Assembly: GCF_018812025.1 (NCBI RefSeq) | Contig: NC_063051.1 | Span: forward strand, 4,961,896-5,025,895 | Reading direction: 5' to 3' | DNA: 64,000 nucleotides | From: Megalobrama amblycephala | Taxonomy: Eukaryota; Chordata; Actinopteri; Cypriniformes; Xenocyprididae | Shown: positions 1 to 64,000 of the stretch, one piece after another | Layout of the letters: each line of letters begins with the position of its first letter | How positions within the stretch are numbered: the stretch's first letter is position 1 | Translations under genes and position numbers: made by a program | The notes under the pieces: generated by a model | What the model was told of the DNA's origin: nothing | Seen by the model: the letters and a program-made list of their open reading frames with translations, nothing else | The model's database searches: none

Positions 1-56
1 CATAGATGACTTATGAAAAAGTACCATGCTATTACTGTGCTTTTTTTTAGACGTGC

Positions 57-106
<50 letters not shown>

Positions 107-117
107 GTGTGTGTGTA
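57..117. repeat. (GT)n microsatellite
   Basis: About 30 GT dinucleotides run almost uninterrupted, broken by one GC step near 102. This is a simple sequence repeat and likely to be length-polymorphic. Confidence 0.97.
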
Positions 118-437
118 GGAGCACCAGTCTCAGGGTATGGTTTTTGATTTGGAAGTTGAGATTCAAAATTTACTTGGCTTAAAAATCTGAGTGGATGGCA
201 TAACACATTTTATGTGCCATGAAAATACCATGGTATACTGTATGAATGGTATTCATTCAATTCCATTGTATTACCATCTAATACTACCCATTCATTCAAA
301 CCTACACACTGACAAGGTGACAAAAAAGGTGACATGTTTACAAATGAAATCCCTGTAGGGGTGAGTTAAATTTTTTTGTGATTTTAACATGTAAACAAAG
401 CATTCTGGTGCACTAAGGACAACAAAGGACATTTGCT
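118..437. other. Unique-looking noncoding stretch
   Basis: A+T-rich sequence between the GT microsatellite and the first family A element. I see no splice-bounded open frame and no recognisable repeat ends. Confidence 0.5.
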
Positions 438-441
438 TTAA

Positions 442-1387
442 AGGTGCCATCGAATTGAAAATTGAATTTACCTCGGCATAGCTGAATAACAAGAGTTCAG
501 TACATGGAAATGACATACAGTGAGTCTCAAACACCATTGTTTCCTCCTTATATAAATCTCATTTGTTTAAAAGACCTCCGAAGAACAGGCAAATCTCAAC
601 ATAACACAGACTGTTACGTAACAGTCGGGGTGTACGCCCCCGATATTTGCATATGCCAGCCCATGATCGAGGCATTACACAAGGGCAGCCAGTATTAACG
701 TCTGGATGTGCACAGCTGAATCATCAGATTAGGTAAGCAAGCAAGGACAATAGCGAAAAATGGCAGATGGAACAATAATAACTGACATGATCCATGATAA
801 CATGATATTTTTAGTGATATTTGTAAATTGTCTTTCTAATTGTTTTGTTAGCATGTTGCTAAAGTACTGTTAAATGTGGTTAAAGTTACCATCGTTTCTT
901 ACTGTATTCACGGAGACAAGAGCTGTCGCTATTTTCATTTTTAAACACTTGCAGTCTGTATAATGCATAAACACAACTTCATTCTTTATAAATCTCTCCA
1001 ACAGTGTGTAATGTTAGCTTTAGCCACAGAGCACTATCAAACTCATTCAGAATCAAATGTAAACATCCAAATAAATACCATACTTACGCGATTAGACATG
1101 CTGCATGACGAACACTTTGTAAAGATCCATTTTGAGGGTTATATTAGCTGTGTAAACTTTGTTTATGCACTGTTTAAAGCAAGCGTGAGCTCCGGGGGCG
1201 GGGAGCGTGAGCATTTAAAGGGGCCGCAGCCTAAATCGGCTCATATTTAATAATGCTCCAAAATAGGCAGTTAAAAAAATGTATTAAAAAACATCTATGG
1301 GGTATTTTGAGCTGAAACTTCACAGACACATTCAGGGGACACCTTAGACTTATATTACATCTTTTAAAAAGACGTTCTATGGCACCT
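442..1387 (+). mobile_element. TTAA-flanked MITE, family A, copy 1
   Basis: A 946-bp non-autonomous DNA transposon. Its ends are inverted (AGGTGCCATCGAA at the left, TTCTATGGCACCT at the right) and it is flanked by TTAA at 438-441 and 1388-1391, the target duplication typical of piggyBac and Kolobok elements. An 18-bp perfect palindrome centred on TTACGTAA lies at 609-626. Short ORFs inside are not conserved as genes. Five more copies occur at 4003, 7725, 28128, 38509 and 51510. I define the left end as the one followed by TTGAAAATTGAATTTACC, so this copy reads plus. The superfamily is inferred from the TTAA duplication only. Confidence 0.9.
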
Positions 1388-1391
1388 TTAA

Positions 1392-3596
1392 GTAAAAAAA
1401 CAAACCAAAAACATTGACACTGAAACATAAAAAAAAGAAAAAAGAAAAAAAAAAGCTTCACTACATAGCTAATTGAAATACATTAGCAAACAACACTGAT
1501 CATGCTAACACGTAACCATGGTCAACACGATCACTCATTGAAACACAGTGGATTTTGCACCTTTACATGCTCGTTTTTATTTCCCTTGTAACTCTTGACA
1601 ATGACAGACATTAAAATCAGACAGAAATATCAATGCAGTGGGACTTAGCCTTTAACTCAGCAAAAGTATTCCAATTCATTCTGAACTGACGTTGTAATAC
1701 ACTGACGTTAGCTTATGTGCTAACAAGCTTACCAACAAGTTGGAAAGTTTTTGATGGGGTTACGTTAGGAGAAATGTATCACGAAACACTTGCTTGACTT
1801 ACTTACTAACCGACAAAGTAACTTGATTTGGCAAGTTAATGATACTAAAAAGCACTAAAAGCACTACATCGTTGGCAGCATACTTAACTCAGAATTGTTG
1901 TAGTACTGAGAAAAGTTGTGTTAATCCAGGAAGACGATGCCGTTATCTTGATTCTGATTGGCCAAAAGACTCGAGAGCTTGAGAGATGTCTATGGTCTCA
2001 CTCCAGTCTATGAGAAATTAGCCTATACCCCCCGCAATGAATTTCTAAATTATTATTATTTTTTATTTTATTTTTTTCCTAGGGGATATCTGTATAAGGC
2101 TTTCTTCACATCTGGGACACTTTGATTTTTTTTTTTTTTTTTTTTTTTTTCAAAGCTTCACCATATGAAGTAAAGCATTTGTAGATACAGGGTTCCCAAA
2201 GGCCCTCTCTATGCGACATATGTATTCCATTACTAGATGTCTCAAACATTTCTCCAGAACTTGTGGCTTTACAGTCTGCTTGAGTTGAGGATTAGGCACT
2301 CCTGAAATTGATTTATTTCAGCACTAAAACTGTTTATTAAATATAATAGACCATCAAAGTTGTCAGGGGAAGGAAGAGAGAAAAAGGGAGCCATCATCAT
2401 TTACCACAGAAGTGAACGTTTTCAAAAGAGGCAGTTGAAACGTCTTGGTTAAGGCTGAGGTACCACATGGTCTCAAATTACACGTGCATCTTAAACCAAT
2501 TCCAGAAGAGGCTAAGCAATTTTTATTCTAATGACATAGCCATTTACTGTAAATTTTGATTTTCTGTATTTTTTTCATTTCTTTTAGTTTATAAATCTCC
2601 TCTAACCTTCCATTAAAAGCACAAGAAATAAAAATTATAAATGTACGATAGCCCCAGTCAGGAAAGGTTTTTCAAGTCACATAAAATTAAAGAATGTTTA
2701 TTGAACATTTTTCATGTTATTTATCACACTTTTCCTCCCCCATATGAAAAGAGTAGCCTATCTGTAACATACATTTCAGCAGCAGACAAACATATCAGGT
2801 CATTTCCACTAAAGTGGCCTCCTTCCAAATCTGGTAAGGACTTTTAGTCTGCCCCGCATCAGGCATATCAACAAACAGAGCACGCCAAACTACGGGTGGT
2901 CCGATTATCATTATTTGTGTCTTAAACAAGCCTGGAATCTTTAAATACGTGGCAGATGCCAGGCACCCTGTTTTGCAGAGTAATGTGTGCTTGCAAAGGT
3001 CCCGAGACAGCTTCTTTATTTCATACAACACTATATACTCATGATTAATTGTAATTGTAGACTTTTAATTCCTTTAGAGGATGAATAGTTCTTATTTTGG
3101 CCCACGTTGTGACTTTGTGGTTACATTTCTGAGAGTTACAATGTTAACATATGCATTCTGACATTCAGTAACACACAGTGATGTTCGATGTGACAGGAAA
3201 TTTTGGTCATGGATTAATGCGATGTGACAACACTGTTTTGATAGCAAATTACTAACAAATGAAAGCCACTGCATTTATAAAACTTTCCACAGCAGTTAGC
3301 TGTTTCTGTTTACAACATCCCATAGAGAATGATTTGATGTTGACACAGTTGTAGCCATCATCGGTAATGATGCGTGTCACTGATGAAAGCTTTCAACACA
3401 ACTGCTTTTTAAGTCATTTATCAGAATGCATACTTCTAATCATCTGCAACATCTGGAACAACCCTGGGATATGTAAACTAAAGTGAAGACGAAGAGAAAG
3501 TCTGCATACTGGAATGTAAACTTTAAGTGTGGTATTTTTATGAAGAGTTTCAGTGTAAGAGACATTATGGATGCTTTTTTTTCTCTCTCCATTTTC
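1392..3596. other. Noncoding stretch with long T runs
   Basis: No gene was recognised. It contains an A-rich tract just after family A copy 1 (near 1425-1455) and a run of about 26 T at 2126-2151. The remainder is unique-looking A+T-rich DNA without paired splice sites around an open frame. Confidence 0.5.
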
Positions 3597-3600
3597 TTAA

Positions 3601-5006
3601 AGGATTAGTTCACTTCAGAATTAAAATTTCCTGATTATTTACTCAACCCCATGTCATCCAAGATGTTTATGTCATTCTTTCTTCAGTCGAAAATAAATTA
3701 AGGTTTTGAGCAAAACATTCCAGGGTTTTTCTCCATAACAGTTCCCAATGGGTTGAAAGTCCAAACTGCAGTTTCAGTGCAGCTTCAAATGGCTCTACAC
3801 GATCCCAGAAATAAGTGTCTTGTGTAACGAAACGATCTGTCATTTTCAAAAAAAAAAAAAAAAAAAAAAGTATATACTTTTTAACCACAAATGCTCGTCT
3901 AGCACTAGCTCTGCGATGTGCCACACATTATGCAATCATGTTGGAAAGGTCAAGTCCACTATATGGAGAAAAATCCTGGAATGTTTTCTTCAAAAACCTT
4001 AAAGGTGCCGTAGAACGTGTTTTCAAAAGATGTAATATAAGTCTAAGGTGTCCCCTGAATGTGTCTGTGAAGTTTCAGCTCGAAATACCCCATAGATTTT
4101 TTTTTATTCATTTTTTTTAACTGCCTATTTTGGGGCATCATTAAATATGCACCGATTCAGGCTGCAGCCCCTTTAAATTCTCGTGCTCCCCACCCCCAGA
4201 GCTCACGCTTGCCTTAAACAGCATAAACAAAGTTCACACAGCTAATATAACCCTCAAAATGGATCTTTACAAAGTGTTCGTCATGCAACATGTCTAATCG
4301 CGTAAGTATGGTATTTATTTGGATGTTTACATTTGATTCTGAATGAGTTTGATGGTGCTCTGTGGCTAAAGCTAACATTACACACTGTTGGTGAGATTTA
4401 TAAAGAATGAAGATGTTTATGAATTATACAGACTGCAAGTGTTTAAAAAAAATTAAAATAACGACGTCTCTTGTCTCTGTGAATACAGTAAACATGCTAA
4501 CGACACAGCAACATGCTAACGAAACATTTAGAGAGACAATTTACAAATATCACTAAAAATATCATGGATCATGTCAGTTATTATTGCTCCATCTGCCATT
4601 TTTCGCTGTTGTTCTTGCTTGCTTACCTAGTCTGATGATTCAGCTGTGCACATCCAGATTTCCTGCCCTTGTGTAATGCCTTGAACATGAGCTGGCATAT
4701 GCAAATATTGGGGACGTACATATTAATGATTCCGACTGTTACGTAACAGTCGGTGTTATGTTGAGATTCGCCTGTTCTTCTGAGGTCTTTTAAACAAATG
4801 AAATTTATATAAGAAGGAGGAAACAATGGTGTTTGAGACTCACTGTATGTCATTTCCATGTACTGAACTCTTGTTATTCAACTATGCCAAGGTAAATTCA
4901 ATTTTCAATTCTAGGGCACCTTTAATTTTCAATAGAAGAAAGAAAGATGATGACATGTTGGTGAGTAAATTTTCAGGAAATTTTAATTCTAAAGTGAACT
5001 AATCCT
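3601..5006. mobile_element. TTAA-type MITE (AGGATTAGTTCACTT family), interrupted by family A copy 2
   Basis: The ends are inverted repeats: AGGATTAGTTCACTTCAG at the left and its complement, ending ...GTGAACTAATCCT, at the right. The left flank is TTAA (3597-3600) and the right flank is GTAA, a one-base decayed duplication. The internal 5' part is shared with the partial copy at 61837. A poly(A) run lies at about 3849-3869. Family A copy 2 occupies 4003-4921, so the original element was only about 480 bp. No transposase is present. Confidence 0.82.
4003..4921 (-). mobile_element. TTAA-flanked MITE, family A, copy 2 (nested)
   Basis: A 919-bp copy in the opposite orientation to copy 1. It begins AGGTGCCGTAGAACG, ends CTAGGGCACCT and is flanked by TTAA at both sides (3999-4002, 4922-4925). 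The central palindrome is complete here at 22 bp. It sits inside the older element at 3601-5006, so it inserted later. Confidence 0.9.
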
Positions 5007-6295
5007 GTAACTTTTGAGTTTTTAAGGCATGTGTACTATTGCTGTTGCTCATACTTTGGATCAGGGTTTTGTAAGTGTTACACTTTTGTGCACCGTTTGT
5101 TTTACAGACATAAATAATGTCTAAAAAAATTATATATAACATTTTTATTACTTTTCTGTATTAATTTTATTTAGTGTTTTTTAGTTTATAAACAAGCACA
5201 TTGATTGACTGATTGATTGATTGATTGATTTGATTTGATTGATTAGTTGTAATCACAATTCAAACAAGCCATCTTTATATCTGGTTGGAAATATCTCCAA
5301 ATTGGTTTTGTAAAATTTTGTGACTGCCTCCTGACAAAATCTGGTCAGAAGACTGTAAATGTGACTTGATGACAATGATGGTGTCGTAGAATGCAATCAA
5401 AGAAAAATGCAACAAAAGAAAATCCAAATGCCACCAAACCATAAAGCGAAACAGCAGACCTGTGGAAGAATTCAGATTTAGCTTTGGGAAGACATCCAGG
5501 AATGAGGAGACGTTATCGTTGGTGCTCATCAGGCCTGAGTTATGAGAAGCATCACTGATCTCTTGTTCTTTGTGCAGGAATCAAACGGCCTATCTTCATT
5601 TTCCGTGTGGCGCACACATAAAAACACACACAGATGCAGGGATGCATGCGGGAGAATGAGGACATGCTCATGTACGCTCTTGTACCGAGGGTGAAGAAGC
5701 TCTGAGATTGAGAAGACAAGAAGTCTGTCAGGTTGAAGCTCGTTGCAGATGGTTTTATGCAGACAGGTGGCACAGATTTCTCAATCATTATCAGGCTTAG
5801 ATGGAATATGCAGACCTTTATGCATGATTTTAGTGGAAATTCTGCTGATTGGATTTATATGGAATTATATATTTCCCTTTATGTGTTAAATGGAACTAAA
5901 AGTACAGTTATAAGAGTATAATATTAATCAGTGAAGTAGATGATATTATTTTTATAGAAAATATGAATTGCACTTGCCCATGCAAAACTAGGTTTATGGG
6001 CAACTAGTTATGCATGCCAGGCCAGTAGTTGGCGATGTCACTTTGTAATGAAACACTACACGCCTATAGACTGAACATGTAATACGCATGTGCATGACGT
6101 CACTGTTTTCACAAATTACGTTTTTGTAGCTTACAAGGAGAAGAAAATGGTATAGTTTTCAAAAACGTGCACTTTGAAACCCGTTTTCAAAAGTTTGCAT
6201 TTTGAGGCCCCCAAAACGCCGTTGTTGTGTAAATGAATGGCCAAAATGTTAAAAAGCTTTCTATTTTAGTTGAAAACAATGTCGTGTAAACAGTT
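5007..6295. other. Noncoding stretch with a TTGA tract
   Basis: A (TTGA)n-like simple repeat lies at 5201-5244. From about 6090 to 6290 the text (for example 'CCAAAACGCCGTTGTTGTGTAAATG') resembles a decayed dispersed fish repeat. A minus-strand open frame at 5275-5529 has no recognisable domain. Confidence 0.5.
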
Positions 6296-6382
6296 CCCTC
6301 AGTTGCTAAGGTGTTCTGAGTCATTTTTAACACATTGCAATGTGGTTGCTAGGGTGTTCTGTGTGGTTGCTAGGTGGTTACT
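6296..6382. repeat. GGTTGCTAGGGTGTTCT minisatellite-like repeat
   Basis: Repeated degenerate units of GTTGCTAGG-TG-TTCTG occur three to four times in under 90 bp. Tracts of this composition are common in cyprinid genomes. Confidence 0.7.
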
Positions 6383-7525
6383 TTTTAGCCCAATTCAAAA
6401 AAGCAAAGTTTACAATTCTTGCTGTTGAATGGAATTGCGTCAATAAGGAGTTGTAAGATTTTATTAATGCTTCATAGATTAAAAAGGGAATGAAACTATA
6501 TAAAGAATTACTGAACAACTGTTTTTACAAGGCATATAATCAGTCATGGAGGTCAACAGGGCAAATATTTGTATTTTGTTGAGTATGAAAACCTCCCTTG
6601 TCTCATGAAATATCCACAGCGTTACACATTCATGCCTTGTGTAACAGTATAAATCAACGTAATTGATAAAATGTCTCATGATTAACGGCAGCTCTCTGAA
6701 CCTTTAGATATGAGTTATTAAATAGTTTTGTAAAAAAAAAAAAAAAGTAGATAAAATAAAGATCAGCCACTACTATGGTGAGTCATAGACCTTTATTATG
6801 CATGTCACCATTTCATCTTCAGGATGACAGCTGGGTTAGATAAGCAAAGAGACCCCAGTTATCTAGCTTTCCACTTCAGATCACTTTCAAAAAGCCTATG
6901 CTCTTTACCCACAACACAAATGACCTGAAACGCAGCTCCTCAGCATGAAGAGAAATCTACATGTCCTTCAAAAGAAAATGAGTGATACAGACTGATTCAA
7001 AACAGCTGGATGGCTCTCTTGAGAAACAGGGGGCCAGTGACACACTAGTCGGACTATGTGTTTTAAATGTAAACACGTGGGCTCCCCTGTTTCTTTTGAT
7101 CGCATTCTCCATTTTGAAAAAGTGCCATTTATAATCAACAACCTGAGGTGGTAACCCTTTACAGATGCTTTTGTTAAAGTCCAATGCAACACTTTTTTTG
7201 TAAAAGCATGTCTTCTGTACTATGCAGGGGTTACATTTGAAAGACCAGATGGCTACAGACAGAGCTCAGGTATTGGTTGAATATTTCTAGGTCCTGTTTT
7301 CCCTCAGATTAACCTCAGAACACATCTGCTTCCTAATGTAGTGTGAGTGAAAGCACATTCGAGCAGCTGTCCACCTCACTGAGCTGAGTGCAGTGAACAA
7401 GAAGCATTTGTCCATTTAATATCAAGAGTTGTATCTTAGTCATCATGTTTAGGCAAGTTTTATGTAAGTTTAGGCTTTGGTTGTGTTTAACTGCACGTTA
7501 TTGTTTTTGTTCTGTTTACTTAGTA
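6383..7525. other. Noncoding stretch, no feature recognised
   Basis: Unique-looking sequence with an A run near 6730. Two overlapping minus-strand frames near 6957-7192 compete with each other and neither looks like a real exon. Confidence 0.45.
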
Positions 7526-7712
7526 ACAGTTTACAATAAGGTTCATTAACATTAGTTAATTCATTAAGTATAATGAACTAACCATGAACAACAATTTTAC
7601 AGAATTTTATAAGCTAGGTTAATATTATATTCATGTATGTTCAATGTATAAAATTATTGTTTATATTGTTAGTTGCATTAGTTAACAAATTGAACCGTAT
7701 TGTAAAGTAAAT
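7526..7712. mobile_element. Short inverted-repeat MITE (TTTACAATAAGGTTCATTA family)
   Basis: The left end reads CAGTTTACAATAAGGTTCAT and the right end reads GAACCGTATTGTAAAGTAA, an imperfect inverted repeat enclosing A+T-rich sequence rich in TTAGTTAA. This is a common teleost miniature element. Family A copy 3 lies only 12 bp to its right. Confidence 0.7.
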
Positions 7713-7724
7713 TTATATAATTAA

Positions 7725-8328
7725 AGGTGCCATCAAACGTTTTTTTACAAGATGTAATATAAGTCTAAGGTGTCCCCTGAATGTGTCTGCGAAGTTTCAG
7801 CTCAAAATACCCCATAGATTTTTTTTAATCAATTTTTTTAACTGCCTATTTTGAGGCATAATTAGAAATGCGCCGATTCAGGCTGCGGCCCCTTTAAATT
7901 CTCGCGCTCTCCGCCCCCTCCCGAGCTCTCGACTCTATCACTGCATAAACAAAGTTCACACAGCTAATATAACCCTCAAAATGGATCTTTACAAAGTGTT
8001 CATCATGCAGCATGTCTAATCGCGTAAGTATGGTATTTATTTGGATGTTTACATTTGATTCTGAATGAGTTTGAGGCTATGCTCCGTGGTTAATGGCTAA
8101 TGCTACACTGTTGGAGAGATTTATAAAGAATGAAGTTGTGTTTATGAATTATACAGTCGGTGTTATGTTGAGATTCGCCTGTTCTTCGGAGGTCTTTTAA
8201 ACAAATAAGATTTATATAAGAAGGAGGAAACAATGGTGTTTGAGACTCACTGTATGTCATTTCCATGTACTGAACTCTTGTTATTCAACTATGCCGAGGT
8301 AAATTCAATTTTCAATTTGATGGCACCT
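7725..8328 (-). mobile_element. TTAA-flanked MITE, family A, copy 3 (internally deleted)
   Basis: A 604-bp copy with both termini intact (AGGTGCCATCAAACG ... TTGATGGCACCT) and TTAA on each side (7721-7724, 8329-8332). The internal segment is shortened: the sequence jumps from 'GAATTATACAG' straight to 'TCGGTGTTATGTTGAG', losing about 300 bp including the left half of the palindrome. A deletion at a palindrome fits abortive gap repair or replication slippage. Confidence 0.9.
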
Positions 8329-8332
8329 TTAA

Positions 8333-10230
8333 TGTTTTGTTACTTCTGTTTTGTTTTCTAGTTTTATCGGAATTGAACTATTCATTTTATATTGTTCTGA
8401 AGTATGAACAGAACACCTTCCAAAATAAACATTGATTCATCAAAAACTACAGAATTTCTATGAATAGGCATTAAACCATCTTGTTTATTTAATTATTTTT
8501 GCCAAAATAAGCCCAGTGAAAGCCACTGTTTGTAAATTGTTAGTTTTTTCCCCAGGATCCTATTAGAGAATGCATAACATGGAACAGTATTACAATGACT
8601 TGGACTTTGAAAATATTTCCATCCTTTAAAGTCCACATCAAAAACCTAAACTAAAGTGACCTGAGGATTACAAGATTGAGGTAAAGCTGGGCTAAATGAC
8701 TCGTGGCGTTCCTGTTCAAAAGTTGCCACAAAGCTCTTGGACCCAATGACTTTGCACCAACGCTCGAAACCGAGCAGTTGATGAAAGTTTAGGGTCCATT
8801 TACAGCTGTGCAGATGTTCAGCCCATGCATGTTACACGCACTGCTGGAAACACATAAAGTTTGGTGAGACCAGCTGCATTCTTTACATTCTACTTAAATA
8901 AGTCTATGGAACCTTTGTAGAGGTTTTAGAATAAAAAGAAGCTTACTAAAAGAAGCTTTGGTGTTCTGATGTTGAAAGGCCATTTAGAGACATTCAAGCC
9001 AAGTCTGTTTTTACGCCAACGTCTCTCTGGACTGCATTGAGACTAATTAGAAACTTCAGATAACATTGAGGCTGTACTGAAAGACCATTGAGGGGACTTT
9101 CCCTCTCCAACAGAGAAAGAGCGATGAGGAGTTGGTGGTTAGCTTGGACGAAAATTAGTGGCGCAGAGGTCAACATATCCAGCGCAGTTGATTTGAACAG
9201 TTAATGCGTTTAACAGTTTCTAAACTACCGTTTCCAAGCTCCCGGCTTCTTACATGATGTTTCCGTGAAGGTATTGACGGAGTGACCAAAATCATAACCT
9301 TCAGGAGTCTCTCTGTCTCTCGCCGTCATGCACTCCAAATATTTCTGTCTCGTAAAGTCGGCAGTCGCACTGTCGAACAAGCAGGCGGGCCAAGTTCAAA
9401 GAGTACACTTTCTTCTGAGGGTGGGCACTTTGGCCCCATGGCAAGAGTCTGACAATGCCTATAGAAGATTTACAAGGCTATGAAACGGCTTATCAGATAA
9501 AACATTCATCGGAGAGGGAGACAGAAGGAGAAACGGTAAACTAAGGAGCCGAGAGGTGCAGGGTGAAGAAAACCAGAGAGATATGAGGGGTGAAGCGAGG
9601 AGACGAGACGTAGCTTAGACATGAAGAGAGACAGAGCGTTCTCAATAACGAAGATCACTTAATCATCCTTTACCATCAAAACCATTCTCTATTTTCATCC
9701 AGTCTGGATGGTTCTCAAAATAAACATTTACGGACCTGAAAAATTCTCCCTCTTCTGGAGATATCAGATAGCGCAATCCATCAGTCCGCAGACCACAAAA
9801 TTATACAGCTAATACTCCATCCGCCAGGCGGCTCAATATGACTAAATGTGAAAATCAGTGAAATGAAGCAGGCCTGAGACATCCCGGCACCAAATAATTG
9901 AACGTTAAGATGCAATTGAATGAGCAAGACCTGTCAGTTAGGCTCAAAATGAAACAACAATAATGTCAAAATGGGGAAATGAACACACATCTGGTAGAAA
10001 GATGTCCTCTTATTTGTCTAGGTGGCTTGCGGTAGCTAGGCTTATCCTGACAAACCTTTTCCTTTCTAAATAGATATAAATTATTTAACATTGAAACTCT
10101 GCCTAAGTATTCCTGATGACTGATTACTGCTAGCATTGAGGCATTTTGAGTGAATCCAGTAAAAGTGAAAGGATATCGTGTCTGTTCACTGATTCGCTGA
10201 TTCACTTAGCTAGATCAGCTATAATGACAT
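8333..10230. other. Long unique-looking noncoding stretch
   Basis: About 1.9 kb with no repeat ends recognised. G+C content is a little higher at 8700-9700 and the text is non-repetitive. No frame longer than 60 codons has splice sites I can defend. Confidence 0.5.
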
Positions 10231-11760
10231 CTTAAAGAAGTATTCTAGGTTCAGTACAAGTTAAAGGAGTCATAAATTGCAAAATCAAATTTTCCTTGAT
10301 CTTTTGACATATAAGAGGTCTTTGTGTGATGAAAATAGCCTGTAAGTTTTAGAACTCAATACTTCCTATTTTGTCCAAAAACAGCTTTTATTGAAACCAA
10401 GCTCCCAAAATGACTTGTTTCAGATTTTGTCTCAGTATGAAGTAACAGTGTGATGAAAGACCGCCTCTGCAGAATCAAGGCCTGCATCTACATCATTGCC
10501 TCTTTAGCCCCGCCCACCAATTCACACATGTCATATAGTAATACAAGACAGACGCAAACACAGGATTACTCAAGCAACAAAACAATAGGGATGCCTCTGA
10601 GGATTGCAATTTACAAAGTTCCAGATCACGCCAGTTAGTTCACTTCATTTTACTGTGGATTTGTTTTTAGGCTTTTCAGAGAGACTGAGAAAAAAAGACC
10701 AAGAGCCGACTACATTGGATCTGACAGTAACGTCGCAACACACAAGTGTGAGTAACAATGTTATTAATCATGCATCACTATTACTTTGTCTGTTACAGAT
10801 CATTTGATATGTATTCACATTACCTAAATTTTATTGAAAATGATGAACGATGAGTATAAGAATGACAGTGCGACAAACAATGGTACTTCATTCATGATTT
10901 GTTTGCACAAAACACCCACGTTATCCTGTCAGCTATAACTGTGGTAACTCCCAAGTACATAAACTTTATTTCCCACAACCAAGACTTATAAAGTATATGT
11001 AATACGCATAAATGTTTCACAGTTGGCAAATTTTTCAACTATGTAACTATCGTATTCGTTGCAACACTAATATAATGATATGAAATACAATGCTACCTCA
11101 CAAATACATAAGGAATAAATATAAATAAAGATGATTAATTAGCAATCTATCACAGACAGGACTGAGTATCCTTGGTATTTAAATGAAGGTTTGGTGTAGA
11201 TTTGTCTTCTGATTTGGGATCAGACTCTAGCTCAAACATGTATGGCAAACATCTGAAGTTTTCAAAACAATTGAAAATTATTTTAATATGCAAAACTGTT
11301 CCCCAATCATAGCAACTTCTAAGTCTTGAATGCGGAATGCCTATCAAAGAAAATAGCCTATTACTTCTAAATTATGGATGTTTTTTTTTACGTAAAATCT
11401 TGCTAACATTATAATTGGACCTCAAATAACATTATAAAAAGTTTTAAGAAATGTAGTTCATGACCCCTTTAAGATAAACTGGCAGCATTTGTGGCATATT
11501 GTTGGTTACTACAACAATTGATTTCAAATCTCTACTTTTCTTAAAATAAAAATAAATAAATAAAAAATCAAGGTTGGTTAGGCGTTTACAATGGAAGTAA
11601 ATGGGGCCAGATTTGGAGGATTTAAAAGCAGAAATGTCAAGTTTATAATTTTATATTATGTGCTGTGCATGAGCTGTAAAGTTGTGCTTGCCATTTTTAC
11701 AGTTGTTTTAGGTTTATGGCATTGCATTGTCATAGCTACAGAGTAGTAAAATTGAATGTA
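10231..11760. mobile_element. Decayed dispersed MITE interrupted at its TTAA
   Basis: The left part at 10233-10260 (TATTCTAGGTTCAGTACAAG) and the right part from 11473 (GATAAACTGGCAGCATTTGTGGCATA...TTACAATGGAAGTAAATGGGG) read as one common cyprinid repeat once the 1.2-kb insertion at 10265-11468 is set aside. I recognise the family by its text only, and its right limit is approximate. Confidence 0.5.
10265..11468. mobile_element. TTAA-flanked element of 1.2 kb (AGGAGTCATAAA family), nested
   Basis: It begins AGGAGTCATAAATTGC after TTAA (10261-10264) and ends TTCATGACCCCT before TTAA (11469-11472). The ends are an imperfect inverted repeat (AGGAGTCAT / ATGACCCCT). The interior is A+T-rich and holds no transposase-like frame. 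It interrupts an older repeat exactly at a TTAA. Confidence 0.8.
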
Positions 11761-11889
11761 ACTTCACACAGAAAAGATTAGTAAGTGATTTTTTCCACAC
11801 TAAAATCATGTTAACATGCATATAGTTAATGTTTTGTGGATACAGCATAGCCTACTATTGAAACGTTTATGGATTGGCCCATTACGATG

Positions 11890-12465
11890 TAATGGGTGTA
11901 ACGATACCCTCGTGTCACAATTCAAAACATACACAATGCTGAACTCACGATACGATATTATTGCAATACTCCAAGACATATGGTAAAAGTATAACAAAAA
12001 AATGTACTGTTGATTAAAATACTAAATTTGGGATTACATTGGGAATGGAAATGAATTGTCTTGGACTTGGTGCTGGTAACTCAATGCACAGGACAATGGT
12101 AACACCAGAATAAAAATATTCATGATTCTAACTCTGAACCACAGATTTATTTTAGATGAATATATTTGCACTCTGTCACTGACTAGATATATTTAAATAG
12201 GCCACTTTTTCTAGTAACATAAGACATTTGGCATTATCAGGACCCACAAATATTCCTCCATTGCATTATTATACATTATATTCAACATTATATATAGTAG
12301 TTTAATGTACTGTAGTACTGACACTAAAACTCTAAACTTGAAATTTTTCTCACAGTAATTTTCATTGTGGGTGAACTATGCACAACACATATTGTTACTA
12401 TCCAAGAAATTGTTGCTTTTCTTTGTATTGTGAAATATATTGTGACACGATATATTGTTACACCC

Positions 12466-12468
<3 letters not shown>
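11890..12468. mobile_element. hAT-like element (GGGTGTAACGATA ends)
   Basis: The left end TAATGGGTGTAACGATA and the right end TATATTGTTACACCCCTA are inverted versions of the TAGGGGTGTAACGATA terminus found on many vertebrate hAT miniature elements. The interior repeats ACGATAC-type motifs. I could not resolve an 8-bp duplication because the right flank is a (TA)n tract. Confidence 0.65.

Positions 12469-12509
<41 letters not shown>
12469..12509. repeat. (TA)n microsatellite
   Basis: About 20 TA dinucleotides directly abut the hAT-like right end. Confidence 0.95.
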
Positions 12510-12515
<6 letters not shown>

Positions 12516-13149
12516 TGGTATATTCGACATATAGGCTAAAGAGAGATAGGCTAAAGTTGTTCTATAGTGTTGGCATGAACAATCTTGGAGAGACAGACAG
12601 AGACAGGGAAAGAAATGACTTTGTGGAATGCTGCAATTTCTCAGGTTTTGGAGTGAAAAGAATGTGGTTGAATACACAGATTCAGATCTGTGTAGGAAAT
12701 GGAAGCATGTCTGAACAGAAGTAGGAAGAAGCATCTAGCCAATAAGTACATGGTTTGAGTGTCACTCCCCAATAGCTGCAGGGTCTGACCTATAATGATA
12801 TAATTTATATGCTGAATATTACAGACTAACAAACAAAATAAAGCACATGGGAAATGGTTAGCCACAGGGTGATGTTCTGGAATTACATGCTGTTTACTTA
12901 AGGAGGTATCAGAAGATTTGCAAAAAAAGCCCAGAAGCAACAGTTAGCATTTAGTTTTGACCAAATGTATTTTACTTTAGTCTTACAGATTTAAGAAATG
13001 TATGACATCCAATACAAATCAAATGTATGTCAGGGGAGTTTTCTGTACATAGTGATGTGAAGTTTATTACATTTTAGAGCTGATAATTGTGTATTTATTT
13101 TCCAGTGTTTCATGAATTTTACTGTTGAAATGATCTGTTTAAATTAATT
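12510..13149. other. Noncoding stretch, no feature recognised
   Basis: A+T-rich sequence. Competing short frames on both strands near 12510-12940 show no family resemblance. Confidence 0.45.
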
Positions 13150-13220
13150 ATTATATTAATAATTAATTATGTTAAATTTAACAAATATACTTTATGTATT
13201 TAATGTCACTTTATTAACCA

Positions 13221-13434
13221 CGCTGTAAAAAATTATTTTCATGATTTGTTGTCACGTTTTTTCTTTTGTCAAATCAACTTCAATAATTAATGTGGTTCAG
13301 ATAACATAATATTTTGAGTTTCTGTTTTATTATACCAATCGCCTTCTTTGTATTAACTCAAATTTTTAATTTCAATGAACTCAAAATTAAGGCAACTTTT
13401 TTTTAAGTTAACCCACAAATCTTTTTTTACAGTG
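13221..13434. mobile_element. Short CACTG-ended element (EnSpm-like MITE), nested
   Basis: A 214-bp insert with termini CGCTGTAAAAAATTA and ATCTTTTTTTACAGTG, an inverted CACTGTAAAAAA repeat with one base change at the left. Both sides carry CA (13219-13220, 13435-13436), fitting a 2-bp duplication. Comparison with the uninterrupted copy near 56330 shows the insertion point. The EnSpm/CACTA assignment rests on the CACTG ends and the short duplication. Confidence 0.7.
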
Positions 13435-13483
13435 CAGTGTCTTTGACCTTCTGCTGACCTTCGATGATCCAATTCAACCATAC

Positions 13484-13827
13484 TAGGGATGGGCAATATA
13501 TCGCATGCGATTCTCACGCGCATTTCGTCAGTAAAGCCGGTTCCCTTATTACCGCTAAATCGCCATCACCTGCTTTCAAATGGAGCGCCATTTAACAGAC
13601 AGAGCCGTAGTTCACTGATAAGCCACGCAAATATCGCGTTCATTATCGAAGGCGATTCATCTGCGATATGAACGCGATATTTGCGTGGCTTATCAGTGAA
13701 CTACGGCTCTGTCTGTTAAATGGCGCTCCATTTGAAAGCAGGTGATGGCGATTTAGCGGTAATCAGGGAACCGGCTTTACTGACGAAATGCGCGTGAGAA
13801 TCGCATGCGATATATTGCCCATCCCTA
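13484..13827. mobile_element. Near-perfect palindromic hAT-type MITE with 8-bp duplication
   Basis: The whole 344 bp folds back on itself. The left arm 13484-13643 is almost exactly complementary to the right arm 13668-13827, starting TAGGGATGGGCAATATATCG. I see one substitution between the arms (TTATTACC versus TGATTACC) and a one-base bulge next to the loop. The perfect 8-bp duplication AACCATAC lies at 13476-13483 and 13828-13835, the hAT superfamily hallmark, as is the TAGGGATG terminus. The 60-codon frame inside is a by-product. High arm identity points to a recent insertion or to arm conversion. Confidence 0.92.
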
Positions 13828-14116
13828 AACCATACTAATAAGCAAAAATTACTTTCGATAAACATCATATTTGTGTTTATTTATTGCTCAAATAAGTGTT
13901 GAACTACTTCCGCGTCCTATTCTTCTGCGATCAAGAATGGCAACAAGCTGAAAGGTTTGCTGCGCCCTCTACTGTACTGGAGTGAATTTGCATTTCCTTC
14001 AGCCTGAGGCTTATTTATTTCACTTTTCAAAATTAAGTAATGCAATTAGATACATTTTTAGAAAGTAATTCAATATTGTATCGCTTTACTTTTAAAAGTA
14101 ACTTTCCCCAAAACTC

Positions 14117-15408
14117 CTTAGACCTTATGTAGCCCTTTTGTGTTCTGTCTTCTGGTTTATATTTTCACAGCATGAAGGTAAGATCTGACAGATTTATGAA
14201 CGAAGCGCTCATTTTAAAACCTTCCCAGTCTACTGACATTTGTTATGACATCTGCTTCAAACATTACAATGCTCATGATAATTTTCGTTAACTCTACAAT
14301 AAGTGAATCCAATTTTTGTTTGTCATTTTTAATCGATGATAGATACAGTAAATACAGGACAGGAAATCAAAAGCTCATGCATCAACCAAGCCACAGCTCA
14401 AATCAAAGACATTGGTTTTGGTCCCACCTATTGTGTGTGACATCAAAAGATATTTACATATTTGCATTCAAGCTATACATTCTATCAGTATGTGTTACCT
14501 AGGAATGAAACTCATAATCTTGGAGTTGCCAGAGCGTTGCACTGAGCTACATGAACAGATATGTGAAGTTTAGTGGGAGACAGAATAAGTGAGCATAACA
14601 AATAGAGAAAAAACAAGAGTAGGCCTACGTGTAGAGCATATAGTCCTTCCTTAGCACATCCACTCCTGTTTCCTGTAATCAACTCAACACTTGACGCCAC
14701 ATCTCTCCACCTCGCGTCTATCAACATGCATGCATGACTAACTCCAAAGAGATAGCGTTTAAGCCTCACTAAACTGCCGCTCTATTTACCACAGCTAAAC
14801 TCTCTCTCATTCTCTTTCCTCCCTACTTTTCACACCGCACCTACCGTGAATAGACTTCTGCCCCCCACCCCTTCAAATGCAACAAGCGCCTTTGTCTCCC
14901 CAGACACTTAACTGCCACTTTTTTCATAAGTGCTAGAGCACCTCTCCACATGTACAGGTGGAGGGAAAAAAAGCAGAGGGTGGAAAGATATCTTAAAACA
15001 TGACCCCTTAAAAGGATCCGCGTCATCTGGCCTTTTGTGTCGGTTTTGGATGATGGAGACCAGGTGCAGTACATTCATCTATGAGGTGTGTGTGTGTTTG
15101 TGTGTTTGTGCATTGGACCTGGTTGAGATGGGAGATAGAGTGAGGCTTCAGTTTGACCCATGAAATGTTGAATGTCAAGGAAATTGAGTTCTTTCTTTAA
15201 GTTATCAAAAAAGGCAAATGCATAGAGCAAATGATAGACTGAAATGTATCCCAAATTAAAACCTAATATGAAATTTCTGTTGAAAAGTTTAGTATGTTAA
15301 TGAAATGTTTTTGAGTGTTTTTATGCAAAATATTTCTATTTTAAATAAATGCTTTCTTTTGAGATTTCTATTCATCAAATAATTATGAAAAAATGTTACA
15401 ATATTATA
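14117..15408. other. Noncoding stretch, no feature recognised
   Basis: Pyrimidine-rich near 14790-14880 and (GT)-rich near 15085-15115. Open frames at 14512-15163 on both strands overlap each other and have no recognisable domain. Confidence 0.45.
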
Positions 15409-15842
15409 TGTGATCCTGGACCACAAAACCAGTCATAAAGTTTGTATTTGTTTTTTTTTAATTGAGATTTATACATCATCTGAAAGCTGATAAATAAGCT
15501 TTCCATTGATGTATGGTTTGTTAGGATAGGACAATATTTAGCTGAGATGCAACTATTTGAAAATCTGAGGGTGCAAAAAAATTTAAATATTGAGAAAATC
15601 GCCTTTAAAGTTGTCCAAATAAAGTCCTTAGCAATGTATATCCACTCACAAAAATATATTTTTTATATATTTATGGTAGGAAATTTACTAAATATATTCA
15701 TGGAACATGGTCTTTACTTAATATCCTAATGATTTTTGGCATAAAAGCAAAATCAATAATTTTGACCCATACAATGTATTGTTGGTTATTGCTAGAAATA
15801 TACCCCTGCAATTTATGACAGTTTTTGTGGCTCTGGGTCACA
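15409..15842. mobile_element. Inverted-repeat MITE (TGTGATCCTGGACCACAAAAC family)
   Basis: The left end TGTGATCCTGGACCACAAAA and the right end TTTTGTGGCTCTGGGTCACA are inverted relatives of the TGTGACCCTGGACCACAAAA terminus, a very common cyprinid repeat. The interior is A+T-rich and noncoding. A fragment resembling the 27388 repeat in reverse follows at about 15855-15905. Confidence 0.75.
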
Positions 15843-16157
15843 TATTACTTTACATTTACTGCATTTCTTATAAAATAAATGCATCCTTGGTGAGCATAAG
15901 AAACCAGTCTTGATCAGTCATGAATGACTAATGGCATTGATAACTGAATACCTTTGCTTTTTGTGTGAATATGCATTCACACCAATAGGTGTCAGTAGAT
16001 TCAGTGCATATCAACCTTTAGGTATCAATGCAAGTGATTGTTTGACATTGGTCCCAAAATTAAACTGATGTCCTGAATCTTAGCTGGAATGTTCTACTGG
16101 ACAGTTTACTAATGCTTCTGGAATGTGGATTTGAGCTTTTTTTAATGTGTCCTAAAT
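15843..16157. other. Noncoding stretch with a short repeat fragment
   Basis: AAATGCATCCTTGGTGAGC near 15880 is the complement of a motif in the repeats at 27388 and 36003. The rest is unrecognised. Confidence 0.45.
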
Positions 16158-16161
16158 TAAA

Positions 16162-16560
16162 GGTAGGGTAGGTAATTTTCGGAGAGGCTAGCAATAGCGA
16201 GCTAGCTTTGAAAGCAAAATCCCACCCTCCCTTCAGATCGCTCTACAAAGCTATGCCTCCTCCAAAACACATGAACGAGTACAGCAAGGAATGAAAACGC
16301 ATGAATTCGAGTCATGAACCGCTCAGAGAACAACGTCACGGGTTTTCGTCTCTTCCAAAGTTAAGGCGTGAACGCAGCATAAGCTCGTTGTTTTAGTTCA
16401 TGAGGAACTGTAAAAGACGGCTGCTGTTTCAGTTGCGATGCTCGGTGACAACATGAAACGCGCTGATGACGTGTGACGTCTGCGCTAGCATGTGCGTGGA
16501 GGTATGGAAATACATGTGCTGACAGGCAGGTAGGACACTGTATCATACGCTTACTCTGCT
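16162..16560 (+). mobile_element. Partial TTAA-type repeat (AGGTAGGGTAGGTAATTTT end)
   Basis: TTAA followed by AGGTAGGGTAGGTAATTTT and then GAGAGGCTAGCAATAGCGAG matches a dispersed fish repeat as I recall it. No matching right terminus was found, so this is taken as a left-end fragment with an approximate right limit. Confidence 0.45.
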
Positions 16561-19500
16561 TTTAACTGAACATATTTTGACATTTAACCTCAAAATAACA
16601 GTCTAAAACATCAAAGACTATTGCTTGGTGGTGCCAAAAGCTTCGCATATAGTCATGTTTAAGCGGTTACAAATATACACTTGTTTCTGTATGTAGGCTA
16701 CGTGATTAAACTCACAATGTAAAGGGCTGTAATGGATTTGAGGTCAACAGAACAACACCTGTTGAACCCAGAAGAGAGAAAAAGGGAAAGAGAGAGTGTT
16801 CAGTGTATTGCTGCTTTCAACGTTTTTAAGAGCCAGTAAGATAATTCACCCACTGAATTTTATACCAGATTCTCTTTCAAAAAGACCATGGAAAGAAGAC
16901 TGTTTGATTTAATTCGCCTCTCCTTTAAGTATATATTGGCTACAAATGTGTTTTGATAGGCCTCTGGAAGTTAATGAAAATGGGCTGGCATGTTTAGTTT
17001 GGTGGGACAGCCCAGATTGGAGAGTATGAATCTTTTAATCAGCATATGGGTCAACTGAATGTCTATGCTAGGATTGTGTTCTTGGCCAAGACATCTGAAT
17101 GCTTAACCTCAGTCGGATTTATAAGGTGGTTATTACTGGGCTGAGAGTCTGAATCTGTGTGTATTGGTATATTTGTGTATCTGTGGGCTTGTGTGCGTAA
17201 AACCGCTCTCAATAAAAAGAGATGACATATATAATCAATGTGCAAGATTGTTAAATTTAGACGTGTAGAGGATATGGTTAAGCTGACTGAGACATTTGCT
17301 CCTCTGTTGTGTTTCCAAACGTACTATATTTTTTTGTCTCTCATGCCTTAAACATCAGGGCGGATATGTTCTGTACAAAGCTGGTGTAATTTAAAAAGAA
17401 AAATGAGAACAAACAAATGAAGGCGTATACTAAAGCACTATCAGAAATGCTTATTGCCCCTGTCTCATCCAGTTGACATAGAGATGGTAAAAGCCCACTG
17501 GCAAAAGTTGCCTCGGAAATTGCCTGAGCCCTTAACCCAAAACCTTAATAGCTGGGCAACCATTATGTAGGGCAATATTCTTTTAAGCATGATCACAAAA
17601 AGAGCAAACACAGGAATGAGACAGATCAAAACATCTACAGCACTATATCGCCCCCCTCTGGTCAACTGCTCACTGCGCTCCTAGTTCACTTCTAGAATCA
17701 CGTTTGACCTCTCAGCATTTAGACTGTCCCTGGCCGCCGTGTCCACATCCAGGAAACCCCCTTAACAATCTTCCTAACCTCAGCTGAACTGCACTGTACT
17801 GCAGAATCTCTCTGCAACCATCTACTGTATGCGTTCCAGGAGCATTTGGTTTGGACGGGGCTGCATGAGCACATCTGGGACTGGTTTAGCAAATCCCAAG
17901 TCCCCAGACTTTCAGTTTAAATTTTAAAATTCATTTCCACGCTATAAATGAAGGTTAGGTGTGCTTATTTGAGTTGCAGTCTTCAAAATTATACAAGTCC
18001 ATAACTGACCGTTTCCATATTTGTGTGATGAATCTGATTTACAGTTGTACTGTGGCAAACCAGGATAAAATAAATATGGCTTTGCTGATGGAATTAGATT
18101 AGTTTGGTTTGGTTGAGGCTTGCGTGGAATAAAATCAGAATTGAAGATTTGGATCTTGTTCAGTTCATGAGTTGGAATTTAAATAGTATTGGCCATTGAA
18201 CATTATTAGTATTAATGTGTGTGTGTTATTTTATAAAAACACCCCTGGCAATGTGTGGTTTTGGACGATATCAGCATAAATCCGTATCATTTTTTTGGTG
18301 CAAATACATTACAGTAACTTGACATTATCATTGAAGACCAGCAATAATAATTTTCATTTTGATTACACAATAATGGCAATATATGCATGTCAAAGTCAGA
18401 CATGCCTCTTTGCCAGCTGTGATGCCTGGTTACTGGTTTAAACTTGGCCCAGGTTTGTAAAAGAGTTTTGGGTCAGCATACCTTAATAGCTTCAACAACT
18501 GATTGCCAATTAAGTTTAGAATACAATGAACCAATTAGAACCCAGTTTAGGTCAGATAGTTGCTAATGGTGGATATTTTGATGAATCGAAAATGGGAGGC
18601 GTTCATGTGCAACTTTACCTAGGAAACTCATGTTTACGATAATTCTGAAAGCACGTGAAGGCAGCATAACAACATGAAGTGCATTAAATATTACATCAGG
18701 GTTTCCCAGACTGGGGTTTGTGATGGAACTGCAGGGGGTTTGTGAGTTTAATGAAAAGCTATTAATTAAATCATAAAAATGTTAAATTAAAATTAATAAT
18801 TTAAAACAAAACAAAACAAAACAAAACAAAACACTTACTATAAAAGATTAAATGTTTAATTTGTTTACCTGCATGTTATGTGACCATTAACTTAATTTTA
18901 TTATTATGGACAATTTTATTATTGACCTAACCTATTACCTTAAAATCTCAGGGAGTACTTCAAGTAAATACGTTATGTCAAAGAGGTTCAGCTGACAAAA
19001 AAGTTTGGGAATCCCTGCATTGAATGTAAATATGAAATGACATGAATTTGTACATTTTAATGTGTTTGGAAGAAGAAAAAAAAAAACCTTCCAAAGACAG
19101 TAATGCTTGATTAGATGAGTCACTGAGTGACAATTCAAATATTAATTAACGCGTTCACCAGGAGTTATTAGATATGCAATGTTGCAATGTTCAGAAAACA
19201 CTTCTTAAAAGTGAAATGATTTCTGTAAATCCAGTGATCAAATGTTGTGGTTCTCAGTTTACAGTGATCGGCCCATGATTATTGGCTAGTCTGTGTGTTC
19301 AATTAGTACTATTTTAAATATTTTAATATTATAATATTAATTTTAATGTTTATGAAATTAAAATGAATGAAATAAGCATAGGTAAATCATACTGAAAATC
19401 ATATTTTGTATTTTTTTTAGCATTATTATTTGATTTATTAGTATTTTGTATTTTTACACTAGAATTTTTACACTAGAACAAGAATTAGAATTCAAAAGGC

Positions 19501-20084
19501 ATTTTAGTTCAGTTCTGAATGGTTCACAACCCTGTTCCTTGAGTGAATCCCAACCATGCTAACCGCAGTCCAGAGTCATTTATTTCAACCACAAGGGGGC
19601 AGTATAAGAACACCTAATCTGCTTATAAAGGCAGTTTCTTCAGATTTATCTGCTTGTTCCCTGGGAGGGCAATCAGCAGGTTGTCAAATAAGAATCATGC
19701 ATCACTCATCAGGGAGCGCCCTCTCTGTCCTTTCCTTCTGCTAGCAGTTCTGTTCCAGCCTATATCCAGAAGATGATGCTTTGTGCTCAAACACTTTCAT
19801 CTCTTTATTCATCTCTTTATATCAGATTATTACTAATAATTGATTGGTGTATTGTAAGTACAAGTACAAAGTTTGGTCTGATTAAAGTCAGTTTATGTTC
19901 TTAAAGGAATAGTTCACCCAAAAACAAAGAATTTCATAAAGGTTCTTTGTATTAATATGAACAATTCATTGGTGTATGTAATTCCAAAGTAATTTGTGAA
20001 GTAATATTTCCTCAAAATGCAATTTTGCTCCGCCTCTGAAACAACTCATTAAGATATCTTATTTTTAAACACCTCCTCTCCAAA
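16561..20084. other. Long noncoding stretch
   Basis: About 3.5 kb without a gene. It contains an (ACAAA)n tract at 18803-18832 and, at about 19903-19925, the terminus AAAGGAATAGTTCACCCAAAA of a foldback MITE whose partner end is missing. The stretch at 17690-17900 is G+C-richer and non-repetitive, but neither strand gives an exon I can defend. Confidence 0.5.
18803..18832. repeat. (ACAAA)n simple repeat
   Basis: Six consecutive AAAAC/ACAAA pentamers. Confidence 0.93.
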
Positions 20085-20474
20085 TGTAACCCCTTGCACC
20101 GCTCTGAGCGGGATTCAAACCTGTGTTTCCGGCATGGGATATGGACATTCTAACAATGGCGCTAAAGACTGCAGTGCTCTAGTGCACCTCTTGAGGTCAG
20201 AGGAGTGAGGTTTACTCGCACAGCGATTACTAGCTGGCCTCCATTACACACCCCAAAACCTCATTCCCATCCGGGTCATGGCACCAATGTAACGCCTCCA
20301 CTTTTACTTACACCGCTCCGAGCGGGATTCAAACCGCCGTCTCCAGCATGGGAGGCAGACACACTAACAAGGATGCTAAAGACTGCAGCCTCTAGTGTCA
20401 GTCACCAGTGTGCCTCTTGAGGCCAGGGGAGTGAGGTTTACTCACACAGCTCTTACTAGCTGGCCTCCGTTACA

Positions 20475-20512
20475 CCCCCAAAACCTCACTCCCATCCGGG
20501 TCACGGCACCAA
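20475..20512 (-). other. Representative spacer: tRNA-His primer-binding site plus polypurine tract
   Basis: Read on the minus strand, the 38 bp start one base after the LTR end with TGGTGCCGTGACCCGGAT. Its complement, ATCCGGGTCACGGCACCA, agrees with the 3' end of vertebrate tRNA-His (…ATCCGAGTCACGGCA plus CCA) at 17 of 18 positions, as I recall that tRNA. The other half, GGGAGTGAGGTTTTGGGGG, is purine-rich and touches the next LTR. The same arrangement recurs in all twelve spacers with few changes. Confidence 0.75.
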
Positions 20513-20699
20513 TGTAATGCCTCCAGGTTTACTTGCACCACTCCAAGCGGGATTCGAACCGCCGTCTCCAGCATGGGAGACGGACAAGCTAACAAGGACG
20601 CTAAATACTGCAGCCTCTAGCATCAGTCACTAGTGTGGCTCTTGAGGCCAGGGGAGTGAGGTTTACTCACACAGCTCTTACTAGCTGGCCTCCATTACA
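20513..20699 (-). repeat. Representative LTR unit (unit 3) with tRNA-like segment
   Basis: A 187-bp LTR-like unit. Near its end on the minus strand it carries a tRNA-like stretch: a D-arm-like TTAGC...TTGTTAG, then an anticodon-arm-like hairpin (GTCTCC...GGAGAC), then GGTTCGAATCC at 20550-20560, an exact pol III B box. The acceptor arms do not pair and the T stem has mismatches, so it is not a functional tRNA gene. A hairpin GAGGCCAG/CTGGCCTC (20644-20651 with about 20683-20690) lies at the other end. The exact B box is kept in nine of the thirteen units. Confidence 0.72.
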
Positions 20700-22904
20700 C
20701 CCCCCAAAACCTCATTCCCATCCGGGTCACGGCACCAATGTAACAGTTTTACTTACACCGCTCCGAGTGGGATTCGAACCGCCGACTCCAGCATGGGAGG
20801 CAGACACACTAACAAGGATGCTAAAGACAGCAGCCTCTAGTGTCAGTCACCAGTGTGCCTCTTGAGGTCAGGGGTGTGAGGTTCACTCACACAGCTCTTA
20901 CAAGCTGGCCTCCGTTACACCCCCAAAACCTCACTCCCATCCGGGTCACGGCACTAATGTAACGCCTCCAGGTTTACTTACACCACTCTGAGTGGGATTC
21001 GAACCGCCGTCTCCAGCATAGGAGGCAGACACACTAACAAGGATGCTAAAGACTGCAGCCTCTAGCATCAGTCACTAGTGTGGCTCTTGAGGCCAGGGGA
21101 ATGAGGTTTACTCACACAGCTCTTACTAGCTGGCCTCCGTTACACCCCCCAAAACCTCATTCCCATCCGGGTCACGGCACCAATGTAACAGTTTTACTTA
21201 CACCGCTCCGAGCGGGATTCGAACCGCCGACTCCAGCATAGGAGGAAGACACACTAAAAAGGATGCTAAAGACTGCAGCCTCTAGCATCAGTCACTAATG
21301 TGGCTCTTGAGGCCAGGGGAGTGAGGTTTACTCACACAGCTCTTACTAGCTGGCCTCCGTTACACCCCCAAAACCTCACTCCCATCCGGGTCACGGCACT
21401 AATGTAACGCCTCCAGGTTTACTTACACCACTCCGAGTGGGATTCGAACCGCCGTCTCCAGCATGGGAGGTGGACACGCTAACAAGGACGCTAAATACTG
21501 CAGAATCTAGCGTCAGTCACTAGTGTGGCTCTTGAGGCCAGGGGAGTGAGGTTTACTCACACAGCTCTTACTAGCTGGCCTCCATTACACCCCCAAAACC
21601 TCACTCCTATCCGGGTCACGGCACCAATGTAACGCCTCCAGGTTTACTTGCACCACTCTTAGCGGGATTCGAACCGCCGACTCCAGCATAGGAGGCAGAC
21701 ACACTAACAAGGATGCTAAAGACTGCAGCCTCTAGCATCAGTCACTAGTGTGGCTCTTGAGGCCAGGGGAATGAGGTTTACTCACACAGCTCTTACTAGC
21801 TGGCCTCCGTTACACCCCCCAAAACCTCATTCCCATCCGGGTCACGGCACCAATGTAACAGTTTTACTTACACCGCTCCGAGCGGGATTCGAACCGCCGA
21901 CTCCAGCATAGGAGGAAGACACACTAAAAAGGATGCTAAAGACTGCAGCCTCTAGCGTCAGTCACCAGTGTGCCTCTTGAGGTCAGGGGAGTGAGGTTTA
22001 CTCACACAGCTCTTACTAGCTGGCCTCCGTTCCACCCCCAAAACCTCACTCCCATCTGGGTCACGGCACCAATGTAACGCCTCCAGGTTTACTTACACCA
22101 CTCCGAGCGGGATTCGAACTGCCATCTCCAGCATGGGAGGCAGACACGCTAACAAGGACGCTAAATACTGCAGCCTCTAGCATCAGTCACTAGTGTGGCT
22201 CTTGAGGCCAGGGGAGTGAGGTTTACTCACACAGCTCTTACTAGCTGGCCTCCGTTACACCCCCAAAACCTCACTCCCATCCGGGTCACGGCACTAATGT
22301 AACGCCTCCAGGTTTACTTACACCACTCCGAGTGGGATTCGAACCGCCGTCTCCAGCATGGGAGGCGGACACGCTAACAAGGACGCTAAATACTGCAGCC
22401 TCTAGCGTCAGTCACTAGTGTGGCTCTTGAGGCCAGGGGAGTGAGGTTTACTCACACAGCTCTTACTAGCTGGCCTCCGTTACACCCCCCAAAACCTCAT
22501 TCCCATCCGGGTCACGGCACCAATGTAACAGTTTTACTTACACCGCTCCGAGTGGGATTCGAACCGCCGACTCCAGCATAGGAGGCAGACACACTAACAA
22601 GGATGCTAAAGACTGCAGCCTCTAGCGTCAGTCACCAGTGTGCCTCTTGAGGTCAGGGGAGTGAGGTTTACTCACACAGCTCTTACTAGCTGGCCTCCGT
22701 TACACCCCCAAAACCTCACTCCCATCTGGGTCACGGCACCAATGTAACGCCTCCAGGTTTACTTACACCACTCCGAGCGGGATTCGAACTGCCGTCTCCA
22801 GCATGGGAGGCGGACACGCTAACAAGGACGCTAAATACTGCAGCCTCTAGCGTCAGTCACTAGTGTGGCTCTTGAGGCCAGAGGAGTGAGGTTTACTCGC
22901 ACAA

Positions 22905-24529
22905 GCATAATATTTCACAATCCAATCAAGTCCCACCCTACTTTTTTCTGTTGAATATTCTGCCTCAATTTGAAGCACATTATGAAAGTAAATGGGTTGG
23001 GAAAGCCATTTATTGTGTACTTTAAGGTTGTCCTTTTAGCATTAAAAGCAAAAAAACCTGAATTGAATAAAAAAGGCTCTTTTTTAATTATAACCTTCAG
23101 CATACTTGGCACTAGCGCACTGAAAAGACACCAGCAAATAAATATTTCTCCTTTACTTGAGCCATTGTGTAATATTGATCAAAAACACTTTTCATGAGGG
23201 TGCAGATGTAGTTGGAATATAGGGTAACCTTTAGTCTCAAGGCCTAATGATTGTTCAAATGTCCTTTTCTCACAGAGCAAAAAGAATCATGAATGTTAAA
23301 AGAGTGCATATAGTGAAGTTCATGTTGGTAAGAATTTCTCAATTTAAAGAAGAAGAGGAAGATATATTTTTTTAAAATAAGTAGGGGGTTGGGAGCCAGT
23401 CAGGCTGTTCAGTCTAAAGTGCCGTCCTTCTAAAATGGGGCTGAAAAGAGGTTTTTAGTTAGTGCCAGATTGCATTCCACACAGTTCATTACCCAGCACT
23501 TACAGAGAGGACAAAGGTATCCCTTTGTATTATATATTCAAGGCTGACGAGAAGAAATTCCATTTCAAGTCAGAGAGTCAGGTGCAGAAAGGGAAAGACC
23601 GATTGAGGGGTAAAAAAAAAAAAAAAAAAAAAAGAATGAATTGGGTGCGGGGATTAAACCGTCAGGTGAGTTGTGTGAGGGACTAGGCTAACCTTTTACT
23701 TTTTATCAAATAGAAACCACACATTTTTAGTGTAAAAGCACAGGCATAGCATGGCTGAACATATGCAAGGGCAAATGTGTGAAAACTCAGGAATGTTAGA
23801 CTTTCATTCAAATGCAGAGTACAACTTTTTTTGCCAAAGGTTGGGGTGATGTACAACTGAATGGTTACATTAAAATATTCAACTTGTAAACTATTTAGCA
23901 CTTTACAGGCATCCAGCATGATATTATAGTAAGTCAAATATGTTCTATATGAAGACACAGGGCCTTATAGGGCCTTATGTGTCTGCCATGCATACAATCA
24001 TGAATATTCATTCATTACCACATTATCATAAAGCTAACAGATACAACAAGGATATTAATAACTGACTAAATTCAGCCACCGGTGCAGGTGTCACACTTTA
24101 CTTCAGTGAATATTTCTCACAGTAAATTTAATCCAGCCAACATTTCATGGTAGGGTCGATGTAGGCAAGATATGGGCTAGAGATATGGGCCCTAAACGGG
24201 TTTGTTCATGGGTTCCATGTTGGCCCTATCTGATTTAGCCCTTACTGTGACATTCAGCGGTCAGATATTTCCTAATTTTCACTTCATCCATGGCAACGAT
24301 GTATATCAATCTGCTCATCCAGATAACCTGTGCTACTTTCAGGTCTCCTGTATCACACCGTTGATGTGCTCTCTCTTTTCATATGAACACAAATAGCGGC
24401 TTCTTCCATTGCAGTTATTGACTGTAGTGGAAATGACCACAGAGAACTGCAGGACTGTTATTATTGTTGCAGTGTTTGTCTTGTTGCTAAGATGAATGCT
24501 TTGTACAGTACATTACTGAACAGTACAGA
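22905..24529. other. Noncoding stretch with a poly(A) run
   Basis: A run of about 22 A at 23612-23633 precedes GAATGAATTGGG. Near 24130-24240 GGGC/CCCTA-type words recur (minisatellite-like). No gene was recognised. Confidence 0.5.
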
Positions 24530-24838
24530 TATAGTTCACCCCAAAATTAAAATTTTGTCATCATTTACTCACCCTCAAGTTGTTCCAAACCTGTATGAGT
24601 TTCTCTTTTTCTGTTGAACACAAAAGAAGATATTTTAAAGAACGTTGGTAATCAAACAGCTGACGGTAGCCATTGACTTCCAGTAGTAAAAAAAATAATG
24701 ATATGGAATTCAATGGCTACCGACAACTGTTTGGTTACCAACATTCTTCAAAATATCTTCTTTTGTGTTCAACAGAAGAAAAAAACTCATATAGGTATGG
24801 AACAACATCAGGGTGAGTAAATAAAATGACAGAGTTTC
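24530..24838. mobile_element. Foldback MITE (AGTTCACCCCAAAATT family)
   Basis: Two long arms are complementary: GAAGATATTTTAAAGAACG in the left arm answers TTCTTCAAAATATCTTC in the right, and GGTAGCCATTGACTTCCA answers TGGAATTCAATGGCTACC, with a short A-rich loop near 24688-24705. The left terminus is ATAGTTCACC. The right terminus is degraded after GGGTGAGTAAA. This family is among the commonest in cyprinids. Confidence 0.8.
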
Positions 24839-25588
24839 CATATTTTGGACTGTGATCTTTGGCCAAGAAAACACACCTTGATTTAGAAGTTTCTCCATTT
24901 ACTCACCCAAAAGTGTATTTCTGGTAATCTTTGTAAGCACTACTGTTTTGGATAGCTAGTCACTTTTATCTCTCTTAAGATCCAATTTAGTTTCTTTCCA
25001 GCTTTGTTGTCTCCAAATGGGTTTGTCTGATTTATTAGTTCTTACTTGGTCCACAATAGCACAAGGATAGGACTCTGGTTTGGTATCCAGCCAAAAGTAT
25101 TTGCCAGTGGATACTTATGAAGTAGTTTATTAACATTGGTGAAGGTTTGTTTTTAGCTTGATAAGAAGCCCCACCAGATCTAATGTTATGTTATGAGGCC
25201 TCCTGCACAGTGTTGCTCTCTCATATATATAGACTACATTCTCTGCCCATTGTTTGACCTTGCAGATTCAAAGCTGGGGTAAAATCACCACCGTAAAACA
25301 CAATACAACTTAACAGGGCTCAAGAGGACATTCACAGCTCACATAAATTGCACCATGATTTTAATCAGGATAATGATGGTGGTACTGACTGATATGATTC
25401 CGCAATTTTCTAATGTTAGTGATTACAGCCTAGATGGCACATCATGTTATATTGTTGGAGATTATTGGTGCATACTAATAGTGGATATTTGATGATAAAG
25501 TTATGTAAGCCTATGTAAACTCTAGCCTTGTCTTTATGCTTGCTGCCCTGACATCAAAACTGTCAATTAAATCACAGATCAAATACAG
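24839..25588. other. Noncoding stretch, no feature recognised
   Basis: Unique-looking A+T-rich sequence. Confidence 0.45.
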
Positions 25589-25861
25589 TGTCATTATTTT
25601 TGTTTGTTTTTGGGCACAAAAAGTATTCTCGTCACTTCATAACATTAAGGTTGAACCACTGTATTCACATGGACTATTTTATTACCTTTCTGGGCCTTGA
25701 AAGTGGTAATAATGTTGCAGTCTATCTGAGGCCAGAAAGATCACGTCAAAAATATCTTAATTTGTGTTCCGAAGATGAACAAAGGTCTTACAGGTTTGGA
25801 ACCACATGATGGTGAGTAATAAATGACAGAAATTTCATTTTTGGGTGAGCTAACCTTTTAA
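25589..25861 (+). mobile_element. Right-arm fragment of the long foldback family at 32910
   Basis: GGGCACAAAAAGTATTCTCGTC, AACCACTGTATTCACATG and AATTTGTGTTCCGAAGATGA match the right arm of the element at 32910-33684. The end TTGGGTGAGCTAACCTTTTAA is the family terminus. The left arm is absent, so this is a half element. Confidence 0.75.
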
Positions 25862-26549
25862 GAATGAATAAAAACTGTAATAGTATATAATTGATACTAA
25901 AATAACAGCCCAGGTGAAAAAAAAGCAAATTTCTATAATGTACTTGAAGTGCTCTATTTTTACGCACTAATTTTGTACTTAATATACGAAAAAATCTTCT
26001 TTAGTACTTCTTAAGAAAATCTTAAGAACATCTAAGTGTACTCAACTGTGCTATTTTGAGACACCATGAAATATGAACTAAAATGTGCTTTTAATATACT
26101 ATCTCTGTATTTAAAAAATTTATTTATTTATTTACTGTTACCACTTACACTTGAACCCATAGTGTGCTACAAGTGGTAACTAAATACATTTTTTGTCTAT
26201 AGTAGTGAAGAGGATGGTATGATCACGTTAACTCAAGCTCCGCGCTGCTGTTTGCACTGAGGCGCCTATACAGTGATCTGTCACGCCACATCAAAAAGCA
26301 TAAAACGGCATTTATTGTTTGAATTTCGTGATAAAATGGACAGAATTTGAAAGATGGCACTTTGTTTCTTTTTGAAAGTAACAAAACACAGAGCTTATTG
26401 CAATCGTTGGTGGTTAAAGCTGGTTAAAAGTGGTTAGGCTAAAAAGCATTACCGTGCGCGCCCCCTTGTGGATCGGAGTGTAGATTGCCTGTGACTGACT
26501 GTATTCGACATCTAACTGCATGAATATATGTACTGTTACACAATCAATC

Positions 26550-26597
<48 letters not shown>

Positions 26598-27387
26598 TTT
26601 TAAGCAATTACAAAGGATGGAAAGATAAAGCAAAGTAAAAGCATGATTAATAGTCAGAGAATAAAAGTAAGAAAGAAAAAAGAAAGAAAGGGATAGATAG
26701 ATTAAAATGTACATGTCAGAGAAATTAAAGCATTTAATTGGAGCTAATTAGTGGATAGACTCCACAGTTTTATTCATCTCTTTTCAGATCAATATACTTG
26801 ATCTGCACACTGCTCTGCACACACGTTCCCCACACACTGCTGAGCAGACATGTGTGTCGACAGATCAAGAGAAGAGCTGAGAGAATGTGAGGGTTCGTGT
26901 TACAGGGGAAGGACGAGATTCTCCATCTCTCTGCTGCGGCTGATCCCGCCTGATAACAGAACCAAAGATTCATTTTCAAATATTTGCTAAATCCCTCCAT
27001 TTTCTGTCAGGCAATATTTTTCATGTTTCTTGGTCAGGAGGCTTGGGGACCTATCCAGTACATCTCTTAGAGGTGTTAAAAAGGCGTCTGATGTCTAGCG
27101 CTGGTTCTGAAGTATTTAATATGGAATATTAATGTCAGCAAGAACACACCTCAAATCTTACTCTTTTACTGGAAGAGAGGATGTTTCCTCCCTGATGAAT
27201 TTATGAAGCATGAGAGCTTCTTAAGTTGTGTGATCTTGAAAATTCTATCTATGAGAATAAAACAGCCAACAGAATAAAATATTAGGCCGAGAAATGTTTC
27301 TGTAAATGGTTATGTTGGAAGTGTGGAACAGTTCTGAATGTCTGGGTATGCCTGAGAAAATTTGTACATAGTATTGTCAGAAGTGTC
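25862..27387. other. Noncoding stretch with a GATA tract
   Basis: It holds the (GATA)n microsatellite (26549-26596). The stretch 26790-26960 is G+C-richer; on the minus strand an AG-preceded open segment exists there, but no donor or known domain supports an exon. Confidence 0.5.
26549..26596. repeat. (GATA)n microsatellite
   Basis: Twelve GATA tetramers in a row. Confidence 0.97.
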
Positions 27388-27640
27388 TCGGGTCAGTAAG
27401 ATTTTTTAAAATGTTTTTGAAAAAAACGTATGCATACCAAGGCTGTATTTATTTTAACAAAAATTCAGTAAAACAGCAATATTGTGAAATATTATTACAA
27501 TTTAAACTGTTTTCTATTTTAATATATGTATTTCATAATGTAATTTATCCCTGTGATGGCAAAGCTGAGTTTTCAGTATCATTACTCCAGTCTTCAGTGT
27601 CACATGATCCTTCAGAAATCATTCTAACAGTTGGTACAAT
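27388..27640 (+). repeat. Dispersed cyprinid repeat (CCAAGGCTG...CACATGATCCTTCAG)
   Basis: The blocks GTCAGTAAGATTTTT, CCAAGGCTGTATTTATTTT, GAAATATTATTACAATTTAAA, TGTAATTTAT-CCTGTGATG and TGTCACATGATCCTTCAGAAAT occur in the same order at 36003-36290. This is a very abundant noncoding repeat in carp-like fishes. I cannot name its class with certainty. Confidence 0.75.
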
Positions 27641-28123
27641 AGTATTTTGTATTTTTAGAAGCTTATTGTCTCAACTTATTATTAAAATTTGGGTTGCATA
27701 TTGATCCTAGTTTTGGTTTGAGAAGATAATAAATGTATTCATTTGTGTGGTGCGTTTGAGTGGCTATTAAACTGATGAGAAGGAATTGCTGGACATTTTG
27801 CATCAGACCACTAAATTATGCACCAGGATGTCTGCTTGCATCAAACGTGTCTGTAGATGCTTCCATATATCCCTTCTGAGATGCACTGGGGGATTGAACC
27901 TGATGCCAGAACTCGAGAGAGAGACACTTCCAAAGGTTTGGATTTTTTTCTGAAGGAATGCTCAGGTCTGGCCCCTAAAGAACGTCCATCTAAAGAAGCC
28001 CTAGAAAGGTGCTTGAGTCTATTGATGATGCTAGAAGCAGGATGGTAGGAAGAACAGAAAAAAACTTCTGCTCCCTTACTTTGGAAGGACTATCTTATCT
28101 CTGTTGCTACAAATAGCAAAATA
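27641..28123. other. Noncoding stretch, no feature recognised
   Basis: A plus-strand frame at 27857-28048 has no recognisable domain and no clear donor site. Confidence 0.4.
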
Positions 28124-28127
28124 TTAA

Positions 28128-29099
28128 AGGTGCCCTCGAATGAAAAATTGAATTTATCTTGGCATAGTTAAATAACAAGAGTTCAGTACATGGAAATGAC
28201 ATACAGTGAGTCTCAAACTCCATTGTTTCCTCCTTCTTATATAAATCTCATTTGTTTAAAAGACCTCCGAAGAACAGGCGAATCTCAACATAACACCGAC
28301 TGTTACGTAACAGTCGGGGTGTACGCCCCCAATATTTGCATATGCCAGCCCATGTTTCCAACATTATAAAAGGCATTAGACAAGGGCAGCCAGTATTAAC
28401 GTCTGGATCTGTGCACAACCAAATCATCAGACTAGGTAAGCAAGCAAGAACAATAGCGAAAAATGGCAGATGGAGCAATAATAACTGACATGATCCATGA
28501 TAACATGATATTTTAAGTGATATTTGTAAACTGTCTTTCTAAATGTTTCGTTAGCATGTAGCTAATGTACTGTTAAATGTGGTTAAAGTTACCATCGGTT
28601 ATTACTGTATTCACGGAGACAAGAGAGCCGCCGCTATTTTCATTTTTAAACATTTGCAGTCTGTATAATGCATAAACACAACTTCATTCTTTATAAATCT
28701 CTCCAACAGTGTAGCATTACCCGTTAGCCACGGAGCACTATCAAACTCATTCAAAATCAGAAGTAAACAATATAACAGTATACATAATCCGACGCATACA
28801 TGCCGCATGCACGACGAACACTTTGTAAAGATCCATTTTGAGGGTTACATGTATATTAGCGGTGTCAACTTTGTTAAGGCACTGTTCAAGGCAAGCGCAA
28901 GCTCTGTGGGCGGAGAGCACGGGATTTAAAGGGGCCGCAGCATAAAATCGGCGCGTTTATAATGATGCCCCAAAATAGGCAGTTAAAAAAATTAATTAAA
29001 AAAAATCTATGTGGTATTTTGAGCTGAAACTTCACAGACACATTCAGGGGACACCTTAGACTTATATTACATCTTTTAAAAACATAATCTAGGGCACCT
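28128..29099 (+). mobile_element. TTAA-flanked MITE, family A, copy 4
   Basis: A 972-bp copy, the longest here, with termini AGGTGCCCTCGAATG ... TCTAGGGCACCT and TTAA on both sides (28124-28127, 29100-29103). The central palindrome around TTACGTAA (near 28297-28318) is a complete 22 bp. Orientation is the same as copy 1. Confidence 0.9.
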
Positions 29100-29103
29100 T
29101 TAA

Positions 29104-29850
29104 TTTAACTGAATTTCTTGGTTTTTAATTACTCACCCTCGTTCCACACCTGTAAAGCCGGGCACACATTTAACGAATAGCTAAAACATTCCAAGACTGT
29201 GCTCAACATACAGCGATTGTTTCCTGCGACTGAAGCAGATTTAAATACTTACACATGGAATTTGAACACCAACTGTAATCGCAGACTAAACACAACTGGC
29301 TCTGACTGGACACGTTTGAGCGCGATCAGTCATAAGTATCAATTTACATTCATAATCAGCCTTACAATCATTAAGTGTGTGCGTGGCTTAAGACCTTCGT
29401 TCATGTTTGGAACACAAATTAAGATATTTTTGATAAAATCTGATGGCTTAGATAATTAGATAATTAACACTTTCAGTGCCCAGAAAGCTACTAAATACAT
29501 ATTTAAAACAGTTCATGTGACTACAGTGGTTCAACCTTAAAAAAAAGATTTGTAAAGCTTCGAAGCTTCGTGAAGCAGTGTTTTGAAATCGCCCATCACT
29601 AGATATTGTTGAATAAAGTCATTATTTAGTTTTTTTGGTGCACAAAAAAGTATTCTCGTTGCTTCATAACATTAAGGTTGAACCACTGTAGTCAACATGA
29701 AATGTTTTAAATATGTCTTTAGTAGCTTTATTTAATTATCTTGCTGGCAATGCAGGCCTCATTGAGCCATTGGATTTTATGAAGAAATATCTTCATTTGT
29801 GTTTCGAAGATGAACGAAGGTCTTACAGGTGTGGAATGACATGGAACCCT
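29104..29850. mobile_element. Foldback element related to 32910, interrupted by a short TTAA MITE
   Basis: ACTCACCCTCGTTCCACACCTG on the left and CGAAGATGAACGAAGGTCTTACAGG on the right match the arms of the element at 32910-33684, as do the inner words GAAGCTTCGTGAAGCAGTG and AACCACTGTAGTCA. The left terminus is missing: family A copy 4 ends right where it should be. The short MITE at 29157-29387 splits the left arm. Confidence 0.72.
29157..29387. mobile_element. Short TTAA-type MITE (GCCGGGCACACATTTAACGA), copy 1
   Basis: About 231 bp with inverted ends GCCGGGCACACATTTAA and ATTAAGTGTGTGCGTGGC, bounded by TAAA on the left and TTAA on the right. A second copy with near-identical interior (ACTGGCTCTGACTGGAC, TGAGCGCGATCAGTCATAAG) lies at 49677-49908. 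Both copies sit inside other transposons. Confidence 0.82.
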
Positions 29851-31575
29851 TTAAATCACTTTTCAGTAACAAAGTTTGTTGTGGAAAAAAGTAACAATTA
29901 CTATGTCAATATTTCAGCAATCAAGTCGATTTTCTGTCTGTTGAATCAGAACTAGCAATTTGTTAAATGAATCACAGTAGTTTTTAAACAGGTTGGCATT
30001 TCAAGATTAAGTGTGAATCATTTATACAGCTCTCTCAAGCCCTTAATTGCTTTGGGCGGTTTCACATTTCGTAAAACAGTAACTTTCGAACACAAAATGT
30101 TACCTACTTTTACTATGTAGCTTGTAGCTGCAGTTCTCTAAAGGTTTTAAGATTGCATTAGCTAATTTGTGGCATAGTTGGTATCATAGCTACACTTTTT
30201 GAGTAGTTTTCTAACACTGGCACACTCTTCTAAAAATTTAAAAATATTCTTTGTCCATATTCAAGAGTGTACAGATTAATGCGTAATACGAGAGGAACAT
30301 TGCCGTGACATTTTCATGCAAACTGCTCACTCGAAATTAACATATTGTGCATTCTGTGTCTGATAAAACTGACCTCAGTAGCTTGCCCCCTTTTGAACAG
30401 AACTCTCCAGGCAAGACTCTTCACAATTAAAAAACCTTTATTTTCTTCCATAAAAATAGCATTGGCAACATGCTCCATAGTTTCAGACAGAGCGTTCGGC
30501 GCACCCTGACCTCCTCACAATCCTCGAATAATACTGACCTTGCTATGCCTATTACTGATTTCCGATGCCTGTCCAGTGCCAGGGTTTAAACAAATATGAA
30601 GAACGCTTTGGGCAATGATGCCTTCTGTATAAAACCTGCAGCACTGACCTCTTCTATCACTAGACCATATACATTTTCTGTTCATCATTTTCATTTTTGC
30701 TGTCGAAGTGCTGATGTTTTGATTCCCATATGAGGTGAAATAAATGTCTGAGTGAAATGATTGTCTGCAGTCATATTGATCTAATGGTCATTTGTCAGTT
30801 CTTACAGGCCCTTTATTCTGTATCTGTGCTGTGGTTGTCCTCCATCTCCTATTCAGAAAGTTTGCTGAATACTAATATTACATAAGCCACATTAAAGCAG
30901 TGTCATACAATACAAAAAAACGGTGGTTTAGTGTTAGTTGCAGCTGAATCTTTTCTGTAGAAATAATGAGTCTCATAGAAATAGGAAACACATAATTCAG
31001 GTATAAACATAAAACGTTACTGATGGTGTCAAAGGCACACTGAGCAGTTTCTTTAAAAACTTTTACTTCTAGAGACAACATGAAATTATATTTGCAATCC
31101 ATTTTACTGTTGTACTAATGTGACCAAACTACAGTTCTTACATTTCTGCAAAACTCCAAAAACGTACCTATACATAGGCCTACTATTCACTACAGTTTCC
31201 ATCTGAAACGAACACTATAGTTGCAGTAAAACACCAACAACTTTTATTCCTTTTCTAAGAAATTATAACTACGGGAAATAGATTATCGATTAATAAAGAC
31301 TTACGTTCATGCGGTTCCTTGCACGACACTACAGTATGTTATGACTGCTTTTACCATAGTGTATAATTCTGTAAACTAATATATTTTGATATTTTGCATT
31401 ACATAACTAGCTCCATATGAATGGCTTTTCACAAGTGCTAAAATTCATTGGGAGTTCACTTGCGATGCAGAGTGTTTGGGTACGATAAAAGAGCTCAAAC
31501 GTGATAGAGCGTTACCCTACTCACCGGACATTTAACTTCTGAACTGCTGCAAAACATACGACAACCAGCATAATG
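29851..31575. other. Noncoding stretch, no feature recognised
   Basis: About 1.7 kb of unique-looking sequence without repeat ends or a defensible exon. Confidence 0.45.
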
Positions 31576-32136
31576 AGGGCCTGTTTACACCTGGTCACTT
31601 AATGTGTGTTTACTGATCGGATAGACATCTGATTTACCAAAACGATTTCATTTACACTTGGACAAATAAATGTGTCTCCACAAAACGGATATAAATCTGA
31701 TCTTCAAATCCTGCGCTATATATGGAGTTCAAGTCACCGAAAGCAACAAATATGAGCTACATTTTATTGATCATCAGCTAATTTCAAAATCAAAAGCCGC
31801 AATATGAGAGAGCGCGGCAACAGCACTGGAGAAATCATTTAGTCTCATTACTTTTATTGAAGATGATTGTGTGTTGAGCATCTGCGACTTACTTTCAGTT
31901 TCATTTGCGGCAGTTTGCGGAAGGGGTGAAATTTACATATGTGGTTTCAACAACCAGATGCAGTTAGACTTGTTTAGTTTTGACTGGAATACATCCCAGA
32001 CCACCTCCTTAAGTGGTTTGAGTGATCAGATGCATCTCGAATGCGTTTCAGAGTGTATTTACACCTGGTCTTTTCACGATCGGATAGCTATCCGATCAAA
32101 GAAAACGTATGAAGTGACCAGGTGTAAACAGGCCCT
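31576..32136. mobile_element. Inverted-repeat MITE (AGGGCCTGTTTACACCTGGTC)
   Basis: The left end AGGGCCTGTTTACACCTGGT is the exact complement of the right end ACCAGGTGTAAACAGGCCCT, and the complementarity continues (CACTT / AAGTG). CGGATAG-type motifs repeat inside near both ends. The 117-codon frame starting at 31871 runs out of the element and is taken as chance. No target duplication could be fixed. Confidence 0.82.
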
Positions 32137-32905
32137 AAAACGTTGCCGTCACGCTCATCTCTTTCGGAACAAACTGAAACTGCTTTTAGCGCCACTCACT
32201 GGACTTTTCACTTTCAAAAAGTGACAAAATGTGCAAGAAGCAACGTGATATTATTTTGTAAGAATGTCACCACAGTGACTTATTTCCAATGAGCCTGTGT
32301 TGAATGTGATGGATTGTGAGTACCAATAATGTTAAACAAGAAAATTGTAGGATAGGACTTGATTTTATGCATTGGGATTTGACTGGATCATGAAAAGTGG
32401 GTGTTACAATGTCAAAATGGGATGGAATTTGCAGAGTGGAAGACTATTTCCCTACTAAAACACAACAGTTACTGACATTTTAAGACTTTTTGACAATGAT
32501 GGAGGTTGAAGCATTACTAGCCACCTTATTTTTCAACACGGAAGAAAGGTGTTTTCTGTGAATGTGCGAGACTTCCAGATTATTAGCCGCTATAGGGAAA
32601 TAACGAGAAGACTATCAAAGTTCAGTAAACTATAAAACTGTTTGCGTTACAAACCAGCGTGTTTATAAGTAAGATAATACATTAAAATAATATGGTAAGA
32701 AATACCAGTTTGCAATATCAAGAAGCATAATGCGCTGTTTTGTACAGCTAAAAATAACTGGAAAAATAATGACACTGGAAGCCAGACACATTAAAATTAC
32801 ATTCTTGAAAGATAAGGTAGATACTGCTGCACATTCTGAAGGTAACACTTATTTTTAAAATTTTTTAAAATTTGTCATTGTTTGCTACCAGTAACCTTCA
32901 TTGAA
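32137..32905. other. Noncoding stretch, no feature recognised
   Basis: A+T-rich unique-looking sequence. Confidence 0.45.
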
Positions 32906-32909
32906 TTAA

Positions 32910-33684
32910 AAGGTTAGTTCACCCAAAAGTGAAAATTCTGTCATTTATTACTCACCCTCATGTTGTTCCACACCCGTAAGACCTTCGTTAATCTTCGGAA
33001 CACAAATTAAGATATTTTTGTTGAAATCTGATGACTTAGTGAGGCCTCCATAGCCAGCAATGACATTTCCTCTCTCAAGATCCATTAATGTACTAAAAAC
33101 ATATTTAAATCAGTTCATGTGAGTACAGTGGTTCAATATTAATATAAAGCGACGAGAATATTTTTGGTGCGCCAAAAAAACAAAATAACGACTTATTTAG
33201 TGATGGCCTATTTCAAAACACTGCTTCATGAAGCTTCGGAGCACAAATGAATCAGCGTATCGAATCATGATTCGGATCGCGTGTCAAACTGCCAACAGCT
33301 GAAATCACGTGACTTTGGCACTCTGAACAGCTGATTCGACACGCTGATTCATTATGCTCCGAAGCTTCCTGAAGCAGTGTTTTGAAATCGTCCATCACTA
33401 AATAAGTCGTTATTTTGGTTTTTTTTTTTGGCGCACCAAAAATATTCTCGTCGCTTTATAATATTAATATTGAACCACTGTACTCACACAAACCGATTTA
33501 ATACCTTTATGGATCTTGAGAGAGGAAGTGTCATTGCTCCCTATGCAGGCCTCACGGAGCCATCGGATTTCAACAAAAATATCTTAATTTGTGTTCCGAA
33601 GAATAATGAAGGTCTTACGGGTGTGGAACAGCATGAGGGTAAGTAATAAATGACAGAATTTAAATTTTTGGGTGAACTAACCTT
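32910..33684. mobile_element. Long foldback element flanked by TTAA
   Basis: The 775 bp form one large imperfect palindrome. The left arm (AAGGTTAGTTCACCCAAAAG...AAGACCTTCG...GTACAGTGGTTCAATATTAA) pairs with the right arm (TTAATATTGAACCACTGTAC...GAAGGTCTTACGGG...TTGGGTGAACTAACCTT). The pairing runs inward through CTTCATGAAGCTTCGGAGC / GCTCCGAAGCTTCCTGAAG to a centre near 33290-33310. TTAA lies at 32906-32909 and 33685-33688. No transposase frame is present. Confidence 0.85.
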
Positions 33685-33688
33685 TTAA

Positions 33689-34072
33689 CATTAACCAGCA
33701 TCAAAATACTGGGCAGATTTTAGGAAGGCTATACTAACTACAAAAGCAGCCTTTTTGGTTATTGGTTAACATTATCCAATAGTAAGTCCGAGTGAGACAA
33801 AAGGAAAAGTTGTTGTCTTGCAGTTTGACTGAATTTAATATGTGCAAACTTCAGATGAACTTACCTGAAGCATATTTTCCAAAGGACAGCTGTTGCACAC
33901 GGTCAATCTGCAATGACATCATGAGCTGAAGGGGGCAGCAGAGAGCCTAATGATAATCTATGGTTTGTTTGGGAAAATGGATAAAAGAAGAATTAATTAA
34001 TTAGTGAATATTATAGATAAGTACTTTCAAAAGATAGAAATGCTAGAAAAAACATTTGCAAAAACATCTGTA
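33689..34072. other. Noncoding spacer
   Basis: No feature recognised between the foldback element and the next TTAA-flanked element. Confidence 0.45.
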
Positions 34073-34076
34073 TTAA

Positions 34077-34754
34077 AGGTCCCGTTCTTCGTGATCCCAT
34101 GTTTCAAACTTTAGTTAGTGTGTAATGTTGTTGTTAGAGTATAAATAAAATCTGTAAAATTTTAAAGCTCAAAGTTCAATGCCAAGCGAGATATTTTATT
34201 TAACAGAAGTCGCCTACATCGAACGGCCAGTTTGGACTACATCCCTCTACTTCCTTCTTTAATGACGTCACTAAAACAGTTTTTTGACTAACCTCCGCCC
34301 ACAGGAATACACAAGAGTTGCGTTTGTAGAGTGTGTTTGTCGCCATGTCGTCGAAACGCTGTTATTTTCATCCCGCAGTCCAATCACCGGGTCTGATTCC
34401 AGCTCAGGTTGATAGGGTAAAATTAAAGACATGTTTACAATAACACTGAGCGCATGCATCTCCACGTTATGGTAAGAGGCGTGACCTTTCCGGGCAAGAT
34501 GCGCAAAACTGCTGTCGAATCACAACACAGGAACCGCTGGCACAATCAGAACTCGTTACGTATTTCTGAAGGAGGGACTTCATAGAACAAGGAAGTCATC
34601 AGCCCGTTTTTATGACAGTGGAAACAGCGGTATACAGATAAGTAAATTATGTGAAAAATACTGTGTTTTTTTAACACGCGAAACATGAACACATGTTATA
34701 TTGCACACTATAAACACAATCAAAGCTTCAAAAAAAACACGAAAAACGTGACCT
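34077..34754 (+). mobile_element. TTAA-flanked MITE, family B, copy 1
   Basis: 678 bp with termini AGGTCCCGTTCTTCGTG and CACGAAAAACGTGACCT and TTAA on both sides (34073-34076, 34755-34758). The copy at 58327-58999 is nearly identical throughout and in the same orientation. The AGGTSCC start and TTAA duplication resemble family A, suggesting mobilisation by a related transposase. The 64-codon frame inside both copies lies on the minus strand and is not gene-like. Confidence 0.9.
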
Positions 34755-34758
34755 TTAA

Positions 34759-36002
34759 TTAACCAGGAAGTTTTGGTTATCATCAGCATTATGATATCTG
34801 AATATCATTATCTCTGACTTTTATACACATGTGCATGTGGAGAGGAGGAGACCTGCTTTCATGACCTGCAGATTCTGCTGTGAGTATGGGATTGCCACGC
34901 CTTTGGGAAATGCGATATGTTCTACAAAATGCCTACAAGAGCAGTAGTCATCACATTCTGCCCGGCTAGTGTCCCTCCAGCCTTTTGCCTCAGATGTCCC
35001 ACATCATAATGTGTTACGGAGACTGCGTTCAATGATGACATCTGCTCGAGACACCCCATGCCCTTACTCAATCCAGAGGCTGCAGGATACTGTGGCATAT
35101 TGGCAAATGCTGCAAGCCTCGTCTGAAAGCTTTCATCTCTTGACAGCTGACAGCTGACATCCCGCCACAGATGTTACTCTTTGCCAGCCATAAATCATTC
35201 AATGAGACTTCAGCCATCATTTAAGTTATTATAGCTTTCAAACAATGTGGAGAGGTCATCTCCCCTCATCTTCCTCTGAAAGTCAGGCAAGATTTCAGCT
35301 CACTTTTGGACATTAGTCACAGCAAGGGCCTTTTCAGCAAGTCGCCGATATTTCCGCCCGCCGTAATGCAGATATGCCACAGTGTGGCTGATCCTGATGA
35401 GGCTCGGGCTCCTGGTGATAGGTTGAGAGGCTGGATTTGATTGCTTGCCGCAGAGTCAGAGGGGCTTTGGAGGTTTCCACTTGATTAAACCCGAGCTTGA
35501 TGCACTGAGTGCTTGCTTTAATTTAAAAGTGGCAAATAGGGGAGCGCTGGAAATTGTAATGAGAAAATAAAATGCATAGATACGAAGTAATTGACTTTGC
35601 CGATCATCAAAGAATCAGATGAGGTTTTATTAGTAGACCTTAATTGTACTTTAATTACTAAATTTAAATAAGGAATTCCTCCTCATCTATAGGAAGTCCA
35701 GAATGTACCTAATTTCGAAAAAGTTCAGGAATACACTGGAGAGCTATCTCATTTAAGGACAGCATCAATGTCATTTTCATTACTTCTTTTAAAACTTGGA
35801 TACAGCACAAATTGATGCCCTTCTCTGAGGCCACCAGCAGATGATACACCTAATTATTCAAATAAGATTCCCTCTCTAGGTCTCAGACTAGGCCATGTTT
35901 TTGTACACAGTGGAATTGCTTGTTTCTTGGTAGTTCATATAATATGCACAGAGCATAAACACACATATTTGGCCTGAGAAGAATAGTATAATGTATTTGT
36001 GC
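34759..36002. other. Non-repetitive stretch, possible conserved noncoding DNA
   Basis: From about 34960 to 35570 the sequence is balanced in base composition, lacks repeats and contains homeobox- and bHLH-type words. I see no exon. Conservation is only suspected from texture. Confidence 0.35.
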
Positions 36003-36308
36003 TGTTCAAAAGTTTTGGGTTGGGAAGATTTTTTAAATGCTTTTTAAACAAAGTCTCTTAAGCTCACCAAGGCTGCATTTATTTAATCAAAAATACAGTA
36101 AATTATTAATATTGTAAAATATTATTACAATTTAAAAGATCCATTTTCTATTTTAATATATTTTAAAATGTAATTTATTCCTGTGATGACAAAGATGAAT
36201 TTTCAGTAGCCATTACTCCAGTTTTCACTGTCACATGATCCTTCAGAAATAATATGCTGATTTTGTGCTCAAGAAACATTTGTTTTTATTATCAGTGTTG
36301 AAAACAGG
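36003..36308 (+). repeat. Dispersed cyprinid repeat, second copy, cut by a Tc1-like end
   Basis: Same ordered blocks as 27388-27640 (CACCAAGGCTGCATTTATTT, AAATATTATTACAATTTAAAA, CACTGTCACATGATCCTTCAG). It continues into GCTCAAGAAACATTTGTT and TATCAGTGTTGAAAACAGGATA, where the Tc1-like terminus begins at a TA. Confidence 0.75.
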
Positions 36309-36312
36309 ATAT

Positions 36313-36600
36313 ACAGTTGTGCTCAGAATTATTGGCACCCTTGGTAAATATGATCAAAGATGACTGTAAAAATAAATCTGCATTGTTTTTCCTTTTGATC
36401 TTTAATTCATAAAATTAGCAAAAATCTAACCTTTCATTGAAGGAAAAGAATTGAAAGTGAGGGGGAAAATCACATTATGAAATAAATGTTTTTCTCCAAA
36501 ACGTGTTGGCCACAATTACTGGCAATATCTCTATAAGTATTAGAGTTAAATATCTCTGAAGTATATTCCCAATCATATTTACATTTTTTCATGAACATGA
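36313..36600 (+). mobile_element. Tc1/mariner-like left end
   Basis: TA followed by CAGTTGTGCTCAGAATTATT and GGCACCCTTGGTAAATATGA is a Tc1-like inverted-terminal-repeat type in fishes. An inner direct-repeat-like segment (GGCCACAATTACTGGCA) lies about 200 bp in, as in the IR/DR layout of fish Tc1 elements. No matching right end was found. Confidence 0.65.
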
Positions 36601-36627
36601 AATTGTAACGTATGTGTGTATATATAT

Positions 36628-36795
36628 TTATGTATTTTGAATTAATAATATAAAAAGCATGAAACAATAACAAATGTTAAACTATATATATATAATACAA
36701 AAAGCATGAAACATAAATATTAAACTATCAATATATAGTTTAATATTTATGTTATTGTTTCATAATTTTTATATTATTAATTCAAAATACATAAA
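36628..36795. repeat. A+T-rich inverted repeat
   Basis: TATGTATTTTGAATTAATAA and ATATAAAAAGCATGAAACAA on the left answer TTGTTTCATAATTTTTATAT and TATTAATTCAAAATACATA on the right. An inner pair, CATAAATATTAAACTA / TAGTTTAATATTTATG, closes on a six-base loop near 36729-36734. It can form a long hairpin. It may be a filler in the Tc1-like element or an independent A+T-rich foldback. Confidence 0.75.
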
Positions 36796-37663
36796 AATAA
36801 AGCACAGTTTTGCTTGTCAAGTAAATGTATATTGTTTAAAGATATTATCACTGAAAAACAAGATAAATTACTGATTAAGATTTATAAATCTTAATTTCTC
36901 AATGAGCTGTCAATCTATCTTCCATGTTTTCGTCATACATAACTGGCTACAGATTCTGTCTCCGTTTTTAGGAAAATTGTCGGATGCACTCTGAGGTATA
37001 ACGGACACACCTCAGTAAAGATCTGTGGATGACAGATGTGTCATTGAGACAAATTATGCTGTAAAGCCTGGAGTACTTCACACCTGTTCACAATGCTCAA
37101 CACTTGTGTGCAGAATACACAATGGATCCACAGAATCCACAGCACAGTGTCTCCTGTCTGATGGTACTTCACATAGTGGGCATATCAAACTGTCAAGCTT
37201 GTTTTAAGCACACTGCTTGTGCTCCTATATTCACACAACAAGCTTGAAAGGATTTGTTTTAAGCACAGTGTCCTTTGCTGCTTGACAAATCCTTCAATGC
37301 TCCTATATTCACACAATATCTTTGAAAAATGTCACTGTGCCATGGACAGGTGTCAGTACAGTTGCATATAGGTGAGAGTGGAAATCATAATTAGGTTTCA
37401 CTCCAATCAGTGGTGTTCTAAGCAATCTTCCTTGGGATCTTTCGTACAGGATGCATTCTTGTGTTTTTCAGTGTAAACATGCACTAGATCAATGTCTTTG
37501 GTCGTTTTGCAGGTCATGCGAACTATAGATTTACCATTCTGTGTTAAGTGTTAGATCATGCCAAAATGTTGGATCACGTGGATCTCCACATCAGAAATAT
37601 CAAATATGTATATTAGATATGATCTCAGATGCTGAATGTACAATTAGAAAAAGATGGGACAAG
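36796..37663. other. Noncoding stretch with a local duplication
   Basis: GCTCCTATATTCACACAA occurs twice about 80 bp apart (near 37220 and 37300), and TTTTAAGCACA and CTTGAAAGGATTTG words recur around it. No transposase N-terminus is visible here. Confidence 0.45.
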
Positions 37664-38097
37664 TATGGCATGTTTGGAAGGGTTACCATGAGAAAGCTTC
37701 TTCTCTCTAAAAAGAACATGGCAGCAAGGCTTAGGTTTGCAAAGTTGCATCAGAACAAACCACAAGGCTTCTGGAACAAAGTCCTTCTGCCAGTCGAGAC
37801 CAAAGTTGACATGTTTGGCCATAATGCACAGTGCCAAGTTTGGTGAAAACTAAACACAGCATATCAGAACAAACACCGCATACCAAAAGTCAAGCATGCT
37901 GGTGGAGGTGTGATGATTTCGGGCTTGTTTTGTAGCCACAGGCCCTGGGCATCTCACATCTCACAGTCTTTCTGTATTCTAGAGTCAAATGTGAGGCCAT
38001 CGTCCGACAGCTAAAGCTTGGCCAAAATTGGGTCATGCAACTGGACAATGATCTGAAGATCATCACTCTGGCTAGTATCAAATACCTAAAGCAGTGA
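37664..38097 (+). pseudogene. Tc1-like transposase fragment, broken
   Basis: The translation shows the Tc1-family middle and C-terminal motifs: KKNMAARLRFAKLH and NKPQGFWNKVL, then VETKVDMFGHNAQ where the family has a DE pair (the catalytic Asp is replaced by Val). Further on come HAGGGVMI, then (in another frame) VATGPGHL, and finally NWVMQLDNDLK, the QxDNDPKH-type segment. A stop codon at 37844-37846 interrupts the frame right after 'QVW', and a frameshift falls near 37920-37935. The N-terminal DNA-binding half is absent. The element cannot encode transposase. Its relation to the terminus at 36313 is unproven. Confidence 0.8.
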
Positions 38098-38504
38098 AAA
38101 ACTGCAATTATTTATATATATTTATCCAAAGACTGGCTCTTTACAAGAAATCAGTATACTAGCCACGTTGTTGTGTGCATTCACAATATAATATCGATAA
38201 AGTGTCATATACAGTCAGTTTCCCCTATGAATTTTGAACACCATTATGTTAGAAAGGGAGATAATGTACTAAATCAAGACTGACAGGCTTCATAATTTAC
38301 AACATCAGTCTACTGGAAAATATACTGCAGTCATGAACCAAAATGCTAAATCACTGACACATGAGCAATAAATGTGGGAAAAAGGCTTCCTGTGCTGAAT
38401 GTTATATTCATTCAGTATTATAAATGATGGGTAGCATTACTGCTGCTCATACTTAGGGTTGGGGATTTGAACAAACCTCTAACCCAAAGTATTAATTATT
38501 AAAT
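38098..38504. other. Noncoding stretch, no feature recognised
   Basis: A+T-rich spacer between the transposase relic and family A copy 5. Confidence 0.45.
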
Positions 38505-38508
38505 GTAA

Positions 38509-39467
38509 AGGTGCCGTAGAACGTGTTTTTAAAAGATGTAATATAAGTCTAAGGTGTCCCCTGAATGTGTCTATGAAGTTTCAGCTCAAAATACCCCATA
38601 GATTTTTTTAATTCATTTTTTTAACTGCCTATTTTGGGGCATCATTATAAATGCGCCGATTCAGGCTGCGGCCCCTTTAAATTCTCGTGCTCCCCGCCCT
38701 CGGAGCTCACGCTTGCCTTAAACAGCATAAACAAAGTTCATACAGCTAATATAACCCTCAAAATGGATCTTTACAAAGTGTTCGTCATGCAGCATGTCTA
38801 ATCGCGTAAGTATGGTATTTATTTGGATGTTTACATTTGATTCTGAATGAGTTTGAGGCTGTGCTCCGTGGCTAACAGGCTAAAGCTAACATTACACACT
38901 GTTGGAGAGATTTATAAAGAATGAAGTTGTGTTTATGAATTATACAGACTGCAAGTGTTTAAAAAATGAAAATAACGACAGTCTTGTCTCCGTGAATACA
39001 GTAAGAAACAATGCTAACTTTAACCACATTTAACAGTGCATTAGCAACAGGCTAACGAAACATTTAGAAAGACAATTTACAAATATCATTATAAATATCA
39101 TGGATCATGTCAGTTATTATTGCTCCATTTTCCATTTTTCGCTATTGTTCTTGTTTGCTTACCTAGTCTGATGATTCAGCTGTGCACAAATCCAGACGTT
39201 AATACTGGCTGCCCTTGTGTAATGCCTTGAACATGGGCTGGCATATGCAAATATTGGGGGCGTGCATATTAACGATCCCGACTGTTATGTAACAGTCGGT
39301 GTTATGTTGAGATTCGCCTGTTCCTCAGAGGTCTTTTAAACAAATGAGATTTATATAAGAAGGAGGAAACAATGGAGTTTGAGACTCACTGTATGTCATT
39401 TCCATGTACTGAACTCTTGTTATTTAACTATGCCGAGGTAAATTCAATTTTTAATTCTAGGGCACCT
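38509..39467 (-). mobile_element. TTAA-flanked MITE, family A, copy 5
   Basis: 959 bp, termini AGGTGCCGTAGAACG ... CTAGGGCACCT. The left flank is GTAA (38505-38508) and the right is TTAA (39468-39471), one base decayed. The central palindrome has one change (TTATGTAA). Same orientation as copies 2 and 3. Confidence 0.9.
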
Positions 39468-39471
39468 TTAA

Positions 39472-41271
39472 GCATGTAACTTGTCCCATATCATTTGTGA
39501 CAGCCATGAAGTGACCTGAAATCATGAGGCTTCTGAGGCTTCTAAAATCTGTGTCCTTTTGCAAGATGAGTTGCAAACCAGTGATTCATTGGGATGTCAT
39601 TTTACACAAATTGCTGTTCTTGTGCATGCGTTGTCATGGAAAACAGGTGTGACACCCACCCAGCACGCACACCTGAAAAACTGACACATCTGTTTAAGGT
39701 CACAGTTCTGTCAAAATACACACACCATATGGAACGCTTTTCTGGGCACACATCATATTTTAGCACTTGCAGCCTGTCAGCGACACTGATAGAGAAGTGC
39801 TATTCCTGAGGGTGCCACACAGATGGGTTGATCAATTTTACATGGTTTCTGCAATGTCGTCTACACATTGACGGCAAGTGAGTTGCCTCGTATTCCGTGT
39901 TATTTCTCTTGTAGTTTACTCAATAGGAAAATTGAAGTTTAGAAAAATGTCTTGAGGAATAATGTTGGTTGCAATGTTTCAGTTTAATTGTAATCAGAAG
40001 TAATTAAATGCTAATGCAACACATCATACCCACTGCTTGTTATGCATGATGTTTAATGTTCTGTGTCTGCAGAATCAATTTGATGGCTGCCGTCCCACAC
40101 GGAGTATTGGAATGAACTTAATCAAGTCATTTAATGCTGTAATTTCTCAAACCTGATGATTCGGTTGGCAGAAACCGAATGTTGCTTCGTGTTTCTTAAT
40201 GTCCATGACAAATTTGGGGTAGCAGCGTGGTCTTGCTGGGAATTCTGACCTCATTAGCCAACTCGAGCAAACTATGTTTTGCCTGCTTGTATTATTACTC
40301 GATAGACACCTAAAGATTTATACTAATCACATTTGTTTGTTTGAAAAAAAAAAAAAGACTATGGAAGTCAATGGGGCTCATCATCTGTTTGGTTACTGAC
40401 ATTCTTCACAATATCTTCCTTTGTGTTCAGCAGAAGAAAGAAATTCATACAGATTTGGAACTTAAGCGTGAGTAAATTATGACAGAATTTTCTTTTTTGT
40501 GTGTGTGTGTGGGGGGGGGGGGGGTGAACTATCCCTTTTAAGGTCATAAAGTGCAGGACAGATGTAAGTAGCTAAACTAAACATTTAATATGTGACAGCT
40601 GTTTTACGTGATAGAAGTGGTGAATGACCAACAGAAATAATCAGTTATGCAAACTAATTAACTTTTGTGTAATTTCGCCATTTTGAATTGAAAATAAATT
40701 ATTTATGTGATTCATGTAATGTAATTTGTAACTGTCAATGTGATGAGACAAGACACATTAACTAAACCGTTTTCATCATTAGGCGTCCCCAACCCTCCCT
40801 TGCAAGCTCCATTTTGGGATTTCGGTATTTATAAAACCCTGCGTACGCCCTGTGTGCGGTAGTGATAAAATAAGCCAGAGAGTTCCACGGCTCTCAAGGT
40901 AATAACTGTCATCTCTAATGAAACACTGTAAAAAATATTTGACTAAATCAGCTAATCATGCATCTCAGGCTAGCTCTGTTCCAAAACCAAGTGAGTTGTC
41001 TTGTTGCCTGCTGCCTTCAAAGACGGCATTGTCATGGAACATCAAAACATTATTTGTAGCCCTTTACATAGTCTACGTGCCACACAAATGAAAACTTGAA
41101 ACACAATTGATTTCAATAGTTAATGTTAATGTTAGCATGTTGCTAAGCTCATGGTGCAATACTTTAATAAGAATAAAACTGCATAGTACACAATAATATT
41201 GGTATTATAATATTTGTTAATGAATGAATATCATAGTATAATATATAAGTATATAATATATATACTTACAT
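39472..41271. other. Noncoding stretch with MITE half and G tract
   Basis: At 40355-40545 there is the right half of the AGTTCACCC foldback family (TATGGAAGTCAATGG, CTTTGTGTTCAGCAGAAGAAAG, GTGAACTATCCCTTTT), carrying a (GT)n and a run of about 13 G near 40511-40523. The interval 40020-40290 is non-repetitive and looks like possible conserved noncoding DNA. Confidence 0.5.
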
Positions 41272-41275
41272 TTAA

Positions 41276-42100
41276 AGCTGCAGTTCATAAGTTTTGCCTC
41301 TTCATAAGTTTGACCATCTCGGTTTGAAACCTGAAATTGCAGTTAATTATCATCTTTATGTGGGTTGTGCTTCAGCATGGCTCTGATGAAACTAATGATG
41401 AATCTAATGTTTGGTGTCAGTCACCACATCATTGTGGATACTGTACTTGGGAATCACAGATTCTACATCTTGGAAGTATGACCAAAATAAGAACTTTCAC
41501 CAGAAAATGTCATCTGAACAAATAAGTAACATGTAATTTTTGTTCTGGCCAACTGAGAAATAAATCGCGCTGCCAATGGTGATTAAATCTAATGATCGCT
41601 TAGCTCAGATCACGTCAAACTGTGCAAATGATTATTACTGTTATACTTTGTTCTCAAATTGTTAATGTTAACAACATCAGCATTGCGTGACTAATGTGTG
41701 TATTAGCATTACCTGTAGATTTCATTTTCTGTAGTCTTTTGCTTTTGACCACGGGTGAATCTCCAGTTGTCACTGATGATTGTCATTTGGACCTTTCTGG
41801 ATTACAGTCCGCCATCAAAATGATAAATTTAATTATTCCAGCGGCTGTGAGAAAAAGCTATAAATGATCCGCTACCAGCAGCATCCTCACATGCCATAAA
41901 GCCTACTAGCTGAGACTCTTTCTTTCTGTTTACAGACGTGACGTAATGACGCAAAGACGAATGGCTGCATGTTCGAATTTCCCGCGGAAACCCCCCAGTA
42001 CCCATTTTATTTTAAAACATTATTACAAGCTTATCGTTGTGAATCGGGCTAAGGTAAGGAGATCGTTTTGAACACTGGCTGCTTATGTACTTGCTTTTGG
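41276..42100 (+). mobile_element. TTAA-type dispersed repeat, left end (AGCTGCAGTTCATAAG)
   Basis: TTAA followed by AGCTGCAGTTCATAAGTTTT begins a roughly 0.8-kb segment I recognise as a common cyprinid repeat (GTGCTTCAGCATGGCTC, AATCTCCAGTTGTCACTGATG, TTTCCCGCGGAAACCCCC). No mirrored right terminus is evident, so the end is approximate. The short open frame inside is incidental. Confidence 0.5.
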
Positions 42101-43907
42101 ATGATTTTTAACCTATTTTCTTTTTTTTCATTTTCCATCTTATTAGCATTTTTTTCACTTATTGCAATGAACATCATAAAGTATTCTGGGATAAACTTCT
42201 CTGCAAATTATGCATGGTTTGCTGCCTTATAATTCAGCCAAAACAATTCTTTTAGAAGGCAGCATAGTTAATCTTCTGAGTCAGGAGCGTGCCTTAAAAA
42301 ATGTCCTCAAAATGTAAATTGAAATTGACACTACACTTTTGTTATTAGTGTTGCCTACTCATCCTTTCTCATTTTTTGGCATGTCTCATGCTTTGGTTTT
42401 AGTCAATAAACTGCATATATAAATATATTCTACAGAATGTAACATGGTGCCATTTCAGCTGGAATTGCATGTATCATTAAAGTGAACTCCATTAACCCTG
42501 CTCGCTCTACATGGACTCACGCTAGATTGAGATCAAATACCCCACATAAAGTCTCTCTGACCAGGGCCAGGCAGTCTCAAAGGAAAATATCGCCGATGCA
42601 AGTTTTATCTTGCATCACCAAAATGATGCTCTTGTAACATTCCGTAGCCTGACAGTGAAAATCAGTGTCTGTTCCACGAAAGAGAGAAAATGATAGAGGC
42701 ACTTACACACTTTCAACTGAATATAATTACTATTAAAAATGCAATTTCTCAGATGCAGAAGAGCAGGGGCAAAAAACAGCAATGATAAAAAATAGATGTC
42801 TTAATGTTACATAAATATGATTTTAATTAGAGATTAAAATAACAGCAGAATCCAAAATGCTTTTGGAAAGTTCCTACATTTAACTCTTCAATTTAGATTG
42901 ATGGATGGATGGATGGATAGATAATTAGTACTGCTTGTGATTAAATGGTAAGTGTGCTTTGTTGCCTTTTCTTTTGTCTCCATGTTGGACAAAAGATTTG
43001 GAGATGCCAATCAAAATAATAAAGGCTATATTCTTTTTGTTTATTCCAAGAAATGTTTTTATTTAATTAACCGCCCATGTATGTATTTGTTCGTTCTCCT
43101 CCCCACCCTTCTTTTAACCATTGTCCAGACATCTTTTCTGTGAGCTAGTAAACCTAGTGATCCGATCACAGGTCACGTCATTGGATATCTATTAAAGATC
43201 ACAGCCAGGTTGATAGCTTCATCTTCAGGCACTCACAGAGACTTCAATTACTTTACAGATTCTTCACTGCATTCACGCCCTTCTAGTCACAAGAGAACAC
43301 TGGTTTACTCATCTGAACTTTCTGTTCTGTATGTAGTTTTGTGCCCTTGTTCAGGTCCACTGGGCAATTATCTGGATGAAGTTGTGCTTCTCAGCAACTC
43401 CCTGATGATTACACCACACTTATTCATCGAGAAGACATCAGCATTCTGCTCTACAAGTATTCTCGAACACATCTTTGATCTTGCTGAAAGCTCTCGTCTC
43501 ACAAGGCTGGCAAACAAACTTGACCTGGTTCTTCAGGAGACGTGCCGCCCCTGAACACACTGTCGACCTTTGCTCGCTCACCCCCCGCCACTTTAGTCGT
43601 ACACCTACTGCTGTTAGCTTTTAAAGGAAAAGTCCATATTCACCCACTTCTTTTCTCCTTTCTCTTCCATGCTTTCTGTCAGTTCACTCATACAAACCTG
43701 CAGGCTCTGTGCCCTAAACATTGGCCTCTCGCCGTCTGTAGGTTTACTCTTTCTTGTGACTCTAAATAAATAGAAATATCAAGTTTAAGTTCATGGCACA
43801 GTCCGTGATTCAAAGACAGACTGGCACCAAAAAGTATAAAAAAAATACATTTTTTTAACATCATATCTGTTTATTTTCTTGTAGTCTGAGCAACAGCAGC
43901 AACAGCA

Positions 43908-43912
<5 letters not shown>
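42101..43912. other. Noncoding stretch with a (GATG)n tract and one unexplained frame
   Basis: A (GATG)n tract lies at 42896-42921. A plus-strand frame of 114 codons at 43210-43554 is G+C-richer than its surroundings but has no recognised domain; I do not call it a gene. Confidence 0.45.

Positions 43913-43958
<46 letters not shown>
43913..43958. repeat. (TA)n microsatellite
   Basis: About 23 TA dinucleotides. Confidence 0.95.
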
Positions 43959-43961
<3 letters not shown>

Positions 43962-44674
43962 TAATAATACGTGATTTTAAATCCATTGTTTTATGAAATG
44001 CATGTTATTTCACAAATGCAAGTAGTTTCTTTCTGTGACTCAGGTTCCTATGTATAACTCATACAATGTGTACAAGATTGTCTCGTTTTTTTAATATATA
44101 TTACTTTATTTCATATAATATTTCTTTTCATTTCATGTGACATCCACTATGTAGTAAATAGTGAATGAGTGCATGAGTCAGCGGTATTGGACACAGTATA
44201 TGCATGAATGAGTAAAATGTCTCTGCTGCTTATGTTCCCTCACGCATCTTGTGAGTTCAGCACTGCGGTGACATGATGAATGTAAGCAGAATTCAGCAAA
44301 TGTCCAGTTTTTTCCTATATGAGAAAGTCTCTTAGCATTGTGCTGATGCTTACATCATTATAGCAGCTGATGTAGATGCACAACAAAAGTTCAGAATTCA
44401 TTACTTTCAAAATGACAGTCATTTCTAAAGATCAGATTTGAAAACCCAGATTGGACTTGTGTGCAGTGTGAATAAAACCTTAAACCTCACTTAAAAATGT
44501 ATGAATGCCATTGCATTAGATATATATCAAAACAGTTATGTTAAAGAAAGATAGCATGTATGCGTGGTTCAGGAGGTATTTTGTGGTAATTGGTATTATC
44601 GTGAGTGGTATATAGTGTTTTTGAAATCATTTTGTTTGCTGTGGGTGGTGTTATCGGTTTTTATGTTACTAATT
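43959..44674. other. Noncoding stretch, no feature recognised
   Basis: A+T-rich unique-looking sequence. Confidence 0.45.
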
Positions 44675-44680
44675 GGGTTA

Positions 44681-44852
44681 TACTCTATTTTAGTGTCCTT
44701 GTTACAGTGTAATTATACATTTAAGTACTGAGTAATATTAATTAACAACATGTACTTACTATAGGGTTTGGTTTAGGTTTATGCATACTGTATAGTTATT
44801 ACTACTGTAACATGTAACGTGTAACAATGACACTGTAAAATAAGGTGTTACC
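44681..44852. mobile_element. Short inverted-repeat MITE (TTTAGTGTCCTTGTTAC)
   Basis: TACTCTATTTTAGTGTCCTTGTTAC-like text at the left answers GTAACAATGACACTGTAAAATAAGGTG at the right, an imperfect inverted repeat around an A+T-rich core. This is a common teleost miniature element; its exact ends are uncertain by a few bases. Confidence 0.65.
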
Positions 44853-46830
44853 AGTAATTGTAATGTGATTTGCCTTTTCAGATATTACCTTTCATGTATT
44901 GTGTTATATTGCTGTTTGTAAATCTAAAATGTCTGCAAAGTTTCAAAGATCAAAGTGCAGGATAAATAGAGTTAAGGTCTCCCAGTTACTGCTTATTGTC
45001 TTTTAACTGCATGAAATGAGTCATCAGTAATTCCGACACACCTTTGTCGGCTTTGACCTGCCCTCAAACGCTGTAGGTGTAGCTAAGGCTTAGAGATGAG
45101 GGGTTTAGGGAAACTGAACCCTTATTGAACCATTTCAAACACTGTGAGAAAAGAAATAATGCTGCAATGTATATGTTTTTTTTTTCTTTTCTTTTTTTTT
45201 TTTTTTACCTTGGATGCATGTAGTAGGAAACCTCCAAACCTTTAAAATAGCATAATAGGTGCACTTTAATTACCTAATTTGCATATTACCCTATGAGCAT
45301 GCCCAACTGCGCTCTCATTTGCTGTATTTCTGCTACATGAGTTCAAGAACTCTTTATAGTTGTCCTCTTCATTAGTTTTTGACACAGCATGGTGGATGTG
45401 CATTTTTTCTGGAGTCTTGTATTTTAACTTTGTTTATCCTTAATGCCGCTTTAGGGCAAGTCCTCGACTCTTTCAGGAGGTTTGTTTTTTTATTGTTGTT
45501 GCTACATTGCCCTTTTAAAGGTGTGCTTTTGATACTCACCTTGCAATGCTTTTATGCTGCTGAACTTTGCTGCTTTTATATAATGTTATAAGTTTTAACT
45601 ATAGTTTTGACATAAGTGTCAAGTGTTTAATGCTCAGCACATAAGATACTTTAATACTTTGCCATAAGTTATTGCTTAAAGGCTCTAACTGACTATAAGA
45701 CTAAATCCCTATACAGCAGGCTTGATGTTTGGCAACACTCGCCTATTAATCTTGGAAAAGAACTTGTGAGCCTAATTGTTACTGTGTCTCTTGCCCTAGA
45801 TACTGTAATTGGGAGCAGTGTGGTCAGAAAGCTTAATTTATTTCATGCACTTATTATTCTTACACATCCACTATAAATGACGTTGGGATGAGGTTAAAAG
45901 TAATTGCAAAAGAGGCTAAGCATAGTAAATTCGTTTCTAAGGAAAGGTCAAGCATAATTTGTTTGCAGGTCCCATTTGGTTTGGTGTTTTGTTATCTAAT
46001 GCATTTAAATTCCTTTAAGTTTCCAAATGTGCAAGAGCACTGGTGTGAAGAAATGTCTGAGTTTGATATTCCTTCTGATGTCAGTAATGTCCGGTTTCTC
46101 ATCATGCAACAGACCGCTCTCCATACCATCTCAGTTTCCCTCCAGGGATTCTCCTTCTGTGAATATAATCAGCGTTTTCCTGATCAGTAGCTTCGTGACT
46201 TCATAAAAGCTTGCTTTATGCCTCTGCAGGAAAATTACTACCTGGACCAAGATATTAATCTGTACACTAACCTATTTTATATGTCAAAACATTTAGTATG
46301 TGCAATACTGAGCTGGGTTTCAAACAAAGATACTGGATGCAATATGGTGAATCACCAGCTACTGACTTCCATACTGGCTGAGATGTCTATTTCAGGTAGA
46401 AAATCCATTTATATCTCCATCTAACTCTATTTCTTATGCCATCATTTATTTCTGCTTTCAGAAGAATTTTCAGCTTATATTACAGATATATACAACAATG
46501 ATGGCATATTTTAGCCTGAAGACGTACTAGACAGACTTTCAGTCTGTGTATTAGTGGTGGGTATTTTTTAATGACTCTTCCTGCAGGTTACATCATTACA
46601 CCATGACGACAAATGACAAATCTTTATGAATGAGTCAAAAAAAAATTTGGTTCAAAACACTGATTCATTCAGGAATGAAATTGGTGACTGTTTTTATTAA
46701 TGAGTCACTGAATCATTCACTGAACTGATTTGTTCACTCAGGAACACTGCTGCTTTGTGTTGCTCTGAGACACACAAAACTTGCTCTACGGTGGCTTCGT
46801 TTGGAACTATTTTCTTGAAAGAAATATTTT
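44853..46830. other. Noncoding stretch, no gene recognised
   Basis: It includes T-rich runs at about 45177-45206. Open frames up to 100 codons (45379-46424) are A+T-biased and lack recognisable domains. Confidence 0.45.
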
Positions 46831-46838
46831 GTCTAAAA

Positions 46839-46960
46839 CAGGGATGGGCAACTTTGGTCCCGGACGGCCGCTGTCCTGCAATTAGCTTGTTCGGTGTGTT
46901 TGATTAATGTTGGAGCAGTTGGACAGTGACCCACTCCAGGACCAAAGTTGTCCATCCCTG
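46839..46960. mobile_element. Short hAT-type MITE (CAGGGATGGGCAACTTTGGTCC)
   Basis: 122 bp with inverted ends CAGGGATGGGCAACTTTGGT and ACCAAAGTTGTCCATCCCTG. The flanks GTCTAAAA (46831-46838) and ATCTAAAA (46961-46968) agree at 7 of 8 positions, an 8-bp hAT-type duplication with one later change. Confidence 0.85.
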
Positions 46961-47003
46961 ATCTAAAATGTAAGTTACTCAATATTAACTTCGTGATTAT
47001 CGG

Positions 47004-47434
47004 TGTCACGATCACCAGCTGGAGTGCCCTTGAGAGCCACCAGGGGGCACTCCATCACAGACTATTGACTTTCACACATGGACTACATTCCCCATAATTC
47101 TCTGCATGGTCTCATCATCACTGATTGTCTACAGCTGTGTATTATTAACTTGTTAGTCCAGCCCATATAAACCATGTTCACTCTATCAGTCATTTCTAAG
47201 TCTTGTATGTGTCTAACTGCATTTCTGAGCTTTTGTATCCTGTTTTTCATTGTCTTGACTTTGTGCCTCTCTGCCTGTTCCCTCGGATTTCTCTGTTTGC
47301 CTCAGCCCTGAACTCTACTATTGTTTGAATGGTTTACTTGTGTATGACGCCTTGCCTTGATGTGGACTTCGATTGTGAATTACCCTTTCAATAAACACTG
47401 CATTTGGATCCTCAACCGTTGTGTCTTGGCCACA
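47004..47434 (+). mobile_element. Solo LTR with 5-bp duplication
   Basis: The 431-bp segment begins TGTCACGATCACC and ends TCTTGGCCACA, the TG...CA rule of LTRs. It is flanked by ATCGG on both sides (46999-47003, 47435-47439). Inside are a TATA-like CATATAAACC near 47163 and an AATAAA signal at 47390-47395 followed by a GT-rich stretch (GTTGTGTC), in the order expected for promoter and polyadenylation. No second LTR or internal region is adjacent, so recombination between two LTRs probably left this copy. Gypsy or endogenous retrovirus origin cannot be separated by the LTR alone. Confidence 0.85.
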
Positions 47435-47439
47435 ATCGG

Positions 47440-49510
47440 TCTGTTGTATAAAAGCAAAATCACACTCGTAACTGCGCTGTTGGTTTGACTATCATGGTGA
47501 CTCATGCAGATGCTGCGTTGCTTAAATTTAGTACAGTATTTCCATTTTGTACAAGCAGTACTAAAAAAAGTAGCAGTACTTTTCAGGTAATTTTCATCAC
47601 CACCTTTAAAATCTAACAGCATGCCTCATTCTTCAATTATAACCAGATATCTTGTAATATGAATTCAATCAGTAGGACTACATCTGTGTAATGCAACACA
47701 CTCCATTGTTATTGCTGTTGTGTAATGCAATATCCGCATGGTCTCTTTGCAGGTGTAATTTGCAAATTAAGTATTCATTTGTGTTAAAAGTGGCCCAAAC
47801 CTGCCACATGGCCACATCCATTAACAGAGTATTTCTCATGGAAATTGAGGTCAATGCATTTTGAGTTTCAGATTAAATAGAAACGGTGGGAGAACAAACG
47901 TAATCAATTCCAGCAAGAGACTGAAAGAGAAAGCGAGGGAAGCCAATCACCTAAGTGCACTGCTCTTCCAAACATAATCCCCTGGTGGTTAACTCTGTCG
48001 GTAATGAGAAATAATAATATATCGTCTGGGGAGGGGCCTTTCATAAAACACTGAGGAACTGGCTTTTTCAGTGACGTTGGAAATCTTGCTATAATGTATA
48101 TGAGGCAGTGGCACTGAAATTTACTCACAAACACTTTCCATAATGTACAAATGGGGTATGATAAATTTGCAAAAGAGAACAACCAAGCATGATTAAACTG
48201 TTAAGCGTGTACGAAATATTCCCAGCCGTAGGTATAACTCATAGCTCATAAGGAGAACAATGGCAGATGCTATGTTGAATAAAGAGGCATTATCATTCAT
48301 CAGAGGGATTGATTCACACAGTCAGCATTTCTCAGGAGCTGTACTTGAATTATATGAACGATAATTGCCTAATATTAACATCTATCATGATCGGTGTGGC
48401 ACTAGATTAATCTCTAGGACATCATCCAAAGACATTGCCATAAATCCAAAGTTTGATTTGAATAATTAACAACACACTCTGTTTAGTAAAAGTTTCTTGC
48501 AGAAATTTGCATCACTGTTGACAGCCTCAGTGAATACTGAGTAAGGGAGACCAGAAATGATTGTAACATGAGGTGAGTTGTAACACTTCTTTCCCCAATT
48601 TTAAAAATTCTTCTGAACCCACAAATATTGAACAAAATGGGTGTGAAAGTGCACAGGCAGGTTTTAACTGTTAGCCTATATTTTATGTATATCGGTCAAT
48701 GATGTGACGGGTCATTTTTTTGTCCTTAATAATAATAAAAAACAAAGATATGATCCAAAGTATGTAAGGTAGTACAACTAGATCTCTTCTATTAAATCCA
48801 AATGTTTTAATTATATTTTGCAACATATAAAGGTATTTTAAAAATTTTGAAGTATCAAAAGATCCTGTCCAAAGGCCAATACAGCCATTTAGTTTGTGAT
48901 TAAAATATCTTAAAATGTAATAAATGTATACATTTTTTTATTCTGGCATGATTTATAACATCTTATACTGTATCAATTAAAATTATGTGTAGAAGTCGTT
49001 GCTTTGTTATGTCCAGAAAAATGAATTTCATTGATGTCATTCGGAGTAACCAATATAAAGGGATCATTTTGGATCAAGTCATGCGGTCAATATCATGAGA
49101 CAGGATGTGACATCATTCAAACACCTGCAAAGGACCACATGGTCGTGAAGCAAAGTTACTAACTTTCTCTTAACTATATGAAAAATTAATGTTTTCACTT
49201 GCTCATTTGCATATCCTAAAAACATTAGTTAATTTGGTACAACCGCTATGAAACATGGAAAATGTTGTAATATTTTAAAAACTTGTATTAAATATAAAAT
49301 GTTTGATTGTCCTTTTGCTAACTAGCTAGCTAGATATCAGCTTGTTAGCATTGTTTGAAAATATCGTCATTTGGTATATCCAAAAACTGTCATTCCGTAA
49401 AACTGACATTTTGGTTAAACCGAATGACTTTTTTGGGATAGATTTTGTCCATTTTGTAAGAAATGACAAAAGCAGTGTTAGTTGATTGTAAAAACCACAT
49501 AATCTCGTTG
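47440..49510. other. Long noncoding stretch
   Basis: 47760-48540 is non-repetitive and balanced in composition. 48540-49510 is A+T-rich. No exon recognised. Confidence 0.45.
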
Positions 49511-49676
49511 TTAAGGGTGCTAAAGAGGTTCTTTTTGTCGACTGAGTGTTTGAAATGAGCGCATGGGTAAGAACAACCCCCCTCCTTCACAGCTCATTTA
49601 GAGGGAACGCCTCCCAAAACTCGTGCACGAGTATCGGAACACGAGTGTTTACCACCGGCATTCGTTGTGTTATTAA

Positions 49677-49908
49677 GCCGGGCACACATTTAACGACTAG
49701 CTAAAACATTCTGACTATGCTCAACATACAGCGATTGTTTCCTGCTCCTGAAGCAGATTTATATACTTTCACATGGAATTTGATGTTTCACATGTAATCG
49801 CAGACTGAACGCAACTGGCTCTGACTGGACGCGTTTGAGCGCGATCAGTCATAAGTATCAATTTACATTCATAATCGGCCTTACAATCATTAAGTGTGTG
49901 CGCGACTT
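49677..49908. mobile_element. Short TTAA-type MITE (GCCGGGCACACATTTAACGA), copy 2, nested
   Basis: About 232 bp, GCCGGGCACACATTTAACGA at the left and TTAAGTGTGTGCGCGAC at the right, with TTAA on both sides (49673-49676, 49909-49912). The interior matches copy 1 at 29157 closely. Confidence 0.85.
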
Positions 49909-50040
49909 AAAGCCGTGGATTCATTATGTCGGACTCACCGCAGGTGACTCATAATCTACAGTTGTTACTCCTGTCTCCTGACAAAAACATTGCATGCAGC
50001 GCCTGTGGAGTGTGGAAAGTTACTGGAGCAGGCAGCCGCG

Positions 50041-50149
50041 CGTCTCTCACATGGATCGTCATGTCAGTGATTGACACGCCAGAGGGCCAATCCGCGCACG
50101 TCTCTCACAGGAACGTCATGGCAGTGATTGACAAGCCAGAGGGCCAATC
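50041..50149. repeat. Tandem duplication of a 51-52-bp unit
   Basis: CGTCTCTCAC...GTCATG...CAGTGATTGACA-GCCAGAGGGCCAATC occurs at 50041-50092 and again at 50099-50149 with a few changes. Confidence 0.85.
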
Positions 50150-50335
50150 ATTTATGCGATGATCGCGTAAACGATTGGCTGATGTTTTTAAGGCCCTACC
50201 TCGTGCACAGATGATGTATATTAATATTATTCCTTTCAGTGCACCTAATAAATAGTCTTTTATCAGTTAGTAAAGACAGTTTCAAGTAATATTGCAAAAA
50301 TGTATAAAACAAAACATCCTCTTTAGCACCTTTAA

Positions 50336-51505
50336 CAGTTAATAAAACTTCAAAATTAATTATATCTCCCTTTTGTTTTTTTTACACTTTTAAATGACCC
50401 ATTTATTGAACAATGTTAGGTTAATGGGCATTGCTATAAAAATGATTTTAGATGAATTTGATTCATATAATGTACAAAATTTAAACTGACATCCTTGCTT
50501 AGTGTTACAACCCCTCTAACTACTTTTACAGCAACCCTCTTTGTATGTAAATTTCATGTACACATTTTAGCAATAAGTTGTAGATTCCAAAACAGATAAA
50601 TGGATACAGATAAACACTGAGTTACATATGTTAAAGCAAAAATTGGCACAACCATCCCTGATCTTCCCTATCTCACGAACATTAAATCCAATCTTCACTG
50701 GTTGAACCTTGAAAAATCCTTATATTATTGCACATATTGTCTAGAACTGTATTGCAGATAAAATGTAGAGTACATTTATTCACAAATACAAATTCTTGGG
50801 TTTCACACTTCTGGGATCTACTCTCAAAAAAAGTGCTTGGCTCTTCAACTGGCACCATCCTTCCGCTATAAACAGCATAGCACATTTCACATGCCACAGG
50901 GATCTTGGTTTCCATCAGTTCATATTTATCCATCTCCCTCAAACTGATGCTGGAGCTCTGGAGACATCCTCAAATACTGTAGCCTTTGTATCACTCCCAA
51001 AAACATCATCCTCTATGCTGTATGATCTCTTTTTCTCTGCCACCCCCAGAGCTCCAACTCTCACAAGCAACACACCACACACATCTCTTTCCTTCTGCCT
51101 TTTTTCCTTCTCTCAATGTCTATCACAGCATTTATCATCATATTGCAAGCATTTCAATGGCACATAATGGTTTAAAACAGCACAGTAATAATTTCATTAA
51201 CTGATGTTGATTGATATGTTAACTTCAGAGATGGCAGCGCCTCAGAGCAGTGAAGAACAGCCTGGGAAACATGTTACTGAGCGCAAGCTATCATAGGGTT
51301 TCATGTGATCTCATTCAGTTTCAATCTAACTCTGCCGGCTGCACTGCACCCCTCTCAGATTAATTTGCACAAAGAAAAGATTAATCGCTATTCAGAGGCA
51401 AACAAAATATGGTATAAACTAACCACCTAACAAGCCCATACTTTATGATTTCATACAGACAAAAACGTAAATGATAATGGATTGTTGTTCTTTTGTTTAT
51501 CAGCT
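50336..51505. other. Noncoding stretch, no gene recognised
   Basis: A plus-strand frame of 123 codons at 50796-51167 has no recognised domain and overlaps others. CTACTCTCAAAAAAAGTGCTTGG suggests a decayed repeat. Confidence 0.4.
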
Positions 51506-51509
51506 TTAA

Positions 51510-52427
51510 AGGTGCCATCAAATGGAAAATTGAATTTACCTTGGCATAGTTGAATAAAAAGAGTTCAGTACATGGAAATGACATACAGTGAGTTTCAAAC
51601 TCCATTGCTTCCTCCTTCTTATATAAATCTCATTTGTTTAAAAGACCTCCGAAGAACAGGCGAATCTCAACATAACACAGACTGTTACGTAACAGTCGGG
51701 ATCATTAATATGTAAGCCCCCAATATTTGCATATGCCAGCTCATGTTCAAGGCATTACACAAGGACAGCCAGTATTAACGTCTGGATGTGCACAGCTGAA
51801 TCATCAGACTAGGTAAGCAAGCAAGGACAATAGCAAAATATGGCAGATGGAGCAATAATAACTGACATGATCCATGATAACATGATATTTTTAGTGATAT
51901 TTGTAAACTGTCTTTCTAAATGTTTTGTTAGCATGTTGCTAATGTACTGTTAAATGTGGTTAAAGTTACCATTGTTTCTTACTGTATTCACGGAGACAAG
52001 ACTGTCGTTATTTTCATTTTTAAACACTTGCAGTCTGTATAATTCATAAACACAACTTCATTCTTTATAAATCTCTCTAACAGTGTGTAATGTTAGCTTT
52101 AGCCCGTTAGCCACGGAGCATAGCCTCAAACTCATTCAGAATCAAATATAATACATCCAAATAAATACTATACTCACATGATCTGATGTATGCATGCAGC
52201 ATGCATGACGAACACTTTGTAAAGATCCATTTTGAGGGTTATATTAGCTGTGTGAACTTGGGAGCACGAGAATTAAAGGGGCCGTGCGCTGAATTGGTGC
52301 ATTTCTAATGATGCCCCAAAATTTAAAAAAATCTATGGGGTATTTTGAGCTAAAAACTTCACAGACACATTCAGGGGACACCTTAGACTTATATTACATC
52401 TTGTAAAAAAAACGTTCGATGGCACCT
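51510..52427 (+). mobile_element. TTAA-flanked MITE, family A, copy 6
   Basis: 918 bp, AGGTGCCATCAAATG ... TTCGATGGCACCT, TTAA both sides (51506-51509, 52428-52431). Near its right end it lacks the AAACTTTGTTTATGC...GAGCTC block and part of the AAAATAGGCAGTTAAAAAA block seen in other copies. Orientation as copies 1 and 4. Confidence 0.9.
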
Positions 52428-52431
52428 TTAA

Positions 52432-53272
52432 TAAATAGGACGGTACAGATGAGATGCAAGATGAATGTCAGTAAAACTGAAAAAAGGTACAAGACGTCCA
52501 TCTAGCGCATGTTGAAAAACAATAGAAAAGTAGAGCCATGGAATGGAAAAACTCCTTCTGTCAATAAGTGTTTAATGAAAATAATTGGTAATCAAAATGA
52601 TTATAAAAATTCACTATTAAATCACCCCCATATCTTCATATGATAGTTTTGTGTGATGAACATACCCAAAACATTCTTCTTTCTTTCTTCTGTAGAATGC
52701 AAAAGAGGACATTCTGAAGAATATTGGTAACCAAACCGTATTGGTGTCCACTGACTTCCAATCTATAGGGAAAAAAATAAATTTCTCAAAATATCATTTT
52801 TTTTGTGGGTTCAACAGAAAAAAGAAAGGTTTGGAATTACATAGAGGCGTAAATGATGACAGAATGAAACACCTCTATCTCTTTAGAGGTGTTTCAATCC
52901 ACTAGTGATATTGTGTCATATGTGTTTGAGTCATTTAAAGTCAAAAATGGTGTGGCTGTTCCATAGGCACTATATTTTAATTGGGAGTCACAGTTGAGGT
53001 CTCTTCATCACTCAAAGTTACCATATAACTTCAGAAGACTCCAAATGTAGTGCACAAGTCGTTTGGACTACTTTTATAGTGCTTCTGTGGTGCTGTGGAG
53101 ATTGACAGCCCTGGTTCAATATAAAAATTTAGAGATTTTTGTTTGTTTGTTCAACAGAAACAACAGCAAATGGTTGGGAATGACTTGAGGGTGAGTAAAT
53201 AATGACAGAGATACTCGTTTAAGTGGAGAAGCAGGTCTATGTTTGGGGGTTTGTGTGTGCAGTGTTGTTTAC
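52432..53272. other. Noncoding stretch with decayed foldback-MITE fragments
   Basis: 52670-52865 (CTTCTGTAGAATGCAAAAGAGG, GGTAACCAAACCGTATTGG, GTAAATGATGACAGAAT) and 53150-53220 (GACTTGAGGGTGAGTAAATA) are worn pieces of the AGTTCACCC foldback family. Confidence 0.55.
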
Positions 53273-53418
53273 CTTGTATCATCAATGAGGCCAATTAAGG
53301 AGACGGAGTCTAGTGCAAGGTGAGCAGAGTGTCTCAGTGAGTGTGGAAGTCTCAATTCCATCGACACAGCTGGGTTCTCAGAGCAGAGGGGGGAGGTGGA
53401 GAACAGTGAAGAATATGC
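53273..53418 (-). CDS. Candidate internal coding exon of an unidentified protein
   Basis: On the minus strand a pyrimidine-rich stretch (GTTCTCTTTCAAACACC) leads to ATGCAG, then a 146-bp segment with a single open frame, then AAG|GTAAAC as donor. The frame starts in phase 0 and ends two bases into a codon. It would encode 48 residues, beginning AYSSLFSTSPLCSENPAV and ending LALDSVSLIGLIDDT. The other two frames have stops within the segment. The next in-frame codon after the donor is a stop (53269-53271), so translation needs splicing. I do not recognise the protein. The absence of partner exons is compatible with a gene having very long introns. Chance cannot be excluded. Confidence 0.35.
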
Positions 53419-53569
53419 CTGCATGGTGTTTGAAAGAGAACGGATGATGAGAACAGGAGGGAATCTTCCAAATGTTTGATTAAAAAAAAAAGAGGAAGAT
53501 ATGGAAAGCAGCAGGATAGTCCCTATCAGGCTGTTTAATAAGATTAATAAACAATGCCTTAGCTTAGCT

Positions 53570-53855
53570 TTAAGAGATAATTCACCCAAAAATGAAAATT
53601 TTGTCATAATTTACTCAACAACCTCATGTCATTCCAAACCTGTCTGACTTTCTTCTGTGTACCACAAAAAAAGATATTGTGAAGAAGTTCTGTTTTTTTT
53701 TTTTTGTTTGTTTTTTTTCATAAAATAAAATTCAGTGGGGTCCAATGTTGTTTTAGCCTTTGAAATGTATCGAATGATTTGTTCCACAGAAGAATGAAAT
53801 TTTTTCAGGTTTGGAACAATATGAGTAAATGTTCATTGAGAATTTTCATTTTTAG
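53570..53855. mobile_element. Foldback MITE (AATTCACCCAAAAATG family)
   Basis: The left arm GAGATAATTCACCCAAAAATG...CATGTCATTCCAAACCTG and the right arm CAGGTTTGGAACAATATGAG...GAGAATTTTCATTTTTAG form an imperfect palindrome. A T-rich tract (about 53690-53720) lies in the middle. Confidence 0.75.
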
Positions 53856-54032
53856 ATGTATTATCTTTTTATTGTGCTTATTATAATCTCCAAAATACTC
53901 ATATGAACAATAATAATTTGTTGCATTTTTAGTGTGACCTTTTGCACATTGATCTGTTGTTCATAATCAAACATCATAAAACACAAAATATAGCATCTAT
54001 TCAAACAATGTATTTTAATTTTTAAACAAAAC

Positions 54033-54771
54033 TAGTGCTGTCAAATTGTGATTAATCGCATGTAACATAGAAGTTTGTATATATATGTGTATGAATATAT
54101 ATACACACAGACGAATACATACACAACACCCTTAGCAACCACTCTTAGCAAATAAACTGTATGTTCTCATTGATATTGTTCATTGAAGCTTACTGTATTA
54201 TGTAGAATAGTATTGTGAGAAAGAGATCGAGTGAGCGAGTTTATTACCTGCATTCAGATTTAGCATTTTCCTTCAGGTCAGTCCTATGTTCATAATAAAA
54301 AAATCTGTTTAAATGTCCGATGTATTATCTTGTCCTTTTAACAATTAAGGGGTTTTCCCATGACTGACAGCGCTAGTCAAAGCATTTATCAGTTGCATCT
54401 TGTTCTGTGTTCACAACAGTTTAGTCTTTTCAGTGTAAAAGTCTTCGCTACTGACAAACTCACTCATAAAGAGTGCCATCTAATAATAATAATAATGTAA
54501 CTTCTGTTGCTGTTCATGGACTATTTTTTTTCCGGAAGGCTTTAGTGAAAATTTACTTCATGAAAGTTGCATTGATACATATTTTGGGCTTTAATATTTG
54601 TAATATGTGGTAACCGTTTTATAAAAGCAATAAGGTACTCGAGGCTAGAGCTGTATCGTGAAAAAGTCACGGTTGAAGGGGTTGCAGGCACTTTGCTTCA
54701 CGTCGTGCCCTTATTGGTTACATATACACAAACGTTTTTGTTAGATGCGATTAATCGATTTGAAAGCACTA
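54033..54771. mobile_element. Inverted-repeat element (TAGTGCTGTCAAA...GATTAATCGCAT)
   Basis: The left end TAGTGCTGTCAAATTGTGAT + TAATCGCATGT pairs with the right end ATGCGATTAATCGATTTGAAAGCACTA. Short (TA/TG)-rich segments follow the left end. The interior is noncoding. A target duplication is not apparent. Confidence 0.78.
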
Positions 54772-55833
54772 CCATCCTCCGTTTTGAGAGGTTAAGTGTA
54801 TCATCCAGTAGTGAAAAAAACAACTATTAATCACAGTTCAGACTTCCTCCGCTTCCATTCTTAAGGTTTAAAATGATGTCATATAAGAGACAATAATTGC
54901 AGCTGCCTGAGGTTTAGGAAGCTGAGCAGAGCAATCAGTTACTTGATGAATGGATGTTCTGCTTGAACTTTATTTATGTAGAGTAGCTTTGGGTCAAAGC
55001 AATATTTCTGCAGATTGAGAATGAAACAGTAGATCTGAAAGGAGGTCACACTGCTTACTTTTTTCTAAAGCTAGACTGCGCTATGAATGTCACTGTGTGT
55101 TATGGCTATGCGTGTGAGAGGGGGATGATGGGTAAGGTTTTGCACAGAGGACTTGGAAGATCTTGATGAACTGTTATTGTACTTCACATGACAGTATTGT
55201 GCAAATATACCTTTAGATCATTTCAAGGGGCAGTTCACTGGGAAATGTTGACAAAAGTAGACAGCTCCCAAGAGTAGTTTGTGGCTCAAGCACTAAATGC
55301 ATTTGGTAGCCTACCCCATGCTCTTTCATTCTGTCTAAAAGGTGTTTCTGAATACTGAGTGTGTACTCGAATCCATTACAAATCACCTCAAGAGCTATTA
55401 AAGAACCTGAGCTTGAAATCTAGTGTGGTGTCAGAATGAAGCACAGTTTTTCTTCCAGTGTTTTATCTGTAAAGGAGATTTTCATGTAATTTAAAGGCTC
55501 AGTTTACAGAAAAATGAATGTTCTATGATCGTTTTCTCACCTCAAATGATTCACTGACAATGTTTTCCTTTTTCCTACAGTAGCTTTCAGAACTTGTTCA
55601 ATTTTGCATGTATTCAAATACACTGTATGAAGTCAGATTGTTTTGAAGTCAAAATGCCAAAAAGCATTGGTTATCATGTTTTACCTGCAACATGCAAAGT
55701 TTGATAGCAAGAAAATATAAATGAGATTTTCATTTAATATAACTTCTGTTTGTTCACCACATAACGTTTTTTAAAGATATTTACAGGATTGTATTACTTG
55801 TTATGCTGCTTTTTAAATAAATATACTGTAGGC
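54772..55833. other. Noncoding stretch, no feature recognised
   Basis: Unique-looking sequence without gene signals. Confidence 0.45.
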
Positions 55834-55946
55834 CTATACTATCATTCAAAAGTTTGGGGTCAGTAAGATTTCTGAAGACATAAAGACTTTTTTTTAATGT
55901 TACAAAATATTTCTATTTCAATTAAATTTAAATTTTTAAATTGCCT
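55834..55946 (+). repeat. Dispersed cyprinid repeat, left fragment
   Basis: ATCATTCAAAAGTTTGGGGT + CAGTAAGATTT begins the repeat family also seen at 27388 and 36003. It is split by the hAT insertion at 55955. Confidence 0.6.
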
Positions 55947-55954
55947 TTTGTGGG

Positions 55955-56740
55955 CAGTGTTAGGGGTTAATACACTTGAGTTAATCAGATTACTTTTTCA
56001 AGTAACTAGTAAAGTAATGCATTACTTTTTCAATTTACAACAAAATATCTAAGTTACTTTTTCACATTTATTGACTGACAGCTCTCCTGTCCCCATGTTG
56101 AGAGAAATAAAGTTCAGAGGTGTTGTGTGCGTTGTGTGAACATGATGGTTATTGTAGTTTTTAGACCAAATGTGAACATGTATTTGCTCATCTCACTTGC
56201 ACGAAAACATTCAGTATTCCTCAAAATGAAGAAAAAGAGTGAATTTTGAATTTTACACAAACCAGTAATAATTAACTATATTAAATTACACAAATATACG
56301 CACGGTAATCTCACTTTATTAACCAATGTCTTTGCTGCTGACTTCAGTGATCGAATTCAACCATACTAAGCAAAAATTACTTTAGATTACATTTAGAAAT
56401 AAGTGTGTTGAACTTTCTTCTCCTGTATCCTATTCTTCTTTAATGCAGAATGGCAGCACAGCTGAAAGGTTTGTTTGAGCAGCGCCCTCTACTGTACAGG
56501 CATAAATATGCATTTCCTTCAGCCTGAAGCTTATTCATTTCACTTTTGGTGTGAAAGGGCCTTAACATTTTCCAAAAAATATACATACAAGCAAGTAAAA
56601 TACAAGCAAGCAAGCCCATCCCAGGTGAGAAAAAGTAACTCAAAAGTAACTTTTCATAAAAAGACACAATTAGTTACTTTTTTAGGAAGTAACACAATAT
56701 TGTAAAGCATTACTTTTAAAAGTAACTTTCCCCAACACTG
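55955..56740. mobile_element. hAT-type element with 8-bp duplication TTTGTGGG
   Basis: 786 bp, left terminus CAGTGTTAGGGGTTAA, right terminus AAAGTAACTTTCCCCAACACTG, an inverted CAGTGTT-GGG repeat. The perfect 8-bp duplication TTTGTGGG lies at 55947-55954 and 56741-56748. Multiple AAGTAACT/AGTTACTT words lie near both ends. The interior has no transposase. The copy at 13150-14116 is an older relative with nested inserts. Confidence 0.92.
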
Positions 56741-56748
56741 TTTGTGGG

Positions 56749-58322
56749 CATAGAACACTTGAACATTTTTCAAAACATCATTTGTGTTCAACAGAAGAAT
56801 GTCATGCAGACTTGGGATGACAAGTGGATGAGTAAATGATGACAAGATTTTCATTTTTGACTGAAATAAACTCAGGCAATTAAAGTGTCTTATGAACGAC
56901 CGTCATTTTTGGTTTTAGTCCCAAGTGAGACAAGTTGCGCTTGTCATATCTAATTTATCTTTACTTTGAGTGCCTTACCAGCAAAGAAATATGTCTATTT
57001 GGGAAATACAATTTTCAAAACTGACAATTTACATTTGAGCTAACATCTAGGCAGAAGATAAGAACATTATTCAGAAGGTAACAGCTGGTTCGAGAGACTT
57101 CGTATTGAAGATCTGTCAAGCCACAGTCTGTGGGAATGACTAATGATGCCTGTCATTTAGAATAAATAACATAAAACTGAACATTATCACTTGTTAAGAT
57201 CAATTAGTGCAAGTCAGTGACTAAGAACTTGCCTACTGGGAAATTCACCCTTCAAGAGGCTCGATGTTATCTTGTTAAGTTGGAACGCAGTTATGCTCTG
57301 TGAATAATGTCCATCCACCCATATACTTTAATGACCAGAAGGTCTTCCCAAAGGATCGACATTCTGTCATGATGGGGTGGGAGTTTGGGGCTGATGGGAT
57401 GGATGACTGGTGAGGGAGAAAGAACTGATCTCCCGATGCTTGCTGGTGTCTCATTAGACACAATATGACTTGACGTGTCTTGTCAAGGCTTGAACCCGTA
57501 ACACAAATAACATGTGAGTACAAGGCTCCGGCCACCTACATCGACATTATCCCGCCCCTTGACACACGCAGGCGCATGCACACATCCAGACAGACATAAT
57601 CTCATCTCGGGAGAGGATTGCAAATCCAGTGGTGTGTGTTGAAATACCGAGCTAGTTCGTCGTTATCGCATAAACATCCGCGCGTGTCTCAAGAGCCGGG
57701 GATTTGTGTGTATGCTTGTGTGTGCGTTTTTCACTTCTTAATGTGGGAATCGCCAGAAGGATGCCTGCCTGCTTCCCGTAAAAATGTCAGTCTCCCATAT
57801 CTTAATGAGATAACTTAAAATGTCGGCCAAAACCGCAGAGAAATAAACACAAGCGATGCTTGGGAATCTGGATAGGGTTAGACACACAGAAAGAAGACAA
57901 GTTCTCATGGAAAGGTCAGATAGTACCAGATCTGCAGGGTAGTTTCATCTGACTGGGGGCCCTGTATAAGTGAGACCGGGGCTAGTTGTCACAATGGCTG
58001 CATCTTAGTAACTAAAACATTTAAGTAAAAAAGACAATTAGACAAATGTGTCATGTTCTTGCTAGTGATTAAAAACCATTCCCACAAGGACCAGCGGCAG
58101 ATTTTAACTGAAAAGTTTAACTGAAAATTTTCATGAATGTCAGCTTGGGGCAAGTTGTCACATTTTATATAATTTATTTGAAAGTTTGATTTTATTTGGT
58201 AGTCTTCTGTTATATGTTCCATATATTTTATGGAACCTAGCTTTCTTAAATATTATTTAAAATAGTACTGATGATGCATATTGCTATAATTGACTATTTG
58301 ACTGTGATTAGGGCTGTTAAAG
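56749..58322. other. Noncoding stretch with a worn MITE end
   Basis: 56765-56875 (TTGTGTTCAACAGAAGAATG...ATGAGTAAATGATGACAAG) is a piece of the AGTTCACCC family. 57240-57830 is non-repetitive and G+C-richer, with no exon I can support. Confidence 0.5.
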
Positions 58323-58326
58323 TTAA

Positions 58327-58999
58327 AGGTCCCGTTCTTCGTGATCCCATGGTTCAAACTTTAGTTAGTGTGTAATGTTGTTGTTAGAGTATAAATAAAA
58401 TCTGTAAAATTTTAAAGCTCAAAGTTCAATGCCAAGCGAGATATTTTATTTAACAGAAGTCGCCTACATCGAACGGCCAGTTTGGACTACATCCCTCTAC
58501 TTCCTTCTTTAATGACGTCACTAAAACAGTTTTTTGACTAACCTCCGCCCACAGGAATACACAAGAGTTGCGTTTGTAGAATGTGTTTGTCGCCATGTCG
58601 TCGAAACGCTGTTATTTTCATCCCGCAGTCCAATCACCGGGTCTGATTCCGGCTCAGATTGATAGGGTAAAATTAAAGACATGTTTACAATAACACTGAG
58701 CGCATGCATCTCCACGTTATGGTAAGAGGCGTGACTTTTCCGGGCACGGTGCGCTCAGAGCTGTCGAATCACAACACAGGAACCGCTGGCACAATCAGAA
58801 CTCGTTACGTATTTCTGAAGGAGGGACTTCATAGAACAAGGAAGTCATCAGCCCGTTTTTATGACAGTGGAAACAGCGGTATACAGATAAGTAAATTATG
58901 TGAAAAATACTGTTTTTTTACACGCGAAACATGAACACATGTTATATTGCACACTATAAACACAATCAAAGCTTAAAAAAACCACGAAAAACGGGACCT
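58327..58999 (+). mobile_element. TTAA-flanked MITE, family B, copy 2
   Basis: 673 bp, AGGTCCCGTTCTTCGTG ... CACGAAAAACGGGACCT with TTAA on both sides (58323-58326, 59000-59003). Its ends are a better inverted match (AGGTCCCGTT / AACGGGACCT) than copy 1. Differences from 34077-34754 are a handful of substitutions and short indels. Confidence 0.92.
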
Positions 59000-59003
59000 T
59001 TAA

Positions 59004-59262
59004 CAATAAATTCAACAGAACGTGTTCAATAAAACACTTTTTTATCTTCGACATCATTAAAACCTTTTTGTTTTCTATTTAGTAAAAGAAGAAAATTCAA
59101 TCACATTAACTACAAAAAATAGTTTTCAGGCTATAGTACATGAATTAATATGATTAATTGAATGCAATTCAATCTGCTTTAAAGGGGACCAGCTTCCTTT
59201 AAAATTGTATATGCAAAAGTCACAATTTGCTCTCTAACACTCTAAATTGAGCTAAAATCCAT
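59004..59262. other. Noncoding spacer
   Basis: A+T-rich; no feature recognised. Confidence 0.4.
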
Positions 59263-59440
59263 TAAGGCCCGGTTTCACAAACAAGGCTTAGATTAAGCCA
59301 GGAAGAGGCCTTAAGTAGCTTTTATAAGAGTGCCTTAGAAGAAAAAAAACATTACTGGTGTGCATCTTGAAACAAAACAATGGCACTGACATATGCCAGT
59401 GCAAGTTGCTTCCAGTGAAAACAGCTCAAACACCAGGGGG
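59263..59440. mobile_element. Partial inverted-repeat MITE (GGCCCGGTTTCACAAACAAGG)
   Basis: AAGGCCCGGTTTCACAAACA + AGGCTTAGATTAAGCC starts a palindromic cyprinid repeat, continued by GCATCTTGAAACAAAACAAT + GGCACTGACATATGCCAGTG and GTGAAAACAGCTCAAAC. The far terminus is missing. Confidence 0.65.
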
Positions 59441-61836
59441 TAAATAACCTATAATGTTGCACATTCAAATTGTGACATTTAAGTGTTACATGATCTGTAG
59501 ACAAGACCTTTCATGGTTTAGTGTAAAAAGTTTGACAACTAGCTATTCTGTCACCTCAACATCAGTCCTCGTACAGGTATTTATTTCTATTAAAACTCAA
59601 AAACATTCTGTTTCTAACTGTCATACAGTGTGGCAGGAAAAAAAACACAATCTGTGACAGTGGAAGCTTTAGACAAACAGACCCCAGGCAGTATGGGTGT
59701 TTTTTCCGTACACAGAAGGGCATTAGTTGCTGTGGGTAAAGGAAGCGCCATGCGGTATCTCACAGAAGGAGCAAGGGAGGGAAAGTGCAGGTCTGTTTAT
59801 GTGTTTACTCTCTCAGCTTGCTGTCTTTTATGTCTGAACTCTGTAAATGAGTGCAGCCTCTAGGGCCGCAGAGGTGATGGGCTGCAGTAAAAAGTACCAG
59901 GAGTAATCTCCAACTCCCTGATAAGGAACGGTTCTCATGAATGTCTTTCGCTCTCTCTCTCTCTCTCTCTCTGTCCGTGCCACCTTGGCTGCCATGGCTC
60001 ACGTCCCCTGGCTCAGTACCAGCAGCTAAAAATAGCTGAGCTGGCATGTGTGTCCATAGAACCACAGTTCAGGACTTCATTTTTTGTTTTATTTATTTCT
60101 TTTTTTTTTATCTTCATTTCTCTCTCTCCCTTCCACTCTTTTTTTTTCTAATGGACATCTGTTCACAAATTTTTCATGAGGAGAAAAAAGAGCTGATTAA
60201 CTGAGGATGAAACATCCTCAAGGGGAAAAGGAGGGAAAGGGAGGCATGAAAACACCCACAGCATCGAGAAAAACAGAGGGATGAAAAGTGCCACTGTGAG
60301 GCCTTGGCATCAACTCTCAACTCTCATTGTAAATGATTCAGTGGGTCGTTTTTTGACATTAAAAGCAGCATTTGTTATTAAATTATTGACACAACCTTTG
60401 GAGAACAAAAAAAGGAAAAAAGAAAACAATAAGAAGCTGGCCTAAATGCACTATTAATGGTATTCTGTACTGTTTACCAGACTGTTTTACTCTGTTTGAG
60501 GTCAAAAAAGGACAATGTGTCCAAGTTCCCTAGTCTTAATCGATATTTTTGATTTTTTTCAGTAAAATATCTTAAAATCCTAAAGCAATAAGCCACTACT
60601 AGGTGCAATGCGGCATGTAGTTTGTCAATTCTGACCACAAAAATACTGCTAATAATGTTGGAGAAGGATTTTGGACTAACGAACGGAGCTAGTTCTTATT
60701 ACTTATAAAATGCAAATAATATAAAAGCAATTGATAAATTGCAGTAGTATAAACAGTAGAATAAACAGTAGTTTTGTCATGTAATATTTTGTCGTTCAAA
60801 TGTTGCTCTTCTAATCATAATCAGAATTAAGATCATTTGACCTCAGTAATTACCATAATTAAACTGACTAATGAAGTACTAATTTGCAGAGAATGTATCT
60901 ACAATATCTATTTCCCATCAAGCATACATTTTATTTTTTATTTTCATTTCCATTTTTAGCAGTGTAGCATTAATTTCTAAAAAGAATATTGTTTTTCTGA
61001 TAACACAGGCAGCTTTTTGCATCCAAAACAAGGGAGTCTGATCCTGTTTGCCTTCTAATAAGAATGAATGGAGCCAGCCAAGCTGAAAATATGCACCAGC
61101 ACTAATATTTATAAAATGACTGCTATTATAATCCATACAGCAGCACCCAGATATGACTTTCCTGCAGTGTAATTGCACTGTGAGAATGTTTTATGTGTCA
61201 GGGGATATGAAACAGCATATGCTTATTTGCCTTGCTTTCTGTTACAAAATATGTATTTATTTGTTTATTTTCTAGTTTTTTTTTTTTTTTTTAACCATTC
61301 GGAAAAGTAATTGGATAATAATTTGGAATGGGAATAGTAAGGAATTTCATTTGTGGAAGACATTTTTGTAAGGATTTTTTTTTTTTTTTGACTTTATATA
61401 ATGATTATGATTAATTAATGATTCCATTAACAACTCTATTGGTTTATCGGTCTTAATAAACAAAGCAAAAAACTTTTATATAATTTTATTTTAGTTTTAC
61501 ATTTACTTTTTTATTTTTAAAATAAAGTACATTATTCTCACAATTCTCATAATTCTTAAAGTCTCCCTGTTTTTAATATGCTTTAAGACAAACCATGTGC
61601 AAATTCATAAGTGAGTATTTTCTTTTTAAAACTGCAGTGATCTAAAGACAGTTTCAAAAGCGCGGTTTGAAATCGCTGGTGTTTCTGACATCACAAACTA
61701 CCTTGTAATCAATCACGTCAACGTGTTGGCGGGCTTTAGCATATCATTAACTATGACCGATCTGAAACAAAGGAGTTGTATAACAATAGCAACATATTAT
61801 TAGCTGTTTGAGCAAGCAAAAGTCTAATCATATTAA
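59441..61836. other. Long noncoding stretch with simple repeats
   Basis: It holds a (CT)n tract at 59950-59972, T-rich runs near 60100-60150, a run of T at 61276-61292 and another at 61376-61390. No exon recognised. Confidence 0.5.
59950..59972. repeat. (CT)n microsatellite
   Basis: Eleven CT dinucleotides. Confidence 0.93.
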
Positions 61837-62290
61837 AGGATTAGTTCACTTTCAAATAAAATTTTCCTGATAATTTACTCACCCTTATGTCATCCAAGAT
61901 GTCCATGTCCTTCTTTATTCAGTCGAAAAGAAATTAAGGTTTCTGATGAAAACATTCCAGGATTTTTCTCCTTATAGTAGACTTCAATGGACTCCACTGT
62001 TGAAGGTCAAAATTACAGTATCAGTGCAGCTTCAAAGGGCTTTAAACGATACCAGACGAGGAATAAGGGTCTTATCTAGCGAAACGATCGGTCATTTTCG
62101 AAAAAAAATTAATGTATATGCTTTATATAAAAAAATGATTGCCTTCCAAGTGGTTCCGCCAAAACCGCACTTTCGTATTCTTCAAAAAGCTTACGCTGTA
62201 TGTCCTACACTTTCCCTATTGTACTTACGGAACGAACGCAGCGCCAGTTCTATTTTTTCCGTAAGTAGAACAATTGTTCTTGAATCTGAA
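61837..62290 (+). mobile_element. TTAA-type MITE (AGGATTAGTTCACTT family), left part
   Basis: After TTAA (61833-61836), AGGATTAGTTCACTTTCAAA and the following 240 bp match the left part of the element at 3601 (CATCCAAGATGTCCATGTC, ATTCCAGGATTTTTCTCC, TCAGTGCAGCTTCAAA, GAAACGATCGGTCATTTTC). No mirrored right terminus was seen, so the limit is approximate. The 172-codon frame at 61946-62464 starts inside this repeat and is not a gene. Confidence 0.72.
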
Positions 62291-64000
62291 CCTGATTCTC
62301 CAATCCTAATTGTGCTTTTTTTGTCCTTTTTGGAGCTTGCCTGGTCACTTTCACTGAGCAAATATCTAGTTCAGTCATCAAACTCTAGAGGGCGCTGGCT
62401 GATAGGTCCTTTACATGCAATCTGCAACCAGTCATATCATTACCGCATGGCACAAGCTGATTAGCTTCTGCTGATCCTGCAGCCAATGAGATTGCTTGCT
62501 CAAAATTTAAATAGTCTGGCTCAGTGTTTGCTGTAGGCTGGTCCTGCAGTATGTTAATTGAGTTCCTCTGAAAACCTCCAACTTCCCCAGCTCCACCTGC
62601 TTAGATCTGCTATGGGATTTATGTCTATTTTTGCACCAGCAGCATGTCTGTGTATCTATTAGTGGTAGCAGTAGTCCATACTTGCTCTGCAGCAGCAGTG
62701 TAGCAGATCTAGTCCTCCAAGGAAAAAATATATTAACATTGCCATATTCAATGACATGCTAAAACTATTCAGAGAGTTGTCTTGTTTGAAATAACAGCAT
62801 ATAGGTTTGAAATGACATGGTTTAAGGATGTCGAACAGTCACGTATAATAGCCATTTCTCTGCTTGTTAAGTGTGTGTTTGTAAAAAAAAAGAAAAAAAA
62901 GTGAGGTTTAACGAATGAATCCGATGAAAAGCATTATTTTTTTTCTTTGTTCCGTAGCCAGCCTCATCTCAGAATGTGTATACTGTAGATCTAACTTGGT
63001 TGAAACGACGATCAGAGCACCAATGGTGTTTGGATATAAGCAAGCCTAGCTCAATGAATTAGCCAGTTCTGTCTCTCATTTCACTCCTTTAATTAGTTGT
63101 GATTTAATGAGCTGCACACTAATGGGAGTGATTCCTTATCAATTGAATAGCTTTCAGCAATTAAGGCCATCTCAAAACAGCAGGTGAGAAAAAAAAGGCC
63201 TCAATCTTGCATCCTGATATTGATTTGAGCATAAGGCGGTGATGATTCAACTGGACTTCATAGACAGTGGAAACCATTAGCACATCTTTAAATAAGACAC
63301 AAATCACACTACTCAATGGATGGAAGATATTTTAGTGGCAAAAATTCAATGCTTTTCAATGCAGGGTAATTGTGAGTTATGATGTTTACAACAGCAAGCC
63401 ATGCTGTTTCACATAAATCTCTGCATTATATGTCACCTTTCACTAATGATGTTAGCAGCAATGACACATACAATTACGCATCCGTAAGCAAGTATGCTTT
63501 CTTTACATTTACTGTACATCCCATGGTGCATGATGGCACATCTTATGAACCAGACACTATAGACTGAAGTCTGGATGTCATTATCAGGCCTTGTTAGAGG
63601 TTGCCAGATTTCATGACGTACTCCTGATGAAGGTATGTTTTATTTTTTTTTTCTCCCCACCAGCCTCAGAATATGCATCATTTCAGTGTGCAATTTGCTG
63701 TCTAATTTGACTACCTCCACTTCAGCATGTGTGCCCTAGGGCGGGGGAAATTGGTAACAAAAGCTTTGCATGCATTTCATGCCTTTTTGATCCAGCCGCT
63801 CATTTCTGTCTGATGAAGTTAGACTTTAATTCAAAGTGCCATTCTCAAAGCTGACAGAGCCTGTTGTTTTGAAGTATTACCCGCGTGCTGTCAGAGAAAC
63901 ATTCTGGCTTCTCTGATTACTTATTACAGGGAAAAAATGTTGGCTTGCCGTTATGTGTGGTCGTGATGATTTTGGGAGATGAAGAGAGAGTTATTTTCTT
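62291..64000. other. Non-repetitive noncoding stretch, possible conserved elements
   Basis: From about 63040 the sequence lacks repeats and contains TTTAATTAGTTGTGATTTAA, CACACTAATGGGAG and, at 63800-63850, AGACTTTAATTCAAAGTGCC, words rich in homeodomain-type TAAT cores. No open frame with splice sites was found. Conservation is suspected from texture only. Confidence 0.35.

Follow-up and report, generated by a model that had tools for sequence, protein, structure and literature searches.

Introduction

Helenus elements, defined by Kojima (2024) as TRIMs whose LTR carries a tRNA-like sequence, are known from cypriniform hosts that include Danio, Cyprinus, Carassius, Culter, Onychostoma, Phoxinus, Squalius and Triplophysa (PMC10886601). 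Vertebrate Helenus elements use tRNA-His, -Leu or -Lys as primers, animal families are flanked by 4-bp target duplications, and the zebrafish family LTR-11_DR, with 5575 LTRs and 2618 interiors, has been observed in tandem arrays (PMC10886601). In the literature searched, LTR-11_DR appeared in Kojima 2024 alone, and no further Helenus papers from 2024 on were found. Tandem TRIMs and LTR elements have also been described in plants (PMC7215508, PMC4528315 and PMC11899658, in the parts of these reports that are available). Clusters of the plant TRIM Cassandra with 13 LTRs and 12 interiors were recovered by inverse PCR, according to the available part of PMC7215508; multi-LTR copies of the 532-bp maize TRIM Wukong, some with three, four, six or seven LTRs, are ascribed to unequal crossing-over in the available part of PMC4528315.

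Here we describe a tandem array within a 64,000-nucleotide stretch of the Megalobrama amblycephala genome (the window). By description, its family resembles the Helenus and LTR-11_DR relatives of Cypriniformes (PMC10886601) in TRIM size, 4-bp duplications and tandem arrays, and Helenus in particular in its tRNA-His primer site and in a putative tRNA-like sequence with a B box in its LTR. The family is likely a TRIM of the Helenus kind, and the window element, compared by description, is probably related to LTR-11_DR of zebrafish. With Cassandra, as the available part of PMC7215508 presents it, the element shares a small-RNA-gene promoter in the LTR (predicted here) and tandem arrays with shared LTRs; Cassandra, however, is a plant element that carries 5S rRNA in its LTR, whereas the LTR here has a putative tRNA-like part and no 5S match. 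Multi-LTR copies link it to Wukong, a plant TRIM for which the available part of PMC4528315 mentions no RNA-gene-derived part. The original prediction held that a tandem TRIM in a fish would be unusual, a claim overtaken by the published zebrafish LTR-11_DR arrays and other cypriniform members (PMC10886601). The kind is thus already in print, and what is new is the locus in this host genome; we add footprint evidence, with 6 of 17 called arrays lying within one 4-bp duplication, and the mosaic structure of inner LTRs. Together, these data offer a sequence-level view, in a fish genome, of how a minimal retrotransposon can turn into a satellite, in which single insertions, arrays in one integration footprint, differing outer LTRs and mosaic-looking inner LTRs are all visible. 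Recognition of such arrays also keeps them from being taken for plain satellites or tRNA pseudogenes.

Layout of the array

The minus strand from 22919 to 20085 splits into 13 LTRs that share 12 interiors, as originally proposed. The array opens with the outer 5' LTR (LTR 1, 22743..22919), whose 5' edge is degraded, the first ~26 alignment columns being degraded or replaced. It is followed on the same strand by interior 1 with its tRNA-His primer site (22705..22742), LTR 2 (22524..22704, 181 bp), interior 2 (22485..22523), LTR 3 (22298..22484, 187 bp), interior 3 (22260..22297), LTR 4 (22073..22259), interior 4 (22035..22072), LTR 5 (21854..22034), interior 5 (21815..21853), LTR 6 (21628..21814) and interior 6 (21590..21627). 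The second half continues with LTR 7 (21403..21589), interior 7 (21365..21402), LTR 8 (21184..21364), interior 8 (21145..21183), LTR 9 (20958..21144), interior 9 (20920..20957), LTR 10 (20739..20919), interior 10 (20700..20738), LTR 11 (20513..20699), interior 11 (20475..20512), LTR 12 (20288..20474) and interior 12 (20249..20287), and closes with the outer 3' LTR (LTR 13, 20085..20248), which differs from the other LTRs by 18–23%.

The 11 inner LTRs (LTRs 2–12) are 187 bp long in seven cases and 181 bp in four, and differ pairwise by 2–13%. They begin with TGTAAC or TGTAAT (TGGAAC once) and end with GTTACA (ATTACA once). Tandem Repeats Finder reports a period of 225 over 20188–22903 (12.2 copies, 90% matches) and also one of 445 (6.1 copies). 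The expected unit of ~225 bp holds as a period, though not as a uniform length: units measure 220, 225 and once 226 bp, in irregular sequence. A higher-order structure suggested by the 445-bp period was considered and rejected, as units at no lag resembled one another significantly more than shuffled orders would give (best lag 3, fraction 0.10). No target duplication is visible at the array itself, its flank reading ...TTGGAT before TGTGAAATA, and TTTGGAGA following the final GTTACA. Two queries against the rest of the window found no copies of the array (best match E 0.099).

Primer site and G-tract

Each of the 12 interiors in the window consists of T, the 18-nt primer site and GGGARTGAGGTTTTGGGGG(G), with single-base variants, and is 38 or 39 bp long. 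The predicted match to tRNA-His one base after the LTR is borne out in every interior: the primer site TGGTGCCGTGACCCGGAT is present as an exact 18-mer in six and with one mismatch in the other six. Ten places in the genome match a pattern built on the T arm and acceptor stem of tRNA-His, and the six that were fetched are all tRNA-His(GTG) genes. With CCA added, their 3' end is exactly complementary to the primer site, and the proposed comparison with host tRNA-His genes came out in its favour. Human tRNA-His, in the available part of its published record, differs by one base over the 18-nt site. The 18-base primer site itself had no match in the literature searched; its first 12 bases occur in five papers, among them the one with human tRNA-His.

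LTR edges, primer-binding site and G-tract stand in the order originally described. The claim of a purine-rich tract abutting the next TG survives in part: a few G do adjoin TG, but the tract is interrupted by TTTT, reading GAGG-TTTT-GGGGG(G), once with GGGGTG. In many of the copies read elsewhere in the genome a GGGGGGTGAG-like tract, by its sequence a putative polypurine tract, precedes TGTAAC, and that of the window array appears to be shortened to GGGGG(G) after TTTT. The 38-bp interior, too, is confirmed for the window (38–39 bp with a T4 run) but not as the usual form, since 168 of 206 measured interiors, the 12 of the window counted in, are 42–43 bp long, the interior length of most of the copies measured elsewhere in the host genome. 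The TTTT run occurs in 12/12 window interiors versus 10/194 interiors elsewhere (5/51 loci). As a possible RNA polymerase III (Pol III) terminator, it may leave the units of the window array without full-length Pol III transcripts.

A 13-bp inverted repeat joins interior 3 and LTR 4 (22297–22073), and among the 11-base windows compared across 44 loci, the one in its LTR arm is conserved best. A hairpin between interior GAGTGAGGTTTA and LTR TAAACCTCACTC was examined and rejected. The arms are conserved as sequence, but they pair no better than shuffled partners and show no covariation; the observed pairing was reached by 688 of 2000 shuffles (198 pairs, 50 loci), and by 1711 of 2000 when each locus contributed a single pair. 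We therefore claim no hairpin structure.

Promoter-like motifs in the LTR

The original prediction had missed a putative tRNA-like segment in the LTRs, in which motifs resembling A and B boxes are present. In LTR 3, as an example, the A-box-like motif TTTAGCGTCCTTGTTAG lies at 22374..22390 and the B-box motif GGTTCGAATCC at 22335..22345, both on the minus strand. The former occurs in the form TTTAGC....GTTAG in 11 of 13 LTRs; the latter is exact in nine and has one mismatch in four. Among the 13 window LTRs searched with the Rfam tRNA model at E 10, LTR 6 alone was matched (21657..21722, minus strand), at 21.2 bits and thus under the gathering score of 29, and the model matched none of six other loci at E 1. 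ARAGORN found no tRNA at default settings; with lowered thresholds it called tRNAs of changing isotype in some LTRs, to which we give no weight. Matches to other Rfam families, microRNAs and snoRNAs among them, fell under the gathering scores and were likewise set aside. At gathering scores Rfam matched nothing in the window, 5S included, and 5S is absent from the 11 matches in 20000–23000 at E 10. Overall, the tRNA-likeness of the LTR is weak.

Conservation was ranked over 44 loci with one LTR each, the window array counting as one locus. The best-conserved 11-base windows are TAAACCTCACT, the 3' end of the LTR and AGGCCAGCTAG near the 5' end, followed by the B box, level with TAAGAGCTGTG; the B box takes rank 22 of 177 overlapping windows. 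Such conservation fits Kojima's account of Helenus, in which GGTTC is retained in box B of the LTRs (PMC10886601), but is no proof of transcription.

Copies and target duplications across the host genome

The array is a stretch of a genuine LTR retrotransposon of TRIM size that is present genome-wide, both singly and in arrays. This reading follows from its junctions, single copies, solo LTRs, arrays, 4-bp duplications and match to host tRNA-His. In the host genome (1,109,882,926 bases; 1.11 Gb), the unit query has at least 212 matches. Among the matches listed, no other locus exceeds 88% identity to the unit over the aligned part, which sets the window array apart as a homogenised group of its own. 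The junction of LTR end and primer site, with at most one mismatch, occurs 892 times, versus 0 for the reversed control, and is therefore not due to chance. The genome holds 226 pairs of exact primer sites spaced one unit apart, against 0 in the control. Exact matches outside the host were found neither in viral contigs and prokaryote genomes nor in phages and plasmids.

Two samples of loci were inspected. The first, 37 loci around the best unit matches and hence biased to arrays, had at least two recognizable interiors at 31 loci, one at three and none at three. For the second, 19 loci were taken along contig C1 in the order in which they occur; each has an exact junction and was read over ~620–850 bp. 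At least two interiors were present in five and one in 14, some of these 14 being truncated copies. Clear single LTR-interior-LTR copies on C1 include L078, L080 and L082. In the copies compared, LTRs that kept both edges span 173–193 bp, and a short non-coding interior lies between the TG...CA LTRs, the whole measuring less than about 1 kb.

The original prediction had called for single copies flanked by 4–6-bp duplications, and had linked the failure of the retrotransposon reading to a unit that lacks duplications and occurs only as a satellite. Both single copies and duplications are present. With edges called automatically, 36 elements could be scored; 27 clusters, which include the window array, lacked usable edges. 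Exact 4-bp duplications flank 10 of the 36, against 0.70 on average and 6 at most in 5000 shuffles, three of the 10 (L035, L037 and L042) resting on edges that mismatch TG...CA or GTTACA; duplications of 3, 5 or 6 bp at called elements number 0. A first, cruder edge rule had given 9/30 (shuffle mean 0.77, maximum 4 in 2000). By class, 4-bp duplications are found at 4 of 15 single copies, at 6 of 17 arrays, where one duplication surrounds the whole array, and at 0 of 4 solo rows. The automatic edges are wrong at some loci: L032, L041, L043 and the solo LTR L046 show exact duplications with edges set by eye, and these four, scored as misses, stand outside the count of 10/36.

LTR pairs were compared at six C1 loci, with differences at 0/193 positions in L082, 1/179 in L078, 5/193 in L070 (its first and second LTR), 8/191 in L080, 15/173 in L077 and 23/192 in L075. 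The low values indicate that some insertions are recent.

Two other explanations for the repeat were weighed against these data. An ordinary satellite that merely resembles a retrotransposon could account for head-to-tail units with a period of 225 and a higher-order period of 445, but is already refuted by the single LTR-interior-LTR copies; the genome also has solo LTRs and 4-bp duplications, and one interior stands alone in 14 of the 19 C1 loci (~620–850 bp read), so we give this explanation a negligible probability. The tRNA-like segment with its B box would suit a tandem array of tRNA-derived SINEs or tRNA pseudogenes, which we regard as very improbable given that the repeats have TG...CA boundaries with 4-bp duplications, that a primer site and G-tract lie between them, that a SINE tail is absent by eye in the 19 C1 loci and that tRNA scores fall under threshold.

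Probable growth of the array

We consider it likely that this tandem TRIM string, with its 13 LTRs and 12 interiors, grew in place from one insertion by repeated unequal LTR–LTR crossing-over. At the start, one LTR-interior-LTR element would have inserted. Its transcription would begin at the tRNA-like A and B boxes in the LTR, a predicted RNA polymerase III promoter, and reverse transcriptase and integrase would be supplied by an autonomous element, predicted to be Gypsy after Kojima 2024 (PMC10886601). After insertion, the LTRs would misalign, and a crossover would take place between the 3' LTR on one chromatid and the 5' LTR on its partner. Every crossover would add one unit, with a new LTR composed of the 5' part of the 3' LTR and the 3' part of the 5' LTR.

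The inner LTRs can be compared with this order. In the window, the majority of LTRs 2–12 is LTR 13-like at the 5' end and then LTR 1-like at 33 of 35 informative sites, the LTR 13-like leading sites all lying in columns 1–26, the part of LTR 1 that is degraded or replaced; truncation of LTR 1 and divergence of LTR 13 could mimic this polarity. The reverse order fits 26 of 35 sites, none of 10000 order shuffles equals the fit of 33/35, and each of the 11 inner LTRs taken singly fits better to the order of 3' LTR then 5' LTR. Two of the seven two-interior loci, L066 and L070, were given the same mosaic test. The three-LTR array L066 has 27 of 34 sites in crossover order versus 17 reversed (p 0.002); L070, whose two interiors are identical, has 7/8 versus 6/8 reversed (p 0.14), which is not significant alone. 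Three states are common to LTR 1 and LTR 13 and occur in 0 of the 11 inner LTRs, and private states number eight in LTR 1, 18 in LTR 13 and 0–4 in each inner LTR. Two sites at which LTR 1 and LTR 13 agree had at first been used to argue for an ancestral state; since other loci commonly carry both states, the argument was abandoned.

Arrays within a single duplication fit one integration followed by growth, and likewise the insertion of a ready-made array. In the latter case, one step would have inserted either a read-through RNA of several units or else a concatemer or one-LTR circle from reverse transcription; the 6 of 17 called arrays within a single 4-bp duplication are also predicted by such a step, and multi-unit Cassandra transcripts are reported in the available part of PMC7215508. 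LTRs that arrive together should, however, be equal at birth and without polarity, whereas the window array and L066 show the crossover order and the odd LTRs are the outer ones. One-step insertion thus seems unlikely to us. A further reading, in which arrays are themselves the mobile unit, with Pol III starting in any LTR and reading through mostly T4-free units, reverse transcription of the multi-unit RNAs, their integration as complete arrays within one 4-bp duplication and subsequent homogenization by crossing-over, strikes us as distinctly doubtful; if true, a Pol III-driven retrotransposon would seed satellites across a vertebrate genome. Unequal crossing-over after a single insertion is favoured instead, insofar as the inner LTRs of the window array and L066 appear mosaic in the order that it predicts. 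The original proposal that LTR–LTR recombination gave rise to the array is likewise favoured by the mosaic order (33/35; 27/34 in L066) and the odd outer LTRs.

Further observations

The single copy L082 (C1:52090145-52090762), with its identical LTRs (0/193), lies inside an AT repeat and differs from the first LTR of L070 by a single change; judged from these sequences, it appears to represent a recently active subfamily. The automatic scoring called no 4-bp duplication for it. At 20 places in the genome, the 18-nt tRNA-His primer site is followed by three other bases. These are candidates for the autonomous partner, and some may be mutated TRIM copies. Arrays of shortened units occur at L037 (144 bp alternating with 230 bp), L048 (~168 bp) and L064, as if satellite units newly arise by deletion within a TRIM array. 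Elsewhere in the window, at 50037–50149, Tandem Repeats Finder reports a 57-bp unit present twice, with 91% matches.
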